A DNA stretch of 64,000 nucleotides from Microgenomates group bacterium (GTDB lineage: Bacteria > Patescibacteriota > Microgenomatia > UBA1406 > GWC2-37-13): contig JARYMT010000001.1 of the NCBI GenBank assembly GCA_029906985.1, forward strand, positions 131,223-195,222, read 5' to 3'. A program made the position numbers and the translations under genes. Shown in pieces: positions 1 to 64,000 of this stretch; positions within the stretch are counted from its first letter, which is position 1; each line of letters begins with the position of its first letter. The notes under the pieces are model-generated. The model did no database searches. It had not been told where the DNA came from and saw nothing but the letters and a program-made list of their open reading frames with translations.

Positions 1-77
1 AGGGTGGCCAAGGATCAGATGTCGCCGGCCCATTGGCCAAAGAAATGTTAAAATTATATTTTGAAAGAAACCAATAG
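1..77 (+). CDS. C-terminal tail of a probable penicillin-binding protein (partial)
   Basis: An open frame (frame 3) enters from the left edge and ends at the TAG at 75-77. The 24 visible residues read GGQGSDVAGPLAKEML followed by KLYFERNQ. A glycine-rich turn followed by an 'AxPLAKEML' helix is the usual C-terminal end of class B penicillin-binding protein transpeptidase domains. If so, it is a peptidoglycan transpeptidase at the membrane. The stop lies 3 nt before the next gene's ATG, which suggests co-transcription. The catalytic SxxK, SxN and KTG motifs are outside the window, so the family call is an inference from the tail alone. Confidence 0.45.
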   Translation, partial: GGQGSDVAGPLAKEMLKLYFERNQ

Positions 78-80
78 CTT

Positions 81-500
81 ATGTTCTACAAAAAACTTTC
101 CAACAAGGAATATGTTATAAGAATCAGGCGCGGTAACAAGATTATTAAGGAGCTAAAGAGTTTTTGCTTGAAAGAAAAAGTCACGGGCGGATTTTTTTAT
201 GGGCTTGGGGCTGTTGATCAAGCCGAGCTTGCTCATTACGACGTTTCAACCAAAAAATATTCCAGTAAAAAGTTTTCTCTTCCTCTTGAGATGACCAACA
301 TTACCGGCAGCGTTGGTGTTGGAGATAAGGAATTGATTGTTCATGCCCATGCAACATTCGCCGACAAGAAAATGAGGGCCGTTGCCGGACATCTGATAGA
401 AGCCAGAGTTTCTGGCACCGCCGAGATTTTTTTTACTAAAACTGCAAGATTGACCAAGATTTATGATCAGAAAACAGGACTAAAGCTTTTTAGTCTTTAA
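81..500 (+). CDS. PPC/DUF296-domain protein
   Basis: The 139-residue protein matches the PPC domain (DUF296, 'plants and prokaryotes conserved'). It opens with a short strand, then GGFFYGLGAVDQAEL (about residues 37-51), then the HAHATFADKKMRAVAGHL segment with clustered histidines (about 89-106) and a closing EARVSGTAEIFF strand. Length and motif order fit a single-domain bacterial PPC protein, a small trimeric fold. The plant relatives carry AT-hooks and bind DNA; the stand-alone bacterial proteins have no settled function, and the His cluster may bind metal. There is no signal peptide or membrane segment. It begins 3 nt after the upstream stop, so it is probably translated from the same mRNA. 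Confidence 0.8.
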   Translation: MFYKKLSNKEYVIRIRRGNKIIKELKSFCLKEKVTGGFFYGLGAVDQAELAHYDVSTKKYSSKKFSLPLEMTNITGSVGVGDKELIVHAHATFADKKMRAVAGHLIEARVSGTAEIFFTKTARLTKIYDQKTGLKLFSL

Positions 501-1158
501 TAATTTTGTCTTTTAACTTCGCCGCCTCTAATAAAAAAAATTTCTGAATTTCTTTGTTTTTTATCTTGCTCTTTAAAATGGGGTCGTCTTTTAGTTTAAC
601 AACCTTAGCTAAATTGCTGCCAAGCTGTAAATAATCAATATGAAAATCAAACTTAAGTCTGGCCAAATCCTTTAGTCTGCTAATTGTTAGGTCGGGATGT
701 TTTTTTTGAATAAAATAAAGGTCATAAAAATCACGTCCGCGTGGGTTTTGATATATGGTAAAGATTTTATTAACGGCGATGTCTATTAAACTGTCAATCG
801 CTATATTGTTAACTATTTGTGGTTTTTCAATTTGTTTGAATGGAAAATAAGTAAACTCTACCTTTAAAATTTTATTATCAGAATAAATTAACTGGTAAAT
901 ATTGCGGTTAAAGGGGTTTTGATAATCAATTTTTTTATATTTAATTTTGTTTTTATTTGACTGTATAACTAAGGTAATATCTTTTGCATTAATCTCTTCT
1001 TCACTGAAGAAATCCAGGTCTTCGGAATAACGGTGTTGAAGATAATATTCGCTTAAAGCAGTGCCGCCGGTAAAGTAAAATTTTTCATTGAGTTTCTTTT
1101 CCGATGAAAAAAAAGACAGGAACTGTTTTTGATTAACTGACAGTAGGCTTTTTGCCAT
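490..1158 (-). CDS. AbiEii/AbiGii-type nucleotidyltransferase (probable type IV toxin)
   Basis: This 222-residue protein carries the AbiEii/DUF1814 signature. TGGTALSEYYLQHRYSEDLD (about residues 30-49) is followed by FF and gives the GG...DxD nucleotidyltransferase core; LKVEFTYFPF supplies a likely third acidic residue near 98-107; and RGRDFYDLYFI (about 140-150) is the conserved C-terminal motif. AbiE toxins are nucleotidyltransferases that stop growth and can act in phage exclusion. The start overlaps the upstream 70-residue gene by 26 nt, the usual translationally coupled layout of a two-gene toxin-antitoxin cassette. Its 3' end overlaps the convergent PPC gene by 11 nt. Toxicity is not demonstrated; housekeeping members of this fold exist. 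Confidence 0.8.
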   Translation of the reverse strand: MAKSLLSVNQKQFLSFFSSEKKLNEKFYFTGGTALSEYYLQHRYSEDLDFFSEEEINAKDITLVIQSNKNKIKYKKIDYQNPFNRNIYQLIYSDNKILKVEFTYFPFKQIEKPQIVNNIAIDSLIDIAVNKIFTIYQNPRGRDFYDLYFIQKKHPDLTISRLKDLARLKFDFHIDYLQLGSNLAKVVKLKDDPILKSKIKNKEIQKFFLLEAAKLKDKIIKD

Positions 1159-1345
1159 ATAGAATAAACTTTAAAAATGTTTTTTTGTCAGGATCGATGT
1201 TTAAGGATGAAAAATTCTGCCTTAGTTCCTTTCCGTTTATTTTTTCATCCCTGAGGCCATAGTTTATCAACTGCTCCAAACGCCAAATAGTATATTGTTT
1301 GGCGTTTTTCTTAAGTCTTTTTGTATCGGTTGACCAGTTGTACAT
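1133..1345 (-). CDS. Small partner (putative antitoxin) of the AbiEii-like protein
   Basis: A 70-residue protein begins MYNWSTDTKRLKKNAKQYTI and continues with LEQLINYGL. It is charged, helical-looking and has no membrane segment. I do not recognise a named family. It lies directly upstream of, and overlaps by 26 nt, the AbiEii-type gene, so by position it is the antitoxin candidate, although it is much shorter than classical AbiEi (a winged-helix protein of about 200 residues). A perfect 17-nt palindrome sits over the -10 box just upstream of its start codon, as expected for an autoregulated cassette. Pairing is inferred from arrangement only. Confidence 0.55.
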   Translation of the reverse strand: MYNWSTDTKRLKKNAKQYTIWRLEQLINYGLRDEKINGKELRQNFSSLNIDPDKKTFLKFILYGKKPTVS

Positions 1346-1346
1346 A

Positions 1347-1363
1347 ATAGTATATTATACTAT
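1347..1363 (-). promoter_or_regulatory. Palindromic operator over the -10 box of the AbiEii cassette
   Basis: ATAGTATA-T-TATACTAT is a perfect inverted repeat (1347-1354, 1356-1363). Read on the minus strand it contains TATAAT (1359-1354), ending 8 nt before the ATG at 1345. The transcript would therefore be almost leaderless, and a protein bound to the palindrome would block RNA polymerase. No strong -35 is visible. Confidence 0.55.
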
Positions 1364-1490
1364 ACCCGCCTCACCCGCCTCCAAATCCAATTTCCATCTT
1401 CTTTTATTTATATCGGTTGTGCTAAGACGGACTTAAACAAAATGTGCTTAGATTTATCAAACCCCAGCCACAAAAAGACTTTTAGTAGTA

Positions 1491-1519
1491 TTGACAAATA
1501 AAATAAAATGGTTTATACT
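1491..1519 (+). promoter_or_regulatory. Sigma70-type promoter
   Basis: TTGACA (1491-1496), 17-nt spacer, TATACT (1514-1519). The ATG at 1531 begins 11 nt after the -10, giving a predicted leader of only about 5 nt. Confidence 0.75.
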
Positions 1520-1530
1520 ATTTTAAATCT

Positions 1531-2757
1531 ATGTCAAGCCCAATAGAAGGATCGGGATTTCAGCCTACGACAACAACTCCTCAAGGTGTAATAGAAAGAT
1601 TTGCTGGGGCGCTTTATCACCGTGGACATCCAGATGCCGCTATACGAACATTGAAATTTTTTGACGGCCTATGTTCTTTAGGAAGCGGCAATAATTTAAA
1701 GAGGGCGGTCAGGTTTGGACCTATCCTATTACCCACTGCTATTTTAGCTGCTTCCTGTGTGGCTAAACCGCCGGCAGAAGTGCGACCCGCCACCCTCACT
1801 CCAACACCACCTTTTACACTTACCCCAACACCCACAGAAACACCAACCGCAACTCCCTCACCTACACCAGAGCCATCACCTACTCCTACAACCACGCCAG
1901 AACCACCGCCAACTTCAACTCCCTCACCTACACCAGAGCCAACATCTACTCCCACCCCCACCGAAGCTCCAACTGAAACCACGGTTCCATCCCAATATGA
2001 AAAGCTGACAACTGGCGAATATATATATACCACTGAAGCCGGAGAAAAAATTACTATTGGAAAAATTGCTGGTTTAAAACAAGATCTTTTAGCAAGCTCA
2101 ACTGGTGATTTAAAAGTTGTTTATCGTGCGGAAAAAAATAATCCCTACGGATTAAGCGAGGGCGACTATGGCGGCGAGTTTTGCCCCGGCGTCTTTACCG
2201 GCCGACCGGAAAAACAAACCGGCGGTTTGGTCCTTAACTCAAAAGTGTCACTGAAAATACTGAAAGACCAACTGGCGAAAATTCCTAATCAAAGAGATCG
2301 GTGGTTAATTCCATTACCGGTTGACATTAGGGGATTACAAAAAGTTGTTCTTCTCTATGAATCCGGCTATGGAGATTATCAAGTTCCTGTAATAAAAATA
2401 CTATTTTCTGGCGAAGCTTTAGTATCAAACGTCATGCCAAACGTAACTACTCTACGCGTTGCGAGAAATATTTATTATGGTTGGGTGTTTTTTGGAAATT
2501 TTCGCCGCGTAGAACCATATACTGACAAAGTGTATCCAGGAAGAGAAATGGATTATGTTACTGTTGCGGGACAGATGACTGATTTTTCCAGTAATTCTAC
2601 CATTGAAGTAAGTTTTGGCGAGAAAGTTTCTTTTGTTAAAAGCTTTGCGATTGTTAGTGTGGGAGCAGTTAATGAGCATTTTACGTCTACACCAGATAAA
2701 ACACTCTCTGTTGGTGGTCTTCCGGTTTTTGTTGCCACAGACTGGGTCCTAAAATAG
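1531..2757 (+). CDS. Secreted/anchored protein with a Pro-Thr-rich linker
   Basis: The 408-residue protein has an unusual polar N-terminus of about 65 residues, a hydrophobic stretch ending PILLPTAILAASC (an imperfect lipobox-like site), then about 75 residues of TPTPTETPTATPSPTPEP-type linker (roughly residues 90-155), then a globular C-terminal domain of about 250 residues. The linker is the kind used to hold domains away from the cell surface. I do not recognise the C-terminal domain; it has many short beta-like segments and few cysteines. The start is supported by the promoter, whose -10 box ends 11 nt upstream. Whether it is a lipoprotein or a type II membrane protein is open. Confidence 0.6.
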   Translation: MSSPIEGSGFQPTTTTPQGVIERFAGALYHRGHPDAAIRTLKFFDGLCSLGSGNNLKRAVRFGPILLPTAILAASCVAKPPAEVRPATLTPTPPFTLTPTPTETPTATPSPTPEPSPTPTTTPEPPPTSTPSPTPEPTSTPTPTEAPTETTVPSQYEKLTTGEYIYTTEAGEKITIGKIAGLKQDLLASSTGDLKVVYRAEKNNPYGLSEGDYGGEFCPGVFTGRPEKQTGGLVLNSKVSLKILKDQLAKIPNQRDRWLIPLPVDIRGLQKVVLLYESGYGDYQVPVIKILFSGEALVSNVMPNVTTLRVARNIYYGWVFFGNFRRVEPYTDKVYPGREMDYVTVAGQMTDFSSNSTIEVSFGEKVSFVKSFAIVSVGAVNEHFTSTPDKTLSVGGLPVFVATDWVLK

Positions 2758-2799
2758 GTTCTTCTTGTTTTTTTTCGTAAAGTTGTTAATAATGTAATT

Positions 2800-3369
2800 A
2801 TGTCTAATCGCAGGTTGTTTCTATCTATTTTTGTCTTTTTTATTTTACTTGATATTGCATTAGCTGTATATTTTTATTCTTTAAGTCCTAAGAGTATATT
2901 AACCGGTCCCGGTCATTGTCTTATCTTAGAAGAGAAATACTGTAAAAAGGTTGCGTTTATAAATGATCCTATTGAAAAAGACGGCTTATTGGCGGTCTAT
3001 AAAATTCCGGCGGGGACACCTATTTATGCTCCGGCTAGGGGATATTTTTCCAAGGGTCCAACCTTTTATTTTGAAAATAAGGTTGCCGGCGGCTATATCA
3101 CTTATCCGGGGAGTTCTATAACAATCGCTGAAAACAATTCAATAAAAGTAAATGAGGTAAATTTTGGTTTTATCTATTTTGAAGAGGAAGAGAATCAATA
3201 CTATGAAATAAACAAGGGTGAGATTATTGGAAAAGTTTCAGAAAAAAATATTAATTTTTTAGGCGACTATAATCTTGCCGTGCGTATTACTAGGAAGACT
3301 GTTACGAATGAAGGTTTTGTTTTTCAAAGCGATACCAGTCAATTAAAGCAATTGTTGAACGTCCAGTAA
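2800..3369 (+). CDS. Membrane-anchored extracellular protein, function unknown
   Basis: The 189-residue protein starts with one membrane segment (about residues 6-28, LFLSIFVFFILLDIALAVYF) and then has a beta-rich domain facing outward. The segment AVYKIPAGTPIYAPARGYF (about 66-84) resembles the 'GTPVYAPADG' turn of M23-peptidase-type beta-sandwich or biotinyl-like hairpin folds, but no metal-binding HxH is visible, so peptidase activity is not supported. It lies 3 nt upstream of the giant surface-protein gene on the same strand, so the two are probably co-transcribed and may act together at the surface. Confidence 0.5.
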   Translation: MSNRRLFLSIFVFFILLDIALAVYFYSLSPKSILTGPGHCLILEEKYCKKVAFINDPIEKDGLLAVYKIPAGTPIYAPARGYFSKGPTFYFENKVAGGYITYPGSSITIAENNSIKVNEVNFGFIYFEEEENQYYEINKGEIIGKVSEKNINFLGDYNLAVRITRKTVTNEGFVFQSDTSQLKQLLNVQ

Positions 3370-3372
3370 GCA

Positions 3373-6300
3373 ATGAAAAAATATTTGAAATCGGTTTTGT
3401 TTATTTTCTTAACTACCGGGTCACTTTGGCTGTTTCTTTTTGCGCCTCAACCGGCGCTTGCTCGGATTGATGGTGCTTATCCGGTATGTCCCTCCCACTG
3501 TCTCGATCCCAATCCGGGGACCTGTGGTAAGGCTGAGCCTGGGAACTGTCCGGCCTGCGGAACCATATCAGACCTTTGCTGTCCCGATGCTCTATCTTGG
3601 ACAAAATATGCAGCAAGTTGTCGTGAAACATCACCAGGTACATGTGAGTGGATGTGGGTTTATGATAGGGTCATCTGCTCAACCGGAGATAAATGTGTTT
3701 CGGGAGAAAAGGGCTTGAGGGCTGGACAGTGTGACTGTAGTTATAGTAGTAGTATTTATAAAACCTGCTGTAACGGCACAACGCCCGTTAACTGTGAAGA
3801 TTACAGCATACAGGATGGCACTTATCCCAACGAGGGAGTCTGTCCTAGTGGTTCATCCCCGATTAATTGTGGGGCGGATGGAGAACCGCCCTGTGGCCCA
3901 GCCGCCTGCGCCGGTACCCCCGCTCCCACCGTCACCCCCGGCGGGCCGACGGCAACACCAGCGCCAACGTCACCGCCATTATGTAGCTGTTCCCGCCCTG
4001 GCACCGTAACTGCTTCTGTCTGTAATCCTGATTCCTCTCAGGCGGTTATTAACTGGTCCAACGGTTCTTGTTCTGGATGTGCAACATACTATTCTGTCGA
4101 CTGGTGTCCAAAGTCTGTGATTGATAATGGCGGCGGGCCGGCAGAATGTTATGATTGGAACCACGTTGAAGGATTAACTATAAAAAGCCATACAATAAAT
4201 AATTTAACGCCCGGAACAAATTATTTTGTATATGTTAGAACATATTCTGGCTCTGTTGCTTCGATTTATGACTGGACTTCTTTTCTCCAAACCTGCCCCA
4301 CCTCAACCCACACTCCGACACCTATTGCTACTCCAACTACAACCCCCACCGCCTGTCCGCAACCAAACCCGATTTCGATGTCTGGGCCGGCAGATTGTTC
4401 GACTGACCAAACTCCAAACATGTCTTTAAGCGATGGCGCTAATACCGGCTGTTATCCCCACGATACTTTATTTAGGGTTTGGACCGACACAAATACAATG
4501 GTTGTTGATTCAAACTGGGCCTCGCCGCAGATTTCTGTTGCAGGCCAACAGGTTTCTTGGAGCTCTTCAACCAGCTTATCCACCGGTCAATATTACTGGC
4601 GGGGCAGAACAAGAAATAATCAGGATTTAGTGGGTCCCACCAGTCCACCCGATTATTTTGAAATTGACGTCCTTCCTCCCCAACCCAATCCGCCAACTCC
4701 TCCGGCCTGTTCTCTTACCACACAAGGGGCTGATGGCAGATGTAATTTTAATTGCAGTTGGGCCTCTTCTTTTAATAAAGCTCTTGATCCAAGCTGCAAC
4801 CATACATACACTTATAATCTTTCCTTCCGGGATTCGACCGGCGGCTCATGGCTGCCGACTTTTTCTGAACCAACCACTTCAACTCCGGTTAATAATGTCG
4901 CTGCCGGCGCCACTTTATATTCAAAAATTCAAGGCCAAGACGGATTGGGCAATACCGGAAATTTTAGTTCGGAAACCTCGGTTGTCTGCCCCGGCTGTCC
5001 GACGCCGGCCGCGGTTAATAAAATTCAGCCGGAAAATAATTATTGCGCCGCTTCTTTTGATGATATCTTTAAATTAAATGACGGCGCCGCCGGCGGTTGT
5101 TATCCCCACGAGGCAAGATTTATTATATACGATGCCCCAAATGGTAAAGGAACGATTATTAAAGACTCTGACTGGCTTGCCAACTCTATTCCTTCGGCCG
5201 GCTCAATTGCCAACTACTCATCAGGGCTAAATTATAATCAAACTATTAATTATTCCTGGAGAGGAAGAACAAGAAATAATGTCGGCGGCATGGGCCCTTA
5301 TGATGATAGTCCGTATAATTTTTCTGTTGATAAAAGCCCCCCGACTAAACCAACCCTTACCTTTTCTCAAACTGGTTGTGCAAATTTATCGTGGAGCCAG
5401 TCGGAAAATCCCGGCTGTGCCGGTTTTAACCACTACTGGTTGCAGTGTAATGACTCTGGCAATTTTTCAGATGGCGGCACCTGGTATTGTAATTATTCCT
5501 TTACGGCAATTGGGTCGTTGTCCACAAGTCTTCCTTGTCCGGGCGGAGGCGCTCTCCCAACCGCGGGAACAGTTTACTGCCGTATCCGGGCTGAGGACTC
5601 TTTGAATAATGTCTCTGAATGGTCATATGCCCAAAAAACCTGTGATCCGACTTTACCTTCCTGCGCCGATATTGTCTTTAATCCCGCCTCCCCACAAAAA
5701 ACCAATACTTTAATTACCGTAAGCTGGAATAATTATGACAATCTTGCTCTTCAAAAAGCCCAGCTTTACATAAGGGGGGGACAGATTGGTTCAGACTGTC
5801 TCCTTTCTGGCACCTCTGGATCCTGTTCAAGGGATTGGACTCCACTAACATCATCGGGCAATTCTGGCGATAACGCCACTGTTTACGTCTATGACACTTT
5901 GGGAAATTCAAACTCATGTCAATCAAATATCTGTATTGATTCTCTTCCCCCAAATATTCCCATGCCGACAATAGCTTGTGCTCCTGATTCAGCCAATCCG
6001 GGAAAATATCTCTTAAGATACTCATGGGCCGCTCTTGCCGGAGATAACGGCTGTGCCGGGTTGGATACCACCTCCTCAAGCTGGGGAACCTATTGGCGTC
6101 AGATTTGGGATACTTCTGGAAATTGGTATGTTAATGGCTGGACCCAAACAACAGAAACCGCCGTCTCTAACTTAAGCCCGGGATTAACTATCAATGCCCG
6201 TGTCCTTTCCCGCGACAAACTCGATAACCAGTCAAGCTGGTCTTCGCCAACAAGCGCGTTGACTATTAATGCCGCTAACTGCGGGGGGGATATTCTTGCC

Positions 6301-9030
6301 CCGGTTATCACCGCCCTGCCCGACTGTGAAAAAGCCACCATTATTAATTTAAGCTGGACCAGCGTCCCCGGAGCCACTGCTTATCAATATCAGCTGGCGA
6401 GAGATTCCGAATTTAACGATATTGTTTGGGTAAATTCAATAACAAGCACCTCTGTCGATTTACAAATTTTACCAGCTTATCTTCAAACCTCTTTGTATTA
6501 CGCCCGGGTCCGCGCCACTGACGGCTCTAAAACCAGCAACTGGTCTAATGTTGACACCGCCCAGCTTGATAATAGTCCTCCTAATATTCCCAGTAACCGC
6601 AGTTTAACCTGTGAGTGGGATAATGCTGCCGGCGCCTACAAAGTAAAATACTCATGGGCCGCTCTTGCCGGAGATAACGGCTGTGCCGGGTTACACCAAT
6701 TCCCTTACTGGTCACAGATTTCCAGAAGCAGCGCTGTTGATGCCAGCGGTGGATTTGCTTCGGTTGTTGACTGGTATAATAGCTGGGACTCTGTCACTTC
6801 TCGAAACAGTAGTTCGATATTTAACAGTGGTGAAACTGTTTATGCTCATCTTCGTTCCCGCGACCGATTTGATAACCAGTCAAGCTGGTCTTCGCCAAGC
6901 GAATCTGTGGTTGTTAATCCGACAAATTGCGTTGGTGTCCCAACCGCCACCCCAATCATTCCCACTGCCACGCCCACATTAGGACCAACCCCGCCAGTAA
7001 TCTCTTGTAATTATGATCAAAACAATAATATCATCACCTGGTCGTGGACCAACTCTAGTCCGGCATCGGCCACCTATTGGCTTCAGGTTGATACAAGTAA
7101 ATCAACTAATGCCGACGGCAGTTTTGTCAACGCCAGAAACTTTAATAATTGGGTAGCTGGCAATGCTCAAAATACCCCTCCTACCCCTACGCTGGCCTAT
7201 AATACAAATTATTACGGCCATGTCACTGCGTGGGGCAGTGGACCATGGTCAAATATCGCCTCCTGTAAGACCGGCGGGGCGCCCGAGTGTAATCCGCCCG
7301 CCTACTGTTATAGTATTAGCGCCAATGTTTGCCCAACCAACAGCCCCCAGCTTAACTGCGGCAACAATAATGTTTGTTGTGAACCGGGAGCAGTAACTTG
7401 TCCGGAAACTTCAGTTTCTTGCGATAAAAATTCCGCCTATCCCGGCCAAACCGTCACCTGTCAGGCAAACGGCTGTTCTTCTCCCAATCTTTGTCCATGG
7501 ACCAGTTTTCTTTCCGGTGCCAGCATTGTTTCTAATAGTTATGAAAACAGCGGTGCTCCGGGGATTGTTTTGGGAGAAAATTATCCTTCGGCCAATGATT
7601 ATTTAACCCAAAATTCGGGCAAATCCAGAGCTGAAGTAATTATCGCTCAAAACAGCGGTAAAGCTGACAAAATTGATGCTTATATCAGCTGGAGTCCCAA
7701 TGCCAATTATGAAACTGTTTATATTAAAATCGCCAAGTGGGTTAATAATAATATCGTTGATTTTGATAATGTTGAGGGGGCTCAAGCCAGTCTGAGACTG
7801 ACGCCGGCCGGCGCTTCTTCCTGCCTCTGTCCAATCGGCACATGTTATTGTGGTTGGTTTACTTTTAATATTGGTAACGCTGGTGTTGTTAATGAACCCG
7901 AACTTAATAAAAATGATAGTTATATTATCCTCATGAAAAGATGGACATCAAAAGGAACTGAAAATCCGGTTTATTGGGCCAATGATGGCTGGCCAAATTA
8001 TCCCAACCGTTATCGCCTTTATCTTCGGCCGCCGGTGGATGCCTCGTATGGTGCTTTTGCTGGATCCGGGGTTAACAATCCTGGTGTTTGGACCGTGCCA
8101 ACCACCGCAGTTGTTGGCCAAAATTGGCTGATAACTACCAGAATATATTGGGACAACCTTCACTGTTGGGGCTGGGCCAATAATGTTGGTATAAATATCG
8201 TGGCCGCCCCAACCGCCACGCCAACACCCACCGCCACCCCAACGCCAACAATTGGTCCATGGATAAAATTAAGCAATGCCTCTTTCCAAAGCGCAAATGA
8301 TTTAATAAATTATCTTCCCTCACCGGTTTCCATTTATGACAGCGATGATACCACCGATCCTTATTTTATTGTCAATGAAGGCGGAGCGGTTAATACCTAT
8401 AGTTTAAATTTGGGACCATACTCTTTTGGTAGCAACGCCACTGTTCAAGTTTCAGGAAAAAATTGGTCAAAGCAAAATTATCGTCCCGACCTTGTTTTTG
8501 ACAAAGATCGTTTTCGCTCTTATATTGTTTCAAGAAAACAGCATTTTGGGGTCGATCGGCCAAGCAACGGCAATTTTAGCAATATCAAGTCCTCAATTGT
8601 CAGCAGGGGAATTTATTATGTCGCCGGAAATACTACTGATGTGTTAAACATCAATTCCCCAAGCGACATCCCCAACGTTGACTTTGTTTTGATTACCGAT
8701 GGCCAGGTAAATATTGGCGCCGCCAATCCAAATACGATTTATAATTTATCTTCCTCGCTGGTAATTCTGGCGGACAAAATTTCCATCGATAAAAATGTTA
8801 CTTCGATTAAAGCGGTTTTGATTGCCAATCAAATCGACTTTGGCGGAGATCCAACCAAAAAAAATAGTTTAAAAATTACCGGTAATGTCGCTACTCAAAG
8901 CTATTTGAGCAATCGGGTTAATGCCGATAGTAAAAAACCTTCGGTTTTCATCGTCCTTGATTCGGAAATTTATCTAAAACTATTGCCTTATTTATCAATT
9001 GATAAATATAATTTAAAAAGATTAAAATAA
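3373..9030 (+). CDS. Giant cysteine-rich, fibronectin-III-like surface protein (probable pilus-associated adhesin)
   Basis: A 1,885-residue secreted protein. Residues 1-31 form a signal peptide (positive start, long hydrophobic core, PALA before RI). A Cys-rich segment follows (about 35-180), then repeated fibronectin-III-like modules of about 100-130 residues with recurring YYWRGRTRNN / SWSQSENPGCAGF / DNQSSWSSP patterns, separated by TPTPTATP linkers near residues 185-200, 310-325, 1190-1210 and 1610-1625. The last ~250 residues contain repeated short strands (LVILADKISIDKN, KAVLIANQIDFGGD) similar to regions seen in PilX-operon proteins. The PilX-like gene starts 5 nt downstream. Giant Cys-rich protein plus PilX-like protein recalls PilY1/PilX pairing; this is inference. 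The gene is visibly richer in G+C than its neighbours and contains exact internal DNA repeats. Confidence 0.65.
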   Translation: MKKYLKSVLFIFLTTGSLWLFLFAPQPALARIDGAYPVCPSHCLDPNPGTCGKAEPGNCPACGTISDLCCPDALSWTKYAASCRETSPGTCEWMWVYDRVICSTGDKCVSGEKGLRAGQCDCSYSSSIYKTCCNGTTPVNCEDYSIQDGTYPNEGVCPSGSSPINCGADGEPPCGPAACAGTPAPTVTPGGPTATPAPTSPPLCSCSRPGTVTASVCNPDSSQAVINWSNGSCSGCATYYSVDWCPKSVIDNGGGPAECYDWNHVEGLTIKSHTINNLTPGTNYFVYVRTYSGSVASIYDWTSFLQTCPTSTHTPTPIATPTTTPTACPQPNPISMSGPADCSTDQTPNMSLSDGANTGCYPHDTLFRVWTDTNTMVVDSNWASPQISVAGQQVSWSSSTSLSTGQYYWRGRTRNNQDLVGPTSPPDYFEIDVLPPQPNPPTPPACSLTTQGADGRCNFNCSWASSFNKALDPSCNHTYTYNLSFRDSTGGSWLPTFSEPTTSTPVNNVAAGATLYSKIQGQDGLGNTGNFSSETSVVCPGCPTPAAVNKIQPENNYCAASFDDIFKLNDGAAGGCYPHEARFIIYDAPNGKGTIIKDSDWLANSIPSAGSIANYSSGLNYNQTINYSWRGRTRNNVGGMGPYDDSPYNFSVDKSPPTKPTLTFSQTGCANLSWSQSENPGCAGFNHYWLQCNDSGNFSDGGTWYCNYSFTAIGSLSTSLPCPGGGALPTAGTVYCRIRAEDSLNNVSEWSYAQKTCDPTLPSCADIVFNPASPQKTNTLITVSWNNYDNLALQKAQLYIRGGQIGSDCLLSGTSGSCSRDWTPLTSSGNSGDNATVYVYDTLGNSNSCQSNICIDSLPPNIPMPTIACAPDSANPGKYLLRYSWAALAGDNGCAGLDTTSSSWGTYWRQIWDTSGNWYVNGWTQTTETAVSNLSPGLTINARVLSRDKLDNQSSWSSPTSALTINAANCGGDILAPVITALPDCEKATIINLSWTSVPGATAYQYQLARDSEFNDIVWVNSITSTSVDLQILPAYLQTSLYYARVRATDGSKTSNWSNVDTAQLDNSPPNIPSNRSLTCEWDNAAGAYKVKYSWAALAGDNGCAGLHQFPYWSQISRSSAVDASGGFASVVDWYNSWDSVTSRNSSSIFNSGETVYAHLRSRDRFDNQSSWSSPSESVVVNPTNCVGVPTATPIIPTATPTLGPTPPVISCNYDQNNNIITWSWTNSSPASATYWLQVDTSKSTNADGSFVNARNFNNWVAGNAQNTPPTPTLAYNTNYYGHVTAWGSGPWSNIASCKTGGAPECNPPAYCYSISANVCPTNSPQLNCGNNNVCCEPGAVTCPETSVSCDKNSAYPGQTVTCQANGCSSPNLCPWTSFLSGASIVSNSYENSGAPGIVLGENYPSANDYLTQNSGKSRAEVIIAQNSGKADKIDAYISWSPNANYETVYIKIAKWVNNNIVDFDNVEGAQASLRLTPAGASSCLCPIGTCYCGWFTFNIGNAGVVNEPELNKNDSYIILMKRWTSKGTENPVYWANDGWPNYPNRYRLYLRPPVDASYGAFAGSGVNNPGVWTVPTTAVVGQNWLITTRIYWDNLHCWGWANNVGINIVAAPTATPTPTATPTPTIGPWIKLSNASFQSANDLINYLPSPVSIYDSDDTTDPYFIVNEGGAVNTYSLNLGPYSFGSNATVQVSGKNWSKQNYRPDLVFDKDRFRSYIVSRKQHFGVDRPSNGNFSNIKSSIVSRGIYYVAGNTTDVLNINSPSDIPNVDFVLITDGQVNIGAANPNTIYNLSSSLVILADKISIDKNVTSIKAVLIANQIDFGGDPTKKNSLKITGNVATQSYLSNRVNADSKKPSVFIVLDSEIYLKLLPYLSIDKYNLKRLK
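6018..6062 (+). repeat. 45-bp exact direct repeat, copy 1
   Basis: Identical over 45 bp to 6648-6692, 630 bp downstream in the same frame of the giant surface-protein gene. It encodes the YSWAALAGDNGCAG segment of one module. Exact identity inside otherwise diverged modules suggests recent duplication or gene conversion. Confidence 0.9.
6223..6250 (+). repeat. 28-bp exact direct repeat, copy 1
   Basis: Identical to 6871-6898 (offset 648). It encodes DNQSSWSSP at the end of the same module whose beginning carries the 45-bp repeat, so both ends of one ~650-bp module are conserved. Confidence 0.9.
6648..6692 (+). repeat. 45-bp exact direct repeat, copy 2
   Basis: Second copy of the repeat at 6018-6062. 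The sequence between the paired repeats has diverged and differs in length by 18 bp. Confidence 0.9.
6871..6898 (+). repeat. 28-bp exact direct repeat, copy 2
   Basis: Second copy of the repeat at 6223-6250, closing the second module. Confidence 0.9.
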
Positions 9031-9035
9031 TATCA

Positions 9036-9836
9036 ATGAAAAAAAATTATCAGGTAGGGCAAACCCTTTTGATTGTAATTTTACTTTTAGCTTCGGCAAT
9101 TACGATTGTCCTTTCTATCTCTTTTACCACCACTCTTGAGACACAAACCACCAAGCTTGAGGAAGAATCACAGCGAGCTCTGGCGGCTGCCGAAGCTGGA
9201 ATCGAGGCGGCCTTAAAGCAAGGCGGCCGGATCGAAATCGCTGATCTGGCTGGTTTGGGAAATGAGGGATTTACCGGCAGCGCCGAATTTAGCGAAGATT
9301 ATCATAAAAATTATTTCGTTACCCCTCTTTTACAAAAAGACGAGCAATATACTTTTTATCTTGATAAATATACCGCAGGCAATTCGCCACCTTTTGAAAA
9401 CAGTTCATATAACGGCAATTTAACCATTTATTACGGCAGCCCAACCGGCTGTAATGAGATGGCGATAGAAATTACCATTGTTTATTACGATGGCGGCTAT
9501 AAAATAAAAAGATATATTGCCGATACCGGAAACAAACTTGGCAGCACCACCGATAATATCGGCAATACAAATGGCAAGACCCTTGATGACGAAATTTTTA
9601 ATTGCCGGACCTCATCGCTTACTTTTTCTTCGACATCTTTTCCCAACAGCAAGATTTTAATTATCCGTTCCCTTTTTGATGAATCAAAAATCGGTTTTGA
9701 GGGAACCAACACTCTTAAACCCCAGGGAAAATTTATTGTTTCTCAGGCAACTACCCCGGGCGGCGTGACCAAAACAGTTGAGCTTTTTCAATCATATCCT
9801 CAAATCCCCTCGGAATTTTTTGTCACCCGCTTCTAA
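9036..9836 (+). CDS. PilX-like type IV pilus minor protein
   Basis: The 266-residue protein begins MKKNYQVGQTLLIVILLLAS and continues AITIVLSISFTTTLETQ. A short positive stretch, then a Gly-Gln-Thr junction and a long hydrophobic helix, then an amphipathic continuation rich in Glu, with AAAEAGIEAAL at about residues 49-59. This is the N-terminal layout of PilX-type and other minor pilins, whose helix packs into the pilus. The AAEAGIE motif is a hallmark of PilX N-terminal domains. The remainder is a beta-rich head with a few cysteines. It sits 5 nt after the giant surface-protein gene. No pilin peptidase or PilB/PilC is in view, so whether a full pilus is made cannot be told here. Confidence 0.65.
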   Translation: MKKNYQVGQTLLIVILLLASAITIVLSISFTTTLETQTTKLEEESQRALAAAEAGIEAALKQGGRIEIADLAGLGNEGFTGSAEFSEDYHKNYFVTPLLQKDEQYTFYLDKYTAGNSPPFENSSYNGNLTIYYGSPTGCNEMAIEITIVYYDGGYKIKRYIADTGNKLGSTTDNIGNTNGKTLDDEIFNCRTSSLTFSSTSFPNSKILIIRSLFDESKIGFEGTNTLKPQGKFIVSQATTPGGVTKTVELFQSYPQIPSEFFVTRF

Positions 9837-9837
9837 A

Positions 9838-9868
9838 AACACACCTACGAGGTGTGTTATAATATAAT
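9838..9868 (+). promoter_or_regulatory. 21-bp palindrome abutting a -10 box, upstream of the STAND ATPase
   Basis: ACACACCTACGAGGTGTGT (9839-9857, plus one further A/T pair) is followed at once by TATAAT (9858-9863, with a second TATAAT at 9863-9868). The ATG is at 9871. The palindrome occupies the spacer where polymerase sits, so it reads as an operator; alternatively it is a hairpin ending the PilX-like mRNA. The same palindrome recurs at 53342-53360. Confidence 0.5.
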
Positions 9869-9870
9869 CA

Positions 9871-11793
9871 ATGATTGGCCAAAAAAATATAGTTGTTGGC
9901 TTTTCTGCTCCTTCCGAAACCACTTGTTTTGTTGGTCGAGAAAAGTTTATTGAGGCGATTCGGCAACTTCTTTTGCAAAAAAAGCCGGTGGCTATCGCCG
10001 GTCCCGCTGGAGTTGGTAAAACCGCCCTAGCTATTAGGCTTGCCCACCTTCTTTATGAAGATTTTCCCTATGGAATATTGTGGTACCGGCTTGACACAAA
10101 AGGTTTTGTCGGCGTTTTAGAAGACGTTGCTAAAAAATTCGGTTACAATATTAATCGCCTAAAAACCGTCAAAGACAAAGTGGCGGTTGTCAAAAAAGCC
10201 CTTTCCTCGGGAAATATTTTGGTCATTTTAGACAATGTTACCAATCCCAACGATTTGGCTCCTTTGTTTGAGGAAGAAATTAATTTTCCTTTGTTGATTA
10301 CCAGTCGCTCCCTTAATGTTCCTAAAAATTTCAATTTTTTTCTTTTGCCGGTTTTTACCAGAGATGAGGCAATTTCTTTTGCGGTAAAAATTTTGAGTTT
10401 AGATTTTGTTTCCAAAAATCTGGCGAAAATTAACCTGGCCTGTCAAACCTTAGGCTATCTTCCCCTGGCTGTCAGCGTTTTTTTAAGACAGGTTTTTCTT
10501 TCCCCTTGGCGATTTAATTTTTTTATCAAAGAATTGTTAAAAAACCCTCCTCAACTTACTCAGTTGGTTTATGATGAAAAAAATCTTTACGCCTCTCTTT
10601 CTTTGTCTTTTAATGAATTAACTGATCAGCAAAAAGCTTTTTTTTCTTCCTTGGGGGTTTTTGAGGGAGCTGATTTCTCCAAAGAAGCAGCCGCCGAAAT
10701 CAATAGTCTTAGTTTGGAAAAAACCAGCGAACTGCTTGAGGAGTTAAAGGGGCTTTCTTTGGTAGAGGGTTCGGCTGGTGGCCGTTTTCGGCTTCATCCT
10801 TTGGTCCGGGTTTTTGCCCGCCAGAAAATGGAAAACGATTATTTTTATCACCGGTTATTTAAATATTATTTAAATTTTCTCGAAAAAGGCGGTGTCGCCA
10901 ATTTGCAATTTTACCCAAAAATTGATCAAGAACAAGAAAATCTTATTGGCCTTTTTAAACAATTATTGTCAAGGGGCAATTATCAGGCGGCCCTCAAAAT
11001 TTGGTCTTATATCGGAGTTTTTCTTTGGGATACCGGCTATTGGCGGCTAATGAGCGAGCTTGGTCCTCAGGTATATAAAGCGGCGGAAAAAATTAATGAT
11101 TTTTATAATCAGGCGGCGATTGCCATCAAAGAGCTAGCCTGGCTTTTTTTTTGGCAGGGCGATCTCAACCGGGCGGAGAAATATGCTCAAGTCGGTTTAG
11201 ATTTGGCAAGAAAACTTAAAAATGAATTTTTGATTAATTTTGCCGAACAACGGCTGGCAAAGGTATATCAAGCCAAAGGAAAATTAAAACTCTCCTTGAA
11301 GTTTTTAGAAAAAAATCTTCAATATTTTGAAAAAAGTAACCAGTGGGAAAGAGCCGGCGACACAATGACTTATCTTGGCGAAACCTTATGGTTATTAAAA
11401 CAACATCAAGAAGCAGAAAATTATTTTTTTCGCGCTCTTTCTTTGGTAAAAAAAATCAAAGATGTTCGTCAGGAATGTATTATTTATAACCGTCTGGGTG
11501 GTTTGTATTTGGTCAAAAAAGACTATCCGCGGGCCAAAAAATATTTTATTTTAAGTATTAAACTAGAAAATAAAATTGGTCGCCGGGTTGGCGGCATTGC
11601 TTGGAATAATATTGGTTTGGGGCTTATTAAAGAAGAGCTGGGTGACTTTGAGGAGGCAAAAAAAATTTATAAAATTGCCAGGGAGGATATCGCTTATTTA
11701 GGAATTGGTAAAATTGATCGAACAAATTTTTTTGTCAATGCCGTTAAAAGCCGTCTGCTTAAAAGCCAATTTTTTAGGTTTCCCCGCCATTAA
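9871..11793 (+). CDS. STAND (NB-ARC-like) ATPase with C-terminal TPR repeats
   Basis: 640 residues. The nucleotide-binding core begins almost at the N-terminus: CFVGREKF (about 19-26), Walker A GPAGVGKT (44-51), Walker B ILVILDNV (116-123), LLITSRS (141-147, sensor-like), and LGYLPLAV (194-201), which corresponds to the GLPLA motif of NB-ARC proteins. A winged-helix-like region follows (to about 320), then tetratricopeptide-like helical repeats (about 400-620; e.g. AIKELAWLFFWQGDLNRAEK, YLGETLWLLKQHQEAENYF). STAND ATPases are signal-activated switches that oligomerise on ligand binding to the repeat arm. No effector domain is visible at either end, which is unusual. It has its own, nearly leaderless promoter with a palindrome. 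Roles in regulation or phage sensing are both possible. Confidence 0.75.
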   Translation: MIGQKNIVVGFSAPSETTCFVGREKFIEAIRQLLLQKKPVAIAGPAGVGKTALAIRLAHLLYEDFPYGILWYRLDTKGFVGVLEDVAKKFGYNINRLKTVKDKVAVVKKALSSGNILVILDNVTNPNDLAPLFEEEINFPLLITSRSLNVPKNFNFFLLPVFTRDEAISFAVKILSLDFVSKNLAKINLACQTLGYLPLAVSVFLRQVFLSPWRFNFFIKELLKNPPQLTQLVYDEKNLYASLSLSFNELTDQQKAFFSSLGVFEGADFSKEAAAEINSLSLEKTSELLEELKGLSLVEGSAGGRFRLHPLVRVFARQKMENDYFYHRLFKYYLNFLEKGGVANLQFYPKIDQEQENLIGLFKQLLSRGNYQAALKIWSYIGVFLWDTGYWRLMSELGPQVYKAAEKINDFYNQAAIAIKELAWLFFWQGDLNRAEKYAQVGLDLARKLKNEFLINFAEQRLAKVYQAKGKLKLSLKFLEKNLQYFEKSNQWERAGDTMTYLGETLWLLKQHQEAENYFFRALSLVKKIKDVRQECIIYNRLGGLYLVKKDYPRAKKYFILSIKLENKIGRRVGGIAWNNIGLGLIKEELGDFEEAKKIYKIAREDIAYLGIGKIDRTNFFVNAVKSRLLKSQFFRFPRH

Positions 11794-11833
11794 AAATTTT
11801 TTAAACCGCTTGGCCCTTAGCCTTTCATGTTGC

Positions 11834-12697
11834 TTAATACTTCTCAAAATAGATATTGGTTTCTTTTATTCCTTTTTCCAATAAAAAATTTCTTAATGAA
11901 TCAACTATTTCTCGACCACCACAAAGGTAAAAATCCGTTTTGGTAAAAACCGATCTGTCTCTTTTTTGATTTAAAAAAAGCTTCTCTATTTCTTTGTTAA
12001 TATGACCAAAGGAAAAATATTTTTGTTCTGTTGAAGAAATTTGTTTTAGGCTGTATTCGCGAGACAAACAAATTTTAAACTGAAAATTAACTGGTTTTTC
12101 TGACGGCTTTTTAAATTCTTCATATAAATAAATGTCTTGGTAGTAGCGCAGGCCCCAAAAAAGTTTAACATCAATCGAATCTTGTTTGTCTAATTTTTGA
12201 AAATCGTTTTTTATTATTCCATTTTGTCGATCATCTAAATTGTCGCTTTTCGTCTCTTTTGGGGCAGAATTAAAATCGCTCAATAAAGAAAAATCAGAAA
12301 TTTTATATAGGGAAAAAATCATGCTTCTTACCGGAGCAATTCCACAACCGGTTGCCAAAAAAATTTTATTTTTTAAATTAGGGCGAAGAGTAAAAACGCC
12401 AGCCGGCCCATAAAAAATTACTTTATCGCCCGATTTAAGGGAAGATAAATAACTGGTCGCTCTTCCTTGGGGGATAATTTGAACAATTAAATCAAAGCGA
12501 TTTTTTTGTTGGTTTGATGAAGCAATCGAATAAGGTCTTTTAATTGGCTCGTCGCCACTTTGAGGGACTTCAAGAAGAAGATATTGTCCGGGAGAAAAAC
12601 TAAATTCCGGCGGATCAACTAAATCAAAATTAAATAAATAGACGCTATCTGATAATTGAGTTTTGTTTTTAAGGAGGGTTTTATAAAGATTAAGCAT
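11834..12697 (-). CDS. FAD/NAD(P)H oxidoreductase (ferredoxin-reductase fold)
   Basis: 287 residues with the two domains of ferredoxin-NADP+ reductase-type flavoenzymes: a beta-barrel with the FAD-binding RPYSIASS motif (about 54-61), GPAGVFTL, and a Rossmann domain starting ATGCGIAPVRSMIFSL (about 116-131), with a C-terminal DFYLCGG motif (about 258-264) near the nicotinamide. Between them sits a hydrophilic insert (about 140-170, rich in Asp, Lys and Asn) not usual for the family. It probably passes electrons from NAD(P)H to a ferredoxin, flavodoxin or other acceptor; no partner is adjacent. It ends the minus-strand pair with the VirD4-like gene 60 nt upstream. Confidence 0.75.
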   Translation of the reverse strand: MLNLYKTLLKNKTQLSDSVYLFNFDLVDPPEFSFSPGQYLLLEVPQSGDEPIKRPYSIASSNQQKNRFDLIVQIIPQGRATSYLSSLKSGDKVIFYGPAGVFTLRPNLKNKIFLATGCGIAPVRSMIFSLYKISDFSLLSDFNSAPKETKSDNLDDRQNGIIKNDFQKLDKQDSIDVKLFWGLRYYQDIYLYEEFKKPSEKPVNFQFKICLSREYSLKQISSTEQKYFSFGHINKEIEKLFLNQKRDRSVFTKTDFYLCGGREIVDSLRNFLLEKGIKETNIYFEKY

Positions 12698-12757
12698 TAT
12701 TAATTAAATATAAAAATAAATTTAAATATCTAAATATCAATTTTATTCTTCTTTTTT

Positions 12758-15109
12758 TTATAGTCTTGCTCTTTGGGCAATTTCTGCCTCGACCAATTCT
12801 TTTGGCCGACCATATTTGAGTCGGGAAAGCTGAATAATCGCCTGAGAAATTTTTACATTGGCCTGGGCAGAAATTTTTTTCATATCTTTGGTCAAATCAA
12901 CAGAAAAAGGCGGCACCGGCTCATTATCGACAATTGTTTTCATATAGGCATGAAATCTTTCAATATTAATCAGGTCTGATTCGGAAAAGACCGGCTGATA
13001 TTCTCTCTGTAAATAGGCGGCGTCGGTAACACCGACCCGGAAAGAAATTAGGGTGCCGACATTGCCAAATACGGCATTTTTTACTTCTTCTTCCATTTGA
13101 CCGATAAACTGGTTGGCAACGGTTAAATTTAAATGGTATTTTCTTGCTTCAGAAAGAATAGTGGCAAAATCCGGTGTGGCAAAGTTTTGAAACTCATCGA
13201 CATAAAGAAAAAAATCTTTCCTTTGGGGTTCGGGAATTTCTTGCCGGCTCATCGCCGCCACCAAAATCTTTGGAATTAAAACCAAACCCAAAAAACTGGA
13301 GTTTTCTTCGCCTAGTTTCCCTTTGGAAAGATTAATCAGTAAAATTTTACCCTCGTCCATGCATTTTCTAAAATCAAATGCCGACTGAGATTGGCCGATA
13401 ATATTTCTCATGGTTTTATTGGTGACAAAACGGCCGAATTTAGAAACAATATAATCTAAGACTTCAGATTTGTGAAAATCCGATGTCTGGGCGATTTGAT
13501 CAGTCCAATAACGTCGGACAATCGGATCCTGAACTTTAGGTAAAATTTCTTGGACAAATTTTGGATCCTGAAGACAACGCATCACCTCAACAAAAGTCGC
13601 CCCGGGTTCATACATCACCGTCAACATCGCGTTTCTTACCGCATGCTCAAATCTTGGACCAATAATTCCTGTTCTTTGCGGATCATAAAGTTTATACATT
13701 AAGTTAATTATTGAGGTGGTAATAAAATGCTTTTGTTCTTCGGTTTTTGCTTCAAGCAGGTTTAGCCCCATTGGTCTTTCGGTGTCTGAAGGGTCAAAAT
13801 AAATTACCTCTTCGGCTCTATTGGGTGGAATATGTTTAATAATTTCATCAATTAAGTCGCCGTGGGGGTCGATTACACAAACCCCCCGACCAGCTTTTAT
13901 ATCTTGAATCGCCATGTCTTGAAGAAGAACTGATTTTCCCACGCCGGTTTTTCCAATAATATAAATATGGCGCCTCCTGTCCTCAAAACCAATCGCTACT
14001 GACCGGCGGACCCCTCGATAATAACCATAGCCGATAAAGGTTCCTTGAGTCAAAACTTCCGCAGGAACCGGTGCGGTTTTTGCTTTTAACCATTGGATGT
14101 GGGGCGTTTCGACGGTTTTGTTGGGAAAATGAAACATTGTCGCTAGTTCATCAGAAGAAAAAATAGAAATGGATTTAAAAAAAGGTAATTCTAATACAGG
14201 AAAAAATTTGTAAATAAAATTAATCATAAATCCGGCTTTAAACAATTCTTTTGTTCCTTTTAAAGAATTTAAATCCGAATTAAGTTGGGAAAAAGCGGTT
14301 TTAAGATTTCTTAAGTGCGTTTCTGCCATTTCTTTGGTTTTTGCAGAAACAACTAGCCTAATTGTCGTCTCAAACCCCGACCGAGAACATTTGTCATCAA
14401 TTTTCTCTAAAACCTTCGGGTCGGTTTTAAAGGTGGCTTTTTCGGGGTTGGCTTCAGTTTTTTTCACCGAAGAGATGTATGATTTTCCTTGTTTTTTCCA
14501 AGTTGTCTTGGCGGGCCGAATCAAAATTTGGACCATTGCCCCCTCGCCTTCTGCCATTTTTGATAGGGCAGACGTAATCGCTGATAAAGAATCGGTTGCC
14601 ATCTCCCGATATGTTTTTAAAGGCATATAAGGATAATCTTTTGTTCTTAGGCCAGCAAAGGCCACTTTTCCTTCTTCGGAAAAAATATTCGGCTCATCCA
14701 CCCTTTTAATATCGGCCGAAGGATAAAAACCATAGATAGTCTTTTCAACCAAATCGATAATTTTTGCCGGCGCCGAAACATAAAATCTTATCTCAGCTTC
14801 TTTGCCAACAATTTCAAAAGCAAGTACGTCGTCTAAATCTAAAAAAGATAGCCAACCAGATTTTTTTAGGGAAGCAAAAGCAGCAAACATTTGTTCGGCA
14901 GCATCAATTTTAATTTCGTTGTCTTTGGGCACCCTTACCTCCAAAGTCAGCATTTCTAAAGAAATTTGTTCTCTTTTTTTTAAGCGAAAATAGATTATTA
15001 TTAAATAAATAAGAATCAGGGTAAAAAACCCGGCGGCAAAGGCAGCCACCAAGGCTAAACCAAAAGTAATTAACCGGTCGGCAACCGAAGATAAATAAAT
15101 AGATTCCAT
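12758..15109 (-). CDS. VirD4/TraG-like type IV secretion coupling ATPase
   Basis: 783 residues. One N-terminal membrane helix (about 12-36), a long middle domain, then a HerA/VirD4-class motor: Walker A GKTGVGKSVL (about 388-397), CVIDPHGDLIDEII (about 412-425), Walker B FFLYVDEFQNFATPDF (about 626-641), then a C-terminal arginine-finger region. Coupling proteins hand DNA or protein substrates to the secretion channel at the inner membrane. In this window the other machine parts (VirB4, PrgI, VirB6, VirB2-like) lie in separate places and no relaxase is seen. It shares a divergent ~64-nt promoter region with the gene at 15174. The family is certain; its substrate is not. Confidence 0.85.
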   Translation of the reverse strand: MESIYLSSVADRLITFGLALVAAFAAGFFTLILIYLIIIYFRLKKREQISLEMLTLEVRVPKDNEIKIDAAEQMFAAFASLKKSGWLSFLDLDDVLAFEIVGKEAEIRFYVSAPAKIIDLVEKTIYGFYPSADIKRVDEPNIFSEEGKVAFAGLRTKDYPYMPLKTYREMATDSLSAITSALSKMAEGEGAMVQILIRPAKTTWKKQGKSYISSVKKTEANPEKATFKTDPKVLEKIDDKCSRSGFETTIRLVVSAKTKEMAETHLRNLKTAFSQLNSDLNSLKGTKELFKAGFMINFIYKFFPVLELPFFKSISIFSSDELATMFHFPNKTVETPHIQWLKAKTAPVPAEVLTQGTFIGYGYYRGVRRSVAIGFEDRRRHIYIIGKTGVGKSVLLQDMAIQDIKAGRGVCVIDPHGDLIDEIIKHIPPNRAEEVIYFDPSDTERPMGLNLLEAKTEEQKHFITTSIINLMYKLYDPQRTGIIGPRFEHAVRNAMLTVMYEPGATFVEVMRCLQDPKFVQEILPKVQDPIVRRYWTDQIAQTSDFHKSEVLDYIVSKFGRFVTNKTMRNIIGQSQSAFDFRKCMDEGKILLINLSKGKLGEENSSFLGLVLIPKILVAAMSRQEIPEPQRKDFFLYVDEFQNFATPDFATILSEARKYHLNLTVANQFIGQMEEEVKNAVFGNVGTLISFRVGVTDAAYLQREYQPVFSESDLINIERFHAYMKTIVDNEPVPPFSVDLTKDMKKISAQANVKISQAIIQLSRLKYGRPKELVEAEIAQRARL

Positions 15110-15173
15110 AAAAAAATTATATAATAGAATTGTTAAACCTTAAATGATAAAAAATTTTTTTATTTAAATAAAG

Positions 15174-15602
15174 ATGACCAAGAAAAAAAAACAAAAAAAG
15201 TCTTATTTGTCTTTTGTGTTTGTTTTAGTATTGGCTTTTTTTGTTTTTTTTAATGTTTATTTTTCCCAAAAAATACCATCCGTTTATCTTCAACTAATTG
15301 ACGAAAAAAAACCGGCGGTGGTGGTTTTTTTAAAATCGATTACCTCTCTTCCTATTTTTGATCAAGAGTTTTTAAAATACCGAAATTTGTTTGGTCAAAA
15401 ACTAGAAGAGGAGGTTTTTTCCGAAAAAAAAAGCCGTCAACAATTGATAAAAAAACTTGAACAAATATTGGAAAAAAATCCTAACGCACGCGATGTCTTT
15501 TCTAGTTTGTCTTTTCTTTACCAACTAGAAGATAATCAAACCAAAGCCGATCAATATTGGCAACAGGCAAAAAATATTGATCCATTATTAACACCAAAAT
15601 AA
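15174..15602 (+). CDS. Membrane-anchored TPR-like small protein
   Basis: 142 residues: a lysine-rich start (MTKKKKQKKS), one membrane helix (about 12-29), a stretch outside the membrane, then helices whose last ~45 residues (KKLEQILEKNPNARDVFSSL followed by SFLYQLEDNQTKADQYWQQA) fit one to two tetratricopeptide repeats. Probably a protein-protein interaction module; no enzyme motif. It is divergent from the VirD4-like gene and 22 nt upstream of the acylphosphatase gene. Function unknown. Confidence 0.5.
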   Translation: MTKKKKQKKSYLSFVFVLVLAFFVFFNVYFSQKIPSVYLQLIDEKKPAVVVFLKSITSLPIFDQEFLKYRNLFGQKLEEEVFSEKKSRQQLIKKLEQILEKNPNARDVFSSLSFLYQLEDNQTKADQYWQQAKNIDPLLTPK

Positions 15603-15624
15603 AAAGGGGTGTTATTATTTAACT

Positions 15625-15924
15625 ATGTTAAAACAGGTTCATATTTATATTAAAGGCGATGTTATTGGTGTTGGCTTTCGGGCCTGGACAAAAATTCAGG
15701 CAAAAATTCTTGGGGTTAATGGGTGGGTAAAAAACAATTACGATCGACCTGATGTTTTTGGTGGGGCCGGCGGGGTTGAAGCAGTAATTCAGGGAGAAGA
15801 AGAAAAAATTAACCAAATGATAAATCTTTTAAAAAAAGGGCCACCGGTTGCCCGGGTCGATGATATTGACGTCTTCTGGCAGGAACCAAAAGAAATTTTT
15901 GAGGGGTTTGAGATAAAAAAATAG
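15625..15924 (+). CDS. acyP: Acylphosphatase
   Basis: 99 residues matching acylphosphatase from end to end. The phosphate-binding loop is GDVIGVGFRAWTKIQA (about 12-27), with the catalytic Arg in GVGFR, and NGWVKNNYDRPDVF follows with the catalytic Asn (NGWVKN). The enzyme hydrolyses carboxyl-phosphate bonds such as acetyl phosphate and 1,3-bisphosphoglycerate. The loop after NGWVKN (YDRPDVFGGAGG) is slightly longer than in common members, where the sequence runs GTVE. A TATTAT box ends 6 nt before the ATG, so it probably has its own, leaderless start as well as read-through from the gene before. Confidence 0.9.
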   Translation: MLKQVHIYIKGDVIGVGFRAWTKIQAKILGVNGWVKNNYDRPDVFGGAGGVEAVIQGEEEKINQMINLLKKGPPVARVDDIDVFWQEPKEIFEGFEIKK

Positions 15925-15998
15925 GTGGTTTAGTGAAGAAAATAATAGTTTTATAAAATCAATAAAAAAAGCATTTTAATCATGAATTGTTTTACAAC

Positions 15999-16661
15999 TT
16001 ACATAGTAAATCTATTGGAAGCCGTTTGAGGTGGTTTCTCCGAACCAAACCGAATGTTTCCATCCGGGGTTTTTTTAGCATTAATTTTTCTTTCTGTTCT
16101 CTCCGTTTTCCAACTAAAATCACTGGGTCTTATCATTTGTTCGCGAAATACAGTAAGATTTACGTCTACTACCTTTTTATCGAAGGGGTTTGGGCCAATC
16201 TCAAAGGAAGTTAAACCAGTTGTTGTGGTCGTATTGCCGAAATCGCTCCGGTTAAAAATAATTTGATTTGCTTTTATGCTATTTGGGGATATATCAATTT
16301 GACCCGCCGGATAAAATCCGCCACCCAACATCAATTCTCTCTGAATAAGTATATTACCCTTACCATTATTGTCAATAATATATCTCGCGTCACCAATATT
16401 AATTAATCTAGGCATCTCCCGCCCACCCAAAAACAAATTTTTATTTGTTAAAACAGTTAATAATTTATCCAGCTCATCTAGACAATCAGGAAGAGTTGGC
16501 CCTCCGCGGGTTTCTAATTCTCCTCTTTTTTTTAATAAAGACCCAATTGTTTCTTGTCCAATTTTAAGAGCTTCTCTAAAAGGGTTTTGGGGGGCGACTT
16601 CTTTGTCGCCTGTGGCTATTTCGTTTAAACTTTGAGGATCTTCTGGTAGTTGGTCGGTCAT
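15999..16661 (-). CDS. Hypothetical protein
   Basis: 220 residues, no signal peptide, no membrane helix. The N-terminal third is acidic and helical, with a possible coiled region around KRGELETRGGPTLPDCLDEL (about 45-64). The rest looks beta-rich, with a short run of five threonines (GNTTTTTGLTSFE, about 142-154). I recognise no family. It is a single gene between acyP and tRNA-Ala. The ORF is long for this A+T-rich sequence and has a normal codon pattern, so I keep it as real. Confidence 0.45.
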   Translation of the reverse strand: MTDQLPEDPQSLNEIATGDKEVAPQNPFREALKIGQETIGSLLKKRGELETRGGPTLPDCLDELDKLLTVLTNKNLFLGGREMPRLINIGDARYIIDNNGKGNILIQRELMLGGGFYPAGQIDISPNSIKANQIIFNRSDFGNTTTTTGLTSFEIGPNPFDKKVVDVNLTVFREQMIRPSDFSWKTERTERKINAKKTPDGNIRFGSEKPPQTASNRFTM

Positions 16662-16795
16662 ATTTGTTTAATAAATTTTTTAAAATTTATGATTTAAATT
16701 TATAAGGTAAAAATTATAATATTATTATTATAATATATTAAAAAATAAAATATAAAAAGTCAACCATACCATCATTTTTAGAAAGAAGTCTTTTG

Positions 16796-16868
16796 TGGAC
16801 CCGACCGGATTTGAACCGGTGATCTCCTGACTGCCAGCCAGGCATTCTAGCCGCTGAACTACGGGCCC
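16796..16868 (-). tRNA. tRNA-Ala (GGC)
   Basis: The minus strand folds as a cloverleaf: acceptor GGGCCCG/CGGGTCC, D-arm GTTC...GAAT, anticodon stem CCTGG/TCAGG with loop CTGGCAG (anticodon GGC), T-arm ACCGG-TTCAAAT-CCGGT. The acceptor contains the G3-U70 wobble pair, the identity element for alanine, which confirms the call. The 3' CCA is not encoded. Confidence 0.95.
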
Positions 16869-16896
16869 AGGATAATATTATTATAACAATTATACC

Positions 16897-17568
16897 ATGA
16901 TCTTTAAAGATCGAATTGACGCTGGAGAAAAATTAGCCCAACTGCTTAAAACTAACTCTTACATTAAACGACGTCTTAAGAGGGGAGTAGTCGTTTCTCT
17001 TTTGAGGGGAGGGGCAATTGTTGGTGATATTATTACTCGACAATTAAAAATTCCCCATCTGTTTTTGCCAACAATTAAAATTTCTTCGCCAGAAAATCCT
17101 GAATTGGCTATTGGCGCCCTTTGCTTTAATAAAATTTATTGGGAAAAAAAATTTCCTTCTTATTTTGATTTTTATCCATCAAAAAACATTATTAATCACC
17201 AATTAAAAATCGCCAAAGAAAAATTTTCTTTATATTTAAAAAAATTTAAATTAGAAGAATCGGTTTTTAATCAAATTGTCGGCCAAAATATTATTTTGGT
17301 TGACGATGGAATCGCCACTGGCGCTACTGTTAAAGCCGCTTTTTTATTTTTAAAAACAAAAAAACCATCATCTATTGTGTTGGCGTCGCCGGTGGCGCCA
17401 GTTGATTTTGATAATCCTGGTTTTGATAAGGTTTTTGTTTTTCACTATGATCAAAATTTAGCGGCTGTTTCTCAGTTTTATGAAAGTTTTTTGCCGGTTG
17501 AGGATCAGGAAATTTATTCGATTATCGATCGCTCTTCGTCCGAAGCAATCACCCGAAAGCCCACATGA
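16897..17568 (+). CDS. Phosphoribosyltransferase-fold protein
   Basis: 223 residues. The PRPP-binding signature is clear: IILVDDGIATGATVKAAF (about 131-148). An N-terminal RRLKRGVVVSLLRGGAIVGD segment (about 26-45) carries the 'RGG' pyrophosphate loop typical of the stand-alone phosphoribosyltransferase family, often annotated 'phosphoribosyltransferase family protein' (COG1926-like). Possible roles are nucleobase salvage or phosphoribosyl chemistry; the base specificity cannot be read. The 3' end overlaps the convergent virB4 gene by 55 nt. There is a TATAAC box just upstream and no Shine-Dalgarno sequence. Confidence 0.75.
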   Translation: MIFKDRIDAGEKLAQLLKTNSYIKRRLKRGVVVSLLRGGAIVGDIITRQLKIPHLFLPTIKISSPENPELAIGALCFNKIYWEKKFPSYFDFYPSKNIINHQLKIAKEKFSLYLKKFKLEESVFNQIVGQNIILVDDGIATGATVKAAFLFLKTKKPSSIVLASPVAPVDFDNPGFDKVFVFHYDQNLAAVSQFYESFLPVEDQEIYSIIDRSSSEAITRKPT

Positions 17569-19250
17569 GATTGGCCAGCAAAAAAAAGCCCTTCACCCAC
17601 CCCAGCCGAAAGCAGAAAGTGTTTTTCTCCACCGGTTAAATAAAAAGTTTGCGTAATTTTATCAACGGCGGCGGTTGACTGTTTTAAAATAATTTGCATG
17701 CTGGAGTTGGTAATTATCGCTCTTCCCTCATCGGTAGCCAAAAAGTCTTCAACGTCTTGAGTAATTGTTGTTAACCCCAAAAGATATTTTCTTGCTCTTT
17801 TGGCAAAGCTGTAAAGATAGTTTCCTGAATCTTTGTTTTTAATTAAATACCAAGCTTCGTCGACAATTAAAATTCTCTTGCGCCGGTCCTTTCTGATTCG
17901 ATTCCAAATATAATCTAAAACTACATACATTGCTACTGGACGCAAATTTTCTTCAAGGTCTCTAATTCCAAAGACGGTAAAAGAATTTTTAATATCAAAA
18001 TTTGATCGCTGATTAAAAATTCCTGCGGCCGAACCAGTAATGAATTTTTCCAAGCGATCGGCTAATTCTTTAGCTTCTTCTGTTTCCATGCCAACTAATA
18101 CTTTAAAAAGGTCCTCCATGAGCGGCGGCTCTCTTTTAAAAGTTTCTGGTTCTTGAGTAATTCCCTTTTCTCGGTAAACCAAAACAAGAGCCCGATCAAT
18201 TAAGGCGTCTTGAGAGGGAGTTAACTCGCCCATAATCACTTTTAATAATGAATGAAGGTCTAGGATTTTATTGGAAAGTTCGTCGGGTTCTTGGCTATCA
18301 GTTGGTAAATCAAATGGGTTGATTTTATACTGGGAGGTGGTTGAAAAAACAACAAATTCCCCACCAACCGATTGGGTTAATTTTTGATATTCGTTTTCCG
18401 GATCGATAATAATTACGTCGACGTCCATCATTAATAATCTTAGTGCCTCTAGTTTTACTAAAAAGCTCTTGCCTCCCCCTGATTTTCCTAAAATTACCGA
18501 ATTGGCATTTTCTAAAGTAAATCGGTCAAAAATTATCAAGCTACCATCGTGTTGATTTACTCCATAAAGAATCCCCTCATTTTTGGTAAGTGAGGCGGTA
18601 GAAAAAGGAAAAGTCATTGCTAATGACGTGGTGTCCATGTTGCGCCAAACCGCCAGTTTATCATAAAACATAGGAAGGGTGGCTTTAAATCCTTCCTCCA
18701 TTTGAAGAGTGGCTTGTTTAGCAATAATTAAAATCGACGACAAAACCGAATCAACTTCTTTGGTGATCTGGTTTAATTCTTCAAGTGAATCGGCCGGAAT
18801 GGTGATATATAAACCAAACTGAAAAAATCTTTCTGCCCCCTTAGCTAGTTCTGCCTGAATTGCTAAGGCGTCATCAAGAGCAACCTGGACAGTTGGATCA
18901 ACCACTTTTCCTGCTTTAATATCGTTTTCTATCGTTGCTTCCATCTCGGCAATTTTTTTCTTTAACTCTTCCAAAACCGTCTTTGACTCGCTTGGATAAA
19001 TAAACATTGAAATATAAAGAGGGTGATCAAAAGTAACTAGCGAATAAAGCCAGTTGGGAGAAACATAGCGGGGGTAGCCAACAACATATAGGGTTCGATA
19101 ATATTTGTCGCCGATTTTTAAATGATTAAAATCAACCTCAATAAACGATGGGGCGACTAGGTCTTTTATCGATACGGTTCCCTGCCCTAAAACTTGGGCA
19201 ACGTTTTTTTCTTGGTTGGCTGGCTGACTATTTTTATTTTTAAAAAACAT
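17514..19250 (-). CDS. VirB4-like type IV secretion ATPase
   Basis: 578 residues. After an N-terminal domain that contacts the membrane channel comes the motor: Walker A GKSGGGKSFLVKLEALRLL (about 254-272), VIIIDPENEYQKL (about 279-291), Walker B KRILIVDEAWYL (about 464-475) and LTTITQDVEDFL (about 494-505). VirB4/TraC ATPases power pilus assembly and transport at the inner membrane. It is shorter than VirB4 of diderm bacteria (about 800), as is common in monoderm and CPR machines. It ends the run PrgI - associated protein - VirB4 on the minus strand (spacings 15 and 30 nt), surely one operon. Confidence 0.88.
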   Translation of the reverse strand: MFFKNKNSQPANQEKNVAQVLGQGTVSIKDLVAPSFIEVDFNHLKIGDKYYRTLYVVGYPRYVSPNWLYSLVTFDHPLYISMFIYPSESKTVLEELKKKIAEMEATIENDIKAGKVVDPTVQVALDDALAIQAELAKGAERFFQFGLYITIPADSLEELNQITKEVDSVLSSILIIAKQATLQMEEGFKATLPMFYDKLAVWRNMDTTSLAMTFPFSTASLTKNEGILYGVNQHDGSLIIFDRFTLENANSVILGKSGGGKSFLVKLEALRLLMMDVDVIIIDPENEYQKLTQSVGGEFVVFSTTSQYKINPFDLPTDSQEPDELSNKILDLHSLLKVIMGELTPSQDALIDRALVLVYREKGITQEPETFKREPPLMEDLFKVLVGMETEEAKELADRLEKFITGSAAGIFNQRSNFDIKNSFTVFGIRDLEENLRPVAMYVVLDYIWNRIRKDRRKRILIVDEAWYLIKNKDSGNYLYSFAKRARKYLLGLTTITQDVEDFLATDEGRAIITNSSMQIILKQSTAAVDKITQTFYLTGGEKHFLLSAGVGEGLFFAGQSHVGFRVIASDEERSIIE

Positions 19251-19280
19251 GTTTCTTTATGTTTTTTTATTAATTTTTTA

Positions 19281-19934
19281 TTAACTGGTTAATATTGTGT
19301 CGGTATAACTTTCCACTGGTGCCAAAAGTCTTCCGGTCGCCGACGGATTGTAAAGATTGTAAAAAAGTTCTACTAGTTCTTGCTTCTGCAAAACAGTGGC
19401 CCGGAGACCAATTTTGGCCAAAAGTCTTAAAAGGTTGTCTCTTTTTGGATAAAGTGAGGTTTTGGCTCTGGAAATAACATACTCTTTTTTGAGTGTCTTT
19501 GCGTTAACACCAGAAATTCCCAGCTCTAATGGTGAAAAGGGGATAACAAAAAAAAATCTTTTTTCCAAAACCGTGTTTTTTTTGACAATGTTTTTAATAA
19601 ATTCTTGATAGCTAATTAATCTTTTTTTTAAAATTTCATTGTGTTGGTGGACAATTTTTTTGTCTAAATACTCAATATAGGCCGAGATGTCCATTTTTTT
19701 TGATAAGATTAAAGCTTGAACTGGAAAAGACAATGAGTTTAGCAAACCAGCATAGGCGTAAATAGTCGAAGTTTGTTCTTCAGTTGAAAGAAGCCAGAAA
19801 TTCACTGCTCCCACCTCGATTATTATCGCCGCTGAAAAATCTTTAAAAAGCAAAATTTCATCTTTTATGTCTTCTATCTCGATAAAACTTTGGGTAGTGG
19901 CTTTAACTGGAGCGGTAATTTTTTGGTTGGTCAT
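19281..19934 (-). CDS. VirB4-associated conserved protein
   Basis: 217 residues between prgI and virB4, with no membrane helix. The first half (TQSFIEIEDIKDEILLFKDF then SAAIIIEVGAVNFWLLSTEE) resembles the N-terminal domain of TraC/VirB4 proteins, which in this organism may have been split from the ATPase. The C-terminal part (LLRLLAKIGLRATVLQKQEL) is helical and also VirB4-like. I read it as a detached VirB4 N-terminal domain acting with the ATPase at the membrane. That is inference from position and weak resemblance. Confidence 0.6.
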   Translation of the reverse strand: MTNQKITAPVKATTQSFIEIEDIKDEILLFKDFSAAIIIEVGAVNFWLLSTEEQTSTIYAYAGLLNSLSFPVQALILSKKMDISAYIEYLDKKIVHQHNEILKKRLISYQEFIKNIVKKNTVLEKRFFFVIPFSPLELGISGVNAKTLKKEYVISRAKTSLYPKRDNLLRLLAKIGLRATVLQKQELVELFYNLYNPSATGRLLAPVESYTDTILTS

Positions 19935-19949
19935 AAATCCTAAAAAAAA

Positions 19950-20768
19950 TTATAAAAGCTCTTTAGAAAAAAATTCTACCGGTTCTGGGTTGTTATCTTC
20001 AATTTTAATTTTCATTGTATCAAAAAAATAGTTCCCGCTGGGGTCTTTAACTTCAACTAAATATTCTCCCTTGGTAAAAGGATTATAAGTAGCAAAAATT
20101 CCGTGCGGGTTGGTTTTCAAAAGCCGAATCGTTTCTCCATTTTGGTTTTTAATATAAACCAAAATACCAGGGAGGGGAATTTTTTTATTGTTTCTAACTG
20201 TGCCAACAAAAAAGGTTTTTTTGACTGGGGTCGCCGGCGATTGAGAATCAAGATGTAGAGCGGTTTTTACTGATGGTGGCGTTGTTGTTTTTATTTGGGT
20301 TGGTTTACCCTCTGGGTTTTTTTTGTTGATTAAAATTTGAATCTTGTTTATTCTTTGATTAATTGTTTTTGGCCTTGTTTTTTCCAAATAGGCTTTTAGT
20401 TTTTGTTGTGACTCGATATGGCTGGCGGTTAAGTGCGGATCAGAGACAAAATAAAGGTCTTCAAAAAAATATATTGGTGGGTTGTTTTTTTTATAAAAAT
20501 ATTGAGTTGGAGAAGTAATCGCTTTTAAAAAATTTTTTATCCAAAACTCAAGCGGTCTTTCATTGATTGGAAAAAAAGCAAATGCCACCCCCACCAAACC
20601 AGTTAGTAAACCAAGAGCAATGTTTAATATCGGTATCGGAAAAATTTTGTAAACGATAAATCCGAGGGGAAGAAAAATAACCAAATAAATAAATTGCCTT
20701 AAAGTCATAAAACCAATTAATTTAAATTCAAAGGTGGTAATTTGTCTTGGGATTGGATGTTGCTCCAT
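19950..20768 (-). CDS. PrgI-family membrane protein with C-terminal beta-sandwich
   Basis: 272 residues. The N-terminal 110 residues are a PrgI domain: HPIPRQITTFEFKLIGFMTL (about 4-23), two membrane helices (about 24-42 and 46-67), then NERPLEFWIKNFLKAITSP (about 72-90). PrgI proteins accompany VirB4 in Gram-positive conjugation systems and correspond to VirB3. A Lys/Pro linker leads to a C-terminal domain (about 185-272, GTVRNNKKIPLPGILVYIKN ... NPHGIFATYNPFTKGEYLVE) that looks like a carboxypeptidase regulatory-like beta-sandwich. This addition is unusual. It is the first gene of the VirB4 operon. Confidence 0.8.
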   Translation of the reverse strand: MEQHPIPRQITTFEFKLIGFMTLRQFIYLVIFLPLGFIVYKIFPIPILNIALGLLTGLVGVAFAFFPINERPLEFWIKNFLKAITSPTQYFYKKNNPPIYFFEDLYFVSDPHLTASHIESQQKLKAYLEKTRPKTINQRINKIQILINKKNPEGKPTQIKTTTPPSVKTALHLDSQSPATPVKKTFFVGTVRNNKKIPLPGILVYIKNQNGETIRLLKTNPHGIFATYNPFTKGEYLVEVKDPSGNYFFDTMKIKIEDNNPEPVEFFSKELL

Positions 20769-20824
20769 TGGGATTTTATAATGATTATAATCTTTATAAC
20801 CATTATAGCAGTTATATTACGAAG

Positions 20825-21892
20825 TTACCTGTAGGTGACTGGTTTTTCTTTTTGAGGAAGAACCAGGCTCATTCGCCGGTTTTTTTGGTTTATTCTTTCA
20901 ACCATTGCTTTGACCTTTTGACCGCTTTTTAGATCTTCTTTTCCGGTTAATTTACTTATATGAATTAAGCCCTCAACCCCTGGTTCAAGCCTAATAAAAT
21001 AACCATATTTTTCCTTTCTAACAACCTCTCCTACTACTTCTTTATTTTTTGGATATTTTTCTTCAATTTTTTCCCAAGGATCGCGGCTTAATCTTTTAAT
21101 TGATAAATTAAGTTTAAAATCGGTGGGATTTTTTTCCACCACCATAACTTTAATAGTTTCTCCGGGTTTTACGTATGAAGATGGATTGCTTACTTTCTCC
21201 CAAGAAATTTCAGAAATATGAACTAGGCCCTCAACCCCGTTTACCTCACAAAAAATACCAAAATCAGAGACGCCTAAAACCTTTGCCTGATAAACTTCGC
21301 CCACCTTCATTTGATTAAATTTTTTAGCTAATTCTTTTTGAGAGATTTTTAAGGCAGCTGCTTTTTGAGATACCACAAGACGGTTTTTTTCTTGTTCCAC
21401 TTCAAGAATTTTAACCCGGATTTTTTTATTAAGAAGTTTTTCAGGTTGGTTGAGATATTCTTCGGTTAGTTGAATTTTGGGAATCACTCCTCTGATTCCC
21501 ATAAAATCAACAAATACCCCTCCCTTTCCATATTCACCACAAACCACCTCTATTTCCTCTTCTTTTTCTTTCCTGTTTTTTAAGATTTCCCACTTCCCTT
21601 TTTCAAAAAAACCACGTAAAGAAACAACCGGGAAACCGTCTTTTGACTCTTCGGAAATAACTTTTACCGTTGTTGTTTCTCCTGCTTTGAGGTGAGGAAG
21701 ATAGGTAGAGATTTCTTTAAGTTCTTTATTACCTAAAACCGCATAGGCTTTGGCGCCGATATCAAAAAACACTCCTTTTTTGGAGACGGAAACTATTTTA
21801 GCCTGAATTTCTTCGCCTTTTTTTATTTTTCTTGGGCTTTTGTTTTTTAACAATCTTTCCATTATGTTGGTTTGTTTTATTGTTGTTTTCAT
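20825..21892 (-). CDS. rpsA: Ribosomal protein S1-like protein (four S1 domains)
   Basis: About 355 residues with four S1 RNA-binding repeats: near 15-85 (EIQAKIVSVSKKGVFFDIG), 100-170 (VVCGEYGKGGVFVDFMGIRG), 185-255 (YQAKVLGVSDFGIFCEVNG), and 270-340 (VVGEVVRKEKYGYFIRLEPG). S1 holds mRNA on the 30S subunit; the four-domain size matches many Gram-positive-type S1 proteins. Upstream ATG and earlier codons lie inside the promoter (-35 TTGTTT, 17-nt spacer, -10 TATATT at 21936-21908), so I place the start at 21892 (MKTTIKQ); an ATG ten codons later is also possible. Given the many leaderless genes here, S1 and leaderless initiation coexist. Confidence 0.85.
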   Translation of the reverse strand: MKTTIKQTNIMERLLKNKSPRKIKKGEEIQAKIVSVSKKGVFFDIGAKAYAVLGNKELKEISTYLPHLKAGETTTVKVISEESKDGFPVVSLRGFFEKGKWEILKNRKEKEEEIEVVCGEYGKGGVFVDFMGIRGVIPKIQLTEEYLNQPEKLLNKKIRVKILEVEQEKNRLVVSQKAAALKISQKELAKKFNQMKVGEVYQAKVLGVSDFGIFCEVNGVEGLVHISEISWEKVSNPSSYVKPGETIKVMVVEKNPTDFKLNLSIKRLSRDPWEKIEEKYPKNKEVVGEVVRKEKYGYFIRLEPGVEGLIHISKLTGKEDLKSGQKVKAMVERINQKNRRMSLVLPQKEKPVTYR

Positions 21893-21907
21893 TTTGGTTA
21901 AGATAAT

Positions 21908-21936
21908 AATATACCAAACCATCGATAAAAAAACAA
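21908..21936 (-). promoter_or_regulatory. Promoter of the S1-like gene
   Basis: Minus strand TTGTTT (21936-21931), 17-nt spacer, TATATT (21913-21908). It rules out the longest reading frame's ATG at 21922, which lies in the spacer. Confidence 0.6.
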
Positions 21937-21972
21937 TTAAACTTCAAGAACGACAACCTGTGTATTTTTCTC

Positions 21973-22001
21973 TTGCAAAATAAGACCCTGCATGATATAT
22001 T
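21973..22001 (+). promoter_or_regulatory. Promoter of the Xer-like gene
   Basis: TTGCAA (21973-21978), 17-nt spacer, TATATT (21996-22001). The ATG at 22014 starts 12 nt later, giving a leader of about 6 nt or less. Confidence 0.65.
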
Positions 22002-22013
22002 ATGGGTTAGTGT

Positions 22014-22883
22014 ATGGAAAATTATTTGCTTCCTTCTCTTTTAAAGCGTTTTCTTGATTTTTTAAAAGATCAAGAAAGATCAGATTTTACCAGAGTTGCC
22101 TATAAAAAAGATCTTGAGCAGTTTATAGGCTATCTCTCCACAAAAGAAAAAAGCGATATCCGTGAAGTAAAAAAAGAAGATATCGAGGGATTTATTAATA
22201 AGCTTTTGGCGGAAAACTATACTAAAAAGTCTGCCTCAAGGAAACTTAATTCTATCCGCTCTTTTTATCGTTATTTAAAAAACGAAAAAATTATTGAACA
22301 AAATCCCTCTTTAGACATCTCTCATCCAAAATATATGCAATCCCCGCCACGAATTTTTAGTAAATTAGAATACCGGGCCTTAAGGGATGTCGCCAAAGAA
22401 GATCCCCGAACTTATGCTTTGGTAGAAATTCTTTTACAAACCGGTTTAAAAATTGGCGAACTCGCCAATCTACGTTTTTCTGATATTAAAGAAGAATCTC
22501 TTTATATTAGAAGCTATGGAAAAAGCCCGGCAAGAAGCATTCCCTTAAACAAATCAACCAAGCAGGCAATTGAAGATTATTTAAAAATTCGTCCAAGCGA
22601 TCGAAAAAACGGTGAAGATTTTCTTTTTATTACCCGTACCGGCCGGCCCCTATTGATTAGAAACATTAGGCAAATTATTGCCCGCTGTTTTCGTGAAGTG
22701 GGAATCGAAAACGCAACGGTTAATGACTTAAGAAATACCTTTATTGCATATCAATTGAAAAATGGTGTTCCAATTGATTATGTGGCAAAAATTGTCGGCC
22801 ACCGCCGTCTTTCCTCAACCGAAAGATTTTTAAGCCTAATAAAAGAAGGGGTAGAAAAAAAGGGCCGGTTGGGAGAGCTTTAA
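22014..22883 (+). CDS. Tyrosine-recombinase-fold protein lacking catalytic residues (Xer-like)
   Basis: 289 residues with both XerC/D domains: SAM-like core-binding (about 5-95) and catalytic fold (about 115-280). Aligning by motif, the first arginine is Lys (TGLKIGEL, K146); the beta-hairpin Lys is kept (K170); box II HxxR is NDLR (N237, R240), followed by Asn instead of His/Lys; the GH pair is kept (H263); and the nucleophilic Tyr is Phe (TERFLSL, F272, codon TTT). So three of six active-site positions, including the nucleophile, are lost, while the frame is intact. It cannot cleave DNA by the known mechanism; it may bind DNA or partner an active Xer. It is convergent with dnaN, 3 nt apart. 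Confidence 0.85.
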   Translation: MENYLLPSLLKRFLDFLKDQERSDFTRVAYKKDLEQFIGYLSTKEKSDIREVKKEDIEGFINKLLAENYTKKSASRKLNSIRSFYRYLKNEKIIEQNPSLDISHPKYMQSPPRIFSKLEYRALRDVAKEDPRTYALVEILLQTGLKIGELANLRFSDIKEESLYIRSYGKSPARSIPLNKSTKQAIEDYLKIRPSDRKNGEDFLFITRTGRPLLIRNIRQIIARCFREVGIENATVNDLRNTFIAYQLKNGVPIDYVAKIVGHRRLSSTERFLSLIKEGVEKKGRLGEL

Positions 22884-22886
22884 TTT

Positions 22887-23993
22887 TTATCCCTCTTCTT
22901 GAATTCTGACCGGCATTATTATATGAAGATATTCCGGGATTTTGTCGCTTTTAAAAACTACTGGCGCATCGGATCTTAATATTTCTATAAAGATTTTTTC
23001 TCCGCCAACTTGGTTTAAAAAATCAAGCAGAAATTTAAAATTAAAAGCCACTTTTTGTTCTTCTCCTTCGAGACCGATTTCTTGAAAGGCGGTATTTTGG
23101 TCTTTTTCCTCGGCCCGCGACCGAAGATATAATCCTTCTTTTTGAAAATCCAAAATAATAACATTTGATTTTTCTCGAACAAAAACAGAAATTATTTTTA
23201 TTTTTTGTTGAAGCTCTTCCCGGTCAACTTCAACCACCGTTTTCCTTTCGGTAGGAATTACTTTTTCAAACGGAGGAAATTCTCCTTCGATTAAACGAGA
23301 AAAAATAGTTGACTCCCCGAGACTAAAGGCCAACATTTTTTCTTCCGAAAGATAATTAACCAAAACCCCTTCTTCGTCTGTTATTATTTTTAAAACTTCA
23401 CCCAGGGTTTCGGCTGGGATTATTGCTTGTGGAAAAACTTCTTGTCTTTTTGTTTTTAAAAGTGAGAGACGAAAGCCGTCGGTGGTAACAATTTTTGTTT
23501 CTTCTTCTTGAGAGACAAAATTAACACCGGTTAAAACTGGTCGAGAAATATCGCTCGAGGACGAAAAAAGAACCAGGGCGATTTTTTTAAAAAAACTTGC
23601 CGGTATTTTTTGGCCTTTTCCCTTGGTTTTTGGAGGTAAAGGAAAATCTTTTTCTTCAAGAAGAGGAAAGCTTCCTTTTGTTTTTTCTTTGTTTATAATC
23701 ACCTGGTTATTGGTTATTTCGATATTAATCTCCCCTGGTGGAAGAAGAGATAAAAATTCAATTATTTTTTTCGGTTCTACAACAATATTAAAACTGTCGT
23801 TTTTTTTATTTTTCAATTCTAAAAAACTCACAAAATATGAATTTAGATTAGTAGAAAAAAAACCAATTCCCTTTTCTTCGCTTTTAATTAGAACCCCCTG
23901 TAAAGAAGAAGAAGATAATAATCGATAACTTGTAAATCTATTAGCTAAGGAAATTTTTTCTAAAAACCTTTTCCCATCAACAGTAATTCTCAT
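22887..23993 (-). CDS. dnaN: DNA polymerase III beta subunit (sliding clamp)
   Basis: 368 residues, the usual clamp length, with three repeated domains. Recognisable parts are MRITVDGKRFLEKISLANRF at the start, SLLPPGEINIEITNNQVII (about 73-91), VLTGVNFVSQEEETKIVTTD then GFRL (about 151-174), and the C-terminal PVVFKSDKIPEYLHIIMPVR (about 344-363), whose IMPVR end is the classic clamp terminus. The ring tethers the replicative polymerase. It lies 120 nt downstream of dnaA on the same strand, the ancestral dnaA-dnaN order. Confidence 0.95.
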   Translation of the reverse strand: MRITVDGKRFLEKISLANRFTSYRLLSSSSLQGVLIKSEEKGIGFFSTNLNSYFVSFLELKNKKNDSFNIVVEPKKIIEFLSLLPPGEINIEITNNQVIINKEKTKGSFPLLEEKDFPLPPKTKGKGQKIPASFFKKIALVLFSSSSDISRPVLTGVNFVSQEEETKIVTTDGFRLSLLKTKRQEVFPQAIIPAETLGEVLKIITDEEGVLVNYLSEEKMLAFSLGESTIFSRLIEGEFPPFEKVIPTERKTVVEVDREELQQKIKIISVFVREKSNVIILDFQKEGLYLRSRAEEKDQNTAFQEIGLEGEEQKVAFNFKFLLDFLNQVGGEKIFIEILRSDAPVVFKSDKIPEYLHIIMPVRIQEEG

Positions 23994-24113
23994 GTTTTTA
24001 AATAATCTATATAATATAGTAATAGTAGACTTTGGGTATAAGTGTATAAAAAAGAGAAGGGATTTTCAAGACAAAATAAATAAAAAAATATTATTGTTTA
24101 TATTCTGTGGGAA

Positions 24114-25448
24114 CTATGTTGATAAATCAAGAGAGGCAAGAATCTGATCAACTTCTTTTTTAAATAATGGATCCTTTGCTAGGAGGCGGCTTATTTTATC
24201 AACCGCATGAAGAACCGTTGTGTGGTCTTTTCTTCTTAAGTAACTAGCGACGTCTTCGAGTCTTAATTTTAAAACATTTCTTAATATATACATTGATAGC
24301 TGTCGAGGGAGAACCAGGTTTTTTTCCCGGGAGGGCCCCTTAAGATGGATGGTCTTTAGATTATAAAAAGAACAAATTGCCCGAATAATTTCTTCTGGGG
24401 AGGTTTTTTTTCTTTGTTGTTGTTCTTGGTTGTTAAAAAAAGAAGCAATTGTTTCAAGATCGATTTTTTCCTTTTTTCCGAGGGTTTTAGCGTATACCGA
24501 AAGAAGGGTTCCTTCAAGCGCCCTAGTGTCCTCGATTCTTTCGGCAATTATTCTTGCCGCATCAATATCAATTTCTATCTTTTTTTCTTTGGCTTTAATT
24601 AAAACAATCGCCGTTCTTAATTCAAAGTCCGGCGGTTGAATATCGACCGTTAATCCACCAGAAAACCTTGACCTTAGCCGGTCTTCAAGCCCCTTTATTT
24701 CAATTGGGGGTCGATCGGAAATCAAAACAATTTGTCCCCCAGCTGAAATAATAGAATTAAAAGTATGAAAAAACTCTTCTTGGACCGTTTGCTTTCCAGC
24801 GATAAACTGAACATCATCAACTACCAAAAGATCAAGCCGACGGTATTTTCGCCGAAATTTTGATGTTGCCCTTTCTCTAATTGACTCAATTAGTTCGTTG
24901 GTAAAAAGGTCACCGGGGCAAAAAAAAACCTTTTTTTCACTTTTTTCTTCAATAATCTTTCTGGCAATTGCTTGAGCCAGATGAGTTTTTCCAACGCCGA
25001 CGCCACCGTAAATAAAAAGAGGGTTGTAGGCGCTCCCCAAATTATTAACCACTGCTTGAGCGGCAGCATAAGCAACTTGATTAGTTGACGAGACAGCAAA
25101 ATTATCAAAACTGTATTTTATAAGTAGGCCGGCTGCCGAAAGACGGTCGCTAACACTTGGTTGATAGTCAAAAAGGGGCGGTGGGGGGCCCGTTTCTTTT
25201 TTTTCGATTAAGACAAAATTTACCAACAGTTTTTTTCTAGTGGTCTGATAAATAATTTCTTCAATTTCTTTTGCTCTCTTATCTAGAAAAAATTTTAACC
25301 CCTGATTGCTGCACCCCAAAACCAGCAAGGAGTCTTTTAATGCGATAGGCCTTACTTGTTTTAACAAAGACAATAAAACAGAGGGGTTTTTTGGCTGTTC
25401 GGCCGCCAATTTTAAAAATTCAGTCCAAAATAAAGTTGAAGAAACCAT
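24114..25448 (-). CDS. dnaA: Chromosomal replication initiator DnaA
   Basis: 444 residues. Domain I (1-85) and a short linker come first. The AAA+ domain has GGVGVGKTHLAQAIARKI (Walker A, about 147-164), LDLLVVDDVQFIAGK (Walker B, about 205-219), and IVLISDRPPIEIKGLEDRLR (about 239-258). Domain IV has the DnaA signature LSMYILRNVLKLRLEDVASY then LRRKDHTTVLHAVDKI (about 386-421). DnaA melts the origin and also represses its own gene. The start at 25448 is 5 nt from a pair of perfect DnaA boxes. Confidence 0.97.
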   Translation of the reverse strand: MVSSTLFWTEFLKLAAEQPKNPSVLLSLLKQVRPIALKDSLLVLGCSNQGLKFFLDKRAKEIEEIIYQTTRKKLLVNFVLIEKKETGPPPPLFDYQPSVSDRLSAAGLLIKYSFDNFAVSSTNQVAYAAAQAVVNNLGSAYNPLFIYGGVGVGKTHLAQAIARKIIEEKSEKKVFFCPGDLFTNELIESIRERATSKFRRKYRRLDLLVVDDVQFIAGKQTVQEEFFHTFNSIISAGGQIVLISDRPPIEIKGLEDRLRSRFSGGLTVDIQPPDFELRTAIVLIKAKEKKIEIDIDAARIIAERIEDTRALEGTLLSVYAKTLGKKEKIDLETIASFFNNQEQQQRKKTSPEEIIRAICSFYNLKTIHLKGPSREKNLVLPRQLSMYILRNVLKLRLEDVASYLRRKDHTTVLHAVDKISRLLAKDPLFKKEVDQILASLDLST

Positions 25449-25453
25449 GATAG

Positions 25454-25472
25454 TGTGGATAACTTATCCACA
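25454..25472. promoter_or_regulatory. Inverted pair of perfect DnaA boxes
   Basis: TGTGGATAA (25454-25462), one C, TTATCCACA (25464-25472): two exact consensus boxes facing each other, just downstream of the dnaA -10 box. The expected role is autorepression of dnaA, and possibly part of the origin. No further perfect boxes were seen in the dnaA-dnaN gap. Confidence 0.85.
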
Positions 25473-25473
25473 A

Positions 25474-25502
25474 ATAATAAACATTTATTTTAAAAAAATC
25501 AA
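25474..25502 (-). promoter_or_regulatory. dnaA promoter
   Basis: Minus strand TTGATT (25502-25497), 17-nt spacer, TATTAT (25479-25474). Transcription would start near 25467, inside the DnaA-box pair. Confidence 0.6.
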
Positions 25503-25552
25503 GGGGTTTTTTTGGCAGTATTAATGGATTTTTTTTGTTATTATAATAATGT

Positions 25553-26188
25553 ATGGAAAAATACGTTGTTGATACTAATATTTTTTTTAATATGGAGGCC
25601 GGTATAGACTTAGGCGAAAATACAGAAGAAGTCGTCAAAAACCTAACACAAATTATAAAAAAAACCAAGAAAGAAAACCAGGCAGAATTTCTTTCACCGC
25701 CAAGCGCCATTGATGAGTTTTTGGGTTTTTTTAAAGACAAAAACCAACCCTTCTTAAAAAATTTTTTAAGTGAAATAATAATAAAATCACCTGAAGTTAA
25801 TAATATTGCTCTCCCCGCCCCCCTTTTTTATTCCTTAATAAGCGAGATAAGACAACGAAGTTTTCGTGGTTTAACAATAGCTGAAGAAGAAATAATTAAA
25901 GCCGGTCATCTAATGGAAGGAGAAAAAAAACTTAGCAAGAAAGACTTTCAAATAAAAATAGGAGAAGTTGTCCGCAGCTTTCGAGAACGGTATCGACAAG
26001 CAACCAGAACCGGTTTTCTCGATAGCCTCGTTGATTTAGACTTAATTATGTTAGCAAAAGAATGCCGGGCAACCTTAATTTCCACAGATGAAGGAGTAGT
26101 TCGTTGGGGAAGGCTTTTTGGGGTTAAAGAGATGCCGCCACGGGCTTTTGGGGAAAAGATGAAGGAGCTTCTTCATCGTCCGGAATAA
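25553..26188 (+). CDS. PIN-domain protein of the RNA-ligase-partner type
   Basis: 211 residues with PIN-domain acidic residues: YVVDTNIFF at the start (Asp at about 7), an internal SAIDEFLGF (about 50-58), GFLDSLVDLDLIMLAKECRA (about 155-174), and TLISTDEGVVRWGRLFGV (about 175-192). The last motif resembles the family annotated 'RNA ligase partner' in archaea and some bacteria. PIN domains are metal-dependent RNA nucleases; this one may repair or process RNA with an RNA ligase, but no ligase gene is in the window. A TATAAT box ends 5 nt before the ATG. The 3' end overlaps the convergent next gene by 65 nt. Confidence 0.65.
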   Translation: MEKYVVDTNIFFNMEAGIDLGENTEEVVKNLTQIIKKTKKENQAEFLSPPSAIDEFLGFFKDKNQPFLKNFLSEIIIKSPEVNNIALPAPLFYSLISEIRQRSFRGLTIAEEEIIKAGHLMEGEKKLSKKDFQIKIGEVVRSFRERYRQATRTGFLDSLVDLDLIMLAKECRATLISTDEGVVRWGRLFGVKEMPPRAFGEKMKELLHRPE

Positions 26189-26699
26189 GAGAAGAAAGAC
26201 GGTCAACAAGCTTTTCGGTAAAACTTCTTTGCGGTTTTTCAATATAGGCTAAATACTGGGAAAGTATTTTTATTACTTTATTTTTAACTTCTTGATTAGG
26301 AATAATTAAATAAGAATGGTAAAAAAAAGGTGCCTGGCTGACAAGATTAAGAACGACAAAACCAAATTTTTTAGTGAAATAAAAATGAGACAAAAACTCC
26401 CACCTTAATGCGATTCCAGCAGTCTCTATCCCAAACACAGTGATTTTATTTTCTACTTCAGGCGGTGGTGTAATCGTTAGGACATAAAAGAGAAAAAAAA
26501 CCGTAATAATTGGGACAATTAGGAGTTGGTCACCAAAAAAAAAGACAATGGTTGATAGTAAAAAAGCGACGGCGATATAAAATCGCAGGATATTCTTCCC
26601 CCTCTTTTTATAGGCCCGCAGAGGCGCCCTCCAGGAAAAAATTAATTGGGGATTATTAGATAAAACAACCGACTTTTTATCTTTTTGAGATTGATCCAT
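26124..26699 (-). CDS. Two-helix membrane protein, unknown
   Basis: 191 residues: about 40 polar residues, two membrane helices close together (about 41-56 and 58-77, ending VLTITPPPEVENKI), then a cytoplasmic beta-rich region (ITVFGIETAGIALRWEFLSH then FYFTKKFGFVVLNLVSQAPF) and a charged, Pro-rich tail. The layout, a helical hairpin followed by a small beta domain, resembles bacterial PH-like membrane proteins, but I do not claim the family. The tail overlaps the PIN gene on the other strand. Function unknown. Confidence 0.5.
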   Translation of the reverse strand: MDQSQKDKKSVVLSNNPQLIFSWRAPLRAYKKRGKNILRFYIAVAFLLSTIVFFFGDQLLIVPIITVFFLFYVLTITPPPEVENKITVFGIETAGIALRWEFLSHFYFTKKFGFVVLNLVSQAPFFYHSYLIIPNQEVKNKVIKILSQYLAYIEKPQRSFTEKLVDRLSSLIPDDEEAPSSFPQKPVAASL

Positions 26700-26738
26700 A
26701 ATTATATTTTTCTACTTTTTAGACAAAAAGTCAACCGC

Positions 26739-26767
26739 TTGCAAAAAATATCCTATAATGGTATAAT
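26739..26767 (+). promoter_or_regulatory. Promoter of the two-helix surface protein
   Basis: TTGCAA (26739-26744), 17-nt spacer, TATAAT (26762-26767). The ATG at 26778 follows after 10 nt. Confidence 0.7.
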
Positions 26768-26777
26768 TATTGCCATT

Positions 26778-27125
26778 ATGGAAGGATTAAATAAAGCGAT
26801 TTCTTTTATTCTCGGTTTGGTCGTGGTTGTTGTTTTTATTGCTGTATTAACCGGAAGAATTAATTTGAGTTCTAGGCTTAGTTTTTTGGGGAAAGTGGTT
26901 AAAACAACTGCAACAAAAACCAATCTAACCCCAACACCAAGCGGCCAAAAAATTTCAACAATTATTATTTCTCCGCCACAAACCAAAAGTACAAATAATT
27001 ATTATAATGTTAAAGTTAAGACAAACGGGACAATTCCAAGCACCGGACCAACAATGTTTTTTCCTTTATTAACCACATCGTTATTAATCGGTAGTTATTT
27101 ACGAAAACAAGGAAAAAAAGATTAA
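26778..27125 (+). CDS. Small surface protein with a sorting-signal-like C-terminus
   Basis: 115 residues, taking the start (MEGLNKAISF) set by the promoter; the frame runs open further upstream but that part holds the promoter. It has a membrane helix at about 6-23, a Thr/Asn/Lys-rich stretch about 60 residues long, then IPSTGPTMFFPLLTTSLLIG and YLRKQGKKD. PxTG followed by a hydrophobic helix and a basic tail looks like a sortase sorting signal or a sortase-derived anchor, but no sortase gene is in the window. The N-terminal helix could also be a signal peptide. Function unknown. Confidence 0.5.
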   Translation: MEGLNKAISFILGLVVVVVFIAVLTGRINLSSRLSFLGKVVKTTATKTNLTPTPSGQKISTIIISPPQTKSTNNYYNVKVKTNGTIPSTGPTMFFPLLTTSLLIGSYLRKQGKKD

Positions 27126-27129
27126 AAAA

Positions 27130-27702
27130 CTATGGCGAAGGCGTTGGTACAACGCCAACATCTGGGCTTGGAAGCCTTAAAACCTGTTGAACAATAAAAT
27201 TTATAATAAAAACAATAAATAAGACAAAAATCAAACCAACAATTGCTCCATAAACACGACTTTTCCCCTGCTCTAGTCTTTCGGGGTTTGATTGAGAAGT
27301 AAGAATTAAAAAGGCGCCGTAAATCAAATACAAAAAAGCGACTCCACCGGCAATTCCAAAAATTAAATCTAAAAGCTTTTTAGTTAGGCTGGCGGCGGCA
27401 TAAGGTTGGGTAAAATCACCCAGATTAGTATTAATACAACCGATGGCAGTATAATAATTGCCGGCGGCCGGTGCCGGTGGCAAACCGGTGGCCGGATCAA
27501 CTGTTAAAGTTTCTAAACCAGAGGCGCCTGGATAAAGGCAAGCAGCACACTTTTCCCAACTTTCTGGTTTAACAACCACATTACCGTCTTTATCGACGCA
27601 CATTCCACAAGCATCGCAAGTTGTGTATCTTGGTTGGGAGAAAGCCGGTTTGATAAAAACCAAAACCAAAAACAACCAAAAAACAACAATAAAACGCTTC
27701 AT
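27130..27702 (-). CDS. VirB2/TrbC-like pilin-type protein
   Basis: About 190 residues from the ATG at 27702 (MKRFIVVFWLFLVLVFIKPA then a signal cleavage site); the frame's upstream ATG is beyond the -10 box (TATACT, 27714-27709). The mature part has a Cys-rich segment (CDACGMCVDKDG...CAACLYPG) and two membrane helices joined by a short charged loop: LLDLIFGIAGGVAFLYLIYG (about 118-137), SQSNPERLEQGKSRVYGAIV and GLIFVLFIVFIINFIV (about 160-175). This two-helix hairpin is the VirB2/TrbC pilin pattern of type IV secretion. The Cys-rich head is longer than in usual pilins. Convergent with 26778, divergent from the SpoIID-like gene. Confidence 0.65.
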   Translation of the reverse strand: MKRFIVVFWLFLVLVFIKPAFSQPRYTTCDACGMCVDKDGNVVVKPESWEKCAACLYPGASGLETLTVDPATGLPPAPAAGNYYTAIGCINTNLGDFTQPYAAASLTKKLLDLIFGIAGGVAFLYLIYGAFLILTSQSNPERLEQGKSRVYGAIVGLIFVLFIVFIINFIVQQVLRLPSPDVGVVPTPSP

Positions 27703-27764
27703 AAAATTAGTATAACACTGGCACAAAAACGATTAAACACCAATATGTAAAGTATAATTATTTT

Positions 27765-29450
27765 ATGAAAACAAAAAAAGCTTTCTTGGCCGGAACGGTG
27801 ATACTGTTTTTATTAATAATAAAAACAGTTTTTGCAGATGAACTTGATGAAATAAATCAAAACCTACAAAAATTAAAAGAAGACCTAAAAGACAAAGAAG
27901 CCAATTATCAAGAAATGTCTTTAAGGCTTCAACAAATAAAACAAAGAGTTGCCTTTCTTGAGAAAGAAATAATAAAAAAAGAAAAAGAAGTTAAAAAAGG
28001 AGAAAGCGCCCTTTTATATCAAAAAAACCTTCTTACAGAAAGAACAAAATCTTATTATAAAAACATTAATAAAAACCCTCTTTCTTTAATTAATTTTTTT
28101 CTTTCAGAAAACTTAACCGACTCTTTACAAAATTTTTTTTATCAAAAATCAGTGGTTGATGAAGATAAAAAAACGATAATAAAAATTGTTTTATATATTA
28201 AAGACCTTGAGGAGAAAAAAGCCAATCTTGAAGCGGAAAAAACAAAACTAGCCGCCATTAAAATACAAGTCGATCAGCAAGCACAAATTTTAGCCAATGA
28301 AATTAGTCAAACCAGAAAAAGAATTGCCGAGTTGACCGCCAGACAACAACAGCTTATTGCCCAAAAACTAGCGAGTTTAAACATCTCTCGTTCAGCCGCC
28401 AGCCTCGGAAAATGTGATAGTGATTTAATCAATGGTCGTGATCCTGGGTTTAGTCCCCGCTTTGCTTTTTTTACCTTTGGGGTTCCCAACCGAGTAGGAA
28501 TGAATCAATACGGGGCTTATGGAAGAGCTAGGGCTGGACAAAATGAAGAACAAATTTTAAGAGCGTATTACGACAATTTTGAGCTAAAAAAAGATTATGA
28601 TACCGGAATTAATATTAATGTTAATGGCTACGGTGCTTTTAACATCGAAGATTATGTTAAAAGAATCTATGAAGTACCAGATTCTTGGGGAGTGGATGGT
28701 TTCGCCGCCTTAAAAGCCCAAGCAATTGCCGCCAGATCTTATGCCCTTGCTTATACAAACAATGGTCAAAATAGTATTTGTGCCACCGAACAATGCCAGG
28801 TTTTTCATTCAGAACCTACGGGTGGTTTTTGGGAAAAAGCGGTTGATGAAACCCGTGGCTGGGTAATGGTTCAAGGAGGATCGCCGATAAAAGCCTGGTA
28901 TTCCTCTACTCACGGAGGCTATATTTTAAAATCAGGAGAAATTGGTTGGTCCGACACCTCTTGGACAAAACACGCCAACGACTTCGACGGTAGTGTTAGT
29001 AGTTTTTCTGAACTGCAAAACCGAGCCTATGATCGCGATTCCCCTTGGTTTTATTGCGATTGGGGTTGGCGCCCAGAATATAATAAAACCGCCTGGCTAA
29101 AACCAAACGAGGTGGCCGACATTGTTAATACTATTTTGTTAGCCAGAGCTGATTCATCGGTTAGGGAGCATCTTTATCAAATTGACAGAAGCAATCCAAG
29201 CGGCACAGAAACCTGGGATAGTGAGAAAGTAAAAAACGAGCTTCGGTCAAGAGGAATAACCCCCTTTAATTCAATTAACGAAATTAATATGACGGTTGAT
29301 TTTTCCTGGGGAAAGACTACTTCAGTAAATATTGTCGGTGATGCTGGCCAAACAAGCTTTGATGCGGCAGAGTTTAAAAACTGGTTTAATCTCCGGGCGC
29401 CGGCTAATATTCAAATTGTTGGACCGCTATACAACGCTGAAAAACGTTGA
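27765..29450 (+). CDS. Secreted coiled-coil protein with SpoIID/LytB domain
   Basis: 561 residues. Signal peptide (about 1-24, ending VFA before DELDE); long coiled coil (about 26-205, heptads such as LKEDLKDKEANYQEMSLRLQ) like that of PcsB-type cell-wall proteins; then a SpoIID domain (about 230-555) with RVGMNQYGAYGRARAG, YVKRIYEVPDSWGVDGFAAL and KAQAIAARSYALAY, the latter being the SpoIID hallmark. SpoIID proteins are lytic transglycosylases acting on peptidoglycan lacking stem peptides. In a non-sporulating CPR cell the likely role is cell-wall remodelling. TATAAT (27753-27758) ends 6 nt before the ATG. Confidence 0.8.
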   Translation: MKTKKAFLAGTVILFLLIIKTVFADELDEINQNLQKLKEDLKDKEANYQEMSLRLQQIKQRVAFLEKEIIKKEKEVKKGESALLYQKNLLTERTKSYYKNINKNPLSLINFFLSENLTDSLQNFFYQKSVVDEDKKTIIKIVLYIKDLEEKKANLEAEKTKLAAIKIQVDQQAQILANEISQTRKRIAELTARQQQLIAQKLASLNISRSAASLGKCDSDLINGRDPGFSPRFAFFTFGVPNRVGMNQYGAYGRARAGQNEEQILRAYYDNFELKKDYDTGININVNGYGAFNIEDYVKRIYEVPDSWGVDGFAALKAQAIAARSYALAYTNNGQNSICATEQCQVFHSEPTGGFWEKAVDETRGWVMVQGGSPIKAWYSSTHGGYILKSGEIGWSDTSWTKHANDFDGSVSSFSELQNRAYDRDSPWFYCDWGWRPEYNKTAWLKPNEVADIVNTILLARADSSVREHLYQIDRSNPSGTETWDSEKVKNELRSRGITPFNSINEINMTVDFSWGKTTSVNIVGDAGQTSFDAAEFKNWFNLRAPANIQIVGPLYNAEKR

Positions 29451-29453
29451 TAA

Positions 29454-30842
29454 TTACAAAGCATTTATTCTTTTTAGATATTTCAAAAGATCTTTTTTCT
29501 CTTTTTCAAACATCCTTAATACCCGCCTTCTTAAAAAAGAAGGTAAAGATAAAGAACTATGAATCCCCAAATATTTTTTAATCAGTTTTTTTTTCTTTTT
29601 TTCCATCAGAGGAAGGTATGTTTTTTTAAATTTATTAATAAGTGGTCCTCTCACTCCATTTTTATAAGCTAAATAAAAAGCCAAAAGTTGTTCTTCTTTT
29701 CCTAGTCCGCTTCCTCCATAGGCGCTTTGGTTGACCCCGCCATTAAAAATTACATAATAATTCATTTTTTTTAAAGAAAGCATGTCGTTATTATAAAACC
29801 CCACCCTTTCTGGGCTAATATTTAAAGCTCTAAGAAAGATATAAATCCGAGCACATTTTTCGCAAACACCACACCAACGTTTTTTCTTAGCTTCATTGCT
29901 TTCTGAAAAACAAGACATCTGGTATCGGCCAATTTCTGGATATCGATGATGAAGGATATAAGTAATAAAAAGTTCATTAATTGGCTCAACCAGACTACCA
30001 ATATGGGTTTGAATAAAGAAAAGCTTGGGGATACTTTGTAAAAGTTGCATGGCTGAAACGCTTTGTTCAAAAACCGGATTAATCAAATAGTTTTCTTTAT
30101 CAGTGACAGAAAAATTACAGCTCTGCTCATTCCCCAAAAACAAATACTTGGCCTGGTAGTAAAAATAAAAAGGTAACAAAACATAAGCGTATTGAGATAA
30201 AACAATATCCCAACCCCAGGCAAAACCTGAAGACTGTCTTAATCGACCAAAAGATAAAGAAAAAAAATTAACTTTTTCATTAAATTTTCGGTAAAAGCGA
30301 ACAGCTAATTTTTTTTTATGGGTATTTTCATAAATATTTTGTGGCTCTCTCATAAAAAAAAGAATTGGTGTTACCCCCATTTCTTTTAAAAGCCCATAAG
30401 TTAAAAGACTTTCTTTTCCAAATGAAAAAAGGACAACCGCCCGCTCTTTTAATATTTTTTTTACTTTTTTACCAGAATAAGATGGATTTAAAGCTTTATA
30501 GCGAGTTTGAAAGTTGGCATTGTAAAATTTTTTAATAATTTCCGAGGTAGAAATTTCCTTATCGGATTCAAATAAGGTCATCGGCATCGAATATAAAAGC
30601 ATTTTATAAAAAACTGATTCAATTGGCGGATAAGGAAAATGATAAACCATTTGAACATTATTAATTAAGGGAAGATGCCAAGTACTAATATAGGTTAAAC
30701 CATCAGCAAAAGATTTATGAAGCGATTTAGGAAACTTATTCCACACCCACTGATTATAAGTAATTCGAAAACGCTTTCTTTTTAACCTAATTTCTACTCC
30801 GTTGCGAATTATTTTTCGAAAAACATGTAATAAGTTGGCCAT
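29454..30842 (-). CDS. PP-loop ATPase-like protein, possibly related to MurL epimerase
   Basis: About 462 residues from the ATG at 30842; an earlier TTG lies on the -10 box (TATAAT, 30859-30854). VVLFSFGKESLLTYGLLKEM (about 137-156) is a variant SGGxDS PP-loop, the ATP pyrophosphatase site of N-type ATPases. A C-terminal WCGVCEKCARIYIFLRALNI (about 345-364) holds three cysteines in a likely metal site. This combination resembles MurL, which epimerises UDP-MurNAc-L-Ala-L-Glu in some peptidoglycan pathways, but the resemblance is remembered, not searched. No transmembrane helices. Convergent with the SpoIID-like gene, 3 nt apart. Confidence 0.5.
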   Translation of the reverse strand: MANLLHVFRKIIRNGVEIRLKRKRFRITYNQWVWNKFPKSLHKSFADGLTYISTWHLPLINNVQMVYHFPYPPIESVFYKMLLYSMPMTLFESDKEISTSEIIKKFYNANFQTRYKALNPSYSGKKVKKILKERAVVLFSFGKESLLTYGLLKEMGVTPILFFMREPQNIYENTHKKKLAVRFYRKFNEKVNFFSLSFGRLRQSSGFAWGWDIVLSQYAYVLLPFYFYYQAKYLFLGNEQSCNFSVTDKENYLINPVFEQSVSAMQLLQSIPKLFFIQTHIGSLVEPINELFITYILHHRYPEIGRYQMSCFSESNEAKKKRWCGVCEKCARIYIFLRALNISPERVGFYNNDMLSLKKMNYYVIFNGGVNQSAYGGSGLGKEEQLLAFYLAYKNGVRGPLINKFKKTYLPLMEKKKKKLIKKYLGIHSSLSLPSFLRRRVLRMFEKEKKDLLKYLKRINAL

Positions 30843-30923
30843 TTTACCAGACAATTATACACAATCTAATTATTTCTTTCTTTTTCTCTAGGACGATAAT
30901 TAAATAATTTATTTTAAAACCTC

Positions 30924-30952
30924 TTGACATAATTAAATCAGGCAATTATTAT
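30924..30952 (+). promoter_or_regulatory. trxA promoter
   Basis: TTGACA (30924-30929), 17-nt spacer, TATTAT (30947-30952). The ATG at 30980 is 27 nt further, so this gene has a normal short leader. Confidence 0.75.
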
Positions 30953-30979
30953 TTATGTGTTTAAAAATAAAAAAACAAG

Positions 30980-31297
30980 ATGGTTGTAATTAATGTTTCT
31001 AAAGACAATTTTCAAAAAGAAGTACTCGAAGAAAAGGGCGTGGTTTTGGTTGATTTTTATGCTGACTGGTGCGGGCCATGTAGAATTACCGGACCAATTA
31101 TCGAAGAATTAGCCGAAGAGAATAAAAATATTAAATTTGTTAAAGTAAACGTAGACAAAAACCCTGATTTAGCCGGCCTTTATTCGGTTTTTTCTATCCC
31201 CACTTTTATTATTTTTAAAAATGGTCAAATAGTTAATCAGTTTATGGGGGCCTTACCAAAAGAAAAGTTTCTTGAAGAATTAAAAAAAACAAAATAA
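30980..31297 (+). CDS. trxA: Thioredoxin
   Basis: 105 residues, full thioredoxin fold. The active site is FYADWCGPCRITGPII (about 26-41, WCGPC), with the conserved cis-proline in SIPTFIIFKNGQ (about 73-84). It reduces disulfides in the cytoplasm and can feed ribonucleotide reductase, whose operon lies convergent just beyond. It has its own promoter. No thioredoxin reductase is in the window, though the flavoenzyme at 11834 is a candidate of a different fold. Confidence 0.95.
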   Translation: MVVINVSKDNFQKEVLEEKGVVLVDFYADWCGPCRITGPIIEELAEENKNIKFVKVNVDKNPDLAGLYSVFSIPTFIIFKNGQIVNQFMGALPKEKFLEELKKTK

Positions 31298-31304
31298 ATT
31301 TAAA

Positions 31305-31715
31305 CTAACCCCTTTTAAATATCCTAATTGTTTTTCCCCCAACAACACGAAGAGTCAGATGAGCTTTTTTTAAAATATAAAAAGCCAAAGTAGCCAACCA
31401 GCGCAAAGAAGAGGTTATTGGTTGATGAAGGGCGGGCAAAATTTTATCATCGGCCAATGGTAGGTTGACAGTTTGATAGTAAGAAAAATGGCTTGTTGGA
31501 ACAGGTTGGAGCCCCATTTTTTTAAGATCAGGAGGAAGCTTGATCGTTTCTGACCGGGGAAAAACATATTTTTTTGTTTCGACATCCTCAGGCTCGTATT
31601 CAATCGCTTCTTTAATTTCCACCCTTTCTTTGATAGCGCTTATCGGTTCGGACTCTTTCCCCGATTTATTTATCGATTGAAATGTGTTTGAAAGAGGGGT
31701 AAAATTTTTTGCCAT
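31305..31715 (-). CDS. Hypothetical protein at the end of the B12/ribonucleotide-reductase operon
   Basis: 136 residues, Lys/Glu-rich N-terminal half, KLPPDLKKMGLQPVPTSHFS (about 59-78), and a moderately hydrophobic helix near 100-117 (SLRWLATLAFYILKKAH). Ends basic (GGKTIRIFKRG). No family recognised. Its start overlaps the DUF6580 gene by 46 nt, so it is probably translationally coupled to it. Being last in the operon does not prove a B12-related role. Confidence 0.4.
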   Translation of the reverse strand: MAKNFTPLSNTFQSINKSGKESEPISAIKERVEIKEAIEYEPEDVETKKYVFPRSETIKLPPDLKKMGLQPVPTSHFSYYQTVNLPLADDKILPALHQPITSSLRWLATLAFYILKKAHLTLRVVGGKTIRIFKRG

Positions 31716-32257
31716 AAATCCATTATAAATAATTTTATTTGTTTAAACCAGGTTTTTAAGAAACGATAACCATAAAAAAAACCAAAAACATAAACCCAAT
31801 CTCCCACAATTGTTTGGCGGAAAAAAGGAAGACCATTAAGATAACAAATAATTAAGCCGTTGAGGTTTTTTAAATACATTCCCGATGTCAACCAAACGCC
31901 AAAATTAGTAATCAAAAAAAACAAAACCGAACTAACCACGCTAATAAAAAAAATTCTTCTAAAACTAGCAGTTTTGATTAGTCGCCCGAGATAAAATATA
32001 ATTAAAAAACTAAAATAAACATAAATCATTGTCGAATGAAAGCCTAAAAAAAAATCAGACAAAAACATTGCCGACAAAGGAATAAGAAAAGCCCAACCAG
32101 AACTAAAATTTGCCCCAGAAAAGAGGGCAACAGCCGCCACAGGAGTAAAATTGGCCGGATGAGGAGCGAGCCGGCTAAAAACGGTTAACAAAATAATACC
32201 GACAATTGCCTTGGCTGGTAATTTTTTATTGTTATCTAATAATTTATAATTTTCCAT
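31670..32257 (-). CDS. DUF6580-type membrane protein (putative vitamin-transport S-component)
   Basis: About 195 residues from MENYKLLDNN; an ATG ten codons earlier is possible. There are about five membrane helices, beginning KAIVGIILLTVFSRLAPHPA then NFTPVAAVALFSGANFSSGW. The 'HPxNFTPVxAVALFSGA' stretch is the DUF6580 hallmark; the family is usually thought to be an ECF-type substrate-binding membrane subunit. It overlaps the preceding gene and belongs to the nrdR-nrdJ-pduO operon, which suggests that the substrate is a cobalamin compound. No ECF T-component or ATPases are seen here; they could be elsewhere. Confidence 0.6.
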   Translation of the reverse strand: MENYKLLDNNKKLPAKAIVGIILLTVFSRLAPHPANFTPVAAVALFSGANFSSGWAFLIPLSAMFLSDFFLGFHSTMIYVYFSFLIIFYLGRLIKTASFRRIFFISVVSSVLFFLITNFGVWLTSGMYLKNLNGLIICYLNGLPFFRQTIVGDWVYVFGFFYGYRFLKTWFKQIKLFIMDLWQKILPLFQTHFNR

Positions 32258-32652
32258 AAGATTCGGTCGCCATTTTTTAATAAACAACCACCCGCCCCAA
32301 TATTTGCCAGTTTATTATTGATAAAAAAGGCCCAGTATTCTCTTTTTTTTTGGTCGGGGGCGACATTGTTAATTTCTAAAACAAAAGCGGTATTTTTTTC
32401 TCCCTGAATTTTTATATTAGCGGTTTTTTTTAATAAATCAAGAGCGGTTGGCTGACCCGACAACAGACTTTTAATTTTAATAGCAGGTTTTTTACCAGAA
32501 AAATTAATTTCTTCAAAAACAACCAATTCTTCATTTACCACCTTTTTATTTAAAGAGATTTGGTGTTTGACAATAAAGTTGTTTATAAAAAAAGGAAGCG
32601 GTAAAAGAAGAGCCAACAAAATAAATAAAGCAATTAATTTCTTTTTACTCAT
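32236..32652 (-). CDS. DUF4430 (transcobalamin-like) exported protein
   Basis: 138 residues. Signal anchor (about 5-25, LIALFILLALLLPLPFFINN). The domain has the DUF4430 pattern: TALDLLKKTANIKIQGEKNT (about 71-90), then REYWAFFINNKLANIGAGGC and LLKNGDRILWKI at the end. DUF4430 is the domain shared with the C-terminal part of the B12 carriers transcobalamin and intrinsic factor. Here it probably binds a corrinoid outside the membrane and passes it to the DUF6580 protein encoded next. It lies 8 nt downstream of pduO. Confidence 0.7.
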   Translation of the reverse strand: MSKKKLIALFILLALLLPLPFFINNFIVKHQISLNKKVVNEELVVFEEINFSGKKPAIKIKSLLSGQPTALDLLKKTANIKIQGEKNTAFVLEINNVAPDQKKREYWAFFINNKLANIGAGGCLLKNGDRILWKIINY

Positions 32653-32660
32653 AATAAAGC

Positions 32661-33185
32661 TTAAATTGTAATTTCTTGTCCTCGATTATAAATTCTCGCA
32701 AGAACAAAAAAGAAATCAGACAACCGGTTGAGGTAAGAAATAATTATTATTTTATCATTTTTTTTATTTTTTTGATGGTTTAAATAACGAACCACTGCCC
32801 GCTCGCTTCGTCGGCAGACAGCTCTTAAAAAATGAAATAAAGCTGATTCTTCTGACCCCTGCGGCAAAATAAACCGATTTAATTTAGTTGGTTTATCTTG
32901 ATTTTTATCTAAAAATTGTTCAATTTTTTTTAGACCATTTTTAATTAAAACAAAATCATTTCTTGCCCCTGATAAGTAAGCCATAATAATTTGAAGATCT
33001 TTTTGGATTTGTGTTAACGACTCTTTGTTTACCTCTTTTTTAAGCTGACTAATGACAAAACCAAGCAAGCTCGAAAGCTCGTCAACTGATCCTAAAGCCT
33101 CAAAAACTAAACCAGCTTTCGAAAGCCTTTTACTATTAAATAAAGTCGAAGTGCCATCGTCGCCGGTTTTTGTGTATAAGGGCAT
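32661..33185 (-). CDS. pduO: Cob(I)alamin adenosyltransferase, PduO type
   Basis: 174 residues matching PduO-type enzymes: TKTGDDGTSTLFNSKRLSKA (about 5-24; ATP-binding N-terminus), FEALGSVDELSSLLGFVISQ (about 28-47), FILPQGSEESALFHFLRAVC then RRSERAVV (about 106-133, the RxxER motif that contacts ATP), and SDFFFVLARIYN near the C-terminus. It transfers adenosyl from ATP to cob(I)alamin, making the cofactor that class II ribonucleotide reductase needs. Its gene follows nrdJ by 18 nt. Confidence 0.93.
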   Translation of the reverse strand: MPLYTKTGDDGTSTLFNSKRLSKAGLVFEALGSVDELSSLLGFVISQLKKEVNKESLTQIQKDLQIIMAYLSGARNDFVLIKNGLKKIEQFLDKNQDKPTKLNRFILPQGSEESALFHFLRAVCRRSERAVVRYLNHQKNKKNDKIIIISYLNRLSDFFFVLARIYNRGQEITI

Positions 33186-33203
33186 AAGGGTTTATAAATA
33201 GAA

Positions 33204-35582
33204 TTAACACTCTGAATAACCACACCCATAACATTTTTTACACCCTTCTTCGTGGACAAAGGTCGCTTCACCACAAGATGGACAAATATCAAAGAAGCCC
33301 GGAACGCTATTATAGTCGACCAAAGAATGTTGAGCCGTCGTTGTCACTAATTTTGGTTTATTAATCCCCTCTCCGTTTTCTTTGTTTTCTTTTTCTTTTT
33401 TATAACCATTAAGACCAAAGTGCATGGCAATTACTTTGGCAACAGCATCAGGCAAACTACGAATTCTTTCTTTCCCAAAACCAAGGGTTCTGGCCCCACC
33501 AATATCCTGTAGTTGGGCAACGATTTCTTTTACTCTTTCTATTGTCGGCAGATGAGAAGAAAAACGAAGAGCTAAAGAGATAATTCTTCCCAATCCTTCA
33601 GCCATCGCATAAACATCGGTTCCTGCCTTACCAACATTAATAAAAATTTCTAATGGCTCTGGCGGATCACCGCCGTTGGTATTTAAGGTAATAAAAGCGA
33701 CGCCTACCGGTGTATTTATTCGATAAGTCGATCCATGAACAACCAGCGGTCTTGGTTTAACAGTATAAACCGGCGGCGTAGTTCCTTCTTTTTCAGATTT
33801 GGGTTTTGTTGTTGATCTTTCTAAAACTCCTGGTCGAGAGCCCTCTCTCATATAGGCGATTCCCTTACAACCAAGTTTATAAGCTAAAGTATAAAGTTTT
33901 TTAACATCGTCAACCGTATGGGTTCTGGGAGCATTAACCGTCTTAGATATCGAGGCGTCGACATATTTTTGAATTGTTGCTTGGACATAAACATGGTCTT
34001 CGGGCGATAATTCATTAGCAGAAACAAACCAATCAGGTTTTTTGATCGCTCCTGTTTTTATTTCTTTAAGGTGTTTTTTGTACCATAAATCATAAAGATA
34101 GTGTCTAATCGTATGTTCGCCCAAGCGATCGCGGCGGACAAATTCAAATTCAAAGACCGGCTCAATCCCTGAAGTTGTTTGTGCCATAAGAGAAGTGGAA
34201 CCGGTTGGGGCCTGCATTAAAAGAAGAGAATTACGAATACCCTTTTTAGCAATTTCTTTCTTGACGTCTTGGGGTAATTGACTAACAAACTTTGATTTTA
34301 AATATTTTTTTCGATTAAATTTTTTAAAGCTTCCTTTTTCCTGAGCCAATTTAGCCGAGGCACGATAAGCCTCGTCTCTTATTAGTCGATAGACTTTTTC
34401 AATAAATTTTAAAGACTCGGGTGAGCCGTAACGCAAATGTAATTTGATTAAAGTATCACCCAAACCCATTGTTCCTAAACCAATTCTTCTTTCACCTTCG
34501 AGTTGGGTTTTTTTGATTTCCGGAAAAAAATATGGATCCATATCAATCACATTATCTTGGAATCTGACGGCGACCTGAACAATTTTTTTTAGGGTTTTAA
34601 AATCAAAACGACCTTTTTTATCAATATCTTTCATTTTGACCAGGGCCGAGAGATTAATCGAACCAAGATTACAGACCCCCCAAGGAGGAAGCCCTTCTTC
34701 GCCACAAGGATTGACACAATTAATTCTATTCCAGTAATAATTGTTGTAAAGCTTATTATACCGTTCCATAAAAACCACCCCAGGCTCAGCCGACTTCCAG
34801 GCCGACTCAGCAATCAGATCCCAGATTTTTCTTGCCTTGACAATTTTATAAACTTTGATTTTTTTTCCTAAAGATTTCCAAATTTCAATATCACCATCCC
34901 ACTTTTCGTCGTAATCGGGATCTTGAGTATCAGGGAAAATAAGCGGCCAATCAGCGTCTTTTTCCACCGCCTCCATAAATTTATCAGAAACACAAACAGA
35001 AAGATTAGCACCATTCATTCGCTTAATGTCTTGTTTAATGGTAATAAATTCTTCAATATCTGGATGCCAATCCCAAAGCATTATCATTAAAGCTCCTCGT
35101 CGGCTTCCTCCTTGTTGAATGATATCTTTGGTGGCGGTAGAAAAAAGCTCCGCCCAATTACATGGGCCAGAAGAAAAACCGTTGACTTTTTTTACCCTGG
35201 CCCCCCGGGGTCGTAAAGAAGAAAAATTAAGGCCAACTCCCCCACCACGAGCCATAATTTCTACCATTTGTTTAAGTGAATCTAAAATTCCTTGACGCGA
35301 GTCTTTAGGAGAAGGCAAAACAAAACAATTGTAGAAAGTGACCAAATAACCAGCCCCGGCCCCAGCTAAAATTCTCCCACCGGGGACATATTTAAAATCT
35401 TTCATTGCCCAAAAAAAGTTTTTTTGCCATTGTTTTTGTTGTTTTGGTTTTTCTTTTTGAGCAACCGCCCTTGCCACTCTTTGCCACATCTCTTCTGGTG
35501 TTTTTTCAATCGGTTGACCAGCCTTATCTTTTAAGGCATAGCGATCCAAAAAAACTTTTTTAGCAATACCAGAAAAATCCAT
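33204..35582 (-). CDS. nrdJ: Adenosylcobalamin-dependent (class II) ribonucleoside reductase
   Basis: 792 residues. Landmarks: GGRILAGAGAGYLVTFYNCF (about 53-72, first active-site Cys in YNC), ARGGGVGLNFSSLRPRGA (about 111-128), NCVNPCGEEGLPPWGVCNLG (about 289-308, the NPCGE finger loop with catalytic Cys/Glu plus the second redox Cys), and PTGSTSLMAQTTSGIEP (about 457-473). The C-terminus is a Cys-rich zinc-ribbon-like tail (CPSCGEATFVHEEGCKKCYG then CGYSEC) that carries the thiol pair. There is no N-terminal ATP-cone. It makes deoxynucleotides using adenosyl-B12, and is the only reductase in view. nrdR lies directly upstream. Confidence 0.95.
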   Translation of the reverse strand: MDFSGIAKKVFLDRYALKDKAGQPIEKTPEEMWQRVARAVAQKEKPKQQKQWQKNFFWAMKDFKYVPGGRILAGAGAGYLVTFYNCFVLPSPKDSRQGILDSLKQMVEIMARGGGVGLNFSSLRPRGARVKKVNGFSSGPCNWAELFSTATKDIIQQGGSRRGALMIMLWDWHPDIEEFITIKQDIKRMNGANLSVCVSDKFMEAVEKDADWPLIFPDTQDPDYDEKWDGDIEIWKSLGKKIKVYKIVKARKIWDLIAESAWKSAEPGVVFMERYNKLYNNYYWNRINCVNPCGEEGLPPWGVCNLGSINLSALVKMKDIDKKGRFDFKTLKKIVQVAVRFQDNVIDMDPYFFPEIKKTQLEGERRIGLGTMGLGDTLIKLHLRYGSPESLKFIEKVYRLIRDEAYRASAKLAQEKGSFKKFNRKKYLKSKFVSQLPQDVKKEIAKKGIRNSLLLMQAPTGSTSLMAQTTSGIEPVFEFEFVRRDRLGEHTIRHYLYDLWYKKHLKEIKTGAIKKPDWFVSANELSPEDHVYVQATIQKYVDASISKTVNAPRTHTVDDVKKLYTLAYKLGCKGIAYMREGSRPGVLERSTTKPKSEKEGTTPPVYTVKPRPLVVHGSTYRINTPVGVAFITLNTNGGDPPEPLEIFINVGKAGTDVYAMAEGLGRIISLALRFSSHLPTIERVKEIVAQLQDIGGARTLGFGKERIRSLPDAVAKVIAMHFGLNGYKKEKENKENGEGINKPKLVTTTAQHSLVDYNSVPGFFDICPSCGEATFVHEEGCKKCYGCGYSEC

Positions 35583-35594
35583 AGATTTTTAGAT

Positions 35595-36041
35595 TTATAA
35601 CAATTTTTTTAATTCTCTTTCAAAATCTTCAAGATCAACAAACCGTTGAAATACCGAGGCAAAACGGATATAGGCAATTTTATCAAGAGTTTTTAATTTT
35701 TTGGCAACCAATTTTCCAATCGCTTGACTTTCTACCTCTTCTTTGTCCATTTGTTTAATTTCTCCTTCAACTTGGTTGACAATCTTCTCTACCTGCTCGG
35801 CATTTACGGTAGTTTTTTCAACTGCCTTTAATAAACCTTTTTTTAATTTTTCTCTGTCAAAACGCTCTCTTCTTCCATCTCTTTTGATAACCAAAATTGG
35901 TAAGTCCTCCACTTTTTCATAAGTGGTAAATCTTTTTTGACATCGTGGACATTGTCGCCGACGCCTAATTACATTACCATCATCAGAAAGCCGGGTTTCA
36001 ATTACGTCAGTATCTGGATTGCCACAAAAAAGACAGCGCAT
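35595..36041 (-). CDS. nrdR: Transcriptional repressor NrdR
   Basis: 148 residues: zinc ribbon at the start (MRCLFCGNPDTDVIETRLSD, then CPRCQKRFTTYEKVE; CxxC...CxxC), and an ATP-cone domain (about 48-138, VIKRDGRRERFDREKLKKGL then LKAVEKTTVNAEQVEKIV). NrdR senses ATP/dATP and represses ribonucleotide reductase genes. It is the first gene of the operon, 12 nt before nrdJ, so it very likely controls nrdJ and also the B12 genes downstream. Confidence 0.95.
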   Translation of the reverse strand: MRCLFCGNPDTDVIETRLSDDGNVIRRRRQCPRCQKRFTTYEKVEDLPILVIKRDGRRERFDREKLKKGLLKAVEKTTVNAEQVEKIVNQVEGEIKQMDKEEVESQAIGKLVAKKLKTLDKIAYIRFASVFQRFVDLEDFERELKKLL

Positions 36042-36346
36042 ATAATCTTTTTTTCAAAAAAATTAATTATCTAAATAATAAAAAACATATTTGGTGTCCG
36101 TTTAAAATTTAAAACACTAAAGGTATGATTTCAAGATGTCAAAATAATAACAAAATATATCATTTTTTTATTTAGCTTCAGAAATTTTTTAAATAAGTTA
36201 AAAAAATAAAAATACCAAAATTTTGTTGAACAGACAAAAAATATAAGCTTTTTTTAAAGCCCGACGCAAAAAGAGGTAAATTTTTTATAATTACAGTATC
36301 AAAACAAGATTCAAATAATTTTTAGAAACAAAGCAAGCCAAAAAAT
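36042..36346. promoter_or_regulatory. 305-nt divergent region between nrdR and comF
   Basis: Holds the nrdR promoter on the minus strand (TTGACA 36142-36137, 17-nt spacer, TAGTGT 36119-36114, a weak -10) and a TATAAT box for comF at 36286-36291. A partial match to the NrdR box (ACACCAAATATGTTTT, about 10 of 16 positions) lies at 36097-36082 on the minus strand. No B12-riboswitch box was seen. The rest is A+T-rich with no other structure recognised. Confidence 0.45.
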
Positions 36347-37033
36347 ATGATTTTAATTGATATTCTTTTTCCAAAAACCTGTTTTGGTTGCGGTCACCTG
36401 GGAACTTATTTTTGTCAATCTTGTGTGAAACATTTAATTAAAATTAAAAACGACACCTGTCCTTATTGTAATAAAGCTAGCCCCCTCGGATTGACTCATC
36501 CGGTCTGTCGAAGAAAAAATGGTTTAGACGGAGCGGTTTCCCTTTTTTATTATAGTGGCCTATTCAAAAGGATAATAAAAAAAATCAAATACCGTTTAGT
36601 CAGAGAAGCACAAAAAGAATTTTTTGATCAAATTGGGTTATTAATAATTGACAAAATGATTAAATATAAAAAAATTGATCAAAACTTTTATGTTCAGCCG
36701 ATTCCTCTTTCCAAAAAACGACTGCATCAGCGGGGCTTTAATCAAGCAGAGCCGCTGGCTAATTTTTTAACCAAATTTTTAAATTTTAGGCCGGGTGATT
36801 TTTTAATTAGGAAAAAAGAAACCGCAATTCAAGCACAATTAAAAAACAGCAGAGACCGCTATTTTAATCTTAAAGGTGCCTTTAGTCTTAATTCGACAAG
36901 TTCTCCTAAAAATAAAAAAATTATTTTAGTTGACGATATTATTACCACAGGGACGACCGTCAAGGAGGCGGCGCGGGTATTAAAGATTGGTTTGGCGGAA
37001 AAAGTAATTGCGTTTTCTCTTGCCAAGGGTTAA
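36347..37033 (+). CDS. comF: ComF-family phosphoribosyltransferase-like protein
   Basis: 228 residues. N-terminal zinc finger-like cysteines (CFGCGHLGTYFCQSC about 12-26, then CPYCNKASPLG), YSGLFKRIIKKIKYR (about 70-84), and the PRPP-type loop IILVDDIITTGTTVKEAARV (about 194-213). ComF is needed for DNA uptake in naturally competent bacteria, where it works with the ComFA helicase. It is the first of a plus-strand run with the permease gene 27 nt downstream. Together with ComM and RecA in this window it hints at natural transformation, but ComEA/ComEC are not seen. Confidence 0.9.
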   Translation: MILIDILFPKTCFGCGHLGTYFCQSCVKHLIKIKNDTCPYCNKASPLGLTHPVCRRKNGLDGAVSLFYYSGLFKRIIKKIKYRLVREAQKEFFDQIGLLIIDKMIKYKKIDQNFYVQPIPLSKKRLHQRGFNQAEPLANFLTKFLNFRPGDFLIRKKETAIQAQLKNSRDRYFNLKGAFSLNSTSSPKNKKIILVDDIITTGTTVKEAARVLKIGLAEKVIAFSLAKG

Positions 37034-37060
37034 TTAATTGTTTAAAATCAAATTATTACC

Positions 37061-38047
37061 ATGCAAAAAACTTATAAAATAGAAATTTCTGCCAAAACAA
37101 TTGTTTTTACAGTGATATTTCTTTTATTTCTTAAATCTCTTTGGTTAATAAGAGAGCTACTTTTTTCTTTTTTAATTGCTTTCATTATGATGAGCGCTAT
37201 TAAACCGGTAGTGGTATTTTTGGAAAAAAAAGGCCTCCCTCGCCTATTATCAACCATTATTATTTTTGTCGTATTAATATTTTTTCTGTCCTACGCCCTT
37301 TTTATTATTGTTCCTTTGCTAGTTATTCAACTCGTCGGTTTAATTAAAAACTTGCCGTTGATTATCGAAGGCCTTTCTCCTTCTTTAATTCACTCTTTTG
37401 AGTTAAATTCCCTAAGCCAATATTTACCAGACTTGACAAACCAGATATTTAATTTAGTTAAAAATCTTTTTAGCAACGCTGTTTTTATTATTTCCACCCT
37501 TTTTTTCAGTTTTTACTTTACTCTCGAAGAAAACTTTATTCAATCAATTTTAATTAAATTTTTAGGAGAAAAAGAGGCTAAAAAAATATCTTTAATTTTC
37601 GCCAGCGTTGAACGACGGCTGGGAGCCTGGTTTTGGGGCGAGATTTTTTTAATGTTTATTGTTGGCTTTTTAACCTTTATCGGTTTATCTTTGATCGGAA
37701 TTAAATACGCACTGCCCTTAGCGTTTATTGCCGGTTTATTGGAAATAGTTCCCAATCTTGGTCCAACGATCTCTACAATTCCTTCTTTTTTAGTCGCCCT
37801 TAATCAATCATTTTTTTTAAGTATTTCAGTAATCGCCCTATATTTCTTGATCCAACAGGTAGAAAACAATATTATTGTTCCTCAAGTAATGAAAAAAGCC
37901 GTTGGTTTAAATCCGATTATTACTTTAACCGCTCTGATTATCGGTGGTAAAATTGGTGGAATTGTCGGTGTTCTTTTAGCCGTCCCAATTACTTTATTTA
38001 TTGAAACAGTTTTAATCGAAATTCTTAAAAGTAAAAACTCCCCCTAA
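37061..38047 (+). CDS. AI-2E-family (PerM-like) membrane transporter
   Basis: 328 residues with about seven to eight membrane helices. Features are the N-terminal pair (VFTVIFLLFLKSLWLIRELL), KPVVVFLEKKGLPRLLSTII (about 48-67), and the family core near the C-terminus: FIAGLLEIVPNLGPTISTIP (about 220-239) with PxxGPxxxxIP, and QQVENNIIVPQVMKKAVGLN (about 265-284). Some members export autoinducer 2, others work as ion or small-molecule antiporters; the substrate here is unknown. It follows comF by 27 nt on the same strand. Confidence 0.88.
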   Translation: MQKTYKIEISAKTIVFTVIFLLFLKSLWLIRELLFSFLIAFIMMSAIKPVVVFLEKKGLPRLLSTIIIFVVLIFFLSYALFIIVPLLVIQLVGLIKNLPLIIEGLSPSLIHSFELNSLSQYLPDLTNQIFNLVKNLFSNAVFIISTLFFSFYFTLEENFIQSILIKFLGEKEAKKISLIFASVERRLGAWFWGEIFLMFIVGFLTFIGLSLIGIKYALPLAFIAGLLEIVPNLGPTISTIPSFLVALNQSFFLSISVIALYFLIQQVENNIIVPQVMKKAVGLNPIITLTALIIGGKIGGIVGVLLAVPITLFIETVLIEILKSKNSP

Positions 38048-38171
38048 TAAATTTTGCGTGAAATCTGCGGTTAATTTGCGGTAATTTTTTGAACCAAGAT
38101 TGTCGTTGATAATTTTTAAAATATATTATAAATTAAAAAGACGTTTTAAAATTTCTAATGACAGGCCCTAT

Positions 38172-39443
38172 ATGAAAATCGCTGTTTTGGGCGGAGGAAT
38201 AACTGGTTTAACTGCCGCTTATTTATTAGCACAAAAAAACCACCGGGTGACTATTTTTGAAAAAGAGGCCCGTCTTGGTGGTTTGGCCGCCGGCTTTAAA
38301 AAACCCAACTGGGATTGGTCAGTTGATCTAACCTATCATCACTTGTTTGCTAATGATTATGAAATTCTAAATTTTTTAAAAGAGATTGATTTTAAGGAAA
38401 TTTTTTTCCAAAAACCAATTACTGCCTCTCTTTACCAAAATAAGGTTGGTGACTACCAAATTTATCCACTAGATACACCAATTGATTTTTTAAAATTTCC
38501 CCTTCTGTCTTGGCAGCAAAAAATTAGAGCCGGAGCAATTATAGCTTTTTTAAAGGTGTCCCCTTTTTTCGATTTCTACAATCATAAAAAAGCTAAAGAC
38601 TTTCTTTGTCAAACAATGGGAGAACCAGCTTGGGAAGTCCTTTGGCAAGAGCTTTTTCGGAAAAAGTTCGGTAAATATGCGGGAAATATTTTAACGTCTT
38701 TTTTTTGGGCAAGGATTAAAAAAAGAACCAAGTCTTTAGGTTATATTAAAGGAGGTTTCCAGGCTCTTGTTGATTTTATTGAAAAAAAATGTCAACAGGC
38801 AGGGGTAGAAATCGTAAAAAATTTTGAGATTAAAAGGATAGAGAAGAGGAATAATATATATAATGTATATTATAATAATAAAAAATTTGAGGCGATCATT
38901 TCTACTTTGCCGAGTGCAATTTTAACCAAGGTCGCTAAAAATATTTTCCCCTCAGCTTATCTTAGTCGGTTAAAAAAAATAAAATATCTTCATAATATTA
39001 GTTTAATCTTGGAATCAGAAAAACCCCTACTTGACAAAACATATTGGTTAAATATCTGTGTTCGGGAAGTCCCATTTACAGTAATAGTCCAACAGACAAA
39101 CTTTATTGATAAAAAATTTTATGGCGACAAACACCTTATTTATGTCGGCAATTATGTCGATGACGATAGTCCGCTATTAAACTTGTCGGCCGACAAAATT
39201 TTTAATTATTATTTTCCTTATTTAAATAAAATAAACAAAAACTTTAATAAAAAACTAAATTTTTATGTTTATAAAACACTATTTGCTCAACCGATTTTTA
39301 ATCGAGATTTTGTCAATAATAAACCGGAAACGGTTACACCAGCGAAAAACTTTTTTATTAGTAATCTTGATTTAACCTACCCTTATGATCGCGGAACAAA
39401 TTTTGCTGTTTTAATTGGCAAAAAAATTAGTCAGTTGGTATAA
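38172..39443 (+). CDS. FAD-dependent amine-oxidase-fold oxidoreductase
   Basis: 423 residues from MKIAVLGGGITGLTAAYLLA; an in-frame ATG 24 codons earlier is less likely because the Rossmann motif normally begins the protein. The dinucleotide site is GGGITGLTAAYLL (about 7-19), then VTIFEKEARLGGLAAGF (about 26-42). The C-terminal region TYPYDRGTNFAVLIGKKIS closes the FAD site. Size and motif order fit the HemY/protoporphyrinogen-oxidase-like group often found in polysaccharide or carotenoid clusters; UDP-galactopyranose mutase is more distant. Substrate unknown. Its last codons contain the promoter of the following gene. Confidence 0.75.
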   Translation: MKIAVLGGGITGLTAAYLLAQKNHRVTIFEKEARLGGLAAGFKKPNWDWSVDLTYHHLFANDYEILNFLKEIDFKEIFFQKPITASLYQNKVGDYQIYPLDTPIDFLKFPLLSWQQKIRAGAIIAFLKVSPFFDFYNHKKAKDFLCQTMGEPAWEVLWQELFRKKFGKYAGNILTSFFWARIKKRTKSLGYIKGGFQALVDFIEKKCQQAGVEIVKNFEIKRIEKRNNIYNVYYNNKKFEAIISTLPSAILTKVAKNIFPSAYLSRLKKIKYLHNISLILESEKPLLDKTYWLNICVREVPFTVIVQQTNFIDKKFYGDKHLIYVGNYVDDDSPLLNLSADKIFNYYFPYLNKINKNFNKKLNFYVYKTLFAQPIFNRDFVNNKPETVTPAKNFFISNLDLTYPYDRGTNFAVLIGKKISQLV

Positions 39444-39444
39444 T
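39415..39444 (+). promoter_or_regulatory. Promoter of the SIMPL-domain gene, embedded in a stop codon
   Basis: TTGGCA (39415-39420), 18-nt spacer, TATAAT (39439-39444), which includes the TAA stop (39441-39443) of the upstream gene. The ATG at 39451 is at the expected +1, so the mRNA would be truly leaderless. Confidence 0.65.
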
Positions 39445-39450
39445 AAAAAA

Positions 39451-40200
39451 ATGGAGCAAAAAAACTATTTTCTCTCCCTTGCGGCGACATTATTAATGGT
39501 TTTAATATGTCTTTTTTTAATCAAATTTTTTAATATTTCTTACCCGATTACTATTATTACCACAACCAAGACTTCCGAGTTGGCCGTCGTTGGCGAAGGG
39601 AAAATAGACGCTGTTCCCGATCTAGCATACGTTGATGCGGGAATTACGGTGAACAATCTCCCCACAACCGATGCCGTCCAAAACGAAATTAATCAAACCA
39701 ACAACAAAATCATTGAGTCGATGAAAGCCTTAGGGATTAAAAAAGAAGACATTAAAACATCAAATTATTCAATTAACCCAAATTATTCTTACGATGGTGG
39801 CAGAGATAAAATTAGCGGTTATAACGGTAATGCCACCACCACGATTAAAATAAGAAATATTCAATTAGTGCCTAAAGTAATTCAGGCGGTTACCGCCGCT
39901 GGGGCTAATCAGGTTCGCGGAGCAAGATTTACTATCGATAAACCAGAGGTTTATCGCGAACAAGCCAGAGACCTCGCTATTAAAAATGCTAAAATTCAAG
40001 CCCAACAGCTAGCAAAAAAATTAGGTATAAGTTTGGGAAAAATAACCAACATTGTTGAATCCTCACCAACCAATTATAATTATCCGGTTTATGCCGCTCA
40101 ATCAATGCTCGAAAGCAAAATAGCTGGTAGCACACCAGAGATTGAGCCGGGAACCCAGACTTATACTTCGGTAGTGACGCTTTATTTTGAAAAGAAGTAA
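39451..40200 (+). CDS. SIMPL-domain (DUF541) exported protein
   Basis: 249 residues from MEQKNYFLSLAATLLMVLIC; a start 12 codons earlier lies in the promoter. One N-terminal membrane helix (about 7-28), then a SIMPL domain: SELAVVGEGKIDAVPDLAYV (about 41-60), IKTSNYSINPNYSYDGGRDK (about 100-119, the DUF541 'TxxxxxxPxY' motif), and ARDLAIKNAKIQAQQLAKKL (about 170-189). SIMPL proteins sit in the periplasm or outside the membrane and have been linked to oxidative-stress defence and signalling; the precise role is unknown. Confidence 0.85.
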   Translation: MEQKNYFLSLAATLLMVLICLFLIKFFNISYPITIITTTKTSELAVVGEGKIDAVPDLAYVDAGITVNNLPTTDAVQNEINQTNNKIIESMKALGIKKEDIKTSNYSINPNYSYDGGRDKISGYNGNATTTIKIRNIQLVPKVIQAVTAAGANQVRGARFTIDKPEVYREQARDLAIKNAKIQAQQLAKKLGISLGKITNIVESSPTNYNYPVYAAQSMLESKIAGSTPEIEPGTQTYTSVVTLYFEKK

Positions 40201-40282
40201 CTACCCAACTATTGAGTTTTACCCGTATACCATATAGAATTATGGCAACAACCACAACTGTTATAATATTTATTATTAACAC

Positions 40283-40359
40283 CGGGGATTAGTTCAGATG
40301 GCCAGAACGTACGCTTTGGGAGCGTAAGGTCGCCGGTTCAAGTCCGGCATCCCCGACCA
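40283..40359 (+). tRNA. tRNA-Pro (TGG)
   Basis: Acceptor CGGGGAT/ATCCCCG starting with C1-G72 as expected for proline, anticodon stem TACGC/GCGTA with loop TTTGGGA (anticodon TGG), T-arm GCCGG-TTCAAGT-CCGGC. CCA is encoded (40357-40359), unlike the tRNA-Ala here. Confidence 0.95.
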
Positions 40360-40364
40360 AAATT

Positions 40365-41147
40365 TTAATGCGAAATAACCCGATGGGCAATTAAATGAGT
40401 CATATCAAAAAAAGCCTCAAAATATTTTTGTCCTGGTGAGTTTTCTTGCCTTTTTTTTACCACTTCTTGACCGAGAGCGGCTGGATTATTAAAGACCCCT
40501 TCATCTAATAAAACATAATCATCTTTTACTCTATCAAAGGGGTAATTATTAACTAAAGCAACCGGTGACTCGATACAAAAAGAAACGGTTTGTTTTTTAA
40601 AGTCGATAGAAAAAATTACCGGTCCCCAAAGAACAAATACACGACTATGTAAACGAATTATATTAATTTGGCCAAATTTATATTTTTTTCCTTCCTTTCC
40701 AAACAACAAATCAAAAAAAGGAACCCAATTTTTAAGTCCATTCAACAACCGAGATTCGATATTTTTGCCTTTTATAAATTTACTTAGAGCTGGTGGTAAA
40801 TCCGGTCGTCCACTCTCTTTAAGTAAATGTTTAATTCGTGGAAACCAATTGTGTAGGTAAGAATACCCAGACCAACCTTTAGGTGCTTGGCTTAATATCT
40901 TAACCCATATAGTTATTAGAGGCTTAGCCTGAGCTTCTGGTAAATAAAAAAAATAATTATTAGGTTCTCTTCCAGAGTTTAAGTCATTAAACCAACGACC
41001 AATCGCTCCAAAAGGCTCGGTAACAAGAAGCTTTGTTGAAAAAACAAGGCCAAAAAAATCATCTAAACCACATCCAATTCGTTTATTAAATTCTTCTGTA
41101 GATAAAGATTCACCAGTTCTTAGTTCTTTATCGGGTCCTAAAACCAT
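40365..41147 (-). CDS. Hypothetical protein
   Basis: 260 residues, aromatic-rich (many Trp, Phe and Tyr), no signal peptide, no membrane helix. Stretches such as YSYLHNWFPRIKHLLKESGR and IIRLHSRVFVLWGPVIFSID suggest a folded mixed alpha/beta protein. I recognise no family. It lies 3 nt downstream of the sugar isomerase gene and is co-directional with it, and it ends 5 nt from tRNA-Pro on the other strand. It may be co-transcribed with the isomerase gene. Confidence 0.45.
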   Translation of the reverse strand: MVLGPDKELRTGESLSTEEFNKRIGCGLDDFFGLVFSTKLLVTEPFGAIGRWFNDLNSGREPNNYFFYLPEAQAKPLITIWVKILSQAPKGWSGYSYLHNWFPRIKHLLKESGRPDLPPALSKFIKGKNIESRLLNGLKNWVPFFDLLFGKEGKKYKFGQINIIRLHSRVFVLWGPVIFSIDFKKQTVSFCIESPVALVNNYPFDRVKDDYVLLDEGVFNNPAALGQEVVKKRQENSPGQKYFEAFFDMTHLIAHRVISH

Positions 41148-41150
41148 AAA

Positions 41151-42230
41151 TTATTTCATCTTCTTTAACTTTTTTTTAAAATAATCAACATAGGGAATGG
41201 TTGTTGGATCTTGTTGATAAAGGGCAGCTAAATACATACTCAAAAAATTTCCAAAGGCCATCAGCTCCAAGGCTTGCTCTAAGATATTCCCTCCTTTTAA
41301 TTGATACCAAAAGGTTTCGATATTATTTTTTTTAACCACTTCCTCAGTGATATAAAAACGTTTTTTAATTTGAGGAGAATAAAAAACCGAGTAGAAAAAA
41401 ATAAAAACCGCGATTTTTTTCAAAACTTCTGGGAATTTTAATCCCTCCATTAAATGATGGTTTAATTCCGGGATAATACGAAAAGAAGAAATCGCTTTGG
41501 CAGTTTCATTTATTTGGTTGGCCATACCATTGCCGATTCCGGTCAAAAATTCAGCGACAATAAAATAAGGATATTTTTGAAAAATTTTTTTAGCCAATAT
41601 TTTAGCAGGATTTTTTTTCAGCGGATTTTCAATAAAAAAATCAGTCATTAATAAAGGTAGTTTTTTTATCGCTTGGTTAATCATTATTTTATCTATCTTA
41701 ATTAATCCTAAGTTTACTAAAATACCAAGTAATCCACCAAAAGCATATCCAAAACCGATTCTTGGTTGCCCAGAAGGATTATAAATTGGATTATAAACAT
41801 ATAACGGAGCAGCGATTTTGTTTAAAAAAATCTGTAAGTCGCCTCCCGAAGACAAACCAGTTAATAAGGCCCCTTTTTTATAAGCGGTTTTACCGTTAAT
41901 CAAAACCTCTTCGGTTGTTCCTGAATAAGATGAAAGAATATATAAGGTTTCATGGTTGACAAATTCCGGAACAATATAATCATCATTAATAATAAATGGG
42001 ATAGTGAGATAATTTTTAAAAAGCTCTTTGATTATCAGAGCGGGAAAACGCGAGCCGCCCATTCCTGCTACTACCAAATTTTTTACTTTTCGATATTTTT
42101 TAGGATAACTAATTTTTTGGGACTCTAAAAAAGCCTGTTGAATTTGTTTTGGAAAATTGTTAATCGACCTTAGGACTTTATCGCCGCCCTGGGTTTCTAA
42201 AACAGTTTTTTTATCATCAAGATTAATCAT
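41151..42230 (-). CDS. Bifunctional phosphoglucose/phosphomannose isomerase
   Basis: 359 residues with two SIS domains. LVVAGMGGSRFPALIIKELF (about 49-68) and LYILSSYSGTTEEVLINGKT (about 94-113) form the sugar-phosphate site; FRIIPELNHHLMEGLKFPEV (about 257-276) carries the conserved PELNHN-like motif, here NHH, followed by EG. This matches the bifunctional PGI/PMI family of archaea and many CPR bacteria, which interconverts fructose-6-P, glucose-6-P and mannose-6-P, feeding glycolysis and glycan synthesis. The downstream hypothetical gene is 3 nt away. Confidence 0.87.
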   Translation of the reverse strand: MINLDDKKTVLETQGGDKVLRSINNFPKQIQQAFLESQKISYPKKYRKVKNLVVAGMGGSRFPALIIKELFKNYLTIPFIINDDYIVPEFVNHETLYILSSYSGTTEEVLINGKTAYKKGALLTGLSSGGDLQIFLNKIAAPLYVYNPIYNPSGQPRIGFGYAFGGLLGILVNLGLIKIDKIMINQAIKKLPLLMTDFFIENPLKKNPAKILAKKIFQKYPYFIVAEFLTGIGNGMANQINETAKAISSFRIIPELNHHLMEGLKFPEVLKKIAVFIFFYSVFYSPQIKKRFYITEEVVKKNNIETFWYQLKGGNILEQALELMAFGNFLSMYLAALYQQDPTTIPYVDYFKKKLKKMK

Positions 42231-42295
42231 AATAAAAAGCTTACAAAACTAATAAAAAAATACCACTTTTATAATTTTAACAAACACAAATTTAG

Positions 42296-42301
42296 TATAA
42301 T
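42296..42301 (+). promoter_or_regulatory. -10 box before a GTG start
   Basis: TATAAT, 6 nt before the GTG start codon of the UbiA-type gene; no clear -35. If used, the mRNA begins at or next to the GTG. Confidence 0.5.
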
Positions 42302-42307
42302 AAATTT

Positions 42308-43231
42308 GTGAATACAAAACAAAAAATTATTCTCTATCTTAAGGTCTTTCGCGTTAATCAATGGATTAAAAACCTAGTGATTTTTACCGCGGCGATTTTT
42401 TCCGGCGAACTTTTTACTTCGAAAGTTTTTTTTCGCAGTTTAGAGACCTTTATTCTTTTTTGCTTTTTATCATCAACCTCATATATTCTTAATGATATTA
42501 TCGATTTTCCTTATGACAAAAAACACCCGATTAAAAAAAACCGACCAATTGCCGCCGGGCAAATTACTATACAGGAAGCGACTTTTTTGGTTTTTATATT
42601 AATCCTAATTTCTTTGATTGCCGCTCTGTTTTTTTCTATCTCTCTTTTCTTTTTAGCCCTGGTTTTTTTAATTCTCCATTTTCTTTATTCTCTTTATCTT
42701 AAGAAGTATCCCATAATCGACATTTTTTCTATTTCTTTTTCTTTTATGATTAGGACTTTGGCCGGAGAAGTAGTTAGTGGTTATCACATTCCTATTTGGC
42801 TTTTTCTAACAATATTTTTTATTTCTCTTTTTATGGCCTCGGTGAAGCGCCATGCTGAATTGGTAGCCCATGGTCATGAAACCCGCGCCTCCCTTTTTTA
42901 TTATAAAGAGCATTTATTAGATTTTTTAACGACAACTTTTGCTACAACAACAATTTTTTCTTATTCATTTTATACTTATTTTGAAAGATTGCCGGTCGCC
43001 TCAACGCCTTTTTCAAGGCTTTTTTCAGAAATATTTCCTAACTTTGAGGCGAGAAAATGGTTGATGGTTACTATCCCACTGGTTGTGTACGGCATCGCTC
43101 GCTATGCTCAACTTCTTTATGAGAAAGAAGAAGGCGAGGCGCCGGAAAAAATAATTACCCAAGATCTACCTTTAATAATCACAATTTTTTTATGGGGAAC
43201 AATTATTATCAGTCTAATATACTTACTTTAA
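42308..43231 (+). CDS. UbiA-family prenyl-phosphate transferase (DPPR-synthase-like)
   Basis: 307 residues starting at GTG, about eight membrane helices. YLKVFRVNQWIKNLVIFTAA (about 10-29) is the family's RxxQWxKN start; SYILNDIIDFPYDKKHPIKK then NRPIAAG (about 59-85) is the Mg-diphosphate-binding NDxxDxxxDxxHPxKxxRP motif. The closest remembered group is decaprenyl-phosphate phosphoribosyltransferase, which puts ribose-5-phosphate on a polyprenyl phosphate for cell-wall arabinan. The acceptor and sugar here are inferred. It fits other surface-glycan genes in the window. Confidence 0.83.
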   Translation: MNTKQKIILYLKVFRVNQWIKNLVIFTAAIFSGELFTSKVFFRSLETFILFCFLSSTSYILNDIIDFPYDKKHPIKKNRPIAAGQITIQEATFLVFILILISLIAALFFSISLFFLALVFLILHFLYSLYLKKYPIIDIFSISFSFMIRTLAGEVVSGYHIPIWLFLTIFFISLFMASVKRHAELVAHGHETRASLFYYKEHLLDFLTTTFATTTIFSYSFYTYFERLPVASTPFSRLFSEIFPNFEARKWLMVTIPLVVYGIARYAQLLYEKEEGEAPEKIITQDLPLIITIFLWGTIIISLIYLL

Positions 43232-43261
43232 TTTTTTTAGAAAGTTAGAAAAAGGAAAAAA

Positions 43262-43275
43262 GCGACTTTTGTCGC
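43262..43275. other. Small hairpin upstream of the recA promoter
   Basis: GCGAC-TTTT-GTCGC, a perfect 5-bp stem, between ubiA-type gene and recA promoter. No T-run follows, so it is a weak terminator at best; an operator is equally possible. It does not match the LexA box. Confidence 0.4.
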
Positions 43276-43285
43276 ATATAAGCGA

Positions 43286-43314
43286 TTGATATTTTTTTAA
43301 AAAAATTAGATAAT
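43286..43314 (+). promoter_or_regulatory. recA promoter
   Basis: TTGATA (43286-43291), 17-nt spacer, GATAAT (43309-43314); ATG 27 nt later. No GAAC-N4-GTT LexA box is visible in the 110-nt gap, so SOS control of recA is not supported by sequence. Confidence 0.6.
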
Positions 43315-43341
43315 AAAGCCGATTATAATTTTATTACATCT

Positions 43342-44358
43342 ATGAAAGGACAAAGATCAAAAAATGACGGGTCGGAAAAAAAAGACCAAAAAAAACAGGC
43401 GGTCTCTTTAGCGATTGAGCAAATACAAAAACAATTTGGTCGTGGAGCAATTATGAGATTGGGAGCTGGGCCGGCGGCGACGGTTGAAGTATTAAAAACT
43501 GGCATTCTTCCTCTAGACATGGCTTTAGGAGTGGGTGGAGTACCCAAAGGAAGAATTATTGAGATTTTTGGACCAGAAGCGTCAGGAAAAACCAGCCTTT
43601 GTTTAGCCCTAATTGCGGAAACCCAACGCCAAGGAGGGGTGGCTGCTTTTATTGACGCTGAACACGCTATGGACCCGGGCTGGGCTAAAATTTTGGGGGT
43701 CAAACTAGAAGACTTATTAATCTCCCAACCAGACACAGGGGAACAGGCGTTAGAAATTGCCGAGGCCCTCATTCGATCCGGCGGCGTTGATCTTATCGTC
43801 ATCGATTCGGTAGCCGCTCTGGTTCCTCGTTCGGAGATCGAGGGAGAGATGGGAGAAGCCCAAATTGGTCTTCAAGCAAGGTTAATGTCCCAAGCCTTAA
43901 GAAAGCTAACCGGTGTTGTTTCGAAATCCAAAACGACAGTGGTTTTTACCAATCAGATAAGATTGAAAATTGGGATTATGTTTGGTAATCCAGAAACGAC
44001 CCCAGGCGGGCTGGCCTTGAAATTTTATTCATCTGTCCGGATTGATGTTAGAAAAATTGAGACCCTTAAAAAAAACAATCTCGTTTATGGAGCTAGGATT
44101 AGGGCAAAAATTGTTAAAAATAAAGTGGCTCCTCCTTTCAAAGAAGCAGAAATAGTGATTACTGCCAATGGGATTGATAAGGAAGAAGGGGTAATTGACG
44201 CGGCCTTGACCGCGGGGATATTAAATAGAAGCGGTTCGTTTATAAAAATGGGAGAAAAGATTCTAGCCCAGGGGAAAGACCAATTAAAAGAAGTTTTAAG
44301 TCAAGACGAAAAACTACGAGATCAATTAATCAAACAAATTACCCAAAAAAGTCACTAA
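43342..44358 (+). CDS. recA: Recombinase RecA
   Basis: 338 residues, full RecA core. Walker [21 protein letters not shown] (about 74-93), Walker [21 protein letters not shown] (about 149-168), [20 protein letters not shown] (about 169-188), L2 loop [20 protein letters not shown] (about 213-232). It catalyses strand exchange and stimulates LexA self-cleavage. The acidic C-terminal tail is shorter than in E. coli. recX follows 36 nt downstream, the common pair. Confidence 0.97.
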
Positions 44359-44394
44359 TTCCCAAAGAGTTTTAGATAAATTTAAAGATTTAAA

Positions 44395-44874
44395 ATGAGT
44401 GATGAATCAGCTTTTCAACATTATCTAAATCGATTACAACGATTTTTAAAAATTCGCTTCCGAACAGAAAAAGAAATCCGCGATTATTTAAAAAGAAAAA
44501 AAGCCCCAGAAAAAGCAATAGAAAAAATAATCAACCAGCTTAAAGAAGAAGAAATCATTAACGATCAACAATTTATAAAATGGTGGGTAGACCAACGAAA
44601 CGACTTTAAACCAAAAGGATCGTTTGCTCTTAAACAAGAGCTGTTGCTAAAAGGAATTGATAAAGAACTACTTGATAATTTTTTTGCTGGGAGAGATGAA
44701 AATCAAGAAATCGAATTAGCCCTAAAAGCTATTAAAAAAAAACAAAAAACCCTTGGTTTTAATAAAAAAGGAGAACACAACCAAAAAATCATCAACTTTT
44801 TACTCCGGCGAGGTTTCTCTTTTGAAATAGCCAAAAAAGCATTTGAAATTTTTCAGAAAAAGAATAAAATATAA
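44395..44874 (+). CDS. recX: RecX regulatory protein
   Basis: 159 residues, three-helix repeats of RecX: LNRLQRFLKIRFRTEKEIRD (about 12-31), AIEKIINQLKEEEIINDQQF (about 42-61), FIKWWVDQRNDFKPKGSFAL (about 61-80), and NFLLRRGFSFEIAKKAFEIF at the end. The 'K(P)KG...L...L..KGI' pattern is typical. RecX limits RecA filament growth. It lies directly after recA and probably shares its transcript. Confidence 0.9.
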   Translation: MSDESAFQHYLNRLQRFLKIRFRTEKEIRDYLKRKKAPEKAIEKIINQLKEEEIINDQQFIKWWVDQRNDFKPKGSFALKQELLLKGIDKELLDNFFAGRDENQEIELALKAIKKKQKTLGFNKKGEHNQKIINFLLRRGFSFEIAKKAFEIFQKKNKI

Positions 44875-45017
44875 ACAGGGATAAAATCTAAATTATTATA
44901 AATTGTCTTATTGGAGAAAGATATAGAAATTAAGCCATTATCCATATGAACTCATTGTTTTATTAAAATAAACTAAAGGCACTAATCCTATCTCCTTAAG
45001 ACGAAATATTAAACAAT

Positions 45018-46469
45018 ATGTTTAAAAACTTTCTTAAAAAATTATTTGTTAAAGAAAAAGAAAAAGAATTGGCAGAAGCCAAACAAAAAGCCAAAGAAAT
45101 AATTTTAAAAGCTGAAGAAGAGGCTTTATTAATTAAACAAAAGGCAGAAGAATTAGTAAGAAGAATGACAGCGGAAACAGTAGAAGCAGAAAAAAGAATT
45201 GCCAAAAAAGAGCAACAGGTTGAAGATCAAAGAAATTATTTAGAGAAAGAAAAAGCTTTTTTTGATAAAGAAAAGAAACAGGTTCAGTATTTAAAAAAAG
45301 AGCTGGAAGAAAAAAGAGAACTAATGTTGCAAAAACTTGAAAAAGTCGCCCAGATGACTAAAGAACAGGCTAGAAATCTTTTACTTCAAGGATGGGAAGA
45401 AAAGTTAAAAACAGAAATTGCAAAAAAAATAAAACAAGCCGATGAAGAAATCAAAAGACAAACCGAAGAAAAAGCCAAACAAATATTGGTCGACGCAATG
45501 CGTTTTGGAGCAATCGATTATGTAGCGGAATATACTTTATCTGTCGTTAATCTACCCAATGAAGATTTTAAAGGAAGAATTATTGGAAAAGATGGCCGAA
45601 ATATTAGAGCTTTTGAATTAGCAACAGGCGTTGATGTTGATTTAGAAGAAGAAGGAGTTATTCGACTTTCTTCTTTTGACGCCATAAGAAGAGAAATCGC
45701 CAAAATTTCTTTAGAGCGATTAATAAAAGATGGCCGAATTCAGCCAGAAAGAATCGAAGAAATTGTTCGCAAAAGCAAGGCAGAGATAGAAAAAAATATC
45801 TTTAAGGCAGGAGAAGAATTAACACATAAAGTTGGTGTTTTTAATTTACCCACAGAAATCATTAAGCTTTTAGGAAAATTTAAATACCGATATTCATATG
45901 GCCAAAACATGATCACCCATACTCTTGAGGAAACAAAAATAGGGATCGCCCTCGCCCACGAACTAAAGGCCGATATCAACACAGTAAAGTTAGGCTGCCT
46001 TCTTCATGATATTGGTAAGGTTATTAATGACAAAGAAGGATCTCATGTAGATTTAGGGGTAAATTTATTAAAAAAATATCGTTTTCCCGAAAAAATTATT
46101 GATGTGGTTGCTTCTCACCATGAAGACATTCCTTTTAAATCAGTTGAAGCAGTAATAGTTTATATTGCTGATGCGGTTTCTGGAGGAAGACCTGGGGCCA
46201 GACATGAAGATTTTGAAGAGTATTTAAAAAGAATTAAAACGATCGAAGAGATTGCCAAAAGCAAAAAAGGAGTAAGAGAAGCTTATGCTCTTCAGGCGGG
46301 TCGAGAATTGCGGGTAATTGTTAAGCCCGAAGAAATAAGCGATGAGGAAGCAGCAATTCTTGCTGAAAAAATAAAAGAAGATTTGGAAAAAAAATTTGAA
46401 GTTTTCCCCGGCCAGATTAAGGTGACGGTTATTAGAGAATTCAGAACAGAGGCGATTACCAATATTTAA
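45018..46469 (+). CDS. rny: Ribonuclease Y lacking the N-terminal membrane helix
   Basis: 483 residues. Charged coiled coil (about 12-155), KH domain (FKGRIIGKDGRNIRAFELAT, about 183-202), HD domain (HTLEETKIGIALAHELKADI about 301-320, then GCLLHDIGKVI, metal-binding HD), and the C-terminal RNase Y domain. RNase Y starts bulk mRNA decay. The usual enzyme is about 520 residues with an N-terminal membrane anchor; here the protein starts MFKNFLKKLFVKEKEKELAE, only an amphipathic helix, and an in-frame TAA lies 21 nt upstream, so no longer start is possible. It may be soluble or loosely membrane-bound. Confidence 0.93.
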   Translation: MFKNFLKKLFVKEKEKELAEAKQKAKEIILKAEEEALLIKQKAEELVRRMTAETVEAEKRIAKKEQQVEDQRNYLEKEKAFFDKEKKQVQYLKKELEEKRELMLQKLEKVAQMTKEQARNLLLQGWEEKLKTEIAKKIKQADEEIKRQTEEKAKQILVDAMRFGAIDYVAEYTLSVVNLPNEDFKGRIIGKDGRNIRAFELATGVDVDLEEEGVIRLSSFDAIRREIAKISLERLIKDGRIQPERIEEIVRKSKAEIEKNIFKAGEELTHKVGVFNLPTEIIKLLGKFKYRYSYGQNMITHTLEETKIGIALAHELKADINTVKLGCLLHDIGKVINDKEGSHVDLGVNLLKKYRFPEKIIDVVASHHEDIPFKSVEAVIVYIADAVSGGRPGARHEDFEEYLKRIKTIEEIAKSKKGVREAYALQAGRELRVIVKPEEISDEEAAILAEKIKEDLEKKFEVFPGQIKVTVIREFRTEAITNI

Positions 46470-46510
46470 AGAATTTAATCTATTTTGACGATTTTATTAA
46501 AAAAGCAGAC

Positions 46511-46532
46511 AAAGCTTGCAGCGCTTTTTTTA
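46511..46532 (+). terminator. Possible terminator after rny
   Basis: AAAGC-(7 nt)-GCTTT followed by T residues, 40 nt after the rny stop. The stem is short, so confidence is modest. Confidence 0.4.
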
Positions 46533-46677
46533 CCATAAATTTTTTTGTCCAAACCAAAACAGCTACCGACCGGCAGATTTTTTTAAAGGAACTCCTCAAT
46601 AGAATTTTTTTATATACAAGTCATTAAGAAGCCCCAAATTGATACAGATTGTTATAATAAGATATTTTAAATACGGA

Positions 46678-46763
46678 TTGACAAGAAGCGACAAAACTTC
46701 TAAGATGATGAAGCAACTTTTTAATTATTAGTTTAAAAAACTACCGATAGGGGGTGATACTAC
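46678..46763 (+). promoter_or_regulatory. HU promoter and strong ribosome-binding site
   Basis: TTGACA (46678-46683) with a TAAGAT box 18 nt on, then a leader of about 55 nt ending in AGGGGGTGAT 7 nt before the ATG. This is the clearest Shine-Dalgarno sequence in the window and contrasts with the many leaderless genes. Confidence 0.65.
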
Positions 46764-47036
46764 ATGACAAAGGCAGATTTAGTGGCTCAAGTAGCCAAAA
46801 AAGCCGGTTTAACCGCCAAAGCAGCTAAAGAAGCGGTTAATACTGTATTTAATACCATGTCTGACGCCCTTAAAAGAGGGGAAAAAGTCGTGGTAACCGG
46901 TTTTGGAACCTTTATGGTTAGGCGAAGAGCGGCCAGAAAAGGGAGAAATCCTCAAACTGGAGCCGAAATTCAAATTCCCGCTACCAAAACCCCTGGTTTT
47001 ACTGCGGGAAAAAGTCTTAAAAGATTGGTTAAATAA
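46764..47036 (+). CDS. hup: Histone-like DNA-binding protein HU
   Basis: 90 residues, complete HU/IHF fold. MTKADLVAQVAKKAGLTAKA (1-20), KEAVNTVFNTMSDALKRGEK (21-40), VVVTGFGTFMVRRRAARKGR (41-60), NPQTGAEIQIPATKTPGFTA (61-80), GKSLKRLVK. The NPxTG beta-arm with its intercalating proline is intact. HU bends and compacts DNA and helps replication initiation and recombination. A single gene with a strong promoter, a good Shine-Dalgarno sequence and a terminator, as expected for an abundant protein. Confidence 0.97.
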   Translation: MTKADLVAQVAKKAGLTAKAAKEAVNTVFNTMSDALKRGEKVVVTGFGTFMVRRRAARKGRNPQTGAEIQIPATKTPGFTAGKSLKRLVK

Positions 47037-47060
47037 AACCAAAAACTTTTTCAAAAAACA

Positions 47061-47096
47061 CCCTGAACCCCAGGTGGTTCAGGGTTGTTTTTTTTT
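47061..47096 (+). terminator. Intrinsic terminator of the HU gene
   Basis: CCCTGAACC (47061-47069), 6-nt loop, GGTTCAGGG (47076-47084), then TTGTTTTTTTTT. A 9-bp perfect stem with a T-run. The T-run's TTGTTT (47085-47090) also sits exactly 17 nt before a TATAAT box. Confidence 0.95.
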
Positions 47097-47113
47097 ATCC
47101 ACTTTGATATAAT
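47085..47113 (+). promoter_or_regulatory. Promoter overlapping the HU terminator T-run
   Basis: TTGTTT (47085-47090), 17-nt spacer, TATAAT (47108-47113). The ATG at 47124 follows after 10 nt, so a nearly leaderless mRNA is predicted. Confidence 0.55.
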
Positions 47114-47123
47114 TACCAAACCA

Positions 47124-47663
47124 ATGAAAAAAATTACTTGGTATTTATTTATCTTTTTATTTTTTAATTTTATCGCTTTCTCTTTTTCTTTAATTGCTTA
47201 TTCTGAAGCAATTGTTTTTTCACAATCTAAAGTGGTTTATGAAATGCCTTATCCGGGAATTTTACCAGACCACCCTCTTTATCCTTTTAAAATTATTAGG
47301 GACAGAGTTTTAGAATTTATGACCCGGGATAATCTTAAAAAAGCCCAGCTTTATCTTTTATATTCCGACAAAAGAGTAGCGATGGCAATTAAGCTGATTA
47401 AAAAAGGAAAAGACAAACAGGCAATTTCTACTTTTTCAAAAGGAGAAAAATACTTTCTAAAAATTCCTAACCTTTTAGACGCTTCAAAAAAACAGGGAGT
47501 AAATCCACCAAGCGATTTTATTAATAAATTAAAAACCAGCAACGCCAAACATAAAGAAATTATTGAAGAAATAATGAAGACTGCCCCCCAAGGGCAACTA
47601 GGAGCGATTACCGAAATTTTAAGACTCAATCAAGAAATTGAAAAAAAACTTAATCAGTGGTAA
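47124..47663 (+). CDS. DUF5667-domain exported protein
   Basis: 179 residues from MKKITWYLF; the frame's earlier ATG is on the promoter side. Signal peptide (about 1-30, FLFFNFIAFSFSLIAYSEAI). Then MPYPGILPDHPLYPFKIIRD (about 42-61) and LKKAQLYLLYSDKRVAMAIK, the DUF5667 pattern 'LPDSPLYPxK...A.L.L..A..R..EA'. Helical, outside the membrane. DUF5667 proteins occur in many Gram-positive and CPR genomes with no settled function. The 3' end overlaps the convergent O-antigen-ligase-like gene by 14 nt. Confidence 0.72.
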   Translation: MKKITWYLFIFLFFNFIAFSFSLIAYSEAIVFSQSKVVYEMPYPGILPDHPLYPFKIIRDRVLEFMTRDNLKKAQLYLLYSDKRVAMAIKLIKKGKDKQAISTFSKGEKYFLKIPNLLDASKKQGVNPPSDFINKLKTSNAKHKEIIEEIMKTAPQGQLGAITEILRLNQEIEKKLNQW

Positions 47664-48828
47664 TAAGGGAAAAAACTACTCCCAGCAAAAAAAAATTTTG
47701 GTAAAGAGTCAACCAATAATGATCAAAAACCCCAGTTATTAAAAAAACCAACAAGCAATAAACAAAAATTTTAGACTTTAAGAATTTCTTTATCAAAAAA
47801 AAAGATAAAGAAACAATAAAAAGACCAAATAAACCACACTCTGCTAAAAAAAGGAGAAAAACATTATGAACCGGTTGTTGAAAAAAATAAGGAAGACGAC
47901 TAGGAAAGCCCTCCTGAGCTAATAAATAATTTCCCATTCCTACGCCAAAAACCGGCTTGTTTAAAATAATAATCAAAGCGTTTTTAAAAAGCTCTAGTCT
48001 TTTATCAAGCGTTAAGGGGTCTCCCCGAAATTGTAAAAAAATCAACCCAACAATTAAGAAAGCAACAACTTTCGCCAATAAACAAAGAGGACAATTTTTT
48101 TTAAACCGTAGCCAATAAAAAGTATTTAAAAATAAAAAAATCAAAATACAGATTTTTGAAAAAGAAAGAAGAATTAATAAAGAAAAAATTAATAAAGAAA
48201 CATTTTTTAAAATAAAAAATTCATCAAACTTTTTATTTAATAAAAAATAAAAATATAGAAGAAGATAAAAACCGCCAAGAGAATTGGGGTGAGAAAAAGT
48301 ACCATAAGGCCTCATAATTTCAATTCCCCCAAAAGAAGTTTTAGCAACTCCTGGAGTAGATAGGTTCATATAGCGTTCCCCAAAAAAATAAAACACTCCC
48401 TGAATAGCATGTTGATTAATAAATTGTAAACAGACCAAAATAATTTCTAATAATCCTCCGCAAAAAAAACCTAAAAAAATAATTGTCTTATCAAAATTTT
48501 TTTTATTAAAAATGGCAAAAATAATAAAGAACTCCAACCACCTTAGATATCGATATATACTAATTGGTTTTGATTGGGACATTAATAAATTAATAAAAAA
48601 AAGAATTAATATTATTAAAACTGTCGGTTTTTTTAAAAAATCAACGATATTTTTTAAATTTAAAATAGTTAATAAAAAAACAATGATATCAATTAAATAA
48701 ATTGTTGGCGAAAGATAATCAACCCTTATTCCAGAAAGATAAGAAAAATTGAAAAAAAAATGTTTCCCAAATTGGGTTGGAAGAAGAAAAATAAAAAAAA
48801 ACAGCAATAAATTATTTAAACGCTTCAT
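47650..48828 (-). CDS. O-antigen ligase/polymerase-like membrane protein
   Basis: 392 residues with about ten to eleven membrane helices. The WaaL/Wzy signature region is GVGMGNYLLAQEGFPSRLPY then FFQQPVHNVFLLFLAECGLF (about 296-335), with the 'PHNxxLxxxxExGxxG' motif and a large outward loop before it. Such proteins join or polymerise lipid-linked glycans at the outer face of the membrane. In this cell it probably caps or polymerises a surface glycan; the substrate is unknown. The EndoQ gene lies 9 nt upstream on the same strand. Confidence 0.78.
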   Translation of the reverse strand: MKRLNNLLLFFFIFLLPTQFGKHFFFNFSYLSGIRVDYLSPTIYLIDIIVFLLTILNLKNIVDFLKKPTVLIILILFFINLLMSQSKPISIYRYLRWLEFFIIFAIFNKKNFDKTIIFLGFFCGGLLEIILVCLQFINQHAIQGVFYFFGERYMNLSTPGVAKTSFGGIEIMRPYGTFSHPNSLGGFYLLLYFYFLLNKKFDEFFILKNVSLLIFSLLILLSFSKICILIFLFLNTFYWLRFKKNCPLCLLAKVVAFLIVGLIFLQFRGDPLTLDKRLELFKNALIIILNKPVFGVGMGNYLLAQEGFPSRLPYFFQQPVHNVFLLFLAECGLFGLFIVSLSFFLIKKFLKSKIFVYCLLVFLITGVFDHYWLTLYQNFFLLGVVFSLITTD

Positions 48829-48837
48829 AATTATTTT

Positions 48838-50178
48838 TTAAAATAAGGTTGGTTGGGCATCAATTTGAGGGGTTGATCCTCCAACTGACTTTTCTTGATT
48901 GAAAATTTTTACTACTCCAAAAACACCATCATATCCGGGATCAACAAAAACCCGGCGTTCTCTAATAATTTTTATTGCCTCTTTTAATTTATTAATACCG
49001 GTTTTTTCGATCTCTAAATAATCTTTTTTTATTAAAATATCAAATTCCGTTCCCAAAGTTTTAATTAAATTGTTATATTCTGTTAGAGCTTTAGTTGGCG
49101 AATTAAAAATTTCTATTAAAACTTCAAGAAGAGGAACCAACGAGACAAAAGGAGGGCGTTTTTTTTCTTTTTCATAAACAAAAATTAAACCAGCCTTATT
49201 TTTTAAAAAAATTAAATCTTTTTTAGTAATTCGACGCCAGGCTAAGTCTAAGACACGGTTTTCTACCCCGATTGTCAGAGGTTTTTTACAAATTGGGCAA
49301 ATTTTTCCTTTTTTTAATACTTCCTCTGGATTATAACGAAGATTATGAGCCCGATGACCTGACCAATGGTATTTTCCTTCTTCGGGGAAAAATTCGATCG
49401 TATAACCAATTTTTAGTCTTCCAGTTGGATCTTTTTTAATTGCTTTGATAATATCATCGTAAGTTAAATCATTAATATTTAATTGATCGTTGGCTTTATT
49501 AGGAACAAAAACAGTTGCTTCCCGGCCTAGCTTTGGTCCAGAATGGGCGTCGGAAAAAGATAAAATCGATCGGTTTTCTAATTCTTTTATTTGCCAATTC
49601 ATAATCGGATCAGAAGAAAGACCAGTTTCTACAGCATAAATATAATTTTCTAATTCACCAAAAGCCTCAGTCATTGAATCGAAACCAGACTTTGATCCAT
49701 ACAAAGAAAACCAAGGAGTCCAAGCATGGCAAGGCACTAAAAGAATATTTTTGTCGATATTTAAAAGAATTTTTAAAAGATCTTTAGCGGAAATTCCCAT
49801 AATTGGCCGGCCATCTGCTAAAAGATTGACCCCATAATCTAAAAGCTTTTTATTGATTTTTTCTACCGTCTCGATCGAAGGTGAAAAAACTAAATTATGA
49901 ATACGATGAATTTTCCCATTCTGATTATAAATACTAGAAAGCTCGCTGGTTAAAATAAACCGGACAGGGCTTTTACTAGACAAACTATAAATTCCTGGCG
50001 TTGTTTCTTTTAAACGGGATTTAATTTCTCTTAACCAAAGAGGGTGCGTCCAATCTCCGGTTGTCACTAAATTAATACCTTTTTTTTCTGCCCAATTGGC
50101 AATTTCTAAAAGATCCATTTTTTGAGAAACTGCCCGAGAATATTTTGAATGTAGGTGAAGATCGGCTATAATTTGCAT
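48838..50178 (-). CDS. Endonuclease Q family (PHP domain + zinc finger)
   Basis: 446 residues. PHP metal site: IIADLHLHSKYSRAVSQKMD (about 3-22, DLHLHS), VTTGDWTHP (about 38-46), LTSELSSIYN, LVPCHAWTPW (about 147-156) and FSDAHSG (about 208-214). After it comes HRAHNLRYNPEEVLKKGKIC then PICKKPLTIGVENRVLDL (about 274-311), the CPxC zinc site and 'LTIGVxxR' motif of endonuclease Q. EndoQ, first known from hyperthermophilic archaea, nicks DNA 5' to uracil, hypoxanthine and other deaminated bases. It is sporadic in bacteria. It forms a pair with the following gene only by proximity. Confidence 0.8.
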   Translation of the reverse strand: MQIIADLHLHSKYSRAVSQKMDLLEIANWAEKKGINLVTTGDWTHPLWLREIKSRLKETTPGIYSLSSKSPVRFILTSELSSIYNQNGKIHRIHNLVFSPSIETVEKINKKLLDYGVNLLADGRPIMGISAKDLLKILLNIDKNILLVPCHAWTPWFSLYGSKSGFDSMTEAFGELENYIYAVETGLSSDPIMNWQIKELENRSILSFSDAHSGPKLGREATVFVPNKANDQLNINDLTYDDIIKAIKKDPTGRLKIGYTIEFFPEEGKYHWSGHRAHNLRYNPEEVLKKGKICPICKKPLTIGVENRVLDLAWRRITKKDLIFLKNKAGLIFVYEKEKKRPPFVSLVPLLEVLIEIFNSPTKALTEYNNLIKTLGTEFDILIKKDYLEIEKTGINKLKEAIKIIRERRVFVDPGYDGVFGVVKIFNQEKSVGGSTPQIDAQPTLF

Positions 50179-50224
50179 ATGTTATATTAATTATAACGAT
50201 TTATCAGTTAATTTTAAAAAAACT

Positions 50225-50524
50225 ATGAAAGGATTTCTTGATTTTATTAGAGAGCGTGGGGTAGTTGGTTTTGCCGTCGCTTTTATTTTGGGTGGAGCGA
50301 TCACCAAAGTGGTTACCTCGTTTGTTACTGATATTATTAACCCCTTAGTGGGTTTGCTTTTATCAAAAACAAAAAGCCTTGAGGCGATGTCTTTCCAAAT
50401 AGCTGGGGCAAAAATTCTTTGGGGGCATTTTTTAAGCACCACCCTAGATTTTCTGATTATTTCTTTAGTAGTTTATTTTATTGTTAAGGGCTTAAAAGTA
50501 GAAAAAATTGACAAGAAAAAATAA
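50225..50524 (+). CDS. mscL: Large-conductance mechanosensitive channel MscL
   Basis: 99 residues, slightly shorter than most MscL. The first helix and pore constriction are FIRERGVVGFAVAFILGGAI (about 7-26), then TKVVTSFVTDIINPLVGLLL (about 27-46), and the second helix FLIISLVVYFIVKGLKVEKI (about 76-95). The periplasmic loop is short. It opens under osmotic shock to release solutes. smpB follows 8 nt downstream. Confidence 0.93.
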   Translation: MKGFLDFIRERGVVGFAVAFILGGAITKVVTSFVTDIINPLVGLLLSKTKSLEAMSFQIAGAKILWGHFLSTTLDFLIISLVVYFIVKGLKVEKIDKKK

Positions 50525-50532
50525 CCTAAAAT

Positions 50533-50985
50533 ATGATGAAAATTATTAATAGAAGGTTTAACCGAGATTATGAAATAATTGAAAAATATGAAGCAGGAAT
50601 TGTTTTAACTGGTCCAGAAACCAAATCGGTTAAAGCCGGCCATATTAGATTAGAAGATTCTTTTATAAAAATTATCGGCAACGAGGCTTATCTTGTCAAT
50701 GCCGAAGTTCAAATTTATCAATTTGCCAAGCCCCAAGGGTATGATGCCCGCCGGACGAGGAAACTTCTTTTACACAAAAAAGAACTAATCCGTTTAAAAA
50801 CCAAGTTAGCTAGCGGTTCTAGATTGACGATTGCCCCAATTTCGTGTTATAATAAACATGGTCTAATAAAGCTAGAAATTGCTCTGGCAAAAGCAAAAAA
50901 AGAAAGGGAGAAAAGAAAAATGGAAAAAGAAAGAGATTTAAAAAGAGAAGAAGAGAGAAGGATAAAGGAGTATATAAGAAGTTAG
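50533..50985 (+). CDS. smpB: SsrA-binding protein SmpB
   Basis: 150 residues. Landmarks: NRRFNRDYEIIEKYEAGIVL (about 6-25), TGPETKSVKAGHIRLEDSFI (about 26-45), DARRTRKLLLHKKELIRLKT (about 75-94), and a basic, lysine/arginine-rich C-terminal tail that threads the ribosomal mRNA path. SmpB delivers tmRNA to stalled ribosomes. The tmRNA gene begins 61 nt downstream, so the two trans-translation partners are neighbours. The start could be the first or second ATG. Confidence 0.96.
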   Translation: MMKIINRRFNRDYEIIEKYEAGIVLTGPETKSVKAGHIRLEDSFIKIIGNEAYLVNAEVQIYQFAKPQGYDARRTRKLLLHKKELIRLKTKLASGSRLTIAPISCYNKHGLIKLEIALAKAKKEREKRKMEKERDLKREEERRIKEYIRS

Positions 50986-51046
50986 GATTTATTTTATTAG
51001 ATAAAAGAAATAGTTTCTAAAACATACTAAAATTATTGTTTTTTTT

Positions 51047-51435
51047 GGGGATGCTAGGCATCGACGGGAAACGCTCTTTTAAAAAAGGTTAGGGCGCACC
51101 TATGCGTTAAATGGAAAAAACAACTGCTAACGAAGAATTCGAAGCAGCTCAAGCTTTTTATGCCCGACAAGCTAGGCTTTATGCTTTTGCTTAAGGCATA
51201 AATTAGCAAGAGACTCTTTTTAAGTTTTTTCCGGTTCAACTTAAAAAGGGGCAACTAACCGGAATACGGTTTTTCAGAGTTTTTGGTTGGCTGAAAATCC
51301 TAAAACCCTCAACCGACATTCCGTTGCCGTTTGGTTATTTAAAGGCGCGGAATAGAGATAAAAATAACCTATCCCTAACTAAACTTTTTTAAAAAGTTTT
51401 CTCGGACCCGGGTTCAATTCCCGGCATCTCCACCA
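51047..51435 (+). ncRNA. ssrA: Transfer-messenger RNA (tmRNA)
   Basis: The ends pair as an alanyl acceptor stem, GGGGATG with CATCTCC, including the G3-U70 pair; CCA is encoded (51433-51435). The T-arm CCCGGGTTCAATTCCCGG type is just before the end, and the 5' part GGGGATGCTAGGCATCGACG is typical. The tag frame runs 51126-51194: GCT AAC GAA ... GCT TTT GCT TAA. It encodes 22 residues beginning ANEEFEAAQ and ending ARLYAFA, longer than usual and lacking the common ALAA end. It rescues stalled ribosomes with SmpB. Confidence 0.95.
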
Positions 51436-51614
51436 CATCAAACATGGTTTTTTAACGCGTTTAAGACAGGTCGCGACCGGGCGCGGTTGCAGTAATGCTT
51501 TCTCAATATACAAATCTTATAGAAATATCGGAATTTTCCAATAAACAATTGCCTCGATATTTTTTTCTTACTTAGAAATAGGAACCTATATATTTACTTT
51601 GGTAAACTATAAGT

Positions 51615-53354
51615 ATGAAAAATAAAGAGTTGGCCAAGATATTTAATGAGATAGCTGATTTTCTGGAAATGCAAGGCGTTGCCTTCAAACCCTATGCTTA
51701 TCAAAAAGCTGCTATTACCATCCAAACTTTAGAAGAAGACGTTTCGGATATTTATAAAAGCGGTGGAAGAGAGGCATTGCTTAAAATTCCGGGAGTGGGA
51801 GAAAGCATTGCCGACAAAATTGAAGAATATTTAAAAACCGGCAAAATAAAATATTTTGAAGAATTAAAAAAACAAACCCCAGTCAATATTGAGCAATTAA
51901 TCGATATTGAAGGACTGGGGCCAAAAAAAATCAAAATTTTGTATGAAAAATTAAAAATTAGAACAGTGAAACAACTCGAAGAAGCGGCCAGAAAACATAA
52001 AATAGCTAAGCTTTTTGGTTTTGGTGAAAAGACAGAACAAAATATTTTGCAAGGGATTGAGTTTTTAAAAAGAAATAAAGGAAGATTTTTACTAGGAGAA
52101 ATTTTGCCTAAAGCAGAGGAAATTTTAACCCAACTTAAAAATCTTAAGGAAGTAGAAGAAATCTCTTTTGCTGGTTCAATAAGAAGAATGAAAGAAACAA
52201 TAGGAGACATTGATATTTTAGTTGTCTCTTCGAAGCCAAAAAAGGTGACGGAGTTTTTTACTTCACTGCCCGGGATTATTAAAATCTGGGGTCGGGGGGC
52301 GACGAAATCTTCAATTAGACTTAAAGAAGGTTTTGATGTAGATTTACGGGTGATTCCAAAAATTTCTTATGGAGCTGCTCTTCAATATTTTACTGGGTCG
52401 AAGGAACACAATATTATTTTAAGAAAAATAGCCATAGATAAAGGCTATAAACTTAATGAATACGGACTTTTTAAAGGAAAAAAAATGGTTGGTGGAAAAA
52501 CAGAAGAAGAAATTTATAAAATTTTAGGTCTAGTGATGATGCCGCCGGAACTTAGAGAAGACAAGGGAGAAATTGAAGCGGCAATTAGACAGGCGGAGGG
52601 AAACCCCAACGGCTTGCCACAAATTATTGATCAAAAAGATATAAAAGGAGATTTACATTGTCATTCAAATTGGGACGGTGGAGCAAATTCTTTAGAAGAG
52701 CTGGCTTCAGCCGCCCAAAAAATGGGTTATCATTATTTAGGGATCGCAGATCATACAAAATTTTTAAGGATAGAACATGGCTTAGATGAAAAAAAACTTG
52801 ATAAAAGAAACAAAGTAATTGATCAATTAAATAAAAAATTTAATAATTTTAGACTCCTTAAGGGATGTGAGGCGAATATTATGAATGATGGCTCAATTGA
52901 TATTAATGATGAAGCTTTAAAAAAATTGGATTATGTTATTGCCGGAATTCATTCTAACTTCAAAATGAATAAACAAGTAATGACCGCCAGAATAATTAAC
53001 GCTTTAAAAAATCCCCACGTTGATATTCTTTCTCACCCAACTGGCCGGCTAATCAATAGACGCGATGAATATCAAATTGATTTAGAAAAAATTTTTAAAG
53101 CCGCCAAAGATTTAGGAAAAATATTAGAAATTAATTCTTTTCCAGATAGATTGGATTTAAATGATAACAATATAAGGCGAGCCAAGGAAATAGGGGTAAA
53201 AATGATCGTCAATACCGATGCCCACCATCAAGATCAATTAAGATATATAAGGTTTGGTGTCGCGCAGGCGCGTCGAGGATGGGCAGAAAAACAAGACATT
53301 ATTAACACAAATTCTCTTAATGACCTTTTATGGTTTTTTAAACACACCTCGTAG
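51615..53354 (+). CDS. polX: DNA polymerase X with PHP exonuclease domain
   Basis: 579 residues. Helix-hairpin-helix 8-kDa domain (about 1-150, LLKIPGVGESIADKIEEYLK about 55-74 and IEGLGPKKIKILYEKL), polymerase palm with GDIDILVV (about 197-204) and GFDVDLRVI (about 239-247) carrying the catalytic aspartates, and a C-terminal PHP domain (about 340-570) starting GDLHCHSNWDGGANSLEELA with NTDAHH near the end. Bacterial PolX fills short gaps in base-excision repair and has 3'-5' exonuclease and AP-endonuclease activities. EndoQ close by suggests a shared repair pathway. The stop codon lies within a palindrome (53342-53360). Confidence 0.95.
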   Translation: MKNKELAKIFNEIADFLEMQGVAFKPYAYQKAAITIQTLEEDVSDIYKSGGREALLKIPGVGESIADKIEEYLKTGKIKYFEELKKQTPVNIEQLIDIEGLGPKKIKILYEKLKIRTVKQLEEAARKHKIAKLFGFGEKTEQNILQGIEFLKRNKGRFLLGEILPKAEEILTQLKNLKEVEEISFAGSIRRMKETIGDIDILVVSSKPKKVTEFFTSLPGIIKIWGRGATKSSIRLKEGFDVDLRVIPKISYGAALQYFTGSKEHNIILRKIAIDKGYKLNEYGLFKGKKMVGGKTEEEIYKILGLVMMPPELREDKGEIEAAIRQAEGNPNGLPQIIDQKDIKGDLHCHSNWDGGANSLEELASAAQKMGYHYLGIADHTKFLRIEHGLDEKKLDKRNKVIDQLNKKFNNFRLLKGCEANIMNDGSIDINDEALKKLDYVIAGIHSNFKMNKQVMTARIINALKNPHVDILSHPTGRLINRRDEYQIDLEKIFKAAKDLGKILEINSFPDRLDLNDNNIRRAKEIGVKMIVNTDAHHQDQLRYIRFGVAQARRGWAEKQDIINTNSLNDLLWFFKHTS

Positions 53355-53360
53355 GTGTGT
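53342..53360. promoter_or_regulatory. Palindrome ACACACCTCGTAGGTGTGT between polX and lexA
   Basis: Perfect 8-bp arms with a 3-nt centre (CGT), overlapping the polX stop. It is the exact reverse complement of the 9839-9857 palindrome. On the minus strand it is followed by TTTAAAAAA, so it may be a hairpin terminator for the convergent polX/lexA pair; a protein-binding site is the alternative. Confidence 0.6.
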
Positions 53361-53371
53361 CGAGGCTATTT

Positions 53372-53941
53372 TTAATTAAATTTTCTAATCACTGCTTTTA
53401 CTACGCCGTAAATTTGCAATTCAAAACGGGGATAAAGAGGCGGATATCTAGGATTAGCGGCTACCAAAAAAGTTCTTCCAAAACCTCGTTCTTTACGCAA
53501 AATTTTTAAAGTCCATTCTTTATCAATCTGGGCCAAAACCACATCTCCCGGAGACGCATTGGTTTTTCTTTCGATAATAACAATATCTCCTTCAAAAATA
53601 CCAATTCCCGCCAAAGAGTCACCGTTAACTTTCAGTAAAAAAGAAGCTTCAGGATTTTCTATTAAATATTCATCGAGAGAGAGATAGTTTTTATTTTCTT
53701 CAGCCAAAATAGGAAAACCAGCCCTAACAAAACCAAGTAAAGGCAGGCTAAAAAATTTAGTTGTTGGCGCCAATTTACTGTTTTCTTTTTTTAAAAAACC
53801 AGCCTTAATCCAATTTCTAACAATTTTAAAAACAGAATTTTTTGAAGAAAAACCAAAAAGAGAAAGCATTTCCGAATAAGAAGGGAGACGTTTATTTTTT
53901 CTAAAAAAAGATTTGACGATGTTAAGCAAATCTTCTCGCAT
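53372..53941 (-). CDS. lexA: LexA repressor
   Basis: 189 residues. N-terminal winged helix (about 1-55, RLPSYSEMLSLFGFSSKNSV), then the self-cleavage loop LLGFVRAGFP with the Ala74-Gly75 bond, and a peptidase core with VNGDSLAGIGIFEGDIVIIE (Ser109) and EWTLKILRK (Lys146). The Ser-Lys spacing (37) equals that of E. coli LexA. RecA-activated cleavage would switch on SOS genes. A LexA-type box lies in its own promoter. The gene is convergent with polX. Confidence 0.95.
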   Translation of the reverse strand: MREDLLNIVKSFFRKNKRLPSYSEMLSLFGFSSKNSVFKIVRNWIKAGFLKKENSKLAPTTKFFSLPLLGFVRAGFPILAEENKNYLSLDEYLIENPEASFLLKVNGDSLAGIGIFEGDIVIIERKTNASPGDVVLAQIDKEWTLKILRKERGFGRTFLVAANPRYPPLYPRFELQIYGVVKAVIRKFN

Positions 53942-53958
53942 ATTAAAAATATTTTAGT

Positions 53959-53970
53959 AAACATTTGTTC
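53959..53970 (-). promoter_or_regulatory. LexA (SOS) box in the lexA promoter
   Basis: On the minus strand GAACAAATGTTT matches the Gram-positive core GAACRNRYGTTY at every position. It sits 4 nt downstream of TTGACA (53980-53975), in the spacer, so bound LexA would block its own gene. Confidence 0.85.
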
Positions 53971-53997
53971 ACCTTGTCAAGAGGGATTTATTTTTTT

Positions 53998-56802
53998 CTA
54001 ATTAGTTTTGGAAGAAGAACTATTTTCAATATCGGTTTGATTAAGTGGGTTTGATTGTTGTTCGTCAACGGTTTTTTTCATTTCTAAAGTTTTTTCTTCT
54101 TCGGCAACTTTTGGTTTTTCTACCTCAATAAGTTCTTCTTCAGACTTGGCTCGAAGTTTTTCTGTAATTTCCTTTTCTTTTTCTAAAAGTTCTTTGATAA
54201 GCTTAGCTGCTTCTAGTTTGGCTTTTAAATAAACAACTAGCTCCTCACCCTTTAAATTATTAATAAGAAAAATTGGTAAAATATACCCCAAATCATCAAA
54301 CCCCTCCTCTCTAAGTTTTTCATCAGGAGACAAAAGTTTATTTAAAGTATTAGTAATATAAACAATATCATTATCAATCCATTCTTCTCGTGTTTTAATA
54401 TTTTCGCTTAATGGAATTTCGCCTTTTTCATAATGATTAATCCACATTTTTTTAACTTCCTCATAATCTTCGATAGAAATAGATGGCGGAATAGTAACGG
54501 TTTGCTCAATGTTTCTTTCTGGTTCGGCAACCAAAGGAGCCTGCATTTTTATCATTTTTTCAATAATTTCTTGACTGGTATTTTCTTTTTGGGCGACGGC
54601 GGTAATAAATTCTTTTTTAGCGCTAATAATATTAGAAGCGGCATCGACTACCGAAGCCACTTTTTCTTTGGGGATTGCTGTTTTTTTACTAATTGTATCA
54701 ATTAATTCAACTTGAGGTTGAGTTAAGCTCTCTTTATATAACGAAAGAATAATTTTTATCTTTTCGGCCGGCAACTGGAAAGATTTTACAAAACCATCAA
54801 CAAAATTATTATTTTTTGATAGATAATCAATAACTTCGCGATCTGATCTTATTATATTAGAAACGTTTTTTATTACTTGAGAAACTTTATTTTTTGCAAT
54901 TCTTGTTTGTTGACTAATTTGATCAATAATTTTAGTTGGAGAAAGTTGAAAATTATCTTTCCAAGAATTAAGAATTGTTTGAACTTGATTAACGGGGACT
55001 TGACTAGTTTGGGAAAGATTATTAATTAATTGATTATTGTTCGATAAAGAACTAATAAAAGTATTACTAATAGAATTAATCTTATCTTGAGGAAGTTTAA
55101 CTTTGACAGAAAGAACATTGCTAATCGAGGAAGTTTGGGGAACGGTTTTAATTAATTCTTGTTTTTTTTGAATCTGTTCAATTCTGGAGGTGGAGATTGA
55201 AGACAAAATTTGTTTAGCTACTCGATCTTCTTTAACAGCCCGATTAAAAAGCTCGTTTCTAATATTCATATATTTTTGTCTTTCTGTCGGTGTTTCTGCT
55301 TTGGTGGGATTACTTAAATATTCTAAATTGCGCTTAACCGTTTGTTGAACTTGACGATTGGTTTCAAAGCGAGCGACATCAGTTATTTTTGAAGCCGAGA
55401 GATTCAGGGCTCGTGATATTTCTTCTGTTTTAGTTTTTCTTATATCTTCAATGGTTTCTAATTTTATTTTTGTGGGAATTTCTACTTCTCGCGGCATTTT
55501 AATTGTCGTAGTAGAGGTTATTGGTGATGGCGTAGGAGTCGAGGAGGGAGAGGAGGGACCCATTCTTAATTGATCATACATTGATAAAAGGATATTTTTA
55601 ACAGCATAAATACCATCACAACAATAATCTCTAAAAATTCTTAACAACCACCAAGGAAAAAAAATGACCGCCCAAAGCATGATTAAGGAAATAATATATT
55701 CAGCGAAAGTATCAACATAATTTGAAGAATTTAAAAAACTTAAATGCTGGGCCGGTCCTCCGTATAAAATATTAATAGTTGTGGGATAAATAAAACCAGA
55801 ATAAGAATGAGTTCTTGAAAAATCAAAAATATATGGAATGTGAGAAGCCGATCTCCAAATCGAAGCCAGAGCGCCAAGAAAAAGAGCAAATAAAGGACCA
55901 TAGAAAACCCATTGAAAAAATACTCCGATCCAAATCCAACCGATATTTCTTATAAAAGTAAAAGGTAATAATAAGCCAAGAAACGGGGAGACAACGATAA
56001 GCAACCAAAGAATTATTTTTCTTAAAATTAAAGCGATTCCCAAAAAATAATAAGTAAGATTAGTAAAATTAATTAAAAACTTTGAAGTTTTAACAGATTC
56101 AAGCAAATTAATATTTAGATTCCGACAGCCTTGAAATGTTTTATAAGCTTGTTCGCTTTGCTGAATAATCGAAGCTGATAGATTGTCTTGAAGAAAAAAG
56201 ATATTAAATAATTTTTCTACCCCCAATCTTTCAATAAAAAACCTCATCATTACTTCAGAAAGCTGAATAATAAAAAGAACAATTGCGGCTGAAAACCAGA
56301 TATAAAGAAGCAAAAGAATAATTTTTATAATCATTGGCCAAATATCAATTTTTGGGGTAAAGTTGTATTTTTTACCAATAATAATTCCCAAACCCATTAC
56401 AGCACAAACGACTATAAAAATAAAAAAAGCCACATTTCTCGAAACTGACCAGATGGAAATTAAAACTGGACTTTTATCTTCAACTGATGGATGGGTTAAA
56501 GTCCAAAGAAGAAACTGACGAGATCGTTCGCCAGCCTTACCAAGGGCAGTTACTTCCTCATCTTTCACCCAAAAATTTTTATCTTTATGAGCTAACCAAT
56601 CATCATAAGAGGCAGCACAGGTATAGCCTTCTTCTCCCGGCGCTGGAGTAATTTCAAGCACAGGACAACCAGAACCACCACATGGTTCATAAACTGGCGT
56701 CGGTGTTAAAGTAGTTTGAGCACGAGTGTTTTTTACAAAAGAAAGACTAAAAAAAAATAAGAAACTTACTATAAAAATAACCACACTTTTTTTTCTTCCC
56801 AT
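53998..56802 (-). CDS. VirB6/TrbL-like membrane protein with a very long helical-repeat tail
   Basis: 934 residues. Signal peptide (about 1-28, SVVIFIVSFLFFFSLSFVKN), a Cys-containing outside segment, then about six membrane helices between 105 and 390 (VSRNVAFFIFIVVCAVMGLG; IIKIILLLLYIWFSAAIVLF; ILRKIILWLLIVVSPFLGLL), the VirB6/TrbL channel layout. A TPTPSP linker (about 415-430) leads to a ~500-residue cytoplasmic region with degenerate helical repeats (ISQQTRIAKNKVSQVIKNVS; ISKKTAIPKEKVASVVDAAS) and an acidic end. VirB6 forms part of the translocation pore. The long tail is unlike standard VirB6 and could bind substrate or other cytoplasmic parts. Confidence 0.75.
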   Translation of the reverse strand: MGRKKSVVIFIVSFLFFFSLSFVKNTRAQTTLTPTPVYEPCGGSGCPVLEITPAPGEEGYTCAASYDDWLAHKDKNFWVKDEEVTALGKAGERSRQFLLWTLTHPSVEDKSPVLISIWSVSRNVAFFIFIVVCAVMGLGIIIGKKYNFTPKIDIWPMIIKIILLLLYIWFSAAIVLFIIQLSEVMMRFFIERLGVEKLFNIFFLQDNLSASIIQQSEQAYKTFQGCRNLNINLLESVKTSKFLINFTNLTYYFLGIALILRKIILWLLIVVSPFLGLLLPFTFIRNIGWIWIGVFFQWVFYGPLFALFLGALASIWRSASHIPYIFDFSRTHSYSGFIYPTTINILYGGPAQHLSFLNSSNYVDTFAEYIISLIMLWAVIFFPWWLLRIFRDYCCDGIYAVKNILLSMYDQLRMGPSSPSSTPTPSPITSTTTIKMPREVEIPTKIKLETIEDIRKTKTEEISRALNLSASKITDVARFETNRQVQQTVKRNLEYLSNPTKAETPTERQKYMNIRNELFNRAVKEDRVAKQILSSISTSRIEQIQKKQELIKTVPQTSSISNVLSVKVKLPQDKINSISNTFISSLSNNNQLINNLSQTSQVPVNQVQTILNSWKDNFQLSPTKIIDQISQQTRIAKNKVSQVIKNVSNIIRSDREVIDYLSKNNNFVDGFVKSFQLPAEKIKIILSLYKESLTQPQVELIDTISKKTAIPKEKVASVVDAASNIISAKKEFITAVAQKENTSQEIIEKMIKMQAPLVAEPERNIEQTVTIPPSISIEDYEEVKKMWINHYEKGEIPLSENIKTREEWIDNDIVYITNTLNKLLSPDEKLREEGFDDLGYILPIFLINNLKGEELVVYLKAKLEAAKLIKELLEKEKEITEKLRAKSEEELIEVEKPKVAEEEKTLEMKKTVDEQQSNPLNQTDIENSSSSKTN

Positions 56803-56851
56803 TAATTACCATGATAAAAAAACAAAAAAAATAAATCAATATAAACAAAGA

Positions 56852-56880
56852 TTGACAAAAACCAAATTAAACAATATCAT
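56852..56880 (+). promoter_or_regulatory. Promoter of the secreted carboxypeptidase-regulatory-like protein
   Basis: TTGACA (56852-56857), 17-nt spacer, TATCAT (56875-56880). The ATG at 56891 follows after 10 nt. This promoter shows that the longer frame starting at 56726 is not the true protein. Confidence 0.7.
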
Positions 56881-56890
56881 AAAATTAGAA

Positions 56891-58726
56891 ATGAAAAAAA
56901 TAAATCTTTTTTTAATCACCCTTTTTTTTAGTTTTTTTTTGCCGTTTTTTTCTTTAAAAGTCAAAGCAGAAAATAATCTTAATTATAGTATTACGTGTTT
57001 AAAAATCGAATCGACTTATAAACCTAGTTGCGTTGCTGCTTATCCATGTTTAGAACCACCACCAAACTTCAGTGTTTTAGGAAAAAAAGACCACTTATTT
57101 AAATTAAAAGGGACAGGATTTCCTCTAAATGAAGATATTTATATTATTGGTTGCGTTGAAACAGGAGGAAATTACCGTTGTACAACTGGAACGGCGGAAA
57201 ATGACCAAAAAGTAAATCAACTAGGATTTGCAATAGTTAAAGATCCTACACATGAATTTTATGTTGTCGGCGGTAATCCAGTTAGAGCAGCGAGCGATGG
57301 CAGTTTGATAATTAATGCCAGAAGTTATACACCGACGGCTGTTAACCACGCTTTTTACGGCGTATACAAAATATATCCAGAAACGCCAACAACCACCAGT
57401 GGTGTTAACTCATTACAATATGGAACTTTTGAATTTAATCAGGACTCATCACTTTGTACCAGTGTTCGTTGGGATCCAAAAGGAAGAGTTTTTGATAGTC
57501 TAAGCCTAGAGCCGTTACCCGAAGCAACAATTCAAATCTTAGATGAACAAAAAAACCTACTTAATAAACCCGGTATCAACTCTACCCTCGTAACAACAGA
57601 AACCGGTGAATTTAGTTTTTATGTAGAACCAGGAACTTATTATTATAATTCTTTCAAAGAGGGGTATACCTTTCCAGCAGGCAATAATCTTAATCCTAAT
57701 TATAATAAAATTTATTATTGTGATCGCGATAAAAACAATAACTTTCCTATTTATAACCAGCAATATCCTATTGTAGAATCGGGGAAATTAGTTCATTGCG
57801 ATGTCCCTCTTGATCCAGGGACAAATCGTCCTTATCAATCAGAACCAAAACTTTTAAAATTTGGTTCGGTCAGCCTACCCGCCTCTTCAAATCAACCAGA
57901 AAAAACAAGATTTAGTGGTTTAGTTACTCATCCGTTGACTACGGTAGTTTTAGTCGGGAAAAACAATCGTCAAGAAATAGCTCGGGTGACCGCGGATAAA
58001 TTTCAATCCTGGGAAATAATTATCGATAATGATAAAATTCCCGCCGATGAAGAGATTGAGGTATTTTTAATTAAACCGGATTTAACTCAAGACACCCAAG
58101 GCCTTAACTGGAAGGAGTTCTTTTTGAAAAAAGTTTTAGCCCAAGGGCTTACCCAAATTTCTGCCAATATTACTTTTCAACCAATTTTACGATATATAGA
58201 GGGTTATGCTTATGACAAAAACGGAAAAATTCTTCCTTTTACTCGGGTTAATCTTAAAATGCAAATGTCTGATAAAACCATTTATAGCACCCAAGCAGAT
58301 GAAAAAGGTTTTTTTAAAATTCCTTCAGAGGTAATTCCTATCTTTAGTTATTACCTTGAATTTATTCCCGTTAATTCTTCTTCGGTAATTAAAATGTCGA
58401 CAGCGGATTTTTCTCGCTTAAATAAAAATTATTTAACTAACCAAAAACTTAATTTAATGACGGGAACAAAAAATAATCAACGTATAACCTTAATGATGAC
58501 ACCGCCAAAAAATTATCAACCAACAGTTTTGCCAACCCAGCCTATTGAAAAACCCACAACTTCTGTTTCCACCACATCAGAAAACAGCGCCAAAAGTCTA
58601 TTATTGATTGTTGTTATATTAATTCTTTTAATGATGGGTGTTGTCGTCGGGGTGTTTATTTATCGAAAGAAAATTTTTTCATCCAACTACACCAACGATT
58701 CATCTGAAAACAAACTTTCTTCTTAA
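56891..58726 (+). CDS. Secreted, membrane-anchored protein with carboxypeptidase-regulatory-like domains
   Basis: 611 residues from MKKINLFLITLFFSFFLPFF (signal peptide to about residue 26, KVKAEN). The body is beta-rich: a Cys-containing N-terminal domain (about 30-210), and at least two carboxypeptidase-regulatory/Cna-B-like beta-sandwiches, GRVFDSLSLEPLPEATIQIL (about 216-235) and IEGYAYDKNGKILPFTRVNL (about 457-476). A Thr/Pro linker leads to a C-terminal membrane helix (about 577-597, SLLLIVVILILLMMGVVVGV) and a basic tail, so the protein is held at the outer surface. Its position opposite the VirB6 gene suggests, but does not prove, a role with the secretion machine. Confidence 0.65.
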   Translation: MKKINLFLITLFFSFFLPFFSLKVKAENNLNYSITCLKIESTYKPSCVAAYPCLEPPPNFSVLGKKDHLFKLKGTGFPLNEDIYIIGCVETGGNYRCTTGTAENDQKVNQLGFAIVKDPTHEFYVVGGNPVRAASDGSLIINARSYTPTAVNHAFYGVYKIYPETPTTTSGVNSLQYGTFEFNQDSSLCTSVRWDPKGRVFDSLSLEPLPEATIQILDEQKNLLNKPGINSTLVTTETGEFSFYVEPGTYYYNSFKEGYTFPAGNNLNPNYNKIYYCDRDKNNNFPIYNQQYPIVESGKLVHCDVPLDPGTNRPYQSEPKLLKFGSVSLPASSNQPEKTRFSGLVTHPLTTVVLVGKNNRQEIARVTADKFQSWEIIIDNDKIPADEEIEVFLIKPDLTQDTQGLNWKEFFLKKVLAQGLTQISANITFQPILRYIEGYAYDKNGKILPFTRVNLKMQMSDKTIYSTQADEKGFFKIPSEVIPIFSYYLEFIPVNSSSVIKMSTADFSRLNKNYLTNQKLNLMTGTKNNQRITLMMTPPKNYQPTVLPTQPIEKPTTSVSTTSENSAKSLLLIVVILILLMMGVVVGVFIYRKKIFSSNYTNDSSENKLSS

Positions 58727-58734
58727 TATAGAAG

Positions 58735-58766
58735 AAAATAATTTTTCTTGGCGCAAAAATTATTTT
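58735..58766. terminator. Bidirectional terminator
   Basis: AAAATAATTTTT (58735-58746), loop CTTGGCGC, AAAAATTATTTT (58755-58766): a perfect 12-bp A+T-rich stem between two convergent genes. T-runs are present in both orientations. Confidence 0.65.
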
Positions 58767-58811
58767 TAAACCCAAGGGGTTAAAAGGGGTTAAATAGAAT
58801 TAAATAAGTTT

Positions 58812-59408
58812 CTAATTCCTTTTTTTAAAAATTAAAGGTTTTTTTCTACTTAAAATAAAAGAAAGACTGCTAATGGTTAGAAAAATGACTCCTCCCAAAG
58901 TTAAATTTTTTACATTTTTAACTGATCCAGAAACAGGAGCAGTTGGGTAAACTGCCGGTTGGGTGGGTTGAGCTGGTTGGGTTGGCAGAGGAGTTGGTTG
59001 AGTTGAGGGATTATATAAGGCACAAAGCTCAGTTGATCCTGGCGACTGAGCGATGAGTTTAAAATTTACCGTTGCAAAAACCCCACTTCCTGAAAAAGGG
59101 GTAGCGTTTGAAGCAGAAATTACTATTTTCCCCGGCTCAGGGGTACTAAAAGTAATTGTTGAAAAAGTATCTCCCGGTAAAACATTAAGCAATTCAAGAT
59201 ATTGAGTCTCATAAGTAACGCCGATTTGCGTAGTTGATAAGCTGGTAGCTTGGGTATCAATATTAATTGTAAAAGGAACCTCTTGTCCGCTGGTTAAGGT
59301 GTCGGATGGGGCAATTAAATCAAAAGTGATCGCCCAAACAGGTTTAATAATAAAAAAAGAAAAACAAAAAAAAACCAAAACACTACTTAAAATTTTTAAA
59401 AATTTCAT
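58812..59408 (-). CDS. Cohesin-type-domain surface protein
   Basis: 198 residues. Signal peptide (about 1-26, VFFCFSFFIIKPVWA), then a beta-sandwich with FDLIAPSDTLTSGQEVPFTI (about 29-48), VTYETQYLELLNVLPGDTFS (about 64-83), and SGSGVFATVNFKLIAQSPGS (about 106-125). This is the cohesin-like (carbohydrate-binding/dockerin-binding) fold order. A Thr/Pro/Gln linker (TPLPTQPAQPTQ) and a C-terminal membrane helix (LGGVIFLTISSLSFILS) with a basic end anchor it. Cohesin-type domains in non-cellulosomal proteins mediate adhesion or assembly. No dockerin is seen in the window. Confidence 0.65.
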   Translation of the reverse strand: MKFLKILSSVLVFFCFSFFIIKPVWAITFDLIAPSDTLTSGQEVPFTINIDTQATSLSTTQIGVTYETQYLELLNVLPGDTFSTITFSTPEPGKIVISASNATPFSGSGVFATVNFKLIAQSPGSTELCALYNPSTQPTPLPTQPAQPTQPAVYPTAPVSGSVKNVKNLTLGGVIFLTISSLSFILSRKKPLIFKKRN

Positions 59409-59513
59409 TCTTTAATTATATTAATATATTTTTTCATTCAAGTAAAGACACATTCTTATTTTTGTAGATTATAATCCATTGACAAAGATTAAAAGACAAT
59501 AGAAGATTAAAAA

Positions 59514-61037
59514 ATGTTAGCTAAGGTTTTTTCCGGAGCAACCATTGGGTTGGAAGGAATTCTTATCGAAGTTGAAGTTGATGTTGCCGAAAAAGGTCTT
59601 CCAATTTTAACTATTGTTGGGTTACCAAGCAAGGCAGTTGATGAGGCAAAAGAAAGAGTGCGGACAGCGATTGTTAACGCCGGTTTTAAAATGCCCGACT
59701 CACGAACGACTGTCAATATGGCTCCAGCCGATATTCCCAAAGAAGGATCTGCTTTTGATTTACCAATTGCCATTGGAATTTTAGCTGCCTCGGGAATGAT
59801 TGAAAAAAATATTTTATCAGAAAGCCTTTTTTTGGGTGAATTATCCCTTGAGGGAAATCTAAGACCAGTTCCCGGCGCAATTTCTATCGCTATTATGGCC
59901 AAAAACAAAAAAATAAAAAATCTTTTTATTCCTCAAGATAATGGGATGGAGGTTGGTTTGGTTGAAGATATTAATATTTATCCGGCCCTTGGCTTAACTG
60001 ATATTGCCTTACATCTTAATGGCGAAAAATACTTAAAAGCTCAACCAACAACCACTGTTTGTAAGGAAAATTTTGACGAAGCCAAATTTGAATTTGATTT
60101 TAGGGAAATCAAAGGACAGCAACAAGCAAAAAGAGCTTTAGAAATTGCTGCTGCTGGTGGACATAACCTTCATTTAAAAGGACCGCCTGGAGCTGGAAAA
60201 ACTATGCTCTCAAAAGCTTTTATTTCAATTTTACCACCATTAGAAAAAGAGGAAATATTAGAAGTCTTGAAAATTTATTCGATTGTTGGTCTTTTGAATA
60301 AACAAAAAAATTTTATCAGCCGACCTTTTCGAGCCCCTCATCATACTTGTTCGCGGATAGGTTTAATTGGTGGTGGCAATAAACCTTTACCTGGGGAGAT
60401 TTCTTTAGCCCATCGGGGAGTATTATTTTTGGACGAATTTTCTGAATTTCCACGATCAGTTTTGGAAGCTTTAAGGCAACCGTTGGAGGATGGCGAAGTA
60501 ACTATTTCTCGGGCGGCCGGTAGCCTAACTTTTCCCTCCCGTTTTATTTTGTTGGCCGCTTCCAATCCTTGTCCTTGCGGTTTTTTAGGTCACCCCAAAA
60601 AAAAATGTCATTGTTTGCCAGGCAGTATTTTAAAATATAAAAAAAGAATTTCCGGACCAGTTTTGGATAGAATTGATCTCCATATCGACGTTCCACCGGT
60701 TGAAGAAGAAAAGCTTCTAAGTCAAATTAATAGCGAATCAAGCTCAACTATCAGGAAAAGAGTAATTGCCGCCAGGCAAAAGCAAAAAAACCGATTTATT
60801 AATGAACCAATAAAAACAAATGGTGAAATGCATCCCCAAGAAATTAAAAAATTTTGCCGGTTGACTAAAAAATCAGTTGATTTGCTAAAACAGGCGATTA
60901 GCCGACTGTCCTTATCAGCTCGATCTTATTTTAAGTTAATTAAAATCAGTCAAACGATCGCCGACTTAAATAATGATGAAAAAATAACCGCTTCCTATAT
61001 TGCTGAAGCAATACAGTATCGAGCCAATGAAGATTAG
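59514..61037 (+). CDS. comM: ComM/YifB-type Mg-chelatase-like AAA ATPase
   Basis: 507 residues, full YifB length. N-terminal Lon-protease-like domain (MLAKVFSGATIGLEGILIEV; LPILTIVGLPSKAVDEAKER), central AAA+ with GPPGAGKTMLSKAFISILPP (Walker A, about 223-242), GEISLAHRGVLFLDEFSEFP (Walker B, about 293-312), LLAASNPCPCGFLGHPKKKC (about 345-364, with the family's Cys cluster), and a C-terminal Mg-chelatase-like helical domain. ComM is a hexameric helicase that promotes branch migration in natural transformation. It is one of two competence-linked genes here (with comF). Confidence 0.93.
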   Translation: MLAKVFSGATIGLEGILIEVEVDVAEKGLPILTIVGLPSKAVDEAKERVRTAIVNAGFKMPDSRTTVNMAPADIPKEGSAFDLPIAIGILAASGMIEKNILSESLFLGELSLEGNLRPVPGAISIAIMAKNKKIKNLFIPQDNGMEVGLVEDINIYPALGLTDIALHLNGEKYLKAQPTTTVCKENFDEAKFEFDFREIKGQQQAKRALEIAAAGGHNLHLKGPPGAGKTMLSKAFISILPPLEKEEILEVLKIYSIVGLLNKQKNFISRPFRAPHHTCSRIGLIGGGNKPLPGEISLAHRGVLFLDEFSEFPRSVLEALRQPLEDGEVTISRAAGSLTFPSRFILLAASNPCPCGFLGHPKKKCHCLPGSILKYKKRISGPVLDRIDLHIDVPPVEEEKLLSQINSESSSTIRKRVIAARQKQKNRFINEPIKTNGEMHPQEIKKFCRLTKKSVDLLKQAISRLSLSARSYFKLIKISQTIADLNNDEKITASYIAEAIQYRANED

Positions 61038-61040
61038 GTA

Positions 61041-61070
61041 TTGACAAAAAGAAATTAATTTATTTATAAT
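61041..61070 (+). promoter_or_regulatory. Promoter of the first VirB2-like gene of the pair
   Basis: TTGACA (61041-61046), 18-nt spacer, TATAAT (61065-61070); ATG 8 nt later. Nearly leaderless. Confidence 0.75.
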
Positions 61071-61078
61071 GAGTTTAT

Positions 61079-61465
61079 ATGAAAATATTAAATTGGATTA
61101 AAAACCTAATTATAAAACCAGCCATTGCTCAAACAACTCCAAACCCAACTGGAGGAATGATTACTCTTCCTTTTCAGAACCCAACCTTAGGAGACGTGTT
61201 ATCATTTGCTATCAGGACTCTTTTTACAATCGCTGGTTTAGCGGCTTTATTATATCTGGTTTTGGGAGCCCTTTCTTGGGTGACCTCGGGCGGAGACAAA
61301 GAAAAAGTTGATAAAGCCCAGCACAAAATCCAAGCGGCTGTTATTGGTCTAATTGTTTTGGTGGCCGTGGTAGCCTTGGCGATTACTCTCGAACAGGTGG
61401 TATTCAGTGGTAAAATTTGCTTGGGATTTACTTGCCCAGTTAGCTTCGGAACACTTTTAAAGTAA
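61079..61465 (+). CDS. VirB2-like pilin-type membrane protein (copy A)
   Basis: 128 residues: short N-terminal stretch (MKILNWIKNLIIKPAIAQTT, signal peptide-like, with AIAQ as a likely cleavage site), then two membrane helices joined by a charged loop: FAIRTLFTIAGLAALLYLVL (about 43-62), SGGDKEKVDKAQHKIQAAVI (loop) and GLIVLVAVVALAITLEQVVF (about 91-110). The hairpin with 'TSGGDxEKVxKAxxxIxxAVIGLIVL' is the common CPR form of VirB2/TrbC pilins. The Cys at the end (ICLGFTCPV) could form a disulfide. Confidence 0.7.
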   Translation: MKILNWIKNLIIKPAIAQTTPNPTGGMITLPFQNPTLGDVLSFAIRTLFTIAGLAALLYLVLGALSWVTSGGDKEKVDKAQHKIQAAVIGLIVLVAVVALAITLEQVVFSGKICLGFTCPVSFGTLLK

Positions 61466-61475
61466 AGCCCAAAAA

Positions 61476-61504
61476 TTGAAAGCCAATCCATTTTAATGTA
61501 AAAT
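61476..61504 (+). promoter_or_regulatory. Promoter of the second VirB2-like gene
   Basis: TTGAAA (61476-61481), 17-nt spacer, TAAAAT (61499-61504); ATG 8 nt later. The two pilin-like genes thus have separate starts. Confidence 0.6.
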
Positions 61505-61512
61505 AATAAAAT

Positions 61513-61878
61513 ATGCCTTTCTTTAATTTTGTTGTTTATGCCCAACTTAAAGATTGGTGTCCTACTCCTGGAGCTCCGGATTGTTGTCTTGTTGACGGAG
61601 TGCCGACTTTAAAATGCTTGGAGATCGTTTTTAATAATATTTTATATTTAGCCACCGGTTTTATAATTTTAGTTCTTTTTGTAATGTTTGTTGTTGGCTC
61701 ATTTAATTATTTGACCTCGTTAGGCAATCCGGAGAAAGTTAAAAAAGCTCAAGGGACAATTACTTATGCTCTTGTTGGTTTTATAATCTTTATCGCTTCT
61801 TATTTAATTTTAAACATTATTGATATTTTATTTCTTGGTGGACACGGCAATATTTTTAAATTTCGATTACCGGATTAA
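61513..61878 (+). CDS. VirB2-like pilin-type membrane protein (copy B)
   Basis: 121 residues. Outside segment with several cysteines (WCPTPGAPDCCLVDGVPTLK, about 16-35), then the two-helix hairpin: LYLATGFIILVLFVMFVVGS (about 49-68), loop SLGNPEKVKKAQGTITYALV, then GFIIFIASYLILNIIDILFL (about 92-111). Same design as copy A but with a Cys-rich head, which makes it closer to the gene at 27130. The pair may build different subunits of one filament or one may be a fitted minor subunit. It starts 47 nt after copy A. Confidence 0.7.
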   Translation: MPFFNFVVYAQLKDWCPTPGAPDCCLVDGVPTLKCLEIVFNNILYLATGFIILVLFVMFVVGSFNYLTSLGNPEKVKKAQGTITYALVGFIIFIASYLILNIIDILFLGGHGNIFKFRLPD

Positions 61879-61884
61879 AAAAAA

Positions 61885-62034
61885 TTATTTACTTGGGGTA
61901 ACAAAAATAACCTTAACTCCTTTTTCTTCAGGGACAGGCGAGATTAGTCGATTCTTTTCGTTGATAAAATTATAAACAACAAAAAACAAAAGAATTAAAC
62001 CAATAATGATTAATAAATAACCAATTTTTTTCAT
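61885..62034 (-). CDS. Small single-helix membrane protein (49 aa)
   Basis: A 49-residue frame, shorter than the usual calling limit: MKKIGYLLIIIGLILLFFVV (membrane helix about 4-22), then YNFINEKNRLISPVPEEKGV and a short end. Its ATG lies 12 nt after the stop of the glycosyltransferase gene on the same strand, so it is probably the last gene of that unit. The clean helix plus polar tail and tight spacing support it. Function unknown; it could modulate the glycosyltransferase. Confidence 0.5.
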   Translation of the reverse strand: MKKIGYLLIIIGLILLFFVVYNFINEKNRLISPVPEEKGVKVIFVTPSK

Positions 62035-62046
62035 ATAAAAACTTAA

Positions 62047-62979
62047 TTAATCAATATTGTATTTTTCTTTAATAAGATACCAAGGTCGTTTTTGGACCTC
62101 TTTATATATTTTACTAATATATTCTCCGATGATGCCAATGGTAATTAATTGGACTCCCCCCATAAACATAATTCCCACAAAAATAGCCGTCCAACCAGTC
62201 ACCCAATAACTGGGTAAAAAAATTTTGCCAACAATTGCATAAATAATACCTAAAAAACCAATTACCGCAGAGATAAATCCCAAATAAGATGCCAATCTTA
62301 ACGGTTTAGTAGAAAAAGAAACAATTCCCTCCAGGGCAAAATTAAACATTTTTGAAAAAGGATAATGAGTTTCACCCGCCAGTCTTTTTTCTCGTTTAAA
62401 ATATACATAGTCGGCAGGAAAGCCCGGCCAAGCGACCAAACCGCGTAAAAAACGAGACTGTTCGGTAAGAGTGTTAAGAAATTCAACTGCCTTTCTGTCT
62501 AGCAGGCGAAAATCAGCGACATCGGTGGGAATTTGAACGTCGGAAAGAAAGTTTATAAGTTTATAAAAAAACTGGGCCGTCATTTTTTTAAAAAAAGGAT
62601 CAACATCCCTTTTCTCTCTTTTAGCATAAACAATTTCAGCTCCGGCCAGCCATTTTTTAATCATTTGGGGAATAATTTCCGGTGGATCCTGAAGGTCCGC
62701 ATCCAAACTAATAACACAATCACCTTTAGCATATTGATAACCGCAAGTTAATGCCATTTGGTGACCAAAATTACGCTGAAAAGACAATAATTTTATTTTT
62801 TGATTTTTTTGGCCATATTTTTTGATTTCGTTGACAGTATTATCGCTTGAGCCATCATTGACAAAAATTATTTCATAATTATATTTTTTTACAATCGGGA
62901 GAAGGCGTTTTAACAACGGTTGAATATTTTTTTCTTCATTAAAAACAGGGATAATTACAGAAACGAGGAAATTATTCAT
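62047..62979 (-). CDS. Polyprenyl-phosphate glycosyltransferase (GT2, GtrB/DPM-like)
   Basis: 310 residues. Catalytic GT2 domain: VSVIIPVFNEEKNIQPLLKR (about 6-25), IIFVNDGSSDNTVNEIKKYG (about 38-57), CVISLDADLQDPPEIIPQMI (about 88-107; DxD metal site in DAD), then two C-terminal membrane helices (about 230-250 and 263-287, FISAVIGFLGIIYAIVGKIF; WTAIFVGIMFMGGVQLITIG). It moves a sugar from a nucleotide to polyprenyl phosphate for surface glycans. The expected product would feed a membrane flippase and a polymerase such as that at 47650. Confidence 0.87.
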   Translation of the reverse strand: MNNFLVSVIIPVFNEEKNIQPLLKRLLPIVKKYNYEIIFVNDGSSDNTVNEIKKYGQKNQKIKLLSFQRNFGHQMALTCGYQYAKGDCVISLDADLQDPPEIIPQMIKKWLAGAEIVYAKREKRDVDPFFKKMTAQFFYKLINFLSDVQIPTDVADFRLLDRKAVEFLNTLTEQSRFLRGLVAWPGFPADYVYFKREKRLAGETHYPFSKMFNFALEGIVSFSTKPLRLASYLGFISAVIGFLGIIYAIVGKIFLPSYWVTGWTAIFVGIMFMGGVQLITIGIIGEYISKIYKEVQKRPWYLIKEKYNID

Positions 62980-63052
62980 AATTTTTTTGAGCCCACCATC
63001 ATTTTTAGCGGACTATTTTATAATTTTTTAGGTTGATTCAAGCGGAATAATG

Positions 63053-63123
63053 TTACGGGGCCGGGAGTCGAACCACGGTCTAGGAGATTATGAGCCTCCT
63101 GTGCCACCGTACACTACCCCGTA
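63053..63123 (-). tRNA. tRNA-Met-type (CAT), with a bulged T-stem
   Basis: Minus strand: acceptor TACGGGG/CCCCGTA (7 bp), D-arm GTG...CAC, anticodon stem GGAGG/TCTCC with loop CTCATAA (anticodon CAT), T-arm CCG-T-GG TTCGACT CCCGG. The T-stem pairs only if one U is bulged. The anticodon stem lacks the three G-C pairs of the initiator, so it is an elongator Met or an Ile2 tRNA awaiting lysidine. CCA is not encoded. Confidence 0.8.
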
Positions 63124-63131
63124 TTTTATGC

Positions 63132-63160
63132 TTGAATTATAACATTTTATAAAATATTAT
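63132..63160 (+). promoter_or_regulatory. Promoter of the radical SAM gene
   Basis: TTGAAT (63132-63137), 17-nt spacer, TATTAT (63155-63160). The ATG at 63173 follows after 12 nt. Divergent from the tRNA. Confidence 0.6.
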
Positions 63161-63172
63161 TAAAGCAAAAAA

Positions 63173-64000
63173 ATGAAAAAAGCTTTTTTGTTTCAAAAGC
63201 TTGAAGAAAATGGGGTTCGTTGCCTTGCCTGTAGTTGGTATTGTCAAATAGCCCCAAATCAGGTTGGAATCTGCGCCACAAGAATTAACAAAAACGGAAA
63301 TTTGTACTCTTTAGTTTATGGAAAAGCAATCGGACTTCACCCTGATCCGGTAGAGAAAAAACCTCTTTTTCATTTTTTACCAAAAAGCAGGGTTTTATCT
63401 TTTGGGACGTTGGGTTGTAATTTTGGTTGTTTATTTTGTCAAAATTGGCAGATGTCCCAAATTAATAAAGACCCATTATTCAGAAAAAATCACTTTGAAA
63501 ACAACTTGATTAAACTTATTGATAAAAATTCTATTAATATCTCTCCTCAAAAAATCGTGGCAATGGCGAAAAAAATCGGAGCGGCCGGAATTGCTTATAC
63601 CTATAATGAACCGGCAATTTTTGTCGAATTCGCCCATGATACAGCTAAATTAGCCAAAAAAAACCGATTAAAAAATATTTATGTTTCTAATGGTTTTGAA
63701 TCAACAGAGGCGTTTGATTATATAAAAGACTATTTAGATGCAATTAATATCGATTTAAAAAGCTTTAATCAAAGTTTTTATCAAAAAATTTGTCTGGCTA
63801 AAATTGAACCAGTAAAAAACAATATTAAAAAATTTTTTCAATCAGGAATCGAAACTGAAGTTACGACATTAATTATTCCCGGTTTAAACAATTCAAGAAC
63901 AGAACTTGAGGAATTGACCAAATTCTTAGTTTCCGTCAGTCATGATCTTCCTTGGCACGTGTCAGCTTTTTATCCGGCTTATAAAATGGTTGACCGGCCG
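63173..64000 (+). CDS. AmmeMemoRadiSam-type radical SAM enzyme (cut by window end)
   Basis: The frame is open for 276 codons with no stop. N-terminal cysteines CLACSWYCQIAPNQVGIC (about 17-34), then GTLGCNFGCLFCQNW (about 78-92) with the CxxxCxxC motif (C82, C86, C89) that binds the [4Fe-4S] cluster. GIAYTYNEPAIFVEFAHDTA (about 138-157), NIDLKSFNQSFYQKI and LIIPGLNN follow, as in the radical SAM protein of the AmmeMemoRadiSam system (related to pyruvate formate-lyase activase). Its usual partners (AMMECR1 and MEMO) would be downstream. The reaction is not known. Confidence 0.85.
   Translation, partial: MKKAFLFQKLEENGVRCLACSWYCQIAPNQVGICATRINKNGNLYSLVYGKAIGLHPDPVEKKPLFHFLPKSRVLSFGTLGCNFGCLFCQNWQMSQINKDPLFRKNHFENNLIKLIDKNSINISPQKIVAMAKKIGAAGIAYTYNEPAIFVEFAHDTAKLAKKNRLKNIYVSNGFESTEAFDYIKDYLDAINIDLKSFNQSFYQKICLAKIEPVKNNIKKFFQSGIETEVTTLIIPGLNNSRTELEELTKFLVSVSHDLPWHVSAFYPAYKMVDRP

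Follow-up and report, generated by a model that had tools for sequence, protein, structure and literature searches.

The N-Xer gene and its locus

The window, a stretch of 64,000 nucleotides from a Microgenomates group bacterium, contains an intact open reading frame encoding a protein of 289 residues with a tyrosine-recombinase fold. We call this protein N-Xer, after the Asn in its box II. The gene is convergent with dnaN and dnaA, as a sequence-only reading of this DNA had described, and 3 bases separate the stop codons of N-Xer and dnaN. The features of the locus are:

20825..21922, minus strand: S1-domain protein, a divergent neighbor in many Roizmanbacteria
21973..22001, plus strand: extended promoter TTGCAA-17-TATATT with TG before the -10, conserved across relatives
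21993..22006, plus strand: N-Xer start element TGATATATTATGGG, overlapping the -10, near-unique in the genome and a candidate self-operator
22014..22883, plus strand: N-Xer gene, two-domain tyrosine-recombinase-fold protein of 289 residues that lacks catalytic residues
22449..22451, plus strand: codon AAA, Lys146, at the Arg I position in the alignment with active Xers
22722..22724, plus strand: codon AAT, Asn237, at the box II His position
22827..22829, plus strand: codon TTT, Phe272, at the position of the nucleophilic Tyr
22887..23993, minus strand: dnaN, convergent neighbor, local to part of the window's family
24114..25448, minus strand: dnaA, convergent with the N-Xer gene

Both Xer domains are present. 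Pfam identifies PF00589 (E=4e-25) and PF02899 (E=4e-18), the phage-integrase and SAM-like core-binding domains. The AlphaFold2 model has the full fold with a mean pLDDT of 90. It matches XerA, lambda Int, XerH, Cre and XerD in the PDB, with XerA and XerD the best. N-Xer therefore has the core-binding and catalytic domains of a Xer recombinase. Its NCBIfam scores are 161.3 bits for XerD, 155.7 for XerC and 135.7 for XerA, under the respective cut-offs of 329.6, 335.15 and 220 bits.

The active site is different. The catalytic set of these enzymes is R-K-H-R-H/W plus the Tyr nucleophile, and the window protein has K, N and F in place of R, H and Y. Codons and an alignment with active Xers place all three substitutions exactly where the sequence-only reading had put them: K146 aligns with Arg I and N237 with the box II His, and F272 falls in the exact Tyr column, nine residues after the His ('GHRRLSSTERF' versus 'GHKNIATTQIY'). 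The placement of the Phe272 side chain is based on this sequence alignment rather than on model coordinates. R240 and H263 are retained. K170, also said to be conserved, is plausibly aligned with the β-hairpin Lys. These observations confirm that the window gene encodes a full-length two-domain Xer protein without the cutting residues.

Distribution and selection

The host genome (953 kb, 98% complete) encodes two PF00589 proteins. The second, on another contig, is a canonical Xer with the residues R-K-H-R-H-Y and is 25% identical to N-Xer. An active Xer, which had been proposed as a partner, is thus encoded elsewhere in the genome. Orthologues of the window protein with 44-76% identity are found in 53 of 57 relatives. 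N-Xer is also present in 60 of 240 genomes sampled across the phylum, a count that omits weak, divergent matches in four genomes (G068, G108, G133 and G184). The box II residue of the two weak matches read in sequence, those in G068 and G184, is His or Phe, not Asn. Named N-Xer records are mostly from Roizmanbacteria, and others are from Woesebacteria, Gottesmanbacteria and Levybacteria.

On a tree made with a quick method, N-Xer proteins form a single clade on a long branch apart from all active Xers (SH-aLRT 95-96), although the placement of a few long-branch members is unsure. No viral, phage or plasmid orthologue was found, nor a match to a defence family, and an origin from a mobile element was rejected. 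The distribution is best read as vertical inheritance across a large part of Patescibacteria.

The loss of active-site residues could mean that N-Xer is a decaying pseudogene or a degenerate prophage integrase. However, the listed close orthologues have full-length frames with no stops. Pairwise dN/dS, a check suggested along with the initial claim, is about 0.03-0.09 in the Phe group and the Tyr group alike (values with dS >2 are rough), indicating strong purifying selection. This selection refutes decay. The vertical distribution, the conserved promoter and the lack of viral orthologues also count against it, and we consider this explanation highly improbable.

Additional copies are found in two genomes. 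One (L091, G103:C1:26998-30213) encodes a second, still more degenerate N-Xer paralogue with the residues G-N-R-Y-F beside a normal N-Xer in the same genome. The other contains a partial extra copy (G139:C28:57824-58069), 51% identical over 82 residues and about 3 kb from the intact copy.

Graded loss of the active site

Comparison of 109 distinct orthologues showed that the active site was lost in stages. The box II His is missing in all 109 and is replaced by Asn in 103 and Gln in 6. None therefore has an intact Arg-His-Arg-Tyr set, the finding that had been named as refuting a non-cleaving role. Arg II is invariant and His III is present in 108. Just 64 have Lys at the β-hairpin position, and some have a shortened hairpin. 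Lys replaces Arg I in 56 of the orthologues, and the nucleophile position is Phe in 63 and Tyr in 46. The prediction that orthologues would lack the same residues holds for box II throughout, and for Lys and Phe in most close relatives. The distant members, in contrast, retain Arg I, Arg II, His III and Tyr, and the set RNRHY is found in 36 of the 109. At the C-terminus, an invariant Leu follows a near-invariant Glu.

The Phe group forms one branch on the tree (families f1 and f3), which includes a small Tyr group. The box II change is thus ancestral, and the nucleophile was lost later. The Arg-to-Lys and Tyr-to-Phe changes are largely restricted to the Roizmanbacteria branch; outside it, Lys or Phe is also seen in a few proteins on long branches. 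Both changes are late and mostly lineage-specific. Covalent tyrosyl-DNA chemistry in the window's lineage is excluded, judging by sequence, because the nucleophile is missing. Elsewhere in the family it is improbable, with some residual chemistry possible in the distant members, which keep both Arg I and Tyr.

These distant members raise the question of whether N-Xer is an unusual active recombinase, in which Asn replaces the box II His, other residues carry out the chemistry, and the Phe form is a local loss. Tyrosine recombinases mutated at the box II His can retain some activity, and the RNRHY set is consistent with this. In the window's lineage, however, Phe replaces the Tyr and Lys replaces Arg I, and many members have lost the β-hairpin Lys or have a shorter hairpin. 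The same genome also encodes an intact Xer, and a known protein with the same Asn, MrpR, is inactive (PMC10516654). An active N-Xer is therefore unlikely.

MrpR (YopR) is the master repressor of the Bacillus prophage SPβ. It has the tyrosine-recombinase fold and has lost recombinase function (PMC10516654). Its N254 is located at the position of Cre H289, a His-to-Asn change, and it is a non-recombining DNA-binding repressor of a repeated element (PMC10516654). N-Xer shares the fold, the loss of active-site residues and the Asn in box II. Unlike N-Xer, MrpR is a prophage repressor, keeps the Lys and the Tyr, and is less than 25% identical to recombinases (PMC10516654). N-Xer is a Xer paralogue that is encoded on the chromosome, inherited vertically and linked to divIC, with Phe for Tyr in the window's lineage. 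It is not prophage-encoded, and its element lies at its own promoter with no clear further copies. By this analogy, the best reading is that N-Xer would work like MrpR.

The dimer resolvases XerC, XerD and XerA share the two-domain fold with N-Xer. In contrast to them, N-Xer has no box II His, its β-hairpin Lys is not conserved, and the window copy also lacks the Tyr and Arg I. The streptococcal XerD-like protein is likewise a second, degenerate Xer homologue encoded beside chromosome-machinery genes. It belongs to another lineage and has other neighbors, and it is likened to N-Xer here by description. Our literature search found no description of an N-Xer-type family in Patescibacteria, which agrees with the earlier statement that no named family was known. 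A 2021 classification contains a 'Cand' subgroup of simple tyrosine recombinases from candidate phyla, apart from the Xer subgroup, whose members are treated together with class-specific proteins as possible compensation for Xer (PMC8138268). Like N-Xer, these are Xer-related proteins of candidate phyla; the main text describes no catalytic state, and the passages on the subgroup mention no missing catalytic residues (PMC8138268). The subgroup may contain N-Xer.

A conserved element at the N-Xer start

The sequence-only reading had noted a good promoter. The window promoter begins with TTGCAA at 21973 and its -10 ends at 22001, and it is conserved across relatives. Promoter-like matches in the region are otherwise at chance level (4 seen, 3.9 expected), so that conservation, not the match itself, distinguishes it. 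From its position, transcription is expected to start about 6 nt before the ATG, which would produce a nearly leaderless message.

Directly 5' of the ATG, many orthologues have TTGcaN-17-TGATATATTATRGG (f1) or GATATTATAGG (other families of the class). Of the 109 distinct loci, 55 have the start element at the N-Xer start (52 by direct count, plus 3 whose start is misplaced), and the 658 kb of flanking sequence contains no other copy. In 34 whole genomes, 11 of 12 exact copies of the 13-mer are at the N-Xer start. As a control, we compared the best upstream 13-mer of other genes at the same loci. It is shared by 14-33% of loci for ordinary genes, 58% for N-Xer and 67-68% for dnaA and dnaN, where it resembles the DnaA box. 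The 52% for VirB4 probably reflects overlap with upstream coding sequence. Conservation of the start element thus approaches that of the DnaA boxes before dnaA and dnaN, and is above that of ordinary promoters. Its information content is partly forced by the search pattern, and the case rests on the flank, whole-genome and upstream-13-mer controls.

A clear second set of copies beyond the N-Xer start, which could indicate a regulon, was sought and not found. Copies with one mismatch occur at seven loci in five genomes. In one pair (L254/L256), a similar small protein (about 50% identity) adjoins the site; a 33% match in another pair looks incidental. Because the element is conserved compared with control genes and near-unique in each genome, a specific operator is plausible from the sequences. 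Alternatively, it may be no more than an unusually fixed promoter of the extended -10 type whose leader is very short.

N-Xer is usually encoded beside divIC/ftsB

In the window's family (f1), the neighbors of N-Xer are either an S1-domain gene and dnaN/dnaA, variously oriented, or T4SS-like genes. An RNase H gene is often just downstream. The expected position beside dnaN holds for part of this family, whereas elsewhere divIC/ftsB adjoins. A role specific to the origin, which the dnaN-dnaA neighborhood had suggested, was rejected for this reason. Outside f1, a DivIC/FtsB gene (PF04977) is located within 1.2 kb of N-Xer in 52 of 56 genomes and is divergent from it in 45 of the 56. Members of f1, including the window gene, are not beside divIC; in the window's genome the DivIC gene is 43 kb from N-Xer, just beyond the end of the window. 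The conserved neighbor of N-Xer is therefore the division gene divIC/ftsB, and the dnaN neighborhood is local. Genes for tRNA-Met (CAT) and tRNA-Ile (TAT) often flank the divIC/N-Xer pair, also in distant families (L036-L089, L162-L170).

Six genomes that lack N-Xer but belong to N-Xer-bearing families have no credible DivIC either, with the limit that Pfam misses diverged DivIC. In a seventh (G158), DivIC is present at the end of a contig, with the expected place of N-Xer beyond the break. The joint presence and absence of the two genes gives a Fisher value of 1e-6, which overstates independence because the genes are adjacent and a joint absence can result from a single deletion or a single assembly gap.

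Relation to active Xers and SMC-ScpAB

A canonical Xer is found in nearly all related genomes. In family f33 (L176-L186, L202) it is a long form of about 430-480 residues with insertions instead of the usual 310-residue one. N-Xer as a replacement for Xer in f33 was rejected, since these genomes have this longer canonical protein. In one Roizmanbacterium, the active Xer is split by an intein at box II (LRH^C) within a 707-residue frame on the minus strand (L061, G026:C1:885598-888966). The intein carries a LAGLIDADG endonuclease (PF14890, PF14528) and is thus inserted in the active site of the recombinase. In two genomes, G209 and G125 (95 and 97% complete), N-Xer is the sole PF00589 protein found.

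The presence of one canonical Xer in almost every N-Xer genome is consistent with N-Xer being a non-cleaving partner. In this case it would sit on one dif half-site, where it shapes or licenses synapsis, and leave the chemistry to the active Xer. XerC and XerD of other bacteria form such pairs at the recombination site. The invariant C-terminal Leu after the near-invariant Glu could dock on a neighboring subunit, as Xer C-termini do, and the divIC link suits recombination timed to the septum. However, N-Xer is dispensable for the reaction, as most Patescibacteria have an active Xer but no N-Xer, and G209 and G125 keep N-Xer with no active Xer found. A dif-like pattern search matched 28 of 34 genomes, with control patterns about as frequent, and yielded no consistent single site per genome. 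We regard this partnership as possible, but it is not our preferred explanation.

A role independent of cutting is known for one Xer protein: XerD of Bacillus subtilis has been reported to unload SMC-ScpAB without cutting. N-Xer could similarly bind the chromosome to unload or position SMC-ScpAB. We searched the 240-genome sample for ScpA, the SMC kleisin, and found it in none of the 60 true N-Xer genomes. It is present in 85 of the other 180, comprising 81 of 176 without any N-Xer-like match and all four with weak matches. This pattern follows clades and carries no causal statement. Because N-Xer genomes are without ScpA, unloading by N-Xer is largely refuted and very improbable.

Proposed role of N-Xer

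A selected, non-cleaving role, as the sequence-only reading had proposed, is the best reading: orthologues exist, purifying selection on them is strong, and all of them lack the box II His. We propose that N-Xer is a retired, vertically inherited Xer paralogue that binds DNA without cleaving it, probably regulates its own expression and is linked to division, and assign this a probability of roughly 0.5. The MrpR precedent, the low likelihood of a ScpA-dependent role and the missing chemistry favor such a self-controlled factor with a tie to divIC over a structural role beside the active Xer at dif. What we observe directly are the lesions and how they are distributed, the purifying selection, the linkage to divIC and the conserved, near-unique promoter element. 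The DNA binding and its targets, the autoregulation and the effect on divIC are what we infer from them.

In this proposal, N-Xer is a paralogue of the Xer chromosome-dimer recombinase whose catalysis was retired. It would keep the C-shaped DNA-binding clamp without forming a covalent tyrosyl-DNA bond, and most probably recognizes specific DNA and leaves it uncut. It would repress or tune its own promoter at the conserved element over the -10. Its ancestral action may have been control of the divergently transcribed divIC/ftsB, and it would help coordinate the chromosome state with cell division. More tentatively, N-Xer could be an undescribed division or chromosome-organization factor of Patescibacteria, a self-regulated DNA clamp acting with DivIC/FtsB as part of chromosome-septum coupling where SMC-ScpAB is absent.

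Family searches place N-Xer proteins near XerC/XerD although the catalytic residues are missing. Dimer resolution inferred from a Xer match in Patescibacteria could therefore count the wrong protein. The cutting residues are lost, yet among these ultra-small bacteria the gene is kept intact, spread over classes, under strong selection and usually beside a division gene, which suggests a role in DNA binding only. This would extend the reuse of a recombinase as a DNA-binding factor, seen in MrpR, from one prophage to chromosomal genes of a large radiation. In bacteria without ScpA, it also offers a connection between a Xer-derived clamp and cell division that can be tested.
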